From: Planoprotostelium fungivorum
Taxonomy: Eukaryota; Evosea; Variosea; Cavosteliida; Cavosteliaceae
Direction: 5' to 3'
Assembly (NCBI GenBank): GCA_003024175.1
Contig: MDYQ01000109.1
Location: forward strand, 24,852-88,851
Length of the DNA: 64,000 nucleotides
The notes under the pieces are model-generated. The model did no database searches, was not told the origin of the DNA, and saw only the letters and a program-made list of their open reading frames with translations. The translations under genes and the position numbers were made by a program. Below are positions 1 to 64,000 of this stretch, one piece after another (positions within the stretch are counted from its first letter, which is position 1; each line of letters starts with the position of its first letter).

Positions 1-496
1 ACCGTGGGAGCGGGTGGAGTTGATGTTCTTGGGTCCTCCAGTGGCATTGAATGTCAAGCTGGTTCGGATGGACTCGCTGAGATACTGAGACGACGTGGAT
101 GAATGTTTCCTCACAAGTCGATCCTGATCAACCTTGGGTTTCCCTCCACCGCAGAGACCTTGGTGCTCATTGGAGAAATTGAGCCCATCATAACATTCGT
201 GAGGTTGTATGGATTTTCACCAACGGTTTGATCTGTATCATTGGATTTCATTCGTCGCAATGGAAAACTCACAATCGGGTAGAATCAAGCTGGGTAACAA
301 ACCAATCACGGGTGTTATCCATTGCAGTGAATCGTTTAACGGATCCAAAGGTAGATAGATTCTGCGAAACGTCTAAGTGATGTGGTGATGTTGGATTAAT
401 GTGTTCGTAAATTTGAGAGATCACACACCCGACACCAGGCTCATTTTGGATGGCGAAGGACGCTGCCACCACAAGAAGAAGAGTGAGCAACCGCAT
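1..496 (-). CDS. Secreted protein, N-terminal part, runs off the window
   Basis: The start at 496 opens with a typical signal peptide (MRLLTLLLVVAASFA). An extracellular-looking chain with N-glycosylation sequons (NLS, NLT, NAT, NST) follows. Reading continues leftward through at least two introns. The second fits cleanly: a GTGAG donor after ..RLIRID, an acceptor at TATCTCAG near position 86, then ..ESIRTSLTFNATGG. The first donor is less certain; a phase-consistent option joins ..AMDNT to ..QTVGENPYNLTN. The C-terminal part lies outside the window. I do not recognise the family. A secreted or surface role is inferred from the signal peptide and sequons only. Confidence 0.55.
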
Positions 497-790
497 CGAT
501 GGATCGGATGAGAAAAAGGTCACGAAACATGGAGAAAAGAATAAAGAAGAATAAATGAGGGTTTATTATCTGTCACCCTGAATGAAAGCCACGTCCTCGA
601 GTGATGTCGACAAAAAGCTATTTGTAGACTACCGTGACAAGGATCAAAGACAGCAAAGCATCAAATCACTCGACACGAGGTGAATGAACGTTTTATGTAG
701 TCTATTTCTTGACCTAACGATAAATCGATATTGCCCGACATCTCAGAATTCGAAAGCTAATTCAAACTTATGGATGCTGATTGTTGTTAG
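497..790. promoter_or_regulatory. Shared divergent upstream region of the secreted-protein gene and STT3
   Basis: This 294-bp gap separates two genes that point away from each other, so it must hold both promoters. I see AT-rich stretches but no sharply defined element. Confidence 0.4.
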
Positions 791-3171
791 ATGGATTCTC
801 TTCCAGGAATCTTTCGGTCAGAGAGAAACCAAGAGCTGCTGCTCAGAATACTCATTCTCGCGCTGATCTATGTGATCGCATTCTCAACTCGTCTTTACTC
901 CGTACTGAGATACGAGTCGGTCATTCACGAGTTTGACCCCTACTTTAACTTTCGCTCCACTCAGTATCTCGTGAATGAGGGTTTTTACAACTTTTTGAAC
1001 TGGTTCGATGAGGGCTCCTGGTACCCACTGGGACGTATCGTTGGAGGAACCGTATACCCAGGTCTTATGATCACCGCCGCCGCTGTCTACTGGGTCCTGA
1101 ACTTCTTCAACATCACCATCAACATCAGAAACGTATGTGTCCTTCTGGCACCCTGGTTCGCCTCTAACACCGCCATGGTCACCTACTTTTTGGCCAAGGA
1201 AGTCAAGAACACAGGTACCGGTCTCTTGGCTGCCGCTCTCATCGCCATCGTACCTGGTGAGTGTTTCTGAAAGATATTCCATATTGACTTGGTGAAGGAT
1301 ACGTTTCCAGATCTGTGGCTGGATCGTATGATAACGAAGGTATCGCCATCTTCACCCTGTTGTTGACCTACGCCATGTGGGTCAAGTCCGTTAAGACTGG
1401 ATCTCTCCTGTGGTCCGGTTTGGCTACCCTCGCATACTTTTACATGGTCTCTGCTTGGGGAGGATATATCTTCATCATCAACCTCATCCCCCTGTACGTC
1501 TTTGTCCTCCTGGTCTCTGGAAGGTGTGTTCTAGGTCCCATCGCTCTGTTCCATTCTACTCCATCTTCACTACCATCGACTAACATGGAACAGATACTCT
1601 TCCCGTCTGTACATCGCCTACTGCACGTTCTACACGATCGGAACGCTGCTGAGCATGCAGATCACCTTTGTGGGATTCCAGGCCGTTCAGTCCTCGGAGC
1701 ACATGGCTGCCTTCGGTATGTTCGGTCTCCTCCAGATCTACGCCTTCCTCAACTGGGTCCACGCTCACCTCTCCAACGAGAGTTACAACCGTTTCTTCAA
1801 CGTCTCTGTGGCCTCTCTCGTCGGTTTCTTGGCCATCTCTTTTACTGCTGCCACCGCCACGGGATACATCTCCCCCTGGACTGGAAGATTCTACACTCTC
1901 TTGGATCCCACCTACGCCAAGGAGAACATTCCCATCATTGCATCTGTGTCGGAGCATCAACCCACCACCTGGGCTTCCTTCTTCTTTGACCTCCACGTCC
2001 TCGTCATCCTCTTCCCCGCCGGTCTCTACTTTTGCTTCAAAGACATCAAGTCCCTCGGTGATGTCAAGGACGACAACCGCACCGATGCCAAGATCTTCAT
2101 CATCTGCTACGGTATCACTTCCGTGTATTTCGCTGTGAGTCTATTCCTCCATAAGGTTCACCTCTGACGTAGAGCAGGGTGTCATGGTTCGTCTGATGCT
2201 GGTGTTAGCCCCCATCACCTGTGTGGTGGGAGCGATTGCCATCTCGAGTACTCTGGAGAACTACATGAAGCCACTCAAGGCCAAGAAGACCCCAGGAGGA
2301 AAGAACGCAGAGGGCACTTACCCCATGCAGCAGGAAGTCAGCTTTGCTGTCATCGCTGGTCTGGTGGTCATCCTCATCTTCTACACCTTCCACTGCTCTT
2401 GGGTCACCTCCGAGGCCTACTCTTCTCCCTCCATCGTCCTCGCTGCCAAGCAGAACGACGGCTCTCGCATCATCTTTGACGATTTCCGTGAGGCCTACAG
2501 ATGGTTGGACATGAACACCGCCCCCAACGCCAGAGTCATGTCCTGGTGGGATTATGGTTACCAGATCTCTGCCATGGCCAACCGAACGATCTTGGTGGAC
2601 AACAACACGTGGAACAACTCCCACATTGCTCAGGTCGGAAAGGCTATGTCTGCTACGGAAGACAATGCCATCAAGATCATGAGAAGTCTACACGTAGACT
2701 ATGTCCTCATCTTGTTTGGTGGTCTCACCGGTTACGCCTCCGACGACATCAACAAGTTTTTGTGGATGGTTCGTATCGCTGGTTCCACGGATCCTTCCAT
2801 CAAGGAGGAGCAGTACTTCACCAACGGTGAATTCAGAATCGACGCCGGAGGTGTGTCATCTCTCCTTCTCTTCTTATCCGTCTCTTCTTCCTCTCGATCT
2901 CTTCTTCCTCTCGATCTCTTGTATCTGCTGGATGAGACTGACGTTGATAGGATCCCCCGTGATGTTGAACTCTCTGATGTACAAGATGTGCTTCTGGAGA
3001 TTTGGAGACTTGTACACGGAGCACAACAAGCCACCCGGATGGGACAGAGTCAGAAATGTTGAGATCGGAAACAAGGACTTCACGCTGGAGCACATCGAGG
3101 AAGTGTACACCACACAGCACTGGCTCGTTAGAATCTACAAGGTCAAGGATGTCCCCAACCGTGGTGTTTAA
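791..3171 (+). CDS. STT3: Oligosaccharyltransferase catalytic subunit STT3
   Basis: STT3 transfers the lipid-linked oligosaccharide to Asn in N-X-S/T sequons in the ER lumen. Five exons fit by frame: 791-1256, 1298-1523, 1594-2134, 2178-2850 and 2951-3171, giving 708 aa, the normal STT3 length. The N-terminal half is a run of hydrophobic segments. The external-loop motif FDPYFNFRS is present (metal and substrate binding). The hallmark WWDYGYQ motif, followed by NRT and DNNTWNN, lies near 2545-2610. The C-terminus ends KVKD.PNRGV as in animal STT3. The fourth intron (2851-2950) carries a direct repeat of a CTCTTCTTCCTCTCGAT unit. No RING, anchor or other extra domain is attached. Identification is certain; whether it is the A- or B-type is not decidable here. 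Confidence 0.97.
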
Positions 3172-3334
3172 TGTAGTCAATACAAATCAACAATTCGTAC
3201 TATTTATCCAGCTTCTCACAAGGATTGCGTCTGTCTGATCGGGAGAAAGTTTTCTATCTTCATGTGTCTGTCTTCGCATCTCATCTGTTATGGAACCTGT
3301 CTCTCGTCATACTCCTCTCTCACTGAATGATGAC

Positions 3335-4192
3335 TCACACGCAAGACTCGTAAGTGGGGATCATGTACTTGATGTTGATGAAGGCATCGTCACCACCGTG
3401 CGTCTCTAAGATCTCCAGCGTCTCTTGGATCAGATCTCCGATGTTCTCCTGCTTTCGCTGGCTGTAGTCTATTTGATCACCGATATTTGTGTTCTTGCTC
3501 TTGAACAGATTGAACATGGGAAGAATCTGTCTGTAGTACGGCACCAGGGCCTCTCCGATCATCTCCGCCGATAAAACGAGTTGTTGTATGATGTGGAGAG
3601 TGGTGCACACGATCTCTGGATCTCTCGTGTTTAATGCCACTGGAGACGATGAGTCTAAGAGGAGGAAAGAAAGTCACACACTCTTGATGGGGAGTATGAG
3701 CTGGGGAATGACGGGCAGAATCTTTGATCCTCCCTTGCTCAGCAGATCTTTGATTCCTTCACGAGCCAGAAATTTGTGTGGTTCTTTCGGCTCTCGCAGA
3801 CCCTCGAAGAAGATGGGGAGGTAATGATGATAGTCCAGCTTTTCGATCTCAACCTTCCACAGCACCTTGTTTCCGGTAGCGCGATGCTCTACTGATACGG
3901 GCATGTCTCCTCGTTCATAAAACTTGGAGAAGTTCGTTGCCTCTGCCTCTCTCTTCTGGAAGGCTCCCGCAATGGGTGGTTTGGGAGAGGTGGCCTCCTA
4001 TTGTTGATTAGAAGAAATGTTCTCAGTGACTGGTCTCTTCACCTTTTTTGTTGATGGTGTGGGAGAGCTAGTTCCAGATGGCTTGCGTGTTGCAGAGGGA
4101 GAGGAGGAATTCTTTGTTGCCGTCGTACTCTTACTGGGAGAGGATGTAGTTGTGGCCTTCCTCACAGTGACAGGTGACTTTGTTGAGCTCAT
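3335..4192 (-). CDS. PACRG: Parkin co-regulated gene protein (PACRG)
   Basis: PACRG bridges the A- and B-tubules at the inner junction of axonemal doublet microtubules. Three exons on the minus strand (4192-4043, 3997-3682, 3639-3335) give 256 aa. The first encodes a basic Ser/Thr/Pro/Lys-rich tail. The second and third are the alpha-helical-repeat core, recognised from [45 protein letters not shown] and the C-terminal [13 protein letters not shown], close to animal PACRG throughout. The 45-bp first intron removes an in-frame TAG. Presence of this gene implies that the organism builds, or recently built, a motile cilium. The next gene starts on the same strand about 2.3 kb away and looks functionally unrelated. 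Confidence 0.95.
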
Positions 4193-4401
4193 GCTGGCTG
4201 ACTTCTGTCCTGTCTCTATGTATTTTCCAAAATTAGCACCCCCGGAGGTGTAGATCTATTTCCGAAATGCTGAATTTAAAATATAAATTTGAGACTGGAA
4301 CCCATGTTTCGCTCACCTCTCGAAGAAAGTGTTGTTGTCACCATTCGATGGAACGAACAATCGAGATGATCCAAATTATATGCATTTATTGCTACATGAG
4401 G

Positions 4402-6497
4402 TTACTCTGGAGGAATGTGTGACCTCTTGCTGGGTCGAGGGAGTACAACCTTATCGATGTATATGGCTCTCTCAAAGTGAGCAATTCCTTCGTCATCATC
4501 CAAGGTGGGTGGAAGACCTTCTTCAATCACGACAAAGTCCTCGTCTACACTCTTCTCTTTTCCTCCTTCCTCTCTCTCGTCCGTCTTGTTCGGGCTCGTC
4601 GACTGTTCTGTCGTGGATAACACCGAGGATGCGAGGGAATAGCTGCTCGCACTCAACCAATTGAATATCGATCCGTATCCAACCGCTGTACCTTCAACAT
4701 CAGACGAATCTCTTTCAGATGACTCACTCGAGGGAGATGCAGATGCTTCAGAATGGGTCGTTGGTGTGGAAGGGTTGGTGATAAGAGTTGATTTGGGTGG
4801 GGTGGATGCAGTGGGGATGGGTGTGGTTGTACTCGTGGATGGATGGGATGGATCGTGTGAGGGTGCGATGGCTTCGAGGGTGGTGTCGATGGAAGAAGGA
4901 AGGGAGAAGGCGGTGAAGGAGGTTGAGCGTGGTCTCTCGGTTTCTGGCTTTGGGGCCTTGAGTGCATGCGTCGAGGATCGTTGTCGGTGTGTCTTACGCT
5001 CTCTGAGAGGAATGAGTACAAGTGAATCCATAAATGAAGAGGATCTGAAAGATGAATGGTGAGAGGAATGAAAGATTCGATCACCCGTGGAAACCACCAA
5101 AGGAAGAGGAGAGAGAGAAGGAAGAATGATATTCATCACTTCTGGCGGGTGGTGGAGACGCTTGATCAGGTGGTTGATCACTGTTCTCGATCATCATCTT
5201 TCCTATTCTATATCTCATTCGTATGTACAGACCTTCCGAGGTTGGGTGATTGTATGGCTCTGATGAGGTTGGGAACGGTACTGTCGTGATCATTGCTGGA
5301 GATGTGTACCCCCTGTGACCCACACAAATGAACTACATTCCAATTCAGCATCTCTAAGGCGATGTGGAATTCGGGCTCGCTGTGATACAAGAGATATTTC
5401 CTTCTGTTCATTCGATCAATTCAATCGGACCTCAGAATCATTCTCACTGAGAACCCTCCCTCCATATGTAAGATCGAGAGCCCAGAAACTCTGTCTTGTA
5501 TGGAAGAGGCACGTTGACATAGCCGGATAATGAAGCCAGGATCTGTAAGATGTGACTGATTCCCGTGGCTACGATCTCCGGTGGAAGATCTTTCCAGTGT
5601 GAGAGTGGGTGATGGATGAAACTCACCCTTCCATTGAGTGTAATTATCCTTCAGTCTGACGTTCAATACGTAACATTGTTCTTCGGTGTAATTCTTCAGG
5701 GGGAAGAATGATACGAGCTCTGCTACGAGGTATTTTCGGTTGTGCATTAGTTGGCGTATCTTCTGTTCACAAGGGACTCGTACTTTATCTACATTCAATA
5801 CATCCATTATGTCTTCCCCCGTTCAGTTTCACACTTGAAATTATCCTCACCCTTATTCCTGTCTTTGACCAATCTCTCGGCGACGTCCAAGGCATGGCTT
5901 CGGTTGCGATTGTTCGTCTGGATCAGTTCGGTCGTCGCTTTGATATCTTCCGTCTGCATCTGTAATGAGAGAAAGCGCTCTTGACATCTGTTTGTGCGTG
6001 CCTTCGATGAATTGATCTGATCCGAGTCAGTGAATCATCATCGCGTCTTCCATACCTCTTCTCTCCTCGTAACGGCAGACTTTTCCTTCTCTATTTTGGC
6101 TTGGACTTGGCTGCGTAATGTGTCATTTTTCTCTCTCATTCGATGGAGCTTTTCCAATTTCGCTTGGATGATGGATAATTGCTCGCCCACAGAGCTGTAT
6201 AAATTGTCAGCTGATGTACGGTTGTACACAATATAGTATATCATGAATTGATTATGATTCTCACTCTTTGACACAAGAAGAACAGAGAGACCTCCGCTCT
6301 ATAAAGTTTTGCTTGCAAGTGACGCAGGTGTTTTGTGCGGAAGAGTTTCTTGGTGCATTATCATCTGAAGTAGAATTCCACAGAATCCATTCGCGACTAA
6401 CAGTGAGTTCCTTCTTTCTCTGGCCATTACTGTCTTCCGAGCTCTGATCGATCGTTGACATACCCAAAACTGCGCCACAAGAAAATGCACACACCAT
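4402..6497 (-). CDS. ATG14/UVRAG-like subunit of the class III PI3-kinase complex
   Basis: ATG14 and UVRAG/VPS38 are alternative subunits of the VPS34-Beclin complex that make PI3P for autophagy or endosome traffic. The chain has three parts. An N-terminal double CxxC motif (CVTC then CSSC, about 6280-6340) matches the ATG14 Cys repeats. A coiled coil follows (GEQLSIIQAKLEKLHRMREK and onwards). The UVRAG/ATG14 fold comes next: ..HNRKYLVAELVSFFPLK, then ISHILQILASLSGYVNVPLPYK, then FHIALEMLNWNVVHLCGSQGV. The LN.N+..LC..Q motif is closer to ATG14 than to UVRAG. The last exon (from about 5180 down) is a long Ser/Thr/Pro-rich tail of low complexity. Several short introns separate these parts and I have not fixed all of them. 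The start is uncertain between 6497, an in-frame ATG at 6461 and a further ATG at 6592. Confidence 0.7.
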
Positions 6498-6854
6498 CTA
6501 CAAAGCATAATCAAATACAGGATTTCACGGTTTTTATGATTTCGAGGCTGGAACTCGCAATATGAATACGTTTGCAGGTTATTAGAGGACATTCAATTCA
6601 ACTCACCGACCCAGAGAATCAGCGATCTACGTCATAGAACAAGGATTTATTTCAGTTTGTTGGTGACATCCCAACATATGTATGCCTAGCCTCATAGTCA
6701 TGGTGTTTCATGTCTTGAATAAGACGAAAGGTGAAAAGAAGGCTGCAGAGATTTGATCAAGGTTGCTCATCGTCCAAGGATGAAATCATGTGATAAATTG
6801 ATCAACGCATCTCAATGACATCCAATAATGTCTGATCAACCTACGTTCATTCAG

Positions 6855-8208
6855 TCATACTGTACAGAAGAATCCACCCACCTCCTGATAATGCTTTTTG
6901 AGGTCAGACTCGACTTGTGCCGGAGTTCTGTTTCGTATGGGTGATGGACTCGAGAAGGTCAATCGACGGGCCGTAACTGGTGGCTGCAAAACTATTCGAG
7001 AGGGAGTCCTCTCTCTCCTCATTCTTTCTTCCAGACATCTCCTCCAACATTTCACATGGCCACTCTCTAAGGCAATCTCGTATGGAAGCTCTTGGTATCT
7101 CGGTGGCTCATGCATTGGACTTCCGCTGACGACCTGTGGAGAGATGAGAGGGTGGCTTAACGATGTTCATCACATCACCTGTAAGATACTGGCGACGTAT
7201 TTCGCTCTCGGTGGGATTAATACCTCGAAATGATTCCACCTTCTCGAATATAAGATCTGTCGAACCATTAGTTCTTCTTTCTCACTATGTTTTTACTCAC
7301 TTGCCACAGCTTTTTCGATTTTGTGATGTCTAACCACATACGACAGACCAGAGGGACGCAAGAAAGCACTTGCTGCGCATCCATGAAGCTGATGATGATG
7401 AAGAAAACATCATAGTTCAACTGTTCGACTGCGTTCGTGACACGCATCTCTGCTTGCTCCTGGTCCATCTCTGTTCTCCTCTTTTTGATGGCCTCCTTGA
7501 TCTGATATTATTCAGGATCAACAATAACATGATGACTCACGTGATATTGGTGGGAATTATGTATCGATAAATCGACCCATGACACATTATATCCTCTCTT
7601 TGTAGATGTCTTCTCCTGTGTGCAGTATGGGGGACTTCCAGGCGGCTCGATTTCAGTGGATGTATCCAGACTGTTGGATGTCACTCTACGACAAAATGTC
7701 GAACCGCACTCTCGACGGCTCACGAAAGGTGAAGGCGTCGATTGAGACGACCTGTTCTGGATATTTGGGGTTGTGAAGCACTTCCTCATTTGGGTATCAT
7801 CCTTTGTGTTCTCCTTGGCGATTGAAATGGGACTGACAGTCTCTGTGCAAACAGGGACATTGACCTCACTCTTACGAGGGACGTTACTCAGTCTAAAGTA
7901 TTTGGATGGTGGCCTCTCTGGGGAGAATTGCAATTGTCGTCGAATCTGGCTTAGGCGATGAATACAAAGCGTCAGCTGACGAGTTTCACCTCTTCTAGAG
8001 ATGGATCCCTCTCTATAATCTTTGTGCGATCGCGTCTGCGCAGAAGTGGTGGGCAGTCGAATTGATCGTTATCGCCCTCGATTTCTGTGACCCATTCATT
8101 TCCAAAAGAGATCATCGTTGGATGACCTCTCTTGAATTTTGTTCGTTCGGAATGTTCAAATGGCGCGAATTCAATTTTGGCGGGAATTACAAAAACCGTT
8201 TCACTCAT
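6855..8208 (-). CDS. F-box protein of unknown target
   Basis: Four exon blocks on the minus strand read as one gene. The N-terminal block starts at 8208 (MSETVFVIPAKIEF). A Ser/Thr-rich middle (7508-7933) follows, then an F-box (7268-7468) and a C-terminal helical, Arg-rich segment ending at 6855. The F-box is seen in LNYDVFFIIISFMDAQQVLS followed by PLVCRMWLDIT..KKLW, the usual L..L..I...L....L......VC+.W pattern. F-box proteins recruit substrates to SCF ubiquitin ligases; no LRR, WD40 or Kelch repeats are visible, so the substrate is unknown. Exon joins are approximate. Confidence 0.6.
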
Positions 8209-8655
8209 TCTGCTACTGCTTCATTTCTTCTGTTCTTAGCAGTTGGCTCTACAGTATGTACATTTCAACATCAATTGGGCGTCGGTTGGAAGATGACATC
8301 TGCCGATTTGTTTGTCTGGTGATTGGAAGCAGAGAAAACTCTGATACTACGAAAGAGCGCGCTTTAGGAAGTTGGGTTTGGAACGTTGGAGTCGAAATGG
8401 GTCGAAAAAGGTTTTATATTAAACTACAACTAGCGTCAGTTTGACGGTTGCCACCGTCTGTTGACATCTCTCGGGGAGCACTATCGTGAAACAGGCTCTC
8501 CTTCTATGCTGCTCTTGGCCCTTCTCTCCATCTGAATCTTATTGTAAGTGATTCGCACTCGATAAAGTCTTGTCCCTCACAGCGCATACGAGAGAGAGTA
8601 ATCATAAGACAGGAACACTGACTACCCTTTGCATTGAGTCACCCGTCGAGAGACA

Positions 8656-11600
8656 ATGCCATTGGGAGTTCGAACTACCAGTATCTCTCGCTCCTCGGTT
8701 CACCAGTCGATACAAAATGCAGACTCCCCCAAGGGAAGTGATATAGACGGACGGAATATGAATAAGAAAGAGCTGAAGGATACGCTCAAGAAGGAAAAAG
8801 AAGAGAAGAAAGAGAAGGAGAAGAAAGAAAAAGAGGAGAAGAAAGAGGAAGACAAACGAATTAAAGAAGAGGACAAGCGAGTTAAAGAAGAGAGAAAAGA
8901 GAGAAAGAGATCCGAGTCCAGGTGAGTTCGTAATGATGCAGAATGTCGGATGATAGGCGACCAGAGCGGAGGAACCCTCTCCTAGATTATTCCAGTTGAT
9001 TCGAGGAGGTAGCTTCATCAAGAGGCCGACACCGCCGGATCTAGCACCATCGATATCACGCAGTGAAAGCATCATCGGCTCAACAATCGATTCTCCCATC
9101 CGCTCACGGGTGAAGCCCAGGATTATTTTCGATTTTTATTCACATCACATCGCAGCGGGCATCCACTTCCGCACCAACTTCACCTCAACCTTCTCCTTCG
9201 CAAACGAGCCATGGCGATCTTAGCGCTACCAACATCAGCCCCACGGTGTGTGGATCATCGTGTAACATAAACTGATCTCACCAGGCCTCCCCCAACGTGG
9301 GACGCAGAATGGTTCACAGCGCTTCGAAAATCAGATTAGAAGCGGGTGAGTGAGATCCACGGTGGAGAGTCACTGACAACGAATAGGAGAGAAAATCAGA
9401 AAAGAATTGAAAGCCAGTCTGGCCGTGGTGGACAAGGAAGACAAGAAGGAAAAGAAGGAGAAGAAAGAGAAGAAGGCGAGTCTGTTCGACTCCATCAGCA
9501 AGAGAATGAACCGAAGGTGAGAGCGACGTCACATCACCACCGACACCATTCAGATCGATGGCAGTCGATGAAGACATGATCAAACAGATGAAAGACGAGA
9601 ATGCATTGAGGTGCGTCGTCTAGAGGTGATCGAGTTGATTCCACGCAGAACGCCAGATCCCACACCGCCTCCGACACCCGTGATGGAGAGACAGAGCAGT
9701 CAGAATGGCAACAGTACATCCATTTTCGTACCGGGCAACCAAGAGGAACCACCTCCGGATGCAAACTGTGAGTGAGAGGAGAGAGAAGAACTGAAAGAGA
9801 ATAGTTCTAGCCAAGATCACGAGGGGAAGGGCACTGACGATCGCTTATCCTGGTGTACACAATGCTTCGATCGAGGACAAGCCGAAGCAGATGATGTTCC
9901 GTGGGAAGGTGATCTCTCTTCGATGTCCATGTCAGATCTGACCCTCTCAGACATCGAGGGCGGGGTTGTTTTCGAGTGTACCGGATATATTGAGGTTGTT
10001 GAAGCAAGAAGTGGGAAGGAAACCACCAGAGATATCTTCTCCCACAACGAAGAGGAAGACGGAATTGTCTGTGACCTCCACGGTACCACTGGCCATACAA
10101 GAGAGACTCAGGGGAGGGAATCAAGCATCCAAGTCACTCCGCAGGACTCAATCTCTACCTTGCTCCATGTCCCTCTCTGAACAGAACGAGATCCTCAAGA
10201 GGTGAGATGAATTCTTCGTGATGGCGAATCAAATCGGTCTTGAATCGACATGTGAATCTCATCACAATCTGTACTAACGGATGAGTAGGATCGTGTGGGC
10301 GGCTCAGGGGAGACCAGATCATCTGTCAAATCTGACGGACGGACTGTTAGTGGAGATCGCATCGAAATTATCCTTCTTGGATCTGTGCAGCCTCTTATCT
10401 GTATCACAACGCATCAGAGGTATCGCCAAGAATCAAAAGCTGTGGATCCACCTGTTGGCCTCTCACGATCAGAAGACGATGAAACCAGGTGAAGTGTCTC
10501 AGTGAATGGAGATCTGAGAATGTACAGAGAAGGGACTGCCCTACTGGGAGGAGATGAGAGTACCGACGATAGAGGAGCCAGAAGAGGTGGCCACACAGAA
10601 CGGTGAAAATGCCCTCTCTCTCAATCAACTGGTCTTCCGTCTTACCCCTGGTGCTTCCGCTCTCGTTGGTGAGTGGATGAGAATGGAACCATCTCCTCTT
10701 TCAATGAATGACAATGACACAGATTCGGATGATTACGGAGCGTTCTTAGCCACGTACAAGAGCTTCACAACACCTCAATCTCTCATACGAAAATTAGTAC
10801 ATAGGTGAGTCATGTATTTCAACAAAGATCTAAAGTGCCCAGATATCACGTTCCTTACCCACAGAAAGATGCATCCTACGTAGCAGAGTGAGTGTGATCT
10901 CATCGATGATGACCTCACGAGATGCTGATGACAACAGATGGAAGAGGATCATTCAGAAACCAATCCAATTGAGAGTGTGCAGAATCTTCAAGACCATCAT
11001 AGAAGAACACTTTGACGACATCACGAACGATCCACCTCTCTACACCTACGCAAAGATGTTCGTCAGAGCCATGATCGCTCAGGGTGATGTCTACGGGAAA
11101 TCCATCTTGTCTTCGTTTGGAAAGGTAATCATTGTCATTCTCCTCCATTCACCCCACCTATATCCTATATCTCTCATATAGAGACCTCAATGAAGAAAAG
11201 GTCCGTACACAACTCCCTCTCATCAAATTGGATGAATCGCTATCACCCAACACGAGAAAGGCTGTCAAGACGGGAAGGATCTGGCTGAGCGGCAGCGACG
11301 CGAGTACCGATCTGTTGGAATACAAGATGGAAGCCCTCGCCGAGCAACTGACCCTGTTAGAACACGAGATCTTCCGAGATGTCAAGGTGAGAGAAGGAGG
11401 GAGGAATACAACTGAGAGAGAGAAGCCGGAAGAGTTCACGGCCATAGACAAGAACAAGACGGAGGGGAACAGTGGAATGACAGCCATGATCACGCACTTC
11501 AACAAGATCTCTCGGTGGGTTCAAGAGGAGATCCTCTTAGAGGAGAAGCTCAAGGCCAGAGCGAGGAAGATCGAGAAGCTCATCAAACTGGCTCACGTGA

Positions 11601-12219
11601 GTTGACGAGGTGGTCTCTTCTGATGGTGACAGCACCTGTGGGAGTTGAACAACTTTGAGACACTGATGGCTGTGGTGTCCGCTATGAACGACACACCCAT
11701 TCACAGACTCAATCTGACAAAGGCTGAGGTGGCTCCCACCTCACTGAAACAGTTGGATGATCTGGCGGCTCTCATGTCGGCCGAGAAGAGTTTCTCCGAG
11801 TACAGAAAGGCCATCAAGAGTGTCATAGAGAACGCACAGCCCTGTATACCTTACATGTGAGATGACTGAAAGATGATGTTCTGACCGTGAGCAGAGGTGT
11901 GTATAGAAGAGATGTAATCTACCATGAGGAGGGGCAGAAGTCTGAGGCCGGTATCAATTTTGGAAAGTCACGACAGATCTACAGCATCATGCAGGACATC
12001 AGAGGATTTCAGATGAACCAATACCAGGTACGAAGAAATTACATCCATCACATCTGAGACAGACAGCTGCGAGTGCATCCCTCTTTGAACATGAGACTTC
12101 GGAACATGCCGCCATTACCCCCAAACACAACGCACGAGGAATACAAGAAGAACGTTCTGTGGGGACTCTCACAGCTGAGAGAGACGAGGGCGGGGAATAG
12201 AGCGTCGATCATGCTGTGA
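8656..12219 (+). CDS. RasGEF with N-terminal Lys/Glu coiled segments and an F-box
   Basis: This is a guanine-nucleotide exchange factor for Ras-family GTPases. Reading left to right: two Lys/Glu-rich charged stretches (8770-8920 and 9395-9480), a Ser-rich linker, an F-box at about 10300-10490 (HLSNLTDGLLVEIASKLSFL..LSVSQRIRGIAKNQKLW), the REM/RasGEF-N region (FLATYKSFTTPQSLIRKLV, near 10740-10805) and the Cdc25 catalytic domain to the end. The catalytic part is read from ..WELNNFETLMAVVSAMND, NAQPCIPYIGVY and EGQKSEAGINFGKSRQIYS. An intron after 11855 joins PYI to GVYRRDV in phase. The stop is at 12217-12219 and AATAAA follows at 12250-12255. The F-box raises the possibility that this exchange factor is an SCF subunit or is itself turned over; that is inference. 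Confidence 0.88.
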
Positions 12220-12249
12220 TGGAGAGTCTCGTTGCATTATTTAAGTCAG

Positions 12250-12255
12250 AATAAA
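12250..12255 (+). terminator. Polyadenylation signal of the RasGEF gene
   Basis: AATAAA lies about 30 bases after the TGA stop and before the PDK1 start at 12389. Confidence 0.55.
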
Positions 12256-12388
12256 TGATCCCGTCTGTTTGTAAAAAGTGCGAAGAACGCGCACTCTTCT
12301 CTCGAGCTCATTGCCGCTCCAAAAGGTTCGCAGCTCTTACCGTTGCAATCCACTTCAGATCCATAGACAGCGCTGACAACGAACGTAG

Positions 12389-14778
12389 ATGTCTTTTCGG
12401 AATCAGAGGCAACCATCAGAAAGCTCTGGCACGGAAGACAGTCCGAGAAGCTCTCTGAGGAGCTCTCAATCTGATGCGGAGTTAAGCCCTCAGATCTTTA
12501 GGAAAGACAGTACCGGTCCAGTCAGAGATTCGGTAATACGGATGAATGGACGAGTAAGATGTAACGAGCGACACAGCGATCGAATACAGGAGGGAGGGAA
12601 CCTCAGCGCATGAGTTCGGATCTGGGTGCCATATCTTCCAAAAAGTACGTGAAGGACTTCACATTCGGGAGAGTTCTTGGAGAAGGTGCTTATGGCGCTG
12701 TGAGTTAAAACTATCCTCACATCACCATCACCTAAAATCCGCATGTCGTCTACTGAATGGACACTGATTGAAATTATCTTTAGGTCGTTCTGGGCAAAGA
12801 GAACGAAACAGGAAAGGAATACGCCATCAAGATGATGGAACAACGACACCTGATGAAAGAGAAGAAGGTCAAATATGCCGTGACAGAGAGAGACATCCTC
12901 ACTCTGTGCCACAACAATCCCTTCATCGTTAAACTGTACTACACATTCAAGGACGATCAATATCTCTGTGAGGAGTCTGTCCAAACGAGAAGATTCATTT
13001 CTATCAGATTACGTTCTAGAGTTGTGTCCTAACGGGGAGTTATTGGATCACATCTCGAAAGCGGGATCCTTTGAAGAACCCTGCGCCGCTTTTTACGCTG
13101 CAGAGGTGAATTATCTCCATCATCATCGATCACCTACCATCATCTCCATCATCGATCACCTTCCATCATCTTCGTCCGTGGATCCATTCATCTGCATCTA
13201 TTCGAGTTTCAGATCGTCAACCAATGATCTCATATGTGTAGATCATCATGGCTTTGGAATTTCTGCACGATAACGGTATCATCCACAGAGATCTGAAACC
13301 AGAAAATGTGAGATCCCTTTCACCTGCTCCCTCTGACGAACAACAGATCCTTTCTCATTTGATGTTCATCCATCTACACCCTTAACCTGAAAACATATTT
13401 TATTAGATGACAGACTGCACATCAAATTGACTGATTTTGGAACGGCCAAGATCGTGGGAAAAGAGAAGACGGGTGAGTCTCTCGCTACGAAGAGAACAGA
13501 GTGAAGCTCATGATGATACAGCTCGCTCGAATTCGTTTGTGGGCACGGCTGAATATGTATCACCTGAATTATTGAAAGAGAAGATCACATCGAAGAGGTG
13601 AGTCGTCTTTTCATCTATGTCTCTGTGCATACACCTCTACACATACACACCCGTCTCCACACATCCTTTGTGGATATGCTGCAGTGAAGTTGAAGAGAAT
13701 AGTTCTGATCTGTGGGCCCTGGGATGCATCATCTATCAAATGATTGCGGGGAGACCTCCATTCCGTGGACCCAGTGAATACGTCATATTCGAAAAGGTGA
13801 GCATCTACAACGCAAAAGGAAGAGACACGAACGAGAGCAGGTCGAGAACTGTAGTTACACCTTTCCCAATGGATTTCCAGACACAGCGAAGGATTTGATC
13901 AGCAGACTCTTGGTAATCCACTCTTCCCATCATCTCTCAAATCGTCGATGACGAACCATCATCTCTCAAATCGTCGATGACGAACCATCATCACTCCATC
14001 GTCGATGACGAACCATCATCACTCCATCGTCGATGACGAACCATCATCACTCCATCGTCGATGACGAACCATCATCACTCCATCGTCGATGACGAACCAT
14101 CATCACTCCATCGTCGATGACGAACCATCATCTCTCAAATCGTCGATGCACAACCAGAAGAGAACTCAACGAAACAGGTCCTCGATCCCGACAGCCGTTT
14201 GGGTTTCGCATCGTTCAGTGAACTGAGGGAGCACTCGTTCTTCAGTGGAATCAAATGGGAAGACCTGCATGTACAGACACCGCCTCAGATGAAGTCGAGT
14301 CAGATCAAGATGGTCTTTGAAGAGGACGTCGTCGCTGAAGAAGAAGCCAAGCGAAAGAAGATGCAAGAAGAGGAGAACGAGAAATGGTCAGTCGAGTGAT
14401 GGATCATCTCTGATGAATGTAGGAAAAAGTTCTTATTGGACGAGAAGGAATTGATCTTGGAATCTGGACTGATATGGAAGAGGAAGGGAAGATCGGTGAA
14501 GAAGAGACAATTGATCCTCACGAATAAGCCTCGTCTCATCTACGTGGACCCGAAGAAGATGGTTCTGAAGGGTGAGATCCCTTGGACGTCACAACTCAAA
14601 CCGGAAGCCAAGAACAACACCTCCTGGTTTGTACATACGGTGAGATCATCACACACTACGCTAGATGTTGACGAACGAACAGCCGAAACGAACGTATATT
14701 CTGGAGGACATTCCGGGGAAATCTCAGAGGTGGATCGATGCGATCAACAAACAGCTCAATGTTTCCACTCGTGATTAA
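12389..14778 (+). CDS. PDK1: 3-phosphoinositide-dependent protein kinase 1 (PDK1-like)
   Basis: PDK1 is the AGC master kinase that phosphorylates the activation loop of AKT, S6K and PKC. All kinase hallmarks are visible: glycine loop GEGAYG, YAIKM lysine, [16 protein letters not shown], and the PDK1-type activation loop [16 protein letters not shown] with the autophosphorylated Ser. The AGC-type end ([14 protein letters not shown]) follows, then an Ala/Glu/Lys linker and a C-terminal PH domain (14430-14778) that should bind phosphoinositides at the membrane. The N-terminus is a Ser-rich tail; its first intron ends at CCTCAG just before the second Met (MSSDLG). Several introns are in phase. 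One is about 260 bp and filled with tandem repeats (see separate entry). The end is fixed by the phase-0 intron before [13 protein letters not shown] and TAA at 14776-14778. Confidence 0.93.
13927..14150 (+). repeat. Eight-copy 28/29-bp tandem repeat inside a PDK1 intron
   Basis: Two copies of a 29-bp unit (CCATCATCTCTCAAATCGTC + GATGACGAA) are followed by five copies of a 28-bp variant (CCATCATCACTCCATCG + TCGATGACGAA) and a final copy of the longer type. Copies within each type are identical, so the array is young. Each unit contains the short inverted repeat TCGTC-GAT-GACGA. Neighbouring introns are 40-70 bp, so the array has swollen this one several-fold. A related CATCATCGATCACC motif recurs in the intron at about 13110-13240. 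Confidence 0.95.
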
Positions 14779-14945
14779 CATAAACAACCATTCATAATGA
14801 ATTCTATACGTGAAACACCGAACAGACGTTGTGTTCGTCGATCAGATCGTGTACCTCGTTCTTCTCGTTCGAGACGAAACACTTGGGAAAACAAAAAAGA
14901 TCTTTCATTAGCTGTACAAGAATAAAAATGGTGGTCCTCTGTCCA

Positions 14946-15931
14946 TTAACGGTGGTGCGTGTCCTTCATCAGCCCGATACTCCAATACTCCCCGGGATCC
15001 TTCTGTTGCCCCACATTTGATATCGTTGGATGCACCTGCGATCTATAAATCATCCAAATATAACGAACGTCCTCACGTTCAATCTCTGTCTCAACGCTTG
15101 CTGTTGAGCCATTTCTGGGGAATAGAAGCTTGTCGTCGGTGATGGACTGGGTCGCAGATTGGGTCGAGATAGTTGCGGCTGATTCTGCAGCAGTGGGGGT
15201 GCCGTCTGTCCTGCCGACACTGACAGAGACCAATAGGAAGGTGACGGCGACAAGCTGCTCAGTGTTGGTGCTTTGTGTACTTGTGGTGGTTTTACCTGTA
15301 TCACGTTCAGAACATGTCATCACCTCTTTCGCCTTTGTTTGTTGGTTAATAAAAGTATGAATGATGTCTCACCTGATCAGGTGAGAGCGAAGACGAGCTA
15401 CTGACGCTGGCTGACCAATTGAATGAGGGACTCTGTCCAACAGTACTGTTGCTCGAGAATGACGATAAAGGTGCCAGCGAAGTTCTGAGGTTCGGGCTGG
15501 AAGTGAAGTTTGACTGATTCATGCCCGCTGTCCTCCGTTTAGGCGGATGACGCAAACGATAATCTCACTCTGAGCCGGACGCATCTGCCACTGTTGTGGA
15601 TTCGTTTGTGTGCTGTTGACAGACCAATTATGACTTCCGTGAGTATTCTGTCCGGGTGGCTGATACGATGGAGGTCGATAGCCGGCAGCGATCTAACAGG
15701 AGAGGTGAGAAATATTACGAAACGATATACTCACTTGTGGAGGCTGTGTTGGTTTTTCACTGTGATGGACTTGAATCCTCACCGGAGCGTAGTTCTATAA
15801 CGATTTAGCAGGAGCTGAAGAGGTCTAATCACAGGTGGTTCCGGTGGCGCCATCAGACTTCTGATCTGAGTATCTCTGCGGTCGTCATTGTAATAACTCA
15901 GCGAGCTTCCTATCGACTGTTTTGGATACAT
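14946..15931 (-). CDS. Pro/Ser/Gln-rich low-complexity protein
   Basis: Six exons fit in frame from ATG 15931 to TAA 14946-14948. The chain starts MYPKQSIGSSLSYYND and passes through IAAGYRPPSYQPPGQN, a Ser/Asn-rich part (NFTSSPNLRTSLAPLSSF) and a Pro/Gln-rich part (PPQVHKAPTLSSLSP), ending GEYWSIGLMKDTHHR. Introns of 38-77 bp begin GTGAG/GTGAT and end TAG or CAG. Composition predicts disorder. There is no recognisable domain, signal peptide or membrane segment, and I do not assign a function. It may be a scaffold or regulatory protein. Confidence 0.5.
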
Positions 15932-16124
15932 GAGGCTACACTGATGCTGAGCGAACTGTTCCGAAAATAAATATCCTAAAATGGCACTAAAGTAGACGGA
16001 AATTCGCCACAATTTTCATGACGAATAGAGACTGATACACAATTCTGGGTTACAAAGACGATGTCAGCACTTGATCTTCTTGTTTATACATTCTCATGAC
16101 TGTACACTCTTCATTCAAAATTAC

Positions 16125-16819
16125 TCATGCAATGCTTGGTGATGCTGGATTGGAATAGTCTGACCACTCGGTGCCACTATTGAACGATTCTGGAGCTTCA
16201 TTGCCTGCCTTCAAGAAATGACTCAATTGATCTCTCATTATCATCTTCCAGTCGCCTGCTTTTGTCAGAACATGAGGACAAGTCCGCACACAGATTCACC
16301 TCGAAAGTGAATGATGTGGTAGTCAACCAATGTAAGTCTCTCTCCTGAGCGAAGAAAGAGGACAAGGTCATATGCGTAGCCTCCAGTCGAATCTTTCTGT
16401 TTGATCATAGCCACCTCTTTCAGTTCGTGGAACAAGAAACCTCTTGTGTGCACTCCCGTGATCGATATCTCCTTTAATGACAACTGGAGGCTCTCAGATT
16501 GATACAATTTATGTGAACATCCCACCTTCTTCTGTGCATTATCGAAGATATATTCCTGGTATCTAGCCGTATTGAACAGAGGGATACCTGTGCAGAGAGA
16601 AATGAACCCAACATACCAATGCGGCCCGAGTAGAAAGATCCAGATCACTCCGAGAATAGATAGAGCCAATCCAATGATCCCTGTGACCTCTAAGTTGAAT
16701 AAAGAAGTCGCATCACCTCTTGGGATCCAGCTACAAAGGGGGTCATTTCGAACGATCAATATGTGGTCTTCGGTCCTATATAGACCACCTCTGAAGAAGT
16801 TGGAGAGCCAATTGATCAT
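16125..16819 (-). CDS. CYBC1/EROS-like (DUF4564) membrane protein
   Basis: Two exons (16819-16300 and 16255-16125) give 216 aa. Two hydrophobic segments (GIIGLALSILGVIWIFLLG and WYVGFISLCTGIPLF) are followed by a soluble part. The order and spacing resemble human CYBC1/EROS: hydrophobic pair, then (E)xIFD...KKV, a LY motif, then ELKEV and YDLVLFLRSGERLTL. CYBC1 is an ER chaperone needed for NADPH-oxidase gp91phox heme protein stability in phagocytes; a plant DUF4564 relative acts in photoprotection. If correct, this would support ROS production or another membrane-complex assembly task. Similarity was judged by eye from motif order, so it is moderate, not proven. Confidence 0.55.
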
Positions 16820-17125
16820 ATCATTGGCGGGTCAAAATTGCGAAAATCTGATCTTTTCCGGTTTGTCAAAAAGTTGATCACATCAGATGATCAGATCACC
16901 ATCTCTTTCACCACTTGAGACAACAAGACAAATTGTACGCTATCAACAGAATGTACAATGCCAGAGGTAACATCCGGAGTGTATAGATCGACTAATCCTA
17001 TCAGAAATCTAGCAGTGCTAAAGGGAAGGATGAGCAAATCTTCTGCATCAAAGATCTCTGGTAAAAATACTTCGTGAGCTCTCCTTGATCGATTATTGTT
17101 GAAATCACTCATCATCAATCGTCAG

Positions 17126-17939
17126 ATCCACCGATTGGTTACGTCGTCAATTGGCCGACCCATTCGTTCAAGGCGCAATTGCACAAGGATATCGATCCAG
17201 GGCCGCATTCAAGCTGATCCAGATGAACGAGAAAAAGAAACTTTTGAAGCCTGGAGGTGAACGGTGGCAAGACACCCTCCATTGATCTATAGAAGATCTC
17301 GTCATCGATCTGGGGTCTACTCCAGGAGGTTGGACTCAAGTGGCAACTAAGGAAGTCAATTCGGTCGGTGCTGAGGGTAAGCCAAAGGGTGTAGTGATCA
17401 GTGTGGACATCCAAGGCAAGCGATCTTTACATCATCAAGATGTGATCGAAGACTTCGTAGCTCATAACCTATTAGAGATGACACAAGTCAATGGTGCAAC
17501 CTTTATTCAAGGTGATTTCATGGACGAACCAATACAGAAGAAGATCATTGCAAAGTTAGAAGGGAAGAAGGCGGACGTCATCTTATCTGGTGAGATGTCC
17601 TCTCATCATCATCTCATCCCTTCAGACATGGCATCTTCTGCCACCGGCGATCACAAGATCGATCATCTGAGGATCATGGTGAGAGCGGCACATCTTCCAT
17701 CGTTCTCCTCCTGACTCTATCAGAACCTCCTCGAATCGGTCTCCATGTTCTCAGAGACGCACTTGAGAGAGGGAGGGACTCTCTTGATGAAGACTCTACA
17801 AGGTGGATCGGAGAAGGAGTTCATCAAAGGTCTCTCCACGAAATTTTCTTCCGTCAAATACGCAAAACCAGAAGCCAGTCGAGAGAGTTCTTCGGAAGTG
17901 TATCTGTTGGCTGAATCGCATCGGCCGATAAAGAAATGA
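17126..17939 (+). CDS. MRM2: Mitochondrial 21S/16S rRNA 2'-O-methyltransferase (MRM2/RrmJ family), 5' end unresolved
   Basis: The FtsJ/RrmJ family makes a 2'-O-methyluridine in the A-loop of the large rRNA. The exon at 17126 begins STDWLRRQLADPFVQGA and continues GYRSRAAFKL, the RrmJ start. The SAM-binding motif is DLGSTPGGWTQ. The K-D-K-E catalytic tetrad is complete: K in AAFKL, D in ILSDMASSATG, K in LLMKTLQGG, and E in SSSEVYLLAE. KPEASRESSSEVYLLAE is the eukaryotic MRM2 form, pointing to the mitochondrial enzyme. One intron (17416-17460) appears to be GC-AG (CAAG|GCAAG). The start codon lies in an upstream exon I could not fix between about 16930 and 17100; a targeting peptide is expected there. 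Confidence 0.88.
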
Positions 17940-17950
17940 GATTCGTACTG

Positions 17951-18435
17951 TCATTTATCTCCGGGTAGTGAATGAATGGAGGGAGTCAGGAGATGGTAGA
18001 GGGAGGCATCGTCATCGTTCAACAAGTAGAACTGATTCGAATGGAGTTCACCCATATCCTCTGAGATGGACGGTTGTTCGCTCTGTCAGACGTCAATGGT
18101 GATCGGCATCATCGCATGGTCTCACCTGATCATCGTTCCTCTCTTCTTCGTACTCTGCCGGATCGTTGTCGGCCCTCCTGGATGTGCCAGGTTTGTATCT
18201 TAGAGTGTATAACAGAGTGGTCTTCAAGTCTATCTTTCTCGATCTCTTGATGGTGGACAGGGACGTCTCCAAGACCTGAGAAGATGAGTGAAAGCCAATC
18301 AGAGAGAGTACCTTTGAGAGGAGTGTGGGAGATATGTCCCTGCTGAGAGAGGCCACGAGGGGTATCCGAAGAGGTGATACGGTGGGGAGTTCGTATATGA
18401 GCCTTACACTGTTCCTCCCAATATCTGTCAGACAT
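17951..18435 (-). CDS. Small protein of unknown function (about 110 aa)
   Basis: Four exons join in phase: MSDRYWEEQ; DISPTLLSK; VLETSLSTIKRSRKIDLK and onwards to EEERNDDQ; then SEQPSISEDMGELHSNQFYL and onwards to LPGDK and TGA at 17951-17953. The middle is basic and helical (TIKRSRKIDLKTTLLYTLRYK); the end is acidic and polar. It sits 12 bp from the end of the convergent MRM2 gene. I recognise no family. The regular frame across three short introns is the main support. Confidence 0.5.
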
Positions 18436-18554
18436 TCTTCCTATTTATCTTCAGAATCTATGGCAATCTGATGTTCACCTCTAGCGATTTGGAGATGATT
18501 CCACGGCAGTAGTGGGATGATCTACCTGAGATCAGGAAAGAATAGGATCCATAC

Positions 18555-18850
18555 TCACTGATAAGTCTCTAACAATAACATCTTATCCTCCTCGCAACCT
18601 GCAATGTCCAACAACGCCTCATCCAGCTTCTTGAGTTTGTCACTCTTCCTCTTCGTGGTGGAAAACGTATTCGATGGTCTTCCCTTCTTTTTCGTCTGTG
18701 ACGTTTTTGCTTTCTTCGTGGGAGGTTCTTTCACCTGTATCATTCAGGCCACATCATCTCAATAGATTGTCGTCGTACTTGTTCTTCTTCCAGATCAGGG
18801 TTCAAACTCATCCAATGTGGAACGACTGCTCTTTCATTCTCCTCACTCAT
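18555..18850 (-). CDS. Small Lys-rich protein of unknown function (83 aa)
   Basis: Two exons (18850-18779 and 18734-18555) join in phase 0 across a 44-bp intron. The N-terminal 24 residues are acidic (MSEENERAVVPHWMSLNPDL). A strongly basic stretch follows (PTKKAKTSQTKKKGRPSN, then TTKRKSDKLKKLDEA) with a bipartite nuclear-signal look and an AT-hook-like KKGRPS. The acidic end is LLDIAGCEEDKMLLLETYQ. A nuclear, DNA- or chromatin-linked role is a guess from composition. No family is recognised. Confidence 0.5.
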
Positions 18851-18986
18851 CTTCAGGGAGAAGATCTGTGAGATCGGATGGGATCATCTGCAATCGCATT
18901 TTCCAGCGTTTCGCATCTGGTGTTCAGAGAATTTCGCTTCCTACAACGAAACGTCCAGACAAAACTCTCATTTCAAATCATTTGAC

Positions 18987-20929
18987 ATGCTGTCCTTCTT
19001 CAGTTCTAAGCCAAGAGTCGACGAACCGGTGAGATGATTTCAGTGTGTATCACGTTGCTCAAATCCCAAAGGCCACACCTCTGGACTCTGGAGTATACAT
19101 TCTCCGCAACAGGACATCGGGTACTGTACTCGAATTGGCTGAATCCAATGACAAACCTGTATGGACAAGAAGAAATCGTGTTCAGGCCAGTAAGCAGGTA
19201 GATATTCCCCCTGTGACGTGACATTGACTCCTTCAGATCGAGCCGACCGATCTGAAGCAATGTTGGTTGATCTCCACTCTGCGACACGATGACTGGGTCT
19301 CCTTCTTGAACCTCAAGGGAGGAACTTACATTGACCTCGACGATGGTAGCAGCAGAAATGGAACTCTATGTTACGGATACGCTCTTCCAGCTGCTTTCCC
19401 TTTGGCTAAAAATGAAGAGAACAAGGAATGGCTGCCCACAAAGAATGCAGAGGGCTACTGGAGGTGTGTAAGGTGTCAGACAAAGAGTTCACTCTGGTCG
19501 AAGATTCAAGAACAGAGGCTCTGGCACTTACCTCGAGATCAACGACGGATCGAATGCACAGGGAGCCACCGTTCAAGGTTGGAAGGGCAATGAGGCCCAG
19601 CCCAACCAACAGTGGGAGCTCATTCCCGCTCCCCCCAACATCATCCCCGGCTCTCTCTTCGTACCCATCCAAAAGTGGATGTCATGTAAGACCTCTTCTG
19701 CAGGCGTATAACTGAATCCGATCAGCCATACCCGACGAGAAGTTGATCTCTGAGCTGTCCATACCAGGAACACATCAATCCGGCGCCATCATCCGCGATG
19801 GTGTTCACGCTCACCTCCAATGCCAGGAGAACAACCACCGCTGGCCCGTTCAACTCTTCAACGGAATCCGTCACTTCGACTTGAGAACATTCTGTGACAA
19901 GGATCAGATCATGGGTGTCAGTGGTGCCAGCGATCAAGAGTGGTCTTACCTCGGTTTCCAGACTTCCGTTGAGAGGTGAAGCACATCACCATTTCATCAT
20001 CGTGAAACGATGACAGATTCCTCGCGGAGCATCCAACGGAGGTTGTCTTTGCCTTCGTCACCATCGATGAGAAGAAGGTGGACCGCGCCAAGGTGAGAAC
20101 GGTCAAGAGACGAAACTGAGGGGAGAAGGTGTACACCAAGGCTTATGCGGATAAGTGGTGGGAAGTGATGTTCCAGGCCATCAACAAGAACCCCAACATG
20201 TACGCCAGATGCCACGGAGGTAAGTCCTTTCTCTCTCTCTCATCTCATTCAACACAGGAACGTATGCCTCTCAGTCTCTCAAGTCACTCCGAGGAAAGTT
20301 GGTTCTCATCGTCAAGGACTATCAGATCCCAGGTCATCCACCTCTACCATTCCTCTTGATCTTCTCTTGTCCTCCGATTTCGACTCACCTGTAACAGGCA
20401 CCACCAAGCCCATCTTTGACTGGGCATGGAGCACTATTCCCAGCACTGTGAGTGTGACACGTCATGGAGACCCTGACAGACTTCCAGGTGACCGAGCCAA
20501 CCGACGCAGCCAGCGGTGAGGCCTGGGACCAGACCGGACCCTCTGTCAAGTGGCAGAAGTCAAAGACGGTGAATCGATTCGTTGTAGATGGATGCAGAAT
20601 TGACGACAGTAGGTGATTGAAGCGGCCGTGGCTGACAAAGACGGCAACTCGTACTACCACGTCAGCCTGGACACGGACTCCTTCCCCGAATCTTCTCCTC
20701 GCCGTCGCACGGCCTTTGAGCTCAACTGTTTCTTGGCGGACTATCTCAAGGCTAAGGTGAGGTCGCTCTCTCCTTCTTCATGATGGTGGAGTCTGATGGT
20801 GAGAAGGAGTCAACCGGGCCGAACCGATTGGGCTTCGTGGCGATGGACTTCTACCACGTCCCTTCCAATCTCGTGGGAGACATCATCGCCACCAACCCTC
20901 TATCTCAGCTACCTCCTCCCATGGTCTGA
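18987..20929 (+). CDS. Ricin-B-lectin / PI-PLC X-domain protein
   Basis: The first exon encodes MLSFFSSKPRVDEP and a 44-bp intron follows. The N-terminal half (about 19064-19720) is a beta-trefoil of the ricin-B type: GVYILRNRTSGTVLELAES, WLISTLRHDDWVSFLNLKGG, and a repeat ending NEAQPNQQWELIPAP (QxW motif). The C-terminal half is a phosphatidylinositol-specific phospholipase C X-box: ISELSIPGTHQSGA with the catalytic His, GIRHFDLRTF, VVFAFVTID, LVLIVKDYQIPG and AMDFYHVPSN. No Y-box, EF hand, PH, signal peptide or membrane segment is seen, so it resembles bacterial-type and PLCXD enzymes more than metazoan PLC. The trefoil may target it to lipid or carbohydrate. Introns are short. TGA at 20927-20929 is followed 7 bases later by AATAAA. 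Confidence 0.85.
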
Positions 20930-20936
20930 GCTTCAG

Positions 20937-20942
20937 AATAAA
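20937..20942 (+). terminator. Polyadenylation signal of the ricin/PI-PLC gene
   Basis: AATAAA starts 8 bases after the TGA stop. Confidence 0.6.
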
Positions 20943-21031
20943 ACACCCTATTAAGATATATATCCGTAAGGTTTGTGTCGGTGTGTTGATTTCCGAACAT
21001 TTGGAAACTCGGACCAACGGTTAACTGGGGG

Positions 21032-24000
21032 ATGGCGGAGCCCGATGATAAAGTATGGACGTTTGTAAGTCTCGCGTTGACGATTCACAGAAGAAGTTCA
21101 GCGACATGGACTTTCCCATGGACAATCAGGAGCTGATTGGAAATGAATTATATAGAATAGTGAGTGCTACAGTTGCAAAATGAGAGATCCTGAAACGTGA
21201 AATAGTGTCTTCTTGGTGCAGAGCGCTCGGGAAAGGTAAGATGGAAGATGACTTAATGTCTGATTACACCAATAGACCAGCCTGCTGAATCGATTTCTCG
21301 ACGATGCATTTGATGATAGTAGAGATATACCCACCATGCAGAGTAAAAAAATCAAACGAATCGTCAATGGATCGAACCAGACAGCCCATCTAGAGATTTT
21401 AGACACCGGTGGAGACCCGAAATTATATGAAGAGAAACATCAATCGGTGAGGACTCAATTGAATGTGAATCATTGAATTACCCAGTGGATTGGTTGGGGG
21501 GATGGATTTGTCATTACCTACGACATATCATCCACAACACAATACGATGCAGTCAATATCTACAGAAAGAACATCGAGAAGATTAAGAAGGGTGAAGACG
21601 TCCCAATTTTGGTGATAGGGACCTTCAGCGACAAGGATGCCAGGAGGAAGATAACGAGGCAACAAGCACTTGACATGACGAAATCCACCAGCTGCCTCTT
21701 CCAGGAGGTAAGTCATCCATCCTCCTCCCAATCTATCCGATCCGACAGAGACGAATGGAACGAATGAAACGAACAGGTGTCCTCTAAAACGGGAGACAAC
21801 GTCTTCGCATCTATGTCCAATCTGATTAATCAGATGAGACTGAAGAAGTTGAAGTCAGCCTTCTTCACAATCCAACCGTCCAAGACAAAAAACACAAAGA
21901 AGGGTGCCGATTTCGTCATCTCTGAGGAAGAGAAGGAGCCCATCCCCCCTGAGAACGACAACGAGGACACTTCAGATGACTCATCCATCAACCTCTCTGA
22001 TTCAGGTGGAAACAAGGTGAAGCTCTACATCATCAGTTCGCATCACACGTCGATGCATTTCTGATAAGCGAAGGACTTGAAGAGAAAATCGACGCGAATG
22101 AAGAAGACGAGATTGTTCTCCAAGAAAACAGAATCGGATGAGAACAGCACCTCCTTCATGGCCATCAGCTCCTTTCCAAAATTCGAGAGAGAGTCCAGCG
22201 AAATCATCGAAGCATTTTTCAACAGCAAAGAGAGATTCGACGACGATTGGACCACTCAGCCGTGAGTCCACTCCTCTTTTCTCTTGTTGAAGGTGTTGAC
22301 TCGTTGTAGAAATCGAAATGAAGAGCCTAAGAAGTTAGAGACGTGTAGTATGGTGTCAGTGGCATGTCAAGAAGATGGTTTCAGAATCGATGATGGTTCC
22401 TCAGATCACGTGATCACAGAGACTGGTGAGGGATTCGTTGTGGATGGAACTGATGGTGGTAGAATGGAACGACCCCGATGATCGATTTTACTTCCTCCAA
22501 TATTTCTCGGGGACTGATTACATCACACTTCTCAGCACATCAGAAGAGAATGCCATCATCATCGTCATGGAATCGTTCAATCGTGATCAGATCGACGATG
22601 TCAAGGCCATCATGTGGACGAAGCTGGTGATGATCTCATCATCCGATCATCACATCATCACGTCTTCAACTTATCGATCACAGCGAACTGAGAGATTACG
22701 CATCCCCTACTCTTGCTGTCTATCTGTCTCTCATGCGATCAAATATCTCAAGTTGAAATACACCGAACTCAACGGCGTTCGATTCCAAGAAGTGTCGAGG
22801 GACACTGCAGATGAGGCCACGCTGGAGACACTGAACACAGAGTTACTGAAATACGAAGAGAGGAACATACAGGTCAACTATAAGATCGGTATGGTCTATG
22901 CCAAGAGCTCGAAACAAACCGAGAATGAGTTATTTTCAAACAGTTGAGGTCACGTGACGATACGAGTGCTGAATGTAGACAGATGAGACGAGTGAAGAAT
23001 ACGAGAAATTTCTAGAGTTCATCGGAGAAAAGATCCAACTGTTTGGATGGACCGGTTACCGTGGAGGTCTCGATCCTGAGAGTGAGATGATTCATCATCG
23101 TGATCTATCATTCATGTACATCAGAAAATACCACAGGATCTCACTCTGTCTTCACCACTCACTGCAAGTTGAACGTCATGGTATGATCCAGATTCGTCTC
23201 ACTTATTCGTTATCGTTATTCTTCATTCATCGTTGATTGATTTCAGTTCCATGTGAACACTCTACTCCCATACATGCCCGCTGATGCCCAACAATTGGAG
23301 AGGAAGAGACACACTGGAAATGGTGAGAGTCATCTCCTTCCTCTTCCATTCATTCCTCTTCCAATATCAATTCTACATCAAAAGATTTACAAACGTCAGA
23401 TGTCGTGGTCGTTGTCTTCAAAGATGACGATGAACCGTTCGATCCGAGGATCTTCAAATCACACTTTAATCGTATCCTTTACTCTATGTAACATCCACAA
23501 CCATTCTCCTTGACTTTGTCAGATGTCTTTTGTATCGTGAGGAAGAGTGAGAAGGAAGAAGAATACGACGTCTCCTTTGCATATCGCTCCGGAGTGTGAG
23601 ACGAATTTGTCATCGATATCACAATTGATCGAGGAACAGAGCTCCCTTCGGCCCTCAGCTACCTCACACCACCAAGTTGACAGAAGATTTCAGAAATGCT
23701 CTCCTGACCAAACGTAATCCATTCATCATCGTAATGTCTCACGACCCCCTCTTACAACCATACAGTGGTCAACGGAGAGAAAGGTGCCATGCAGGCCAAA
23801 TCCTTCTTGGACAGAAGAGTTCGAACGAAAGCAGAGAACCTGCAGATGATCTGCACTTCCATCGCTCAGAAGACTAACGAGAGAGAGATGAAGAAGTCAA
23901 AGTCGGCGTCAGATCGAACGGGGTGATACAAATCGATCGATGACGTGAAATGACGTCACCAGTTTCATGCCCAGAGCCACACGAACGGAGAGCACTGAGA

Positions 24001-25317
24001 CCGCCTCGACTTCCCCCGCATCACTCCGGTGAGATCCCGTGGAAATGTGGGTGAAAACTCGCTGACGTCCATCAGACTGAACAAGATCTCTCGCAAGAAG
24101 AGCACGATGCCAGTGCAGATCGATTGCAGGGATTACTATCTCAAGATGTTATCCTACATCAAGAAGTTATCCGAATATTTGAACCGAATGACAGCCTTCG
24201 ATGCCACCGAGTTCATCTATCTCCTCAGCGAGGTGAGTGGAACGATACGAGAGACACCGTATGAACTGAGGCAGACGGTCAATTTCATCGTCTCGGAGGT
24301 CTCATCTGTTGGGGACGTCAACCGAAACGAAGTTCAATCTCTGACTCACCAGTTGGTCCCCACTTTATGTACAGTCATCGCCATACAACACAACTTTGTG
24401 AGTGATTCGTCTCTCTTGCAGGAATTGAGGAACCCATCAGTCGAATGACCCTAGCTTGGAGTCCGAAGTAGCTTCCAGCATCAACGATGCGAAAATATTA
24501 TTTATGAAGATCTTATCCCACATCGAACAGGCCACAAAGGGACAAGGTGAGGAAGAGATCTCGTCTTATCGTTCATTCGAATCAGATATGAAGACGGGAA
24601 CCTTGAGAAAGAAACTAGGTGAGGTGGAATTTGAATGACGATGATCGAGCGTCACAGAGGATAACACTGCCGACTTGGTCAAGAGGAGACCTCTCAGCCC
24701 TACGGAAGATCGAAGGGCCCTCCTGAAGAACAAGAACGTCAACAAGAGCGTCTCTCTCGGTTTCATACCAGTCAACGCCAATAACTTGCGCAGCTCGGAA
24801 GAAGCGAGTGAGTCATGATCGAGGAGATGTGATGATTGAGACGATCAGCCATACGCTACTCCATCAACCAGTGTGACACGACAGTGAAGAACATGGTCGA
24901 GTCTCTGTCGTCCTCCGCTTTCAATCGGGAAGACACCATGGAATACATCAAGATGTTAGGTGAGTGAGCGTCTTGCATCAAAAGACTCATCGACACAGCC
25001 ATGTGGGTCAAAGACATCGTTGATAACGGGAACGTATTGGAGAGGAACCACCTGAAGGCTCTCACAAGGACGACAGAGGAGATCGTGACTCTCGGTGGGT
25101 GAAGAGTGAGAAGCACCAGCTGATCCTCTTAGGATTGGATCTAAAGAAGAGTGAAGATCCAGGAAAGACGAAAGAGCTTCTCGTCGCTCTGAACCGATTG
25201 CAGATGCAAACGAAGGTGAGAGGCTCATTCTGTTCAGACGTTACGAGTCTGACGAGAGGCCAGGACATTTCTGCGGAGCTAGATACAAAGCTGAAAGGAG
25301 CCAGTTCGTGCGAATAA
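21032..25317 (+). CDS. Ras-like GTPase domain fused to a RapGAP domain
   Basis: The gene starts at 21032 (MAEPDDKVWTF). After a short leader comes a Ras-like domain: P-loop GAERSGKTSLLNRF, G2 region IPTMQSKK, G3 LEILDTGGD (DTGG instead of DTAG), a degenerate G4 (VIGTFSDKD instead of NKxD) and G5 SSKTGDN. A charged, Ser-rich linker follows (22080-22480), then a Rap/Ran-GAP domain (22980-23600) with FLEFIGEKIQLFGWTGYRGGL, the Asn-thumb motif LERKRHTGND and VVVVVFKDD, SHFNHVFCIVRK. The last third (24000-25317) is predicted all-helical with no known domain, ending KLKGASSCE. TAA lies inside AATAAA. It probably turns off Rap-type GTPases controlling adhesion or the cytoskeleton; the Ras-like part may be regulatory or a poor nucleotide binder. 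Confidence 0.8.
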
Positions 25318-25318
25318 A
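25313..25318 (+). terminator. Polyadenylation signal overlapping the stop codon (Ras-like/RapGAP gene)
   Basis: The stop TAA (25315-25317) is part of AATAAA. Cleavage is then expected within a 3' UTR of only some 10-30 bases. Confidence 0.6.
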
Positions 25319-25790
25319 TTGACTGTGGACTTTTCACCTGTGGATTCGTGGGTCTACACTACCACATTCATCTTATCTTGTCGGTTCCGTCTCTGGAACC
25401 AACCCGCTTAATTTTACATCCGTACATCAGCTCCCAGCCCAACTGAGTTTCAGGTGTCAGCGCTCATTCTATGACGATTTCAGCCGAAAGTGGTCCGGCC
25501 CAGAGCCCCGCGGTCGAAATGAAGGCATCTCCATCGTGAGACCAGAGGCCTATCGTGATGGATAAGGAAAGGAAATGGATTCAAAGGAGAGGAATGCTCT
25601 TCCTAGACCCTTCGTCGAATAGTCGGGCCCCTGACAGGACGTTTTTTTCGGTTCCGCAGATTCGCGGCGGGACAGGTTCATCAACTGCCCATCCATCTCT
25701 TGTGTGGGAGATCGCACCCTGTGAGTCTGTGAATCGATCAGGAGTGACTGATGAATCCAGTATTTATGATCTATCCAATTTGGTAAAGAG
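25318..25790. other. Intergenic/5' region of the second RapGAP gene
   Basis: This region has no convincing complete gene. A short open frame starts at 25471 (MTISAESGPAQSPAVEMKAS) with a following GTGAG, and another at 25555. Either could be a 5' exon of the next gene, but every frame I tried meets a stop before 25791, so I left the stretch as promoter/leader. Confidence 0.35.
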
Positions 25791-27277
25791 ATGATCTCGA
25801 CACAACCATCTTACCGTGTGGAGTTAGACACGAATAGCACCTCGAAAGCATCTCTGTGCTCATTTCCGACTCTGGAGGCATCAGGCTTTCACATTTTTGA
25901 GAGGAAGGATCTTCCAGAGACTTTCTTACAAGGAGTATTTGATATCACCGGACAAGACAACGACTTCTTGTACTATAGAGATGATATCCTTGAGAAGAGT
26001 AGTACCTGTGAGTGCATCGAAATGTTGTGTGGCGATTCGCCCTCTGGACCGGTTTCAATATCTTTAAAAAAAGATAAGCAAGAATATAACTGTCTGATTA
26101 GAACCATCAAGGTATGTTCCATATCAATCTCAAAATCCGTCCTTCCCAACGACACATATCTCGAAGATCTCTAAAAGTTTTGAACGCTGAATCTCCTCGA
26201 ACGTTCTAACGTGAACAGGGAAACCAGAGGAGGGGTATCGGACTGGATCAAGTCAAAGTGGCCTGGTGGAAGAAGATGTTTCGACTGAGCGTTTCCACGA
26301 TGGACATCGTACACGCTTTAGACGACACTCTCCCCATCAATCGACTCAAGAAGGTTGATGATCCTCGATTGCCACAAGCATTACTCACCTTCGAAGAGCA
26401 GCAGGTACAACTACACTATCTTGTTTGTCTCTTACGTGAATTGCAGCGAATCAAAGGTTTCAAATTTGGATTACTGTATGCACCAGAAGGACAGACGAAA
26501 GAGGAGCAGATGTTTGCAAACAGTAAGTGTGGTGTCACACACAAATCACTCAAATTTCACAGTCGATAGCAGTCCAGCCTTCGATCAATTCATCTCATTC
26601 TTGGGCGATAAAGTGGCACTCGAGAATTGGCGCGGATTTAAAGCGGGTGAATCCATCGATACCCTCATCTACAACGATGTAGACTGACGTCTTCCAGGTC
26701 TAGACACGAAAGGAGGTAGTACGGGCACTCACGCGGTGTTTAAGAGGTACAACAATAACGACATCATGTTTCACGTGTCTACGCTCCTGCCGTTCAACCC
26801 GAAAGACAAACAACAACTAGAGAGAAAGAGACACATTGGAAATGACATCGTCATCATTCTATTCCTGGAAGGGGAGACGGTATACAAGCCCACCACCATC
26901 AGCTCCAGACAGGTGAGACCGTTGTAGATGAAGATCTACAGGATGCTGAAGAGAGCAGGTGCACGTGGTGATTCTGGTGAAGCCAGTCAAGATATCGAAT
27001 AAGCCCGGTGAAACGTTCTATCGGTACGAAAAGGGAGATCTCAATGGATGTTCTGATCGTGTGCAGAGTGAGCGTGGTCAGCAGAGAGGGAGTGGATGAA
27101 GTTTCACCGAAAGTTCCACAAGACTGCCTATTCAAGGGAGATGAAGCCTTCTTGGATTGGTTGTACAGCAAATTACTCAACGCTGAGAGAGCCTGTTACG
27201 CTGCTCCCATGCTCAGCAATAAGTTGGAAAGGACGAGGAATTCCATGTTGAAGGATATAGCAATGAACTTTACGTAA
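25791..27277 (+). CDS. RapGAP domain protein
   Basis: This is a GTPase-activating protein of the Rap1GAP type. The N-terminal part (MISTQPSYRVELDTNSTSKA) leads into a Rap/Ran-GAP domain. Key signals: DQFISFLGDKVALENWRGFK, GGSTGTHAVFKRYNNNDIMF, STLLPFNPKDKQQLERKRH and the Asn-thumb HIGNDIVIILF, then a C-terminal helical part ending MLKDIAMNFT. It shares QQLERKRH(T/I)GND and the (L)LP.P.D/KQQL context with the gene just upstream, so the two are probably tandem relatives, this one lacking the Ras-like part. Two introns (about 26650-26698 and 26912-26957) contain the TCTACAAC/GTTGTAGA palindrome. The start at 25791 is the first in-frame ATG. Confidence 0.82.
26669..26684 (+). repeat. Intron palindrome TCTACAACGATGTAGA
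   Basis: This is a near-perfect inverted repeat in the middle of a RapGAP intron. It belongs to the family listed in the findings. Confidence 0.85.
26923..26940 (+). repeat. Intron hairpin TGTAGAT-GAAG-ATCTACA
   Basis: A 7-bp perfect stem with a 4-base loop lies a few bases after a GTGAGACC donor in the next RapGAP intron. It is a variant of the same family. Confidence 0.85.
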
Positions 27278-27351
27278 AACAGTTGTATCATTGTTCTATT
27301 CTCTCGATGAAGAAGACAAGGAGACAAGGAGGAGAGAGGGAGGGAAAAAGG

Positions 27352-27403
27352 GCGGGATTTTGCATTGTAGAACGCATTTGAAATATTCCCGCCAAAATTT
27401 GAA
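27352..27403 (-). promoter_or_regulatory. E2F/CDE plus CHR-like cell-cycle element upstream of TPX2
   Basis: TTCCCGCCAAAATTTGAA at 27386-27403 reads as an E2F/CDE core (TTTGGCGGGAA on the other strand) followed, after a 4-base spacer, by TTTGAA, the CHR sequence. This is the spacing reported for DREAM/MuvB target promoters in animals. A second TTTGAA (27377-27382) and another GGCGGG (27351-27356) are next to it. It is 70-120 bp upstream of the TPX2 start, a mitotic gene for which such control makes sense. Function in this organism is inferred. Confidence 0.5.
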
Positions 27404-27474
27404 TTTCGGCAGTTTAGTCAAAATCCAACTGCTCGCATCACCACAGACCACAACCTTGCATCGTGTAGATCAGG

Positions 27475-30016
27475 ATGGCTTCTGTTGAGTATGACATAGA
27501 CCCTACCTATGAATTCTTCGATGCTCCCAAAGAGGTTGACTTCTTGGAGTTGGTAAAAGAGCAGGGAGATAACGGTTCAGACAGATGGTTTGGTGGGTTA
27601 TCGAATCTACTTTTGCTCATAACTCATCCGCACTCAGACGAGCAGAAGAGAATGCAAAATGGGGATATGGACACGGAGGCATTCATCCGTCAAGAGATGG
27701 AGGATGACGACCGACAGGACCAGTTGATGAGCACCTTATATCCAGAATCTGTTCATTCCAATGCATACTTCAATCAGACCATGGGTCTCAGCGAGGCTCC
27801 CTCCGATCTGAGCGACGATCACAGAGAACTGGATGAGACCACTTACTCTACCAAGCACCAGAGAGTCCGCCATCTCACCAAGCCCATCACCCCAAAATTT
27901 CACACATCGAGGTGAGAGGACTTCCATTCCCTCTCCATCTCTGATCACATGTAGACGCGCCAACCGCGTTCCCGCCTCTGCCAATGAAACGTCCAGTGCC
28001 AGACCCGGTCGTCCCATCTTGAACTGGACCTCTAAGAAGTTAACGGTTCCCCAAGAGCCACGATTCCGCGTCGATGAGCGTCTGAGCACTCGTAGAACCG
28101 CAGTCGAGAGCAGCGAGGAGAAGGAGCTCCGTCTCATCGAAGAGGACATCAGACGCCTCCAAGAACAGAAGGTGCCGCATCATCATCTCACACGCTCTCT
28201 CATCTTCTCTCAGATCAAGGCGAAGGAGACTGCAGAGAGACTGGCAGCTACCAAAGTGATCCCCCAACAGGCACCTCTGACCACGCCCGTGCAGTTCAGC
28301 TTCGCCACGGACCATAGAATGATGCGCTTCCAGACTCAAGTTGAGCCCGAGTACCCCACCTCCAAGAGGGCAAGAAGAGAGCATTCGGGTCCAACGGTCG
28401 CACAGCCTTTCAACTTCCACGAATCCAGCAGACCGAAGGAACAGCCACAAGAGACGTTCACCTTTGCAGAGTCCCTCCACAAGTTTAACAAGGGTGCCAG
28501 ACAGGAGAGAAACAGACAGGTGAGGGCTATCATTCGAATGCGACTGACTCGTTGTAGTCGGTGGCCAACCGCATGAAGAGAGAAATGTACGAAAAGCCTC
28601 AGGGAGCGACGAAGCCGCAACCCTTCCACTTTGAAGTGGACGAACGCCTCGCATTCAAGGTCAAGGAGTGAGTTCATGAGATCATCATCAGACGTCTGAC
28701 CCTCTTCAGACCGTACGTCACCACACAAGAGAGGGAGGAAGAAGAAGCTCTCAACGCTCCCAAGTTCAAGGCTCGCCCTTTCGACAGACGCATCGTTGAA
28801 TCGAGAGGCACCATCGGAGTCAAGCAGGTCTCTCGCCCGACACCCACCGCCGCAGAGGTACGCTCTCTCGTTCTATTGATCTCACCTCCTTCAGCCCTTC
28901 CACTTTCTCACCAGCAAGAACGACATTGCAGAGGAGGAGAAGGAGCAGCCACCATCGAGCAAGAAGAGAGAGAGGCCCCTGCCCCTGGGTCCCACCATTC
29001 CAGAGTCTCCCGCTCTTGCGACGAGGAGCAGAGCTCAGCAGTTTGATCTCACCCACCAGGTGAGAGATCACACGTGCAACCATGGTGTTGAATGTCAAAT
29101 AGGGTCCTCAGGAAGAGACCGTGACGTTCAAGGCGAAGCCAGCCCCTGCCTTCAAGTTTTTCATCCCACAGCACAATGATATACCCATCACTCGTCCTGC
29201 AGACTTCCAGTTGTCGACCGACGCTCGTGGAGAGCAGCACCAGCTGAAGCTGAAGATGAAGGTGAAGTTCTTCTGTTGTCAATCAGGCTGAGAAGAAGGA
29301 CAGCTGGAAGAGGAGAGACAGAAGGAAGAGGAGCTGCGCAACTTCAAGGCGAAGAACATGCAAGTCGTCGACGAGCCATTTGTAAGTGGATGAGATCAGT
29401 AAATTGAACTGACCCACGTTCAGAGACCCGCTCACCAGCGCATTCACACGGAGAGCCAGCCATTCAACCTCTACACCGAAGAGCGACGCATCAAAGCGGA
29501 GGCTGATTTCGCCAGACAAGTGCAGCAGATGCAAGAGGAGGAGAGGATCAAGCGGGAGTTCAAATCGAAGCCCTTTGTCGATGGTGCGTAGGACCTTCTA
29601 CACGCCAGTCAGACTGATTCGAGCAGTTGCCGTGTTCCAGCCCGTTCGCCCGGACCGACCTCTATTGGAAGTGAACGAGTTCCAGCTCAACAGCGAGAGC
29701 CGAGCCTTCAAGCGGCGGCAGTTTGACGAGGCCATCCAACAGAAGGAGGCCGAGTCTGAGTTCCGCAAGAGACTTCGCGAGCAGAAGAAGCAGGTGATGA
29801 TGTCGCACCTCCATCATCACACCCTGACGCGAGATTCAGGAGGAGGATGAGAGACAGCTGCGAGAGTACAGAAAGACCCTGAATCACAAGCCCATCCCCA
29901 TTGCAAAGAGCAGACCTGTTATGATCAAGTTTTCGGAAACTAATCCCACGACCCCGAAATCACCCATGCTGGCCACGAAGAACAGATCCATGTTGCACGT
30001 CAACCGCGACCTCTGA
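27475..30016 (+). CDS. TPX2: TPX2-like spindle assembly factor
   Basis: TPX2 promotes microtubule nucleation near chromatin and activates Aurora A. The N-terminus is acidic (MASVEYDIDPTYEFFDAP, Aurora-binding-like Y/F/D pattern). The middle has repeated TPX2 boxes: TKPITPKF.T..R, then several PF.F....R units (KPQPFHFEVDERLAFKV, AEPFHFLTSK, SQPFNLYTEERR). The C-terminal TPX2 domain is clear: NEFQLNSESRAFKRRQFDEA, EAESEFRKRLREQKKQ, then HKPIPIAKSRP. About 10 short introns are present; one 3' splice site is TGACTCGTTGTAG (28545-28557). TGA is at 30014-30016 and AATAAA at 30069-30074. Confidence 0.93.
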
Positions 30017-30518
30017 TCGTATGATGAGATACCTGTCCTTGGAGGGCACAGTTCGTCATGTTTAAATCAATAAATCCGTACTTTCGAAGTTGTCTCCAAT
30101 GCATGGATGATGAGATGTGTCTTGCACGTTGCATCTGGGCAAGTAGTGAGTTATCTGCGAGGGTCTTCTGAGGCCAGCGTTTGAGGCATGGTAACATCGT
30201 GGGTACCTTCAAGTAGGAACACACTCATACGGTTAACCAGACAAGAGCGAAGAAGACAATTTGGAAGCTCTGTCCCTCTAGATGATCACATTTTCAGTGA
30301 GCCTGTGTCTCAATATATGTTCATAGAACGATAAATATCCTTCTACAGGGGGATTTTGTGTGGGGCGGTTTGCCCGAGGCATTTTCACCCGAAGCAAGGG
30401 CGCAATATATCTACGGCAGCTCGTCACGAACACGACCTCCGTTCATCTGTATATTAAAGAGTGAGAATCCTCACGAGCCCCTCTTCCTGACCTCGCATCA
30501 ACAGAACGAACCTTCATA
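30017..30518. other. Intergenic between TPX2 and the IQGAP-like gene
   Basis: This region contains the TPX2 polyadenylation signal (AATAAA, 30069-30074) and the promoter of the next gene. Small open frames on either strand show no protein-like features. Nothing else is seen. Confidence 0.5.
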
Positions 30519-33500
30519 ATGTCTGAGGAAAAGGCCCCCGAGACACCAGTCATCGAAGACAACAGCAGCGATGAAGAGGCTGAAGATGTCGACCACCTTC
30601 TGGACGAGGTATGTTGTTGAATCAGATCCCCAGATGGTCGACTTGTGAGCCAACCGCCAACAGGAAACACCCTCTAAGCCCGCAGAGGCAGGCAACAAGA
30701 CGACTGCTCGTCTGGAGGAGTCCTCTGGAATGCGGCGCGAGTTGAACCGACTCCAATCGGCCAGGTGCATTTTCTCACCATCTTAACTATAAGCCTAAGG
30801 ACTCCCACTCACCAAGCGTCCAGATTCACCTTGATGGACGAGGCGGACAGTCACCCATGGTTCAAGGAGAGAGAATGTCTCCTCCTCCTCTTAGAAGCTC
30901 GCATGCTCCTCAAGGAGATGGTCAACCTCAAGCTCAAGCAAGAGAGAGTCAAGAATGGAGATTTGTCTGCATCAGAGATCCAGAATCTCCTCCGCTCTCA
31001 GAAGGAAGAGCAGGAGACTGATTGGATCACTGAGATCCAAGAGCTCAAGAGAAACTTGGTCGCCGAGGTCAGAAGAAACCACGTTCTGGAGAGAGAGCTC
31101 AACAAGTTGGACAAGCGTATCGCCCTCCTCATCAAGAACAGAGGAAACATCCAAGAGGTGAGCGACTGAAGCATCTTGCATCCATATGGAACATGATCTG
31201 ATATGGCATCGCAGGTTATGGTCAAATCGAACAAGAAGGCCGACAAGAACGCACCCCTCGGAAAGGGAGAGTTCATCTCCGACTCTAGAAAGTTGGAGCA
31301 CTACCAGAACCTCTTCTACCTCCTCCAGACCGAGCCCAAGTACCTTGCCAATCTCGTGTACCTCATGAACCAAGAGAACATGTCTTCCTTCTTGGACACT
31401 GTCATCATCACCCTCTACGGAGATGCTTTCTCTCCCAGAGAGGAGTACCTCATCCTACGTCTGTTCCAACTGGCCATTCAGAGGGAAATGGCGGCCACGA
31501 AGGATGTCGCCGGTTTCTTGCAGGCTGATTCCGTGGTACCCAAGATGGTCATGTCTTACAACCAGAGGAAGCAGGGAACAGACTTTTTGAGAGGACTCAT
31601 CACACCCATCATCAAGGGTGTCAACAACAACGATGTTAACCTCGAGATCAAACCTTCCATCGTGAGTGATACCACCGAGCGTTGTAGATTGACACATTCA
31701 GATCTACACGGTGATGATCAACGAGGCCGAGATTTCTTCCGGACAAAAGTCCACCCTGGACAGAAATCTGCCCGAAGATCAGATCATGGAGAATCCAGAG
31801 GTCAAGGAGATCTTATCTAAGCGCGTTGCCGCGCTGGAGGACATCTGCCAGCAATTTGTCGATGCCATCTTCTCCTCCCTCAACAAGCTCCCCTACGGTA
31901 TCCGATGGATCTGCAAGCAGATCAGACTCATCGCCCAGGAGCAGTTCAGTGAGTTCACCTCCCTTGTCTCTTTTGTTTCAATCCTCTCTTCTCTCGCTCC
32001 ATCATATCTTCTCTCTCCGTTGTCTCTCCATCATCTCACGCTCTTTCAGGCAACACGACAGACACGGACGTCCTCAAGTTCACTGCCTACTTCATCTACT
32101 ACCGTTTCATCAACTTGGCCATCGTCACCCCCGAACGATTCGGCATCGTCGAGAGAGAGCTGACGGCCCAAGTTCGAAAGAATGTGCTCTCCGTGTCCAG
32201 AGTCCTGCAGAACTTGTTCAACTTTGTTCAATTCAAGAACGAGGGAGCTGAGAAGGCTTTCGTTCCCCTCAACCGATTCATCCAGAAGAACATGGAGGCC
32301 GTCAGGGAGTACTACAACGATCTGATTGAGGTGAAGTGGAATCATCTGATGACGTTCTGATGATGATGGCAGGTGGCTGATCCAGATGACTACCTCCAAG
32401 TGGACAAGTACATGGAATTGACTCAGAAGACAAAGCCCGTCATCATCATCTCCCTCAATGAGATCGCGCAGACTCATCAGTTCTTGGCACAGAATGTAGA
32501 GAAGCTCGCCAAGGACAAGGAAGATCCCCTTCGACTCATCCTCAACGACCTGCAGGAGGTGAGAGTCACATGACCTCCCCCGCTCATCGCATTCGCAGGT
32601 TCCAGGCATGGTCTCCAAGGACGACGACCGTGAGATCCAGCTGACCTTGACCAATCGCTTCAAGCAGAACATGGAAGAAGAGATCTCCGCTTCTGCTTCT
32701 CTCTACGCCGAAACGAAGGAGCTCATCATCTCCACCTTCAGACTCATCCCAGTACAAGGCGGTGATCAAGACCAGACGCTGTTGGGCATCCTCAATTCGG
32801 GCAAGAAGTACGCCAAGGAGAAGAGCAACACGAGCTTGGGCACTCAGATCGAGAGGATCTTGGAGAACATCAAGACCCTCGAGGCAGAGGGATTCATCTC
32901 GAAGGCGGACAACTACGCCTCCTTCCTCAGAGACATCGCCCTCGAGGTGAGAATCATTGCACAAGACGTGGAAGATGACACGTTCAGGTGGCCAACCGAG
33001 CACAAATCAGAGAGCAGCAGAGAAAGGAGATCAAGCGTCTGAGCCAGACCCTGAAGAACCTGAGGAAGCACCAGAAGTACCTGAACGAGCAGATCCAACA
33101 GTACAACAACTACCTCCAGGACTGCCGACTGAAGCACTACCAACCCAAGACGAAGAAGAAGAGCAAGTCAAAGGGAGACAACCCGAACAAGATCGGCCCC
33201 TTCAAGTTCTCTTACGGTGCCCTCCAGAAGAAGGGTGTCATCATCGACTCGGATGTACCTGCCTTGTCCAGAAAGAAGACGGTCTTCTACATCTCTTCGG
33301 AGGAGGTGAGAGGGGAGGGACATAGAGTGGTGCTGAATGCCTCAGGTGGGTGTCTTCGACATTGTGGCCAAGATCGCTGGATTGCCCGTGGAGAAGATGA
33401 CCCTCGAGTTGGACGACCTGCTGGAGAGAAACTACAACAACATCAGTCGTTTGGAGTTGGATCAGGTCACTCTGGATGTCAACTTCACCATCCATCTCAT

Positions 33501-33525
33501 CAACAAGTTCTTCCTCAAGAACTAA
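30519..33525 (+). CDS. Short IQGAP-like RasGAP (DGAP1/rgaA type)
   Basis: This is a cytoskeletal scaffold that binds active Rac/Cdc42 without activating their GTPase, and in Dictyostelium acts with cortexillin at the cleavage furrow. The chain has an acidic N-terminus (MSEEKAPETPVIEDN), a coiled-coil region, a RasGAP-like domain (YLANLVYLMNQENMSSFLDT, LFQLAIQREM, LPYGIRWICKQIRLIAQEQF, FTAYFIYYRFINLAIVTPE) and the RasGAP_C domain (FKFSYGALQKKGVI, VEKMTLELDDLLER). As in DGAP1, no CH domain, WW or IQ motifs precede it. The size (roughly 850 aa) also fits the 822-aa Dictyostelium protein. Introns are short. TAA at 33523-33525 is convergent with the giant gene 145 bp away. Confidence 0.92.
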
Positions 33526-33670
33526 GATGTTACTCTGTCATTATAAACGGCTTATGTCAAAGATTTTTACACCCCCGCGTTTTCTATAATAAGCAATCGC
33601 CTTTCCATCGTAGTACAATAGAACCAACGCAAGAAATCTCTGTAACATCATCTTTTTATGTCGACATCGA

Positions 33671-36600
33671 TCAAGAATTTCCAAGGAACTTCCTTGCTTT
33701 TTTGGTTGGTGTTTGTCTTTGTGTCTCCAATTGGCTCTTCTGGGCTGACAGCTCTACCTTCTTCTTTTGTAGATACTCAAGGATCTCCCGTGTGTGACCA
33801 ACCAACAAGTTACCCGATAAAACTTGTTCAAATTCGTAATCCTGTGGTACAACCCCTGAAGAATGCAATGAGGGGCAGCGAATGATTCAAATCTCACCTG
33901 AATCCCACAAGTCAACATCACTCTGTAAGATGATACACAGAGGAACATCCGCTTTTGCCACTTTTGGACTGAGTTGTCTGACCACAAATCTCTTCATGGC
34001 CAGTATGACTTGGTCAGCTGTAAACTGTCCCATGTGAATACTTCACAATCGTGTGAGTCTCACCTTCTTTGTCAGCTCCCATATTGTCTTCAGAATCTCC
34101 TCCGGACACTCTTCTTTGTACCTCGCATCCAGTACGTCGATCATCCTCTCTGATGCCATCTCTTCCATCTTCTGGTACAGATCCACTACGTGCTCCAATT
34201 GAACGTTCTTCATCTTGGTGAACACATCAGGCAGTAGCCCTACGTCACGACAGTAGCTGAAGACGGATTGATCGGCCCTTCCTCCCGTCTGTTTCAGTAG
34301 ACAGAGGACGCAGCTCAGAGTCTGCATGGCCGATGTGACTTCCTGGGGTGGCATGTTGACCAGAGACATGCAGGGTCTCTGTGGTACCCTCTCTCTGACC
34401 TCAGACAAGAGATACGATGAATCCTGGAAGAGCTCTCCGCTGAAGGTCATGCAGCGAAGGTGATCGCAGCGGATGAAGACCTTGTTGATGGACAAGATAG
34501 CGGTCAGCTCTCGATCGATCCAGTGCCAAGAGAAGTGTGGAGCGCCTCCCTTGCCGTAGGTGAGTGAGTTTCCACCAAAGACAAGGACGAGTTGATCGAC
34601 GCTCTCCTTTGTGATGCTGATGACACCCTCTTCTGTCAGGTCCTGAGCGCGAATGGGGTCACGTGTGGCCTCCGTCATCGTGGAGCTGTGCTGGGATAGA
34701 TTCTCCAAGAAGTTGTTCTGAAGATCGGAGAGGTAATGGAACATGGCCGAGATATAAATTCCACTGTCCTTGGTATCCACACAGGCGAGAGAGATAGGCT
34801 GATTGGAGCTCATCTTGGGGATTGAGTCCTCCTCGAAGATGTGGCACTCATAATTGCGTACGTGAGGTCTGACGGTGTTCCAAGCACTCATGAACTCTTC
34901 AAAGACTGTCTCCACCCGATCATTGATCAACGAATTCATCGGTGTGTCCACTGCTCCTTGTCTCGTGATGCGATTTCCCAAAGTGGAAGCCACGTAATTG
35001 GACCATTTGACCAGAGGAGGGAGGTGCTTAATCAGATCGAGAGTCGTCCAATGGTCTGAGACGAGTCCGATGACAGGGTGCTCCTGCATGACTCGAGCGT
35101 TGTCACGGTAACTGACTTCGAAGATGTCCCTGTCGACATCCAATCGTATACGGAATAATTGAGGTAAGCGAGGTGCATCCTCCGAGTTGTAGTGCAGCGA
35201 GTCCGTCTCATTCAATTGGGCCTGGAAGAGAGAAGGAGCTGTCCTGGAGATGTCCTTCCTGATGATCCCGGCCGTCTCCCTGGGAGACGAAGTGTACTTG
35301 GAGCAGAAGGTGGAGAATTCAGCTTCCCACAGCTCCCTTCCCTGAGAGGTTTCCACGGTCCACCCTTGAGGCTGAAATTGATCCAGGTGACGTATGAGTT
35401 GGTGAAGAGTCAGTGATAATTCGTCTTCCGTGACAGTGGGAAGGAGATTTCTGAGAGTTCTCCAATCGGCCAGACAGTGTTCCCAGCAGGAATTGGGACT
35501 GTTCTGTACACAGAGGTAGAGGGTGGAGTAGACCAAGAGGTGCAAGGTGCGATAGACGATGGGAGTCAAGCTCCTCGCGGTATGATTCGCTTGTTCGTTG
35601 GGTGTATCCTCCTGGAGCCCGGCAGCTTGATGGGTCGCAGCGACGGGAGAGGCATCCACTTTGGTCTGATCCTGCGTGACACCGATGGGAGCCTTACAGC
35701 CCGGACAGGTACCCTTTTGGTTGATGTTACCACAGTCTCCAATGAGATAGGGGTGATTACACTTGTTGCATCTCCATCGTGTGACTGGACCTCCATTGGC
35801 CGAGATGGCGCTGATGATCATTCCCATGACATCGGAGGGTGTTCCGGGTACAAATTGTCTCAGGACGGAGGTTGGGTCTCTGTACAGTCGTTGGAAGAAT
35901 TGGTTCTGTCGAGATGTTGTGAGGAAGATTTGAAGGTGGTGGATCAAACTGAGGAGGTGCACGTCCCGTGGAGGTGTGTCTTCCAGATAAGATTGTACGA
36001 GATCTCGATGAGATGCATGACAAGAGGGTAACACCTGTTGCGAGGTCACGTCATGTGATGTATCAGATGTCACCTCTCGAATGCATTGTCCGATTCTCTC
36101 CCTTCTCGGGTGGTTGCCACCCAACCAGTAACATTGTACGGTCGTTGCCAGGAGAGCGACCCCTTGTCCATCTTCGATCACAATGTCCCTGAGAGGGCCC
36201 ACGTCACCCTGGATGACTGCAAGGTCCAGGGCTTCTTCTAAGCGAGAGACCCGTGGGAAGTGATTGAAGGGTTCGTAACCCAATCCAATATCTGACTTGG
36301 AAGCTCCATCCTGGAACCACAGGGGTCGATTGATGAGCTCCTTGGCTTGTTCCAAGGAGACGTTACGGCGCAATTGTTTGATGAGGAGGAGCTGGAGTGA
36401 TCGGAAGATGGGGGATTCACGATCGAGTCGAGAGATTTCATCAGAAGCCTGTGTCAATGCATTGTCATCATCTACAACGAGTCAGTGCCGTTCGACGATC
36501 GATGTCGATTCACCATTGGAAAGAAGATCGTGGATGTCTCGTACAGTTCTGCGAGCCAATACAATGTTGTACAGGAGTTTCCAAGTGAGCTGGCCTCCCT

Positions 36601-39600
36601 CGTACATTTGTAATTCCGTGGGATCGAATTCACCGGAGAATTCTTGGTTCTCCATGACGTCACAGAGAAGTACGATGCAGGGTGTGATCTCTGCAGCGGT
36701 GGGAAGGAGCTCCTCTACCTCGTGGAGTACCGTGTTTGGGCCCAACTGTAACGTTCCATTGTCATCCTCTTGTTCTTCAAAGATGCGTCTCAGAACGGGT
36801 CCGAATACGTCGACGTGTGGTCCCTTTGATACGTCATCTTACGTCATTCTGTATTATTTTCCTCACCTTATACTCAAGTATGTATCGCAATATGGTGGGG
36901 CTGACGTCCGATTCGGCATTGAAGAGTCGATAGAATGCATCAGATATGAACTGTACCACCTCTCTCTCTAATTCTTCAGATGTCCCCGTGACTACATCCA
37001 GCATGTCCTCCAATAGCAGTTGATCGATGACCATATCCTCCGTTCCCATGGCTGCCAATCGATGGAGCATCGCTCCACGAGATCCGTTCTGCAGGACCAG
37101 ATCGGAGAAGAAGACCAAGACTCTCAGCCAGGTGGCCTGAGGAGGTTCCGTCGTGATGTGAGGGGGCCACACTCGAGTGAAGACGGCAACTGACTTGTCC
37201 ACCTTATCTCTCCACCTCGACACACCCTTCTCCTCCCTCAGAATGTCCGAAGGCATGAGAGAAGAGAGGGAGGCAGTCAGAGCTGATGTGAGGTCTTTTC
37301 CTCTTTCGAGAGAGAAGTGTGGATCGGCTGCGATGAATGTCTTGACGAGGTGATAGGCGGCTCGGATCTGTTTCGAATGGCTCCAGAATTTGACGTGCAG
37401 ATCGGCCACATCGGTGGCGGAGAAACAGTGGGACACGATGGTCTCCAGGGTCTCGATGTCTGCAGACGGATTGGAGTCTAACTTGACCAGTTGATAACGG
37501 AGGAAATCTCTTTGATACGCTGGAAAGTGGACCTTGTACTCTTCTCTCTGGAGGATGTTGTGACCGTTGTTGATGACGTTCTTCATCTTTGAATCGATGA
37601 GATCTTCATCTGCCATCTTCCTCTGCTCGTACATTGTCTTCAGCATCGATATCTTCTCTATCAACGGCTGGGAGAATGGAAATTCCATTGAAATCACCGG
37701 ATGATTCAGTATGTAATTCTCCTTTCCCTTCTCTGTGTGCACATTCGACGTGTCCACAGTGGTAGAATCGTTGTACCAGTGATGCCACAGCTCCATGAGT
37801 TCCTCGTCCATGGTCATCAGTTGCTCCAGAGCGCTGCACTTCTCCAATACGAAGAGGAGCTTGGAGATGGGCACCAACGCGGCTTCTCTGAGTCTCTCCA
37901 CGATGGCATCCGAGAGGGTTCCGTGCATGACCAGCGCCCCCCTGTCTCTCGCCACCTCTGCCATCCACTGATTCGTCGTATCATCTGACACTCGATCTGT
38001 GACGTGCTCCTTGATCAATTGGAGCATTCTGGGATGTGAGCATATTCCCTCCTTCAATCTCTTAAACCTCTCCGCACTCTGGTTGTGAGGGTGGTAGGCG
38101 ATGGACAGGAGACACCTCGGTACTACGTCCTCCATGATCTTCTTGAAGGGCAGAACTTCGTTTCGCATGATATCTCTCAAGCTCTGATCTCTGAAGATGT
38201 CCACCGGATAAGCTGCGGCGGAGATTCGATCGAGAGAGATCTGAGGCCAACCGCAGAGGAAATCGAGGCACCAGCCAGTAGAATCTTCTCTCCTGACGTT
38301 CCTCTTGTAGTGAACGAGGATGATGATTCTCTTGTCGAAGGATGATTTGATGGAGTCGATGTGATTCTTGATGGGTGCGATGTGTGAGCCGTTGGATTCG
38401 TTGTCGGCCTGGAGGAGGAGCAGTCGTTTGTTTCCGTTGAAAAAGTCATCGAGAGTTCTCGTCATCTGTTTCTCGCTGTTGAACGTTCCCAGATTGACGA
38501 TCTGCGTGTCTTTGTCTGTGATGGGTGAGATGATCATGTGACGAGTGAGACGATGATGTGATGGGAGACTCACCGATTTCATCTCTGAGATCATCCAATA
38601 CAGACGATGAAGTGAGGATGATACCATCCTCTTGGCACATGGCGAGGGCTTCCCTGAGGCACTTGGGTTGAGTCCTCCAGTACATTTCGCTCCATCTCTT
38701 GACTTCCTCGTCATCCAATCTAGAATCTGCGGCTCTGACGATACCATCCTGACTGGACACCGTGATGAGCTTCTCCTTGCATCTCTCCAGTAAAAATTCT
38801 TCATCTTCCTCAGACTGAGCCATGTGGTGTACCAGAGAGTACAGTGTGTCTTCATACATTCCGTAGAAAAGGTCCTCGGCTTGGAATCTCTCTCCCTTCG
38901 CATTCCTCTGTTGACTGCTAGTGGTGATGTCTGTGACCCACTTGTCCAATCGATCGTACACGTTCTGATGTCTTACATCCATGATCTCGTGGAAGGTGAG
39001 ACACTGCTTCTCGAATCGATTGAGGAAAGGAGGATCAGCAGAGGGGACTTGAGACTTTTCAATGAGGATGATGCAGCGGAATTGATCGTGGACGTAGCAC
39101 ATGGGGTTGTAGTGAGGGCCGAGAGCCACGCGGCAGTTCTTTCGGTTGCCCACCACGGTGTAGTTCTGGTTCAGCATGTCGTAGAGACTTCCGTACACTT
39201 TCTCTAGATCCTATCACCATTCAGAATTCATCACGGTCGATTGGATCTCATGATTTGTATTAGATGAATCACCATAGATACCCATTGGATGATGGGTGAT
39301 GGAAGGATAATTCACCTTGAGAATGAGTGTTCCGGGGCTCTCCATCAACAAGATGATCTTAGAAAGAACACCGTAGAGATACTCCTCCGTCTGATCTTCT
39401 GGGTACAAACTACCGTACATCACGGTGGGCTCTGTCTCCGTTGGAATTAACTGCTTCAAGATGGGAAGAGCGGCACTTCCGTGGGTGATGACAAGGAGAT
39501 GCCTTCCCATCCGATCCTTGATGTTCTCTTCGATCAGTTTCACCAAGGGAGAGGCAGGAGGTACCTCTTCAGAGTGTCCGAGATGTGTGAGGAAGAGGTC

Positions 39601-42600
39601 TTGAATGTGTCTGATTTCCTCTTTCAGTCCTCCGAAATTCCTCTGCAGGGCGTGGCACACGGACTCCGGGCTGAAATCCTGACGCTGAGCCAACGACTTG
39701 ACCAGTGAATAGTAATCTCTCAGCCCGTGGAAGTTCTGTTGTCGCTGTTCCTTCTGGTATCGATAGTACGCCTCGGCGAGAGCTCTGAGTGTCTCTGGAC
39801 TCTCTCGTCCTCCTCTCATGACACTCTCTTGGATGCACTGAGCCGTGATGAAGAGATCCTCTGCATCTGGTTCTGGTCTCGCCACGTGCACCGCACGATT
39901 CATCTTGGAGGCATCTAACGTCCAGTTGGAGATACCGACCACGGCGATGCTGCGAGAGTCTTCTCCTTCGAGGAGACTGTGGAGGACCTTGAGGGGGTTG
40001 AAGCTCGATTGCTCGGCCAGACCGACTTCGTCGAGGAGAACGACGGGAATGACATCCGAATTCGATCGAAGGTAGTTCCTCGCCTTTTCAAACACCTACA
40101 CTTGTGAGAGAACATCGATGTGGAGATCCATGTGACATATAGACGGGAGACCATCAGAGGAGAGGTTAAGAATTTTACCTTCAGAATACCGTCCGAATTG
40201 GAAGACTCTGATCCCTGGAACGCCACGAGATAGATCCCCGGGTATTTCTTGAAGAGCTTCGATTTAGAGTCCGATCCCCTGAGATTGGCATTGATCAACT
40301 GCATGGAGAGACTCTTGGAGCATCCGGGTTTTCCCACCAGGAAGATGGGAATGCGATTCAAGATGCAGACGAGCAGGAGGAAGACATTCTCCAGCAGGGC
40401 CGTGTTGAGAGCGATACCATCGGGTAGCTCCATCTCCTTGAGATAAGCCTTCTGCTCGCTTCTCAGAATGCCAGAGAATATTCCTGGAGTCATCTTAACC
40501 TCCTGGTAGATGCTGGCAATCTGAAGATGTCAGATGAGATGATGCCTCGATCTTCACCTCAGAGATCATCTCGCGATATTTCAATCGATCGTTTGGGGTA
40601 CTCAATCGACTGTAATAGCAGTGACCTAGGGCCAAGATGATGGGACGCAAAGCTTCTGTCTTCTTGTCCTTCTTGTTGACCGCGTTGTTGGTGAACCACT
40701 GAATGAGCACCTTGCACCTTACAGGATCTCTCAAGCTGACGCTGTAACTTCCTTCTCTCTCCCGAATGAATTCTTGAGATCGACACACCATGGCCGTGAC
40801 CATATTGTGCAGTTTGTCTGATGGCTTGAAGGCACCTTGTAATATGGTTCCAATGTACCTCTCCTCCACATCTGGATGAGACGTACCGTAATCCCACACG
40901 TAGTCCATCAGTGATTCGGGTAATGGATGCACTCGGTACACCAACTCGGACATTGGATCGTATCTCTTCTTCACGTACGACAGTCCACTGTCCCTCTTGA
41001 CGTGGGTCTTTCTACAGTAAGGGTTGCAGGCTGCCATGACGACGAGATTCTTCGGTAGAGGCTTGCCCATGCAGGTGTGATCGCAGATGATCTCGTTGAT
41101 GAGTCCAAGCTCGTCGCAGGTGTTGATCTCATCGAGGAAGACCCACACTTTTCTCCTTTTTGCCTCTACTGCCTTCTGAACGGCTCCCTCCATGAATTCG
41201 ATGAGGTGAAAAGAGGTGATGCCGGCGTGGATGTTGAGATGTAAAAAGTCTGCGTTGGAGATGCGGCTGAGGTAGTGGACGAGGGAGGTCTTACCACACC
41301 CCGTGTCTCCCATGAGTACGACTGGTATGCCGGAATTGATGCGTAAGAAGACCAATACCATCTTAACAAAGTTGTCACCGGTCAGGTTGTAGTCGGGGAT
41401 CTTGACATCGTTTCCGTTGCAGATCTTGTTCAGCTCTCTCCGGAGGAGATCTGAAGATAGGGAGTTGAAGTCCCTGAGTCGATGTTTGTCCTTTCCTTCA
41501 ACATGCTGAGAGGCGAGGAGCTCTCTGACCTGCTGAGGTACGTGCTCTGGCACACGGAAGATGGCCCCGATGGTGTTGACGTCCTTCTGGTGGAAGAGGA
41601 GGAAGAGGTGATCGGTGTCTGTCCATCTCTGCATGTTGGACATTCTCTCCACCATGGCATCCGTCGCTGACAGTTCTCTCCTCTGGCTCTCCTTGGCCGC
41701 CTCCACGGATCGAACAGCGAATCTGCGGCAGAGTTGAACGAGAGATCCGACCAGATCCGATCTGACGTTTGGATTGCTTCCCATGTCCTTCAGATTCTTC
41801 ATGGTGAAGTATGGACTGTGAGCGAATCGATCGAGTTGAGGGTATAGCACGTCGATGAAGATGTGGAGACGAGTGAATGAAGGAGTGTCTCGGATGCCCT
41901 CATCATCCAGGAAGTAATGTCTCAGGAGCGCGCGACACTGTTGGGGTGATACGATGACATCGGTGGCTAGCTCTTCGCTGGAGAGAGTGCCCTGACGGAG
42001 GGCTTGGAGGTGTCTGCAGACGATCTGTATGGGAGAGCGTGGATGAGAGGAAGTGATGATGTTGTCGGGATTGAAGGCCAAGTGATGGGATTTGAACCAT
42101 CGAGAGAGTGGATACTTTGTGTTCAACACGTTGTTCGTCGATGTGGTCATCTACCATGAGTCAGGGAATCCTATCATGAGGACAAGATCACACCTCGATA
42201 GCTACAAATAGACCATCAGGTAGGCTGTATGCACCTTCTCCGTGTACGACCATCATCCCCATGACGAGTAATTGGAAGAGGATGTGTCCCAGAGATACTC
42301 CATCATCCACATCCGATAAGACGAGGTGCAATCCGCTGTGTCCCACGGTCTCGTGCAATTTCAATTCGATGAGTCGGTTCATGATGATCTTGGGATCTAC
42401 TGTTCCAGATATGGGAAAGGTGATGAGACCCAGATTCCTCTTGAAAGCTTCGTTTCTGACCCACTCTGTCTTTCCTAGACCACACACGGTGGATGATACC
42501 AATACCACGTGTTCCGTCACTGATGATAGAGGTCCTCTGAGTTCGAGATCCACGTCTAATCTTCTGGTAGAAGAGGAGAACTGCTCCATGATGTGATGTT

Positions 42601-45600
42601 GGGTGGTCGTGTGTAAGATGAGGGAGAGACGGAAACCTCCGTATCGGGCTGTCTCTTGTTTGATGCGACGGACCAGATTGCTCTGCAGATCGAAGGGCAG
42701 ATGCTGAACGTCTGCCAGTACAAAGAGTCTCTGGTCACCAAAGCATCGATCGAGAAAGATGTCCAATTGCTCCTCCGTCTGGGTCCCCGTGCAGTACTGG
42801 ATCTGTCGTGCGTGGGGTACGTATCCTTCATTTCCGTAGAGGGATACGATCGTCTCTTCGATTCGATGTGGGTCTCTGATGGCGATGACGAGAACTTGTC
42901 CCTTGTCGACGGCCGTGTGGATGTTGTCCACCTTCAGTGGGCGCAGTGGATTCACGTCTCCCTGGTCCTGGAAGATGGCATCTAGGTTCTCGGCCAATCG
43001 CTTGACGTTCTCGTTGGTGTCTTCTGATGCCTCGTAGAGAGGTAACATGGCTCGAACGACATCCAAGTTGATGTTGGGCTTGGCAAACTTGAGGAGGTGA
43101 CCTATGGGTGTGTTGTGTAGAGTGGAGGGAGGAGGAGAGGATAAGAGCTGATGGAGGGGCCACAGCTGCTTCGACTCAAAGTGGCAGGAATAGATGGAGT
43201 GTCTACGGAGATCGGTCAACGTTCGAAACCAAGACTGTAGATCTGATGAGAGTTGTTCTTTCGTCTCATCGTTGACGTGGATCTCATGGTCATAGTATCG
43301 AGGGTGACCCGATTCGTTCAGCTCGTGGAGAGCGTACAGTACGTCCTGGTATCGGTCAGTGTGGAACACACGCCGTACCAGAATGTCACCTGCATGCGAT
43401 TGACGTTCCGTATGAATTGTTCTTCCATGGCAACGTCATCCTTCTTTCCAGAGTTCATGATGAGGAGAGCTCGACTCTTGTAATCGGACAGCTGCTCCAT
43501 CTCGTAGTGGGCGTCTGCACATTCCATCCTTCCTCTGGGTAGGCCATTCTTCACAATGGCGATGTAACGGCTGTCACCATCGGTGGCCTTCTGAATGACA
43601 TCTCTCGTGGCTTGTCCTCTGTTGGCGATGCTCTTGTACAATCTCCTCAATCCTCCGCTCATGGAGCTACACTGGTTGATCTTGGCATCCATACCCTTCT
43701 GTGACTTGGACAAGAAGGTGATCGTGTGATCCAAGGTGGAATCGGCATTCATGACATTGGAGAGGAAACTCTTCACTTCGATGAGAGAAGAGACGGCCTC
43801 AGCCCCGATGAGCCCCTCCGTGTGTTCCTCCACGGCGTAGATCAAGTGTCTCGCATCATCTCCTCCCATCTCTCGCAAGAAATCAACGAGATCTTCCGCT
43901 TGGGACAGCATGCAAAGGAGGGACCGAGTCGATGGAGAATCGGTACGAGATAAAGTTTGCTTCAGGTTGTCGACTCGCTGATGGTATACACGGAAGTCGG
44001 TGGAAGGGTCACGGCAGGCTGAGAGGAATTCTGTGTCGTTTGAGACGTCTCATCATGAGTGCAACCACACCTTCGACGATGGTTCGGATCTTATCTGTCT
44101 GATGAGGGCACATCAAGTCGGCTACTTGAATGATGGACTCAGCCCATTCGAGGTGAGAATGAAGAGACAAGAGATCTCTCATCCTCTGTCCATCGTTCAG
44201 TCTCCGGAGTAGGGAGTGATTCTCACCTCTACATCCAAATTGGGTAGTCTCTTCTTCATGGTGTCCAGTTCAGATTGGACCCTCTCTGGATGTGTGCCTT
44301 TCCATAAGACGGAGCAATCTGTGAGGAGGATAGATCCCTTTTGGCATCTCTTGATCATGTCATCGTATCTCTGTATGGCCTCGGGAACTTTCTCTACGAG
44401 ATCTCGGACAGCTGGCTTGGAGTCTCCGATGATCTCTGATAAGATGCGTGGGAAGCTGGTGGAGCCAGAGAGGGAAGAGAAGGTCAGTAGCTGATCGTCT
44501 GGTGGAAAGACATCCAATACGTCGTCGAATGAAGCTAGAGATACGACGGATGTGCGTGGAAGCTCATTCTGCTTCTTGATGAGGGCAGCCATGAACTAGA
44601 GGGAATGAGATGATAGCTACCGGTCGAATGTCTGTCACCTTTGGTTGATCTGAAGCCATGTCTCTCCATGTATCCAACAGATTCCTGATGATCAAGGATC
44701 GCTGGGTGTATCTCTCTATGACGGCCGTGTACTCATCAAACATACCGATCTTGACGTTCGCCTTGACAGCTTTCAGTAGATCTGACGTATTTGAAACTGC
44801 CTTCAGACTGCGAAACTCTTGCACGGATATCGTTCTGGTCTCCAAAGATTGAATGACTGACTCCACTGACTGTTTGGCCTTGACGTAATTTGGATGTCTC
44901 TGGAATTCGAACGTTCCGTGACTGTTGAAGAGAGGGACCCACACATCGTGATGGGAGATTACGTCCTTGAGGTCTTGCACCTTCACATGTTCCATCGTCA
45001 CGTTCAGTGCGTGCTCTTGGTAACTGATGAAATTTAGAAGAGTAGAGGAGAAAGGTTACCAGTTCATGGTGCGAACGACAGAGGAAGGAAAGATGGCATT
45101 GAGATGCTGCTTTGGGGATGTGATCTTGATGTCACGGATTCTGTCCAAAAATATACAATTCAGTGTGTCGTCTTCCATGACTGGGATCTGTGGCACGATA
45201 AGTTGTGAGATGGATTCAATTTCACCTTCTCCAACGATCTGAGAAGATCGTCGTCAGCCCACTTGCTGGATTGTTCTTCCATGACACCAAGTACGGCCAC
45301 TCTACAATCCTCATCCGTCACGACCGAATGGATGGTGGAGAGGTGTTCGCAGATTTGAGGGATCCCGCGTATGTGCGCCCGGTTGATCCACAGACGGATC
45401 AACTCTGTCATCTTCTCGCGTTGGTATACAACGGTCAGGCTCTGATAGAAGAGAGTTTGAATCTCCGCTGGAGGAATCGGACAATTGTCCTTCATATCGA
45501 ATAGACAAGTGATGACATCTGAACCACTCAGAACGCTTCTCCTTCTCCTCTCACCGTGGGCCATCTCAGAATCGATCATGAACCGATAACACAGTGCAGC

Positions 45601-46868
45601 GAGTTCTTTTCCATTGATATTTCCCCACTTGTATGACTTGGCCCACGACTGAAAGGCTTGGAATACTCTCCTCCGCTGGCTGGAGCTGGGTATATTCTCC
45701 AGTAGCCACAGAGAGGACGAGGGTTGGAATGGAATGAGTCCTCCATCTACAATGCGGCGAGGAAGATGTTCCGGTAAGGTGGCCATGGGAGGCATGTCTC
45801 GTTGTAATTTTGTGTAAAAAGTAAATACATTGGGCGCCACGTTCAAGAGGTGGGTGAGGAGCATGGGACGGTCTCCCATGGTGACGTGGGCGATGACCTT
45901 GTCCAAGTGTTCCTCGAAGGACTTTTCATCTCCTCTGTATATTTCGGTGCGGTATTGAGACAAATCTCTGACATGGATGAATCGGAGGAAGTCCATCCAC
46001 TTGTTGCCCGGCTCTTCGAGGCAGCTGTCCTGTACATATTTGCGGAAGTCTCTCTCCAGGTTCTCGGGTATGATCATCTTGTGATGTTGACCAAACTGCT
46101 TGAAGAATTCGGGCCTGTCATTGGGGGACTTGTATAAGACGATGCGGATGAAGAGGTAGAGGTGAATGTGGCTGTTGGCTTCAGAGGATCGCAGGAAATC
46201 TTGAATTCGTCTGTCATCGACGACGGACGACAGTTGAGGAAGAAGGGAGAAGACATAGAGCCTCTCATTCATTCCTCCCTTGGCAATATCTAAGATGATG
46301 ATCAGATCAGATGATGATGAGCATGTGATCGAGGGTGGAAGATGAATTCCATCAGATGGTGGGTGAGTGACGACGTGTGATCTCACGTGGAATGTTTCTC
46401 AGAATATTGAGATAAGACGAAACGTGGTCCAGCTGACCGAGAGACCGCAAGCCGGGAGAAACAAAGTCCAGTTGTATGACTTCATTGGGACGGCTCCTTC
46501 GGTCTCTTCCGTTCTCGTAACTGTATTCATCGCTGTTGTTCCAATACTTGAATAATGAACCCCAGAACGATTTAGGAATCTCCACGTGATACTTGTACTC
46601 AAAGTTTGGATTGGTGATATGGATGGAGCCTGACATCCCTGAGAAGAGTCAAGGAGAGATGCAAGGGTATGAAGTGCGTCAGGATACAGACTCCGTTGTG
46701 ATGATGCATCGTGACATGTGATGCCTTCCAAGAGCCCAACTCCGGCTCTGTTCCTCTCACAGTGAGCTGCAATGATCTCAGCCGATGTGGACGATCGTAT
46801 CATGAAACACTCGCCTTGCAATCCTTGAGGGTAGAGGGTAACGTCGTCACGAACACAAAAGAAGGCAT
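33671..46868 (-). CDS. Giant RNF213-like AAA+ protein with CBM20 and RZ finger, no visible RING
   Basis: RNF213/mysterin is a dynein-like AAA+ ubiquitin ligase acting on lipid droplets and intracellular bacteria. Exons 46868-46815, 46766-46688 and 46638 onward encode an N-terminal CBM20: MPSFVFVTTLPSTLKDCK, LTVRGTEPELGSWKAS, W, then FEYKYHVEI. A long helical arm follows (46.3-43.4 kb). AAA+ modules come next: SSTVCGLGKTEW (42.5 kb), VLMGDTGCGKTSLVHYL with VWVFLDEINTCDELGL (41.2 kb), and IFLVGKPGCSKSLSMQL with VVLLDEVGLAEQSSFNPL (40.3 kb). An RZ finger lies near 35.75 kb (WRCNKCNHPYLIGDCG..CPGCKAPIG). The C-terminal exons after a 39-bp intron run FTADQVILAMKRFVVRQLSP to KARKFLGNS (stop 33671). 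The total is about 4,000 aa against 5,207 in human. No C3HC4 RING was found between the AAA+ region and the RZ finger. Confidence 0.88.
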
Positions 46869-46980
46869 GTCTGGGCGGAATCTGTACCTCTTGACTGATC
46901 GCTGCTCTCCCAATTGTGATGAACTTCTGTTGCTCTGTGCGCGGCCGTCGACAACAGTGGGGAGATCCATAGTCGACACA

Positions 46981-47050
46981 TTTGGGCCAGTAAATCCATG
47001 CGATTTGGGCCAGTGAATCCATGCGATTTGGGCCAGCAAAATCCCGAGCT
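46981..47050. repeat. Three 23-bp tandem repeats in the bidirectional promoter
   Basis: TTTGGGCCAG starts at 46981, 47004 and 47027. The unit TTTGGGCCAGTGAATCCATG + CGA is near-identical in the first two copies (one change, A for G) and partial in the third. The repeats lie within the 214 bp separating the starts of the RNF213-like gene (46868, leftward) and the RING-UBL-TerD gene (47083, rightward). They contain the palindromic core GGGCC/GGCCC, so they could bind one factor serving both genes. Confidence 0.85.
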
Positions 47051-47082
47051 TCTGCAGAAGTTTGTTTACCTTTTTGATTTCG

Positions 47083-48205
47083 ATGAAGTGCTACACCTGC
47101 TCTGAAGAGAAGCTATCCAAAGAGTTCTTTCTTCATCCTCTGAGTGGGCAGTGCAATCATGTTCCCGATCGATGTTTGAAGGTGCGTCACACCGAGATGT
47201 CACGCTGATCATCTCTAGTGCCTCACAAAAACACTTCGAAAGGAAAAGTCTTGTCCGAAGTGTAAGAGCTCAGTCCCCTCTTCCACCATCCAGAAGATTA
47301 TCCAAACCTTCGACGCACTATTCAGCACCGGTCCTTCGATGACTTCAACTCTCACTGCACCAACGGCGGGAGGATTATGGACCATCACAGTTTCGACTTT
47401 GGATGGAACGTCTAATCAATTCAAGACATCCCCAACCGCTGGAGTAGATTATCTTAAGAAGGAGATTAGCGTCCGTTTGAAAGAGAAACAAACAAAGTTA
47501 CGCCTGATGTTCGGTGCGAAGGAGCTGAGGGTGATGATCTCTATTTTATTTCAATTCCTCATTTCATCCCAATTTTCTTCTCTTCCTCGCGATGTTCAGC
47601 TGACAATGTCACAGAACAACACGACCCTTCAGGAATATGGAGTGAGGGATGGTTCTTCTCTTCAAGTTTTAGTCCTCATGATGGAGGATTTCAGTGGCGA
47701 AGCGTACAAGCAGCTTCACTTTGATCTCAACTGGGGCTTTCCGGACGCCGGTGCTGACTATCTTGACGGAACCTGTCTCCTCTTCTCCAATCAGAATCAC
47801 AGTTACTCTGCAGACTACGAGCGACAGAGACCCATCCCGGCCGTCACACACACCGGAGACATCATCGACATGCAAACGTTTCGAGGTCATCACGGCATCG
47901 ACGTGGTGCTATCACAGATCCCCCAGAGCATCACCCACCTCTACTTTGTCCTCAGCGCTTGGAATTCACCCTTCGTATCGAAGTATCCCAACCCCTCCGT
48001 CAGCCTCGCCAGCGTAGACCGACCGAACGTAAACTTGTGCAGTCTGACGGTCTCTGAGGCGGGAAACGTGCAAGCCATCATCATGTGCAGAGTCGAGAGG
48101 ATGGAAGAGGGCAAGTGGTCCGTGCAGAAGGTGGCTAAAGGATGCAGTGGAAACGCAAAGAACTACGCTGCGATCATCCAAGCCATTCAGCAGTTGCAAC
48201 AGTAA
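47083..48205 (+). CDS. RING finger - ubiquitin-like - TerD fusion protein
   Basis: Three exons (47083-47181, 47219-47530, 47600-48205) give 338 aa, all joins in phase 0. The protein starts directly with a C3HC4 RING: C3, C6, C24, H26, C31, C34, C45 and C48 (CYTC..CNH..CLKC..CPKC), expected to bind two Zn and recruit an E2. Residues about 60-135 are ubiquitin-like (WTITVSTLDG, YLKKEISVRLKEKQTKLRLM, TLQEYGVRDGSSLQVLVLM). From about 140 to the end is a TerD domain: LHFDLNWGFPDAGADYLDGT, RPIPAVTHTGDIIDM, GIDVVLSQIPQSITHLYFVL. TerD proteins are known from bacterial tellurite/stress loci and from Dictyostelium CABP1. The first intron interrupts the RING between LK and CL and is 37 bp. Choosing a later Met (47339) would lose the RING. 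Function is inferred: an E3 ligase whose TerD part senses stress, Ca2+ or a ligand. Confidence 0.88.
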
Positions 48206-48287
48206 ACCGTATCTGTGTGATCTCTTTGTTGGTCATCTTCGTTAAAGATAGACGAAAAGAGAGACAGTTGTACTATCTACTTCCTCT

Positions 48288-50446
<2,159 letters not shown>

Positions 50447-51131
50447 GTTGTTTCGGTTTGTTTGCTAGTGAAGAAATGAGGAATTGAGGACACGTAATTT
50501 AAAGTTAGGTCACACTTCAGAAGGAAGTTTCTCAGATCACGGTTTTTCAGGAAGATTTCACTAATTCCCTTGTTTCGATCGCACCTAATCGCATCACTGA
50601 CACCATCACGAGATGGAATGCTAAGCAATGTATATGTAACTCAACGGAATGTTCAGACTCACAGCGAAATAGGCGGGTGATGGCAGTAGGAATGTATGAG
50701 TGTTCGCAAGGCTTTACAGCGAAGATACTGTAAATTTTGATGTAGTTGGACCTCACCTATGAGGTGTGTCAGTGCTCACTTAGGCATACCAACTACAAAT
50801 CACTCACACCTCCTTCGTTGAAAGGTGAATGTGCTCACACCATGTGCTATAACTTCTCCCCTGTATCGTCTCTACACGATTTTGGTCAATCGTATCACAA
50901 TGAAAAAACAATTAAAGAAAGATGATCAATCTCGACAACAATGACGAGACGATCAGCCAACACCAATATCAAAGATCTCCCTTTGATTGGTTCTTGTGAG
51001 ACAGCTCCAGGTGAGTGTCAGTAGGTAACCCTGTGATGGAAGAAGTGAAAAAAGTGAAAGAGGTACAAGGGGAATAGAAGAAGGTAGAAAAGGCCACACG
51101 AGAGACGAGTGACCAGGTCATTTCTTCAACT
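50447..51131. other. 685-bp gap with one possible small minus-strand exon
   Basis: An open frame at 50547-50756 on the minus strand contains KIYSIFAVKPCEHSYIPTAI + TRLFR, which looks protein-like and is followed by a GTGAGT donor. I cannot find its start, partner exons or family, so I do not call a gene. The rest holds the HSP70 promoter and the 3' flank of the polymerase gene. Confidence 0.3.
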
Positions 51132-54100
51132 CTATTTCGCTTCGTACCAAGTCTTCGCATGCTTTCCACTGACATCCAGAGACACCAACAACTTGTCGTC
51201 TAAAGGATCTCTCATGATCTTGTTCACCAACTGCACAGCCTCCTCTGCATTCTCCTCTGGCCCTATTTCCCTATCAGAAAGAGACTTTTGTTTCACCATC
51301 ACCCTCCAAGATGATTTCATCGTGTACTTGTAATACCTGCCTCCATCCCAACTCTCTCAACTGTGTGCTCTGCATTTAACGTCACTCATCTCTTCCATTC
51401 TCATCGATTCACCTGATGTAATTTGACCATGGCTCGGATGACAACATCAGCCGCCCCTCCTGCATCATCGTCAACATCATGGTCATGATCATCATCACCT
51501 TGCAGTGGCGTATTGATCGCAGCCCTCTGACTGTGATTCCTCAACGCAACTTTACTCGAATTGATGTCCGGCAGGAGTCTGTACCTCCCCATCAGTGTCC
51601 TCGTCCACCCTTCTCTGATGGCCGTGTCGATGGTCTTTGATTGCCACTCTTTCACTTCCGGTCTGTCTCTGTACCATCTCGCCAGAGTCTCCTTCGCTTC
51701 GTTGAGAGATACTCCCCAATCTTTCGATAATCCCATGGCTGATACATTCAATCTACAACGAGACGAGAATTTGGGACGTACCGGTCTTGCCGTAAGCGAT
51801 GGAGAAATTGAGAGTCTTTGCTTTTCTTCTCTCCGAGGAATATTTGTCTTTCAAGAGGGGAACAGGTGGCTCACCCTTACTGTAGTCCCATTCCAATAGA
51901 ACTTCTCCGTTCTGCACCGCACGAGAGATGTCAGGGTACATGCCGATCACCTGGGAGACGTGAATAAAAGAGAATAAAATGGTAATTGGGACGGACCGTA
52001 CGGGAGTGAAAGTCTCCACCCTTCTGGAAGGCCTCGATCATGGATTGACATTTCTACGAAATCTCAGTCGTGATCTAATAATAGATCACACCGTGATGTG
52101 AGCTAGCAGTCTCAATTCCAATTGTCCGTAATCAGCGACAATGAGTGATTTGCCTTCAGCGGCAGTGAAAGCCTTTCTGATCTTGTATCGGTCCTTCTCC
52201 AAAGCAGGCTGGTTCTGCAGATTCGGACGGCGAGATGACAATCTACAACGGCTCAATATTTCGTGCCTCCGGCCTACTCCTCACCTCCCCGTCTCGGTGT
52301 TGACGTTGAGTGACGTGTGGATGCGAGAGTTATTGTCCGTCAGCGTCTGTAGGGGCACGATAAATGTGGATAAGAGAGTCTGAGTGGCGCTAGCTTCTAG
52401 AAGGTAGTTGATGGCGAGACATGCTTCTCTTCCCGCTTCGCCTTATCTCACGTGAGCGAACGCGGTTGTTTGCGTGAAGCTTCACGGTAAGACTCACCTT
52501 TGCCAAAAAATCCATAAGCCGTTCCGTACTTGCCTTCCTCCGGATTTTTTCCCGCCAATTCTCTCAAAACCTACCACCCGTCATTCTTCCCGCCATTTTT
52601 TCCCGCCAAAACGTTTCACCTTGGACGACACGGCGGGAAGTCCCAATTCCGTTTCCTCGATGGCGGGCATCCCAATTCCTCGGATGACAAATGTTGTCTT
52701 CTTCAGAGCTTTCTTCTTACCCTCCTCGATGACCATCTCCGTATTTTCCCGCTCAAATTCTCTCTCTAGTTCCAGGGATTTACCCTTCTTCCCGGTAGCA
52801 GGAGCGAAGAAGAGCTGCTGCTTCTGTGGATCTGAATCGATGTTCATGTGTTTTGCCCCGGGGCACAACGTAGAAGCCCATTCCAAAAACTTGGACTTAA
52901 ACTTTTGGTAATCTTCCAAGGCGACCGCCTCCACTTTCTATCTCCCGGGTGAGTTTCTCATCTACAACGATGTAGATGGCGCTCTCACCTTGAGATAATC
53001 CGTGTCGACTCGTATGCCGATGTCTTCGATGGATACCAACAGTTCAGCGAACGGCTGCCATTCTTTCTTGTAAAAATCCCACATGGTCAATTGGTATCCA
53101 CTCTTGTATTCCCTCCACTTCATCTCGTCTAATAGCTCCTGCAATTTCTCTCTCGCGTGCCAAGTGCCCTCCTGGAGCATTATGAGAGTGACGATCTACA
53201 ACGAGACGGATCACCGTGTCGAAGGTGGAATAATCGATCCAGTCGTGGAGGTAACGGGTGTCTCGTTGTAGAATGCGGAGATCCGGAGTTTCCATAATCT
53301 TGCTGGGAGTACCTGCCCGGCGTCATCCCGCCATATTTGAATTTTGAATTCAGATCTCACCGTCTTTCTTTATCTTGGGAGAAGCGAATCTGTCTTTGAT
53401 GGATCGCTTGAGATCGATGCCTTCTATCTTTAGATCTTCCAGTATACCCTGTAAGCTGTAGCCTCCCCTCGTCAGCCTGGAAGAATCCCACAGCCTGGCC
53501 ATGTGCATCGTGTCGCCCATCAGTCCCATAGGTTCGATTCCAGCTGTCCTCAGCACGTGATAATCGAAGGAATAATTGTGGTACACCTGCGCCCGTCAGT
53601 TGCATCTACAACGATGTAGATGGATCACCTTGGGTATCGTTTCGTCTTCGAGGTAAGGTTTGAACTCATCCAATACACCTTCGCATTCTCCGAAATTGTC
53701 GACCCAAATCTTTGGTCCGTTGCCAAAATCGACGTTCGGTCCACAGTATATACTGATACAAATAATCTATTCGATGTCATCTACAACGATGTAGATAGAC
53801 AATCTCACCTTTCCCTGACCGACCGGACTGAACTCGAGATCGATATCGACCACCTCCGTATCGATCGCATGCGTTCTACAACGAGTCATCCATCACCCAC
53901 ATCATCTTTTCTTCTCTCTCACTTGTCTCTGTAGGTCATCAACTGAGCCACTACTTCTCTGGCCTTCTCTCTCGTTCTGACCACAGTGACTCCCGATGGT
54001 GTGCATCTCTCTACGTCTTCTTCTGATAACGGTGTCGTCAGAAGGGTCGACGTGGTCACTTCGTCCGCAGCGCTGGTGGTTCCGTCTGTCGTCAATGCAT

Positions 54101-55543
54101 CTACGGTGGGAGGAACTTCGTCTTCGGACAGAATGACTTGTTTGATGTCTGATGATGATCAGATCATGATCGTGTGAAGTGATGATCAGATGACGATCGT
54201 GCGATGATCAGATGGCAATCATGTGAAGAGTTTGTGAGACACGAGAATGCAAGAGTCACCATCGGCAACGAGATTCGTCGTGGGCTTGGTTGTCGTGACG
54301 ATTGAGTTGCCCCTCTGCTTGTTCCAAGAATTGATGATGGACCTGAAGCCGAATATCCCACAAAAGCGAAGGAGCTACAGCTCCATCATCGACCCTCCCT
54401 CCCATCTCCCTCACCTTCTCCTCGTCGATCTCTTTGACTTTAAAGTTGTCGACGGGGGGCAGCTCGGGTATCTCGTCTTTCAAACCAACCAGAATCATAT
54501 TCTGTTTCAATCTGTCCATGTTTTCTCTTATCGTGACGATTCTGTCTACATCAGGAGACGATGGATCATCCTCTCTCACTGTTTCGGCTTCAGATTCAAA
54601 TTTTCGAAATTTTCGATCAAGTTGTCGACGCTCTTGCACTCGTGCAATATACTCGTGGCCGTTTTGATGCCGAAAATTCCGGGAACTTTCTCCATTCAGA
54701 CGTACCATACGTATCCCCACTCACTGTTATCGGAAGCATCTCCCATCAGGGACAAGAGGTCTTTGATCTGAGTGGGCGACACGCCCCATTTCCCTTTCAC
54801 CTTCTCATCGTCAATCTCCCGCTCAAGGTGCAGAGAATAGACAAATCACCTCGTTCACTCCCACAAAGGCCTTATTGGCGACGTCGTAGACTTTTGTGTC
54901 AGTGTCGACGAGTTGGAGGAGGTCCTTGTCTGGTGTGACGAGTGTGACTCTGTGTCCTTTCGCCCGGGCGATCTTTGAATAAGCGGCCATCAGATCATCC
55001 GCTTCGTATCCTGCCATAGTGACCGTATCTATGTTACAAGCCTATGTATTGATCAGAGAAAACTATGTGGTGATCGCAATGATCATGACCGTGATGATCT
55101 TGTGGCGATCGTGGGGAATGGATGTCATCGATCACCTCTGCAGCCTCTCTCATGTGTTCGAATTGATCTTTGAGTGACTGAACGGAGGTGAGATGACGAA
55201 ATTCAGCAGCCCTTCACCTTTGGCACTTCGGTTCTATTCTTCTTGTAATCCGGGTATAGTATAGTCCTGAAATTGGTGATACGAGGCGCATCCATCAAGA
55301 TGACTGTGTTAGTTCATTTTGTGTCACTACATGATGATGGTGATTACCGATGTTTGTGTACGGTTCTAACTCTTTACGCAATCTCAACAGGTATTTGACA
55401 AAGCCGTAAATGGCACCATTGTAAAGGAAAGAGTAAGCGTGAAAACTTCGATAGATGAGAGCGGAAGCATCGATGAGGACAGTGTGTTCTTTGGAGGAAT
55501 CTACAGGCTCTGTTTTTCGGTTTGGAGTCGCCCTGGATACCAT
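51132..55543 (-). CDS. Family A DNA polymerase (organellar POP type) with 5'-nuclease and 3'-5' exonuclease domains
   Basis: The start is at 55543 ([20 protein letters not shown]), possibly preceded by a targeting exon. Domain order is that of bacterial Pol I. A 5'-nuclease ([50 protein letters not shown]) runs about 55.5-54.2 kb. A DEDDy 3'-5' exonuclease follows ([43 protein letters not shown]). The polymerase has motif [15 protein letters not shown], motif [17 protein letters not shown] and motif [13 protein letters not shown]. The text after motif B ([28 protein letters not shown]) is the plant/protist organellar polymerase form, so it probably replicates mitochondrial DNA. Many introns are present, several carrying the CATCTACATCGTTGTAGATG palindrome or ending CTCGTTGTAG. 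Some exon joins remain unverified. Confidence 0.9.
52959..52978 (-). repeat. Intron palindrome CATCTACATCGTTGTAGATG
   Basis: This copy in a DNA polymerase intron lies about 10 bases after the donor. The same 20-mer recurs at 53603-53622, and 19 of its 20 bases at 53778-53796, in two other introns of the gene. Confidence 0.9.
53603..53622 (-). repeat. Intron palindrome CATCTACATCGTTGTAGATG
   Basis: Identical 20-base copy in another polymerase intron, again just after the donor. Confidence 0.9.
53778..53796 (-). repeat. Intron palindrome, third copy in the polymerase gene
   Basis: ATCTACATCGTTGTAGATG, near the donor of a third polymerase intron. Confidence 0.9.
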
Positions 55544-56443
55544 GTGTCGCACTCCTTCAATGATTTGTGAGATGGAAGGAATTATAACATAAAATGTTGA
55601 ACAGGTGAAATCACCTATCTCATTGTTGCATGTTGTCGGGTGATGTTGTTTTCTTCTGCTACCATTCAGATCCAAAATGCCTCATCACAATCCGTGATGT
55701 CTCACCTGGTTATGAATGATGCTATTGTCTTCAATCTTGTAGCATTCTGAGGGATTGTTTGATTCTGGGCGAGAGTACTTAGATTTCGGGATGAATCGTG
55801 ACTCCTGTCTATGAAGATGCCGTATGGCTTTCTGTCAACCAACAGATGTCGTTGAAGTACAGAGCGATTACTGACTAATCGCTGCATGAGCGTCAATTTC
55901 TTGATCACAGCACGTTTCCCATTGTAGACAGTCAACTTATTTATGCACATTATCGATTGATTGTTGTGCTGTTGAACGTCACCACCACATACCTCGAAGG
56001 TTATTCGAGTCACGGATCTCTTTTGTGTGATTGTGTAGCTTGGTGAAGAGGTGAAATAATTCAAGAGGGAGACTTTGTTGACAGGGGCTCGCACCCCACC
56101 GTGTATTGCTCAGCCTCACAAACGATATTTGAAATGGAACACTTGACGACTGTTGCTTGGTCAGCTGCTACCACGACGCTAACGTCACCTCATTACTCGA
56201 TCGATTCACACGTGCGAGGGCCTAACCTAGCAACAGCCTCTCTTAGGTGTACCACGTGATGCTCAGGAGGTGATGACGAAGAAGGAATGTAGATGAACAT
56301 GCGATAGGGCCCATATTTTCCCTGGTTGTGAGTGACAGATCATGGTCGAAAGGCTCCTTCCGCACGACGCAAAGCAGATTGAGCAGGATCTGCGTCGCCC
56401 CCCGGAGATCTGGCTTGGGCAGGATATTCCAACACCGACCATC
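55544..56443. other. Upstream of the polymerase gene, with a possible hypothetical minus-strand ORF
   Basis: A 130-codon minus-strand frame runs 56094-55702. With two introns (GTATGT..AAG and GTCAGT..CAG) it gives LTVYNGKRAVIKKLTLMQRL then KAIRHLHRQESRFIPKSKYS, which is basic and could be an upstream exon of the polymerase (targeting region) or a small separate gene. The frame lacks a clear ATG start. I leave it as a hypothetical segment. Confidence 0.3.
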
Positions 56444-56992
56444 ATGGACAAACCTCGATCGGCGAGTGCCACTAAATTGTCTATGCAGTTGAAGAAAGTG
56501 AGTTAGCGTGGTTGTGTCGGCCGTTAACGCGTGCAGCTGCACGAATTGACCGACAACATCTCGAAAGTACCACCGCTGGTAACCTTCAATTCGGATACAC
56601 TGATGGAGGAACAAGCGTCATCGTGCTACAAAGCGGGTGATCATACGAAGACATCTGATGTGTCGCTGATTGTCGAAGACGATGCGAATGGTGGGAAAGA
56701 CCAGGATTCTCTCTTGATGCCACCCCCACCGACAGACGTTGTTGTCAAAAGAAGGTGTGATGCGCTGTGCCGTAATACTCGACTGCGTGTGACAGTGTAC
56801 AGAACTAGCCTGGCTGGCTACGAGCATACGCTGCGACGGTTCACTCTAAACGTTTCCACATCAAAGACCAAATTGAGCACTTCGACACCCATTCTGGACA
56901 GAGTCCGCATGAAGAGCCCACGAAGAAACGAATCTTCGTTGAGAAGAAGCTCATCAGGAGGGAGTAAGGACAGCATGACAGAGGACGAATAG
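56444..56992 (+). CDS. Ser-rich basic protein of unknown function (153 aa)
   Basis: Three exons (56444-56497, 56537-56754, 56803-56992) join in phase. The start is MDKPRSASATKLSMQLKKLH; the middle is acidic (VSLIVEDDANGGKDQDSLLM) with a PPPP run. The end is basic and Ser-rich (RMKSPRRNESSLRRSSSGGS) with several R-x-x-S sites that look like kinase targets. TAG ends it at 56990-56992. No domain is recognised. Confidence 0.5.
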
Positions 56993-57117
56993 TGTCCCCT
57001 GACTCGTTCCACAATGCATCGCACATCTATTGTACCACCAATCAACATATCCCACGCCTTGTATAAAAAATGTATCGCTCTAATACGACATCTCTTCATC
57101 ACACGATCGATGCATCT

Positions 57118-58263
57118 TCATTCTCTCCATCTCGACTCGACCGCCCTGATCTCCTGTTCGCTGGGAGGAGGCGGCAGAGGCTTATTCAACTCCCTGCAGG
57201 CATCCTCTAATTGTCCCATCATCTTCTCTGCGTCTTCTCCACTCAATCTGGGCACCACACTGTCCTGCAGCCATCTACAATCGTCACCCTCGACATCATC
57301 ATCATCTTTCACCTCTCGAACAATTCGACATTCTTCTTATCGAAACTGCAACGAAGTGTTGCGAGAGCGATGAGTGGAGGTGAATATAAGAATTGGATGT
57401 CCGTATAGACAGAGTCTGTGATCTTCTTCTTGGAGTCCAGCCACGCTTGGTGGAGGATCTCACCTTTCCCTCCCATTTTCTCCCACGAGTTATTCTGATA
57501 CCATCATCATCACCTTGAACTCGTGTCATCTCACCAGATCAGCTACGAAGCCATTCAGAGGACGATACGGGTGAAAAACGTTGAGATTGAAGTGCAATAA
57601 GTCCAACAATTGGACTTCGTGAGTGAGGATGGTGTCTGGTCGGACCTTGAGCTTGAGTTCCCGTACGAGGTCTTCTGGGCGGAATCGAGTCTCTTCCACT
57701 TTGCATGCAATGTAGATCAAGGTGATGCTGGATGAAGATCATCAATTTCACTTATTTTGTAGACGGAAGATGTGTTGTGAAGTGACGAGATGTGATGTGA
57801 TGTGATTGATCTATGATAACTCACTACGTCTCTGCTGGAGGGAGAAGACAGACGTTGAATGATAGATGAACTCGTTTCAAAAATGATATGGCTGTTGCCT
57901 GTTGAAAGGCGGTGAGCCGCTGTATGTTACGATGATTCACACCATACCTGAACTTTATCGGGTAATCTCAACTCGCCACAATCATTTTGTATCTTGAAAA
58001 TATACCATCGCAATACCTTTTCCTCTTCCTCTAATGATATTGCCTTCTGAGGATGTGCTATACCACATTCAGGCTGACGTCAGCTGTGGAGTGGAATTAC
58101 CTTCTCTGGCTTCCCGATTGAGTTTCTCTCTGGTCAGCTTCAATTCAGCTTGACTATTGAATGTCCAATGTTTCTGTTGCGCTGATCCTTTATATCCTAA
58201 TCCATTCGATACCTCCTCTTCTTGTGACGTCACATCCATCGGATCATCTCCTTCGTTCACCAT
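57118..58263 (-). CDS. CCNH: Cyclin H (CDK-activating kinase / TFIIH)
   Basis: Cyclin H pairs with CDK7 and MAT1 to form the CDK-activating kinase and the TFIIH kinase module. After an acidic start (MVNEGDDPMDVTSQEEEVSN) comes the cyclin H hallmark QQKHWTFNSQAELKLTREKL + NREA. The first cyclin fold shows LIYIACKVEETRFRPEDLVR and LLDLLHFNLNVFHPYRPLNG, matching the animal QLNFHLIVHNPYRPFEGF segment. The second fold shows QFLYSPPLIALATLRCSFDK. The C-terminus is acidic then Pro-rich (KPLPPPPSEQEIRAVESRWR). Introns are short; a few joins were not fixed base by base. Confidence 0.87.
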
Positions 58264-58414
58264 ATCGGCCCTCTGTGCACTGCTGATCTGATGCCTTCCA
58301 TTTCAACTTGAAATCACTCAAACTCGGCACGCCAACAAATTTCATTCAATTTCGCACAGACAGCTCGCCCTGTAAGACATCGCTTATGCCCAACATCTGC
58401 TCCTTCTGTCACAG

Positions 58415-58594
58415 ATCGCGCTCAGCAATCCACTCAGCTGTACGTTTACCTCTATCAGTTTGTTACAACTCATCGAATCCAGTGTCACCCCGAGCTCCCC
58501 AACAACATCTTTCCTCACGCCCGAAGAGCTCAAAGCCCTTACGATTCTCACCGCGCAGCTTCGAATGGCGATCGCAGCAACTGGTGATTCATAG
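58415..58594 (+). CDS. Possible last exon of a small unknown protein
   Basis: After a good 3' splice site (CTGTCACAG, with GTAAGA 44 bp upstream) a 59-codon frame reads IALSNPLSCTFTSISLLQLI, then FLTPEELKALTILTAQLRMA and ends AIAATGDS. This looks like real helical protein, but no start codon is in frame in the preceding 100 bp. It is head-to-head with cyclin H. An overlapping minus-strand frame (58384-58713) is less protein-like. Confidence 0.35.
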   Translation: MALSNPLSCTFTSISLLQLIESSVTPSSPTTSFLTPEELKALTILTAQLRMAIAATGDS

Positions 58595-58858
58595 ATGACC
58601 CCACAAGAGACATTCATAGATGAGCGATGCCACAGAGAAGCAACTTTCCATTGCCGTTCACGATTGTTTACCCCTTTCGAAACCTTAGATATGCAATGTG
58701 AATGAATTCTCATTGAAATACGGCATTATAGATCGACTCACACTGCCACTGCCAGCCTCAGAGCAAATCACACACACGCAGGGCATCAAGCCCATCACGC
58801 ACGAACACGAACGCACGAACCACGCACGAACCACGCATCTATATCTATTCTATCCAAG

Positions 58859-61471
58859 ATGATTCAAATTATATCGACTCTGTTGACTTTCATCTTTTAC
58901 GTCTATGCTGCCGACCCATCGAGAACCATCTTTGCCGTTCGACCAGCAGCTCAAGGAGAGTGGTCGACCTCCACTGTTGCCCCCGATCCGTCAGCTCCAT
59001 TCTCATTCAGTGTCCTTCTCAACATTGCAAATCAGAGTGCCATAGAAAATAGCTTTGAGGACATTTCGAACCCATCCAGCCCAAACTACCGCAAGTTCTT
59101 GTCTCCAGAACAGGTGATGCTTGCTGCAGAGATGATAGATATGATACTTGAGATGGTATCACATGAATCTGACATCACATCAGATCCAAGACATGCTTCG
59201 TCCAACGGAGGAAGCATTCGCTCAAACTTATCGCTGGTTGTCTGGCGGCGTGGAGAACATCACCGCCATCCAAGAAGGAATATCTCACATCAAGGTCACC
59301 ACCAACGTTGCGACCGCCTCTCTACTCCTTCAGACCGAATTCAGAATGTATACTAACGTCATCACGAGCACCACCCAGATCAGGTGACTACGGACCATCC
59401 CCATGATGCCCTCTAACACGTCTCGCAGAGCTTTTGGAGAGTGTAGCCACCCTTCTTTCCTCAAGCCCTTCGTTCACATGATTGCTGGTGTGTCCGAGCT
59501 CTTGACACCCCAAGCTCATGCCAAGGTCTTCAACTATGACCCCAAGAAGAGATCCGCCTCTCTCAACTACGACACCTCCTTCCCAATCACACCATCTGCC
59601 CTCCACACCATTTACAATGCATCCGAGTCGTTCGGTGATCCATCTCGAGATCTCATCTTCTGACCTGCACTGCAGGACAGAGCTCAGAGACTCTTCAAGG
59701 TGTCATGGCCTTCTCTAGCTTCTACTCTTCAAGTGCCCTCCAGTCCTTCGTGGAGAAGTACAACTTCTCCATGGGAAACGTCACTGATCTGGGATCGAAC
59801 TGCCTGGCCACCGGCTGCAACCAAGCCGAGTCCAATTTAGACATGCAGTACATCACTGCCACCGCACCCAACGTCTCCACCATATTCATCGCCTCACCTT
59901 CTAACTACTGGATCTTGGAGGTGACGATCTACAACATTGTAGATGAGACGCTGACGGGGTACAGGCCATGGAGGAGCTCATCATGAAGATGAACAAGGTG
60001 CCTCAAGTCTTGTCCATCAGTTACGGCACCCCTGAATTCCTCCAGTGCGGCACCCACGATTACTGCCGTACGGTAGGTTCCTTCCCTCTACAACGAGCCA
60101 CTCCTGACTCTTCCAGCTGGGCTACAGCACCAGCTTGTACCTGTCTCGCAGCCAGATCTACTTCCAGGCCCTGGGCATCCAAGGCACCTCCATCATCGTT
60201 GCTAGCGGCGACGACGGAGCCATGGGTTTCTCACCCCAAACAGGAAACAACCCGGCCGACAACTCCACCTACTGCTACAACGGAGGTTGCTCTCACAGCT
60301 CCTCTCAGTGTCAGCAGGTCAGTCGGCTCGTTGTAGATCGTCAGCTCACCTCACCATAGGTCCGTCTCGCTTCGGGCAGCCAGTCTGTCATCTTCCCCAC
60401 CTTCTACTTGTCCTCCAGCTCGGCTGCCATCACCAACGCCGTAAACGCCTGGGCCCTCAACAACACAAAGTGCAACGTCACCATCGAGAACGGCTATCTG
60501 TACAGTTCCTGTCCCTGCCAACAGCTCAAGTATGGCGTCTACAGCGGCGTCAACGTCTCCCTCTACGAGAGATATTCTCAGAGATTCGGTCAAGCGTTCA
60601 CTCCTTCTTGGCCTGCCTCCGACCCTTACGTCACGTCCGTGGGTGCCACCATCTTCCGCGAAGGAAGTGGAGAGGTGAGTTGTAGATGGTCGTTACCCCG
60701 TCTGACGTCACACAGGAAGTCGCGTCGATCAAGAACGGAGCCCTCGTGACCTCCGGTGGTGGTTTCAGCCAAACCTTCTCCACCCCCGCCTACCAGCAGA
60801 GAGCCGTAGACAACTGGATGGCCAGAGCAAAGATGGAGGGCACCCTGCCTCCCAACGGAACGTTCTCCTCCACCATGAGAGGTTTCCCTGATATTTCGTT
60901 CGCCGGACACGCCTTTGTCGTCTACCAGCAGAACGCGGATGGGTCCTCCGTGGAGACTTACGTGGACGGTACGTCTGCCTCCGCTCCAGCCTTCTCCGGC
61001 TTCATCTCTGCGCTGAACGACAAGCTGATGCTCCGTGGAGACAGACCGATGGGATTCCTCAACCCACTCCTCTACTTGGTCGCTCAGACCCGCCCGGACA
61101 TCTACAACGACATCACCGTGGGAGACAACAAGTGCACGACGTCAGAGTGTTACGTTCACGGCTACGAGGCGACTGAAGGGTGGGACCCCGCTTCTGGTTT
61201 GGGCAGCGTCAACATTGGAAAGTTGTTCGAGTACGTCCTCCAAGTGACTGCCAACGAGACGATCTCCCAGCTGGTCAACTCTCAGACGCCCATGTCCACC
61301 GAGATGGGAACGAATGGAGCTGATGCTCCGATGCCGACTGACCCATTGGCCACGATGAACCAGCAGCAGAACAACGAGAGCGGCAGGAGCAACTTGGTAT
61401 CCGCCGCGTGGTTGGATGCACCCAAGTGGGGCGTTATGGTTGTGGCCTTGATTCTCGCCTGCACGATGTAG
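58859..61471 (+). CDS. Sedolisin-family serine peptidase (S53, tripeptidyl-peptidase I-like)
   Basis: This is an acid-active serine-carboxyl peptidase, probably lysosomal or secreted. It starts with a signal peptide (MIQIISTLLTFIFYVYAADP). An activation prodomain follows (NIANQSAIENSFEDISNPSS, then NYRKFLSPEQ). The catalytic domain has the Glu-Asp pair in CNQAESNLDMQYITATAP, the oxyanion Asp in IIVASGDDGAMG and the nucleophile Ser in DGTSASAPAFSGF; the C-terminal Ca2+-site region (DPASGLGSVNIGKLF) is present. The extreme C-terminus is hydrophobic (WGVMVVALILACTM), suggesting a membrane or GPI anchor. N-glycosylation sequons are many. Four introns contain TCTACAAC/GTTGTAGA motifs, including a perfect 8-bp inverted repeat (59927-59944). 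Confidence 0.92.
59927..59944 (+). repeat. Intron palindrome ATCTACAACATTGTAGAT
   Basis: Perfect 8-bp arms around CA, four bases after the donor of a sedolisin intron. Confidence 0.9.
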
Positions 61472-61758
61472 AATGAAAAAGGAAAGATAAAGTCATTCGT
61501 CAGGAGAGACGGGCCCTTTGAAAGTTTTCGTTCACCTTCTGCTTATCTTCGTCTGTGACTGACCAATTTTCATAGATGAACTTGGAAGAGCGTCGAATGT
61601 GTGGATATCCGGTGTGTAGAAGAGATCGAGACATGCCGGTTAACTAGATAGACAAAACGATGTTCGAGCGTTCCGAGTTATTGGTATGGCCTACGATGGA
61701 TATGCTCGGCCAACAATGGTATTAAATGAAAACGATTTTATAAGCTCGTTTTTCTTCT

Positions 61759-63852
61759 TCACTCGTAAACGATTGGACTTGGTCTGTACAATTGGGGTGA
61801 AGAACCTCGTAACTCCCACGTCTTCATAGAGTTCGCCTCCAGGCTATCCTTCAGTATCTTATCAGTCACTTGCAACGGCTCTTCCTTGAAATATCTCTTC
61901 TTGTCATCAAAGGTCGTAGTCCACCGCTCCGCCTTCTTGTACACCCCGGGAACAGCCGACAGATCGAAGGTAAATCTACAACGACGTAGATGAGTCGACG
62001 GTGCAGATTTTAGCCTCTCACGTGTTGGGTACGTCAGTCATGGCGATGAGAACCAATAGATTCTCTTCTCTGCTGTAAGCTGCAACTGTGACATCCGATG
62101 TCGTAGAGATGATCTTCATTCCTGGCCGAACGTGCCTGTGCGAGGTGAGAATTGGGACGGGAATTGGGACGGGAATTGGGACGGATGAATCACCTCGAAA
62201 ATTGAGCGAGGGTGAAGTATTTGTTGTGAGGGCCTGACTCTCATCAGAAGCGTATCTTACGTCGGGAAGATCGGACGAAATCACCTGATAGGGAGAGATC
62301 ATCATTGTTGGCATCGATCAGACCCCATTTCTAAGAGAATGAGAAACATAGAAATGTCAATGAAAACTCACGGATTCATCCAACACTTGCCTGTGGAATG
62401 TTCAGACGAAATCTCAACCGAATGAATATCTCACCAATAGACCCAGCCCACGGCTCTCAGATAGTAAAAATCATACATCTACAACTCATCAATCCACGCG
62501 ACGATACGTATCGTACGTACGATCGATCTGGCCATCGTAGCTCCGTCTTCGTTTCCATCTCCGTATTCCGACATCCACACTTTCAATTTCGCATCCACAG
62601 AGATATTGTACAACCCCACTCGATTGCCCCCAGTCTGTGTGATGATGTCATCACACGTCATCACACGTCACACTCACACCGGAATAACCGTGAGAATTGA
62701 TTCTTCCGATGTTGTCTCTCGCTTCGTCAGATATCTCGGGCCACGTGGCGATGGACATGTCATAGTTGTTCTCGTCAGCATTCGACAATAAAACGTCTCG
62801 TAAATCATTTTCGTCCATTTTTTTCCTCAAATTGGGCACGATCTCGCTCATGCTGACCCAATCGATGTGGCAGCCTGATGGAGATGAACGTGAAATCTCG
62901 ACGACATTTCATCACCTTCTTGATCGCCCGTCGGAGTCCACCAGTACGAAGATGGTTCGTTGAATGGTTCTATGGATGTCCATTGCACGCCGTGTTGATC
63001 CTTGTACCACCTGGGAAGGTCAGAGAAGGACTGTCGACGTCGACACACTTGGCCACTGTGGTGAGATATTGCACGAACGAGTCATAATCCCAGTTCTGAA
63101 GGTTGCCTCTTCCGTTTTCACCACCGGAAGGATTGTGATTCTTCAGCATCCACCAAGGTGCAGAATTAGAGAAGAGCTCGAATCGATTGACACCTCTAAA
63201 GAAGGTGAGGGGGATGAAGATCATCACGGAGACGATGTCGCACCTGTCTTTCGCCATGAGAAGCATCTGTCTCTGGTTGGAATCGCGAGTCCAATCCCAG
63301 CTGTTGGAGGTGGGGTCGTTGTTATACCAGTTCAACCAGAAGGAATCGACCTGCATATGATGAGAGGTGAATGAGACTATGTCCATACCTCTCGACTCGG
63401 ACGGATGTTTGGAGATGGTTTCATGACATCTCCATTTGGTGCTGGTGTGTAACTCGTAGCTCCGACATTGTATCTCACAATGTTCATACCTGCGGAAAGT
63501 CATCCAACTGTTGCGAGATATCCGTCGGTGAGAGATCACCTAATCCAGGAACCTCATGTTGTTGATTGTGCGATCCTGTAAAATGGACCTGATCCAAATC
63601 AACTTCTGAGACAGATTACTTTCCATCTCACAAGGTTTGTGGTGAAAAAGACATCGGCAAGATCCGAACGAGACCCAAACGCTTTCGCCCACCTACGTCA
63701 GAGTCATTATTGCACAGAAAGACTGCTCACCATGCTAAACTCGTACCGAAACCCTCCCAAGTTCCAAATTCCACAGACGCATCAATGACCACTGTGGTGT
63801 CAGATCTCACTAGATTCAAGAAGATGAAGAGGAGAGCGACGTGTGTCAGCAT
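61759..63852 (-). CDS. GH30-family glycosidase (endo-beta-1,6-galactanase-like)
   Basis: The start at 63852 gives a signal peptide (MLTHVALLFIFLNLVRSD); an upstream in-frame ATG at 63969 would bury it. The mature part begins VVIDASVEFGTWEGFGTSLAW, the GH30 galactanase opening. Further signals: FPGMNIVRYNVGATSYTPAP, MLLMAKDRCDIVSVM, APWWML, the acid/base Glu in WTSIEPFNEPSSYWWTP, the nucleophile Glu in LKVWMSEYGDG, and the C-terminal beta domain (QFSRHVRPGMKIISTTSDVT). The enzyme is probably secreted to degrade fungal, algal or plant beta-glycans. One intron holds a 12-bp repeat. Another uses CGTTGTAG of the palindrome as its 3' splice site. Exon joins are partly approximate. Confidence 0.88.
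61974..61991 (-). repeat. Palindrome at a GH30 3' splice site
   Basis: On the coding strand ATCTACGTCGTTGTAGAT; the TTGTAG forms the acceptor itself, giving a phase-consistent join VPNT-FTFDLSAVPG. Confidence 0.8.
62149..62184 (-). repeat. Three perfect 12-bp tandem copies in a GH30 intron
   Basis: GAATTGGGACGG occurs three times head to tail. It would read IPVP repeats on the coding strand, but the phase-consistent splice (QFSR | HVRPGMK) puts it inside an intron. It is a short microsatellite-like expansion. Confidence 0.9.
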
Positions 63853-64000
63853 CTGCAACGATGATTCGCACACCATCTCTAACACATCAGACAACGTCAC
63901 CTCTCCGGTTGCTTCCTTTAACTGGTCATTTGTGTAGGGGGCCCAAGGGGTATTACAAGAGTCATTCATCTACAACACCACACGACACAGTTTGCCCACA

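Follow-up and report, generated by a model that had tools for sequence, protein, structure and literature searches.

A 64,000-nucleotide stretch of Planoprotostelium fungivorum DNA, here called the window, contains a gene whose predicted product joins a RING finger, a ubiquitin-like (UBL) domain and a TerD domain in one chain of 338 residues. The order of the domains is shown by the sequence, and the TerD fold comes from a structure model. RING-UBL-TerD is a new domain architecture of known parts, and the most telling result is that TerD is coupled to ubiquitin-system domains at all three TerD loci that we found in the genome. TerD domains occur widely among the stress and anti-phage loci of bacteria, and the signal they sense is unclear. 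Here, a bacterial-type TerD module seems to be wired into the eukaryotic protein-tagging machinery. Literature searches for TerD together with RING, F-box, Ubc or ubiquitin, which covered few subscription papers, returned no published description of the architecture, and the accessible parts of PMC3710099, PMC7159879, PMC3188802 and PMC8123226 do not describe it. The gene and its surroundings on the downstream side are laid out as follows, in window positions:

47083..48205, plus strand: whole RING-UBL-TerD gene, three exons, 338 residues and a stop codon by translation
47083..47181, plus strand: exon 1, which encodes residues 1-33 from the start codon on and holds RING ligands C3, C6, C24, H26 and C31, five of the eight
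47182..47218, plus strand: intron 1, 37 nt, GTGCGT...CTAG, the sole join among 25,523 GT-AG joins giving a RING-like pattern
47219..47530, plus strand: exon 2, remaining RING ligands C34, C46 and C49 and the start of the ubiquitin-like domain
47531..47599, plus strand: intron 2, 69 nt, in frame, open, 72% pyrimidine
47600..48205, plus strand: exon 3, end of the ubiquitin-like domain, TerD domain and stop codon
47089..47266, plus strand: RING finger, C3-C49, spanning intron 1, with H26-x4-C31 spacing
47384..47674, plus strand: ubiquitin-like domain, residues 89-162, spanning intron 2 (Pfam PF00240)
47681..48202, plus strand: TerD domain, residues 165-338, GDDE motif absent
48288-50287, minus strand: HSP70 gene, presumably mitochondrial-like, downstream of and convergent with the RING-UBL-TerD gene

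Translation of the spliced sequence showed that the coordinates, the three exons, the 37-nt first intron and the length of 338 residues proposed in an earlier note on this DNA are correct. The ATG at 47083 is the first in-frame ATG past an upstream stop at 47014 and lies two codons ahead of the first RING cysteine. When intron 2 was spliced out, the Pfam ubiquitin score rose from 28.8 to 32.3 bits, in a single match covering 1-69 of 72; retention of this intron is less likely, as the score drops again when it is kept. Both introns begin with GTG, as is locally usual, and therefore look ordinary for the genome: GTG donors occur in 5 of the 6 introns (39-49 nt) of the TerD gene on contig C65, in our own gene model, and in three introns of the adjoining Hsp70 gene read by eye. 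Codon usage of exon 1 is neutral and uninformative, with 54% of 6,807 random open 99-mers scoring equally high. Short repeats (GATTTGGGCCAG), noted by eye, occupy positions 46979-47042 directly upstream of the gene.

All eight RING ligands (C3, C6, C24, H26, C31, C34, C46 and C49) are present in C3HC4 order, and each of the seven cysteines within the first 85 residues sits at a ligand position. The strict C3HC4 pattern fails, because four residues separate H26 from C31 vs two or three in the textbook form. The pattern was widened to H-x2-4-C after the sequence had been seen, and all controls use this widened form. When the first 85 residues were shuffled 200,000 times, one shuffle matched this pattern, and there was no unspliced match in six frames of the 64-kb window. 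Among 25,523 GT-AG joins (introns of 30-80 nt on both strands, window ends excluded), the one that matched was the 37-nt join at 47182. A RING arising by chance was rejected by these shuffle and join controls for the widened pattern. In profile searches, four Pfam RING models, run against both the spliced protein and a piece from its N-terminus, reached 7.9-17.5 bits, below cut-offs of 27-31, and the only NCBIfam model returned for the protein was rad18 (12.5 bits, cut-off 175). A phmmer search of the PDB aligned the RINGs of RNF123, RNF8, RNF4 and BRCA1 weakly (E 0.09-0.2), the best match being COA6, a non-RING protein (E 0.054). Local alignments to the RING stretches of RNF123 (score 69), an equine herpesvirus RING (62) and RNF213 (60) each scored above 1,000 of 1,000 shuffles; with RNF213 at 60 vs 69 and 62, the idea that the RING is a fragment split from RNF213 is unsupported. 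A hydrophobic E2-contact residue is usual between the first two cysteines of RINGs, and the Y-T found here is without one. Of the complete C3HC4 RING from residue 3 proposed earlier, the eight ordered ligands with C3 as the first held, whereas the strict spacing fails and the Pfam scores stay below cut-off.

The ubiquitin-like fold proposed between RING and TerD was borne out by Pfam PF00240, which scored 32.3 bits on the spliced protein (cut-off 25.4) and 36.9 bits with the domain piece alone, and PDB ubiquitin chains align with the domain. Its end carries no Gly-Gly in the translation, which continues as LVLMMED into TerD, indicating that the domain is not conjugated.

The TerD domain scored 22.8 bits against Pfam on the spliced protein and 23.9 bits in the genome search, below the cut-off of 25.3. 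With the whole protein as query, a PDB search to E 1 matched no TerD chain, and NCBIfam returned no TerD model. The predicted assignment rests on comparison with the other TerD of the genome, that on contig C65 (E 6e-20 in a single pairwise comparison, 26% identity), and on the TerD fold seen in the structure model, not on the Pfam cut-off. A profile of the two TerDs together reached E 8e-10 in the PDB; as the C65 TerD alone reaches 8e-9, this match is no independent proof for the RING-UBL-TerD protein. The acidic GDDE motif that follows H-x-GD, which has a role in calcium binding, is absent from both of these TerDs. A first scan of bacterial genomes gave zero matches, and a second with a bacterial TerD as query gave 590 confirmed loci; GDDE is present in all 80 loci fetched, which were kept from the 590 by likeness to one bacterial TerD. 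Identity between the RING-UBL-TerD protein and the bacterial TerD rows is 16-24%. The full TerD domain of the earlier note is upheld by the modelled fold and falls short of the Pfam cut-off, and its placing of three domains in one gene model is supported.

A TerD search of the whole genome (36.9 Mb, 471 contigs) found three loci, all of which encode ubiquitin-system domains and two of which are related by duplication. The two loci outside the window are:

L009 1540-4900 (contig C65): E2-like/F-box/TerD gene, 1036 residues, six introns by our own splicing
L010, about 3100-5560 (contig C158), minus strand: near-copy of the E2/F-box/TerD gene, with F-box and TerD seen

In the C65 protein, UQ_con (55.5 bits), F-box-like (30.7) and TerD (70.4) all scored above their Pfam cut-offs. 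Its E2-like domain retains HPN and ICLD stretches aligning with Rad6-type enzymes, and the E2 catalytic stretch appears preserved. The scan of the C158 near-copy covered two parts, an F-box scoring 32.6 bits and a TerD match of 66 residues scoring 26.5 bits; as extra sequence separates them, this copy may be interrupted. Of the five genome matches to the whole RING-UBL-TerD protein (E<=10), three lie on its own gene and the remaining two at the C65 and C158 loci, so that no separate paralog of its RING or UBL was seen at this threshold. An HSP70 gene lies near two of the three TerD loci, that of the window and that on C158 (L010 1-975, ending HDEL), an observation made post hoc in a genome with about 15 HSP70 clusters by our own grouping.

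Viral contigs held no relatives of the whole protein or of the two-TerD alignment, and no phage record matched the TerD of the RING-UBL-TerD protein at E<=1; on these grounds we rejected the idea that the fusion came from a virus or phage. The C65 TerD matched 3 phage and 2,530 plasmid records, all at less than 60% identity. In a tree of 35 rows, the TerD of the RING-UBL-TerD protein fell beside the F-box TerDs, a placement that we do not trust because its branch has a length of 10. It may be that a single ancient fusion gave rise to both TerD designs.

Upstream, the gene stands head-to-head with a giant gene on the other strand:

34046..46868, minus strand: RNF213-like giant gene, exons given by survey only, putative ATG at 46868
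40681-41766, minus strand: AAA match of this gene to RNF213
35669-35791, minus strand: RZ finger of this gene, Pfam 38.0 bits
46869..47082, no strand: 214-bp gap between the putative start codons of the head-to-head genes

The dynein-like AAA core of the neighbour matched RNF213 chain 9jwg with E 1.7e-38, over residues 129-490 of window 40498-42150 (minus strand). Its RZ finger (38.0 bits, cut-off 27) aligns with the RZ region of RNF213 (E 2e-4), and a weak CBM20 match (CBM_20, 17.6 bits, cut-off 23.3) lies at its N-terminus in sequence joined over two assumed introns. An RZ search of the genome found two places, the other being at G000:C452:156110-156247 (L098), with 84.1 bits, above the window's own. 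We detected no C3HC4 RING in the neighbour, either in six frames or across one intron of 30-80 nt, a scan that could miss a C-x2-C pair divided by an intron; the three minus frames of 34046-38972 hold just four C-x2-C, two of which belong to the RZ finger. A PDB search with the frame 36837-38972 gave no RNF213 match, and the expected RING site is therefore not placeable by alignment. As RNF213 uses its RZ finger to ubiquitylate pathogens and can largely do without its RING in this (PMC11549300, accessible part), and its RING is dispensable for auto-ubiquitination (PMC7311170, accessible part), an RNF213-like form without a RING is plausible. A possible GC-AG intron of 48 nt lies in the same gene at window 46767-46814 (minus strand). 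We infer that the RING-UBL-TerD gene and the RNF213-like gene may have a promoter in common.

On balance, we favour a single 338-residue protein that acts as a RING E3 ligase and whose TerD domain recruits substrate or ligand. In this mechanism, the RING would bind charged E2 and stimulate ubiquitin transfer, and the TerD beta-sandwich, without an acidic GDDE loop, would be the recruiting or sensing end for a substrate or small ligand. The ubiquitin-like domain might provide a docking site, for the proteasome for instance, or regulate the protein itself. The E3 identity is a fair inference from the predicted RING, strengthened because the other TerD loci encode E2-like/F-box and F-box domains. 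The C65 protein has the same layout of ubiquitin modules followed by TerD, which suggests, by analogy, that TerD serves as a ubiquitin-ligase receptor module in more than one design in this lineage. The stress or pathogen trigger proposed earlier would rest on the known role of bacterial TerD, although the GDDE usual in the bacterial family is lost here, and the divergent RNF213-like neighbour makes an anti-microbial role more plausible by analogy, short of proof.

The RING scores below cut-off, the H-x4-C spacing, the Y-T between the first two cysteines and the lone rad18 match would also suit a RING-like domain that binds zinc but is inactive as an E3, in a protein working as an adaptor with zinc-finger and UBL contacts and TerD as ligand binder. 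We consider this adaptor unlikely, if still a serious competitor, as all eight ligands are in order and the alignments to the RNF213, RNF123 and equine herpesvirus RINGs beat every shuffle. Translation from the Met at 47339, or an internal transcription start, would leave the RING exon unused and give a UBL-TerD product; the codon usage of exon 1, no better than that of random open stretches, would agree with this. However, the one GT-AG join in 25,523 that yields a RING-like pattern does so in the right place and frame, an in-frame ATG stands two codons ahead of the first cysteine, and short introns with GTG donors are usual in this genome, making such a product very unlikely.

A further reading pairs the RING-UBL-TerD protein with its neighbour in defence, the RNF213-like ATPase supplying an RZ-finger ligase and the RING protein a second, TerD-guided one. 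The head-to-head arrangement with putative starts 214 bp apart, the AAA, RZ and weak CBM20 matches of a neighbour with no RING detected, and the RZ-dependent activity of RNF213 (PMC11549300, PMC7311170, accessible parts) all speak for such a pair. Yet the arrangement was seen once, compact genomes often have divergent neighbours, and the RING is no closer to that of RNF213 than to those of RNF123 or the herpesvirus, so that we hold the pair to be quite improbable. Only slightly less speculative is the broader proposal that TerD is a dedicated ubiquitin-ligase receptor, in both the RING-UBL-TerD and the E2-F-box-TerD designs, and that the RING-UBL-TerD protein acts with the RNF213-like protein in cell-autonomous antimicrobial defence. 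If this broader proposal is true, a bacterial stress and phage-defence module would have been rewired to the ubiquitin system. The presence of ubiquitin-system domains at three of three TerD loci would offer a direct handle on TerD targets, and, as the RNF213 family attaches ubiquitin to invading microbes, the divergent pairing with an RNF213-like gene opens an immune role to testing.

Among known systems, Polycomb RING1/PCGF proteins with RAWUL likewise have the RING first and a ubiquitin-like fold after it; they are not known to carry a TerD. RNF213 resembles the neighbour through its AAA core and RZ finger, not the RING-UBL-TerD gene, and has a RING, whereas none was detected in the RNF213-like neighbour. 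The RING-UBL-TerD protein differs from the bacterial TerD family (PF02342; Klebsiella 2kxt, Streptomyces 3ibz and 2qz7) in adding a RING and a UBL and in being without GDDE, which all 80 bacterial loci examined carry. Dictyostelium capA/B, a cAMP-binding protein, is, like the protein described here, a eukaryotic TerD protein. CapA/B is listed among horizontal gene transfers (PMC3188802, accessible part), and cAMP binding by the Dictyostelium TerD relative is cited in PMC8123226 (accessible part). The accessible parts of both papers mention no RING or ubiquitin-like domain in capA/B, a comparison made by description only. The C65 E2-like/F-box/TerD protein differs in having an E2 fold and F-box vs RING and UBL, and 1036 vs 338 residues, but in both proteins TerD lies C-terminal, after ubiquitin-system domains.
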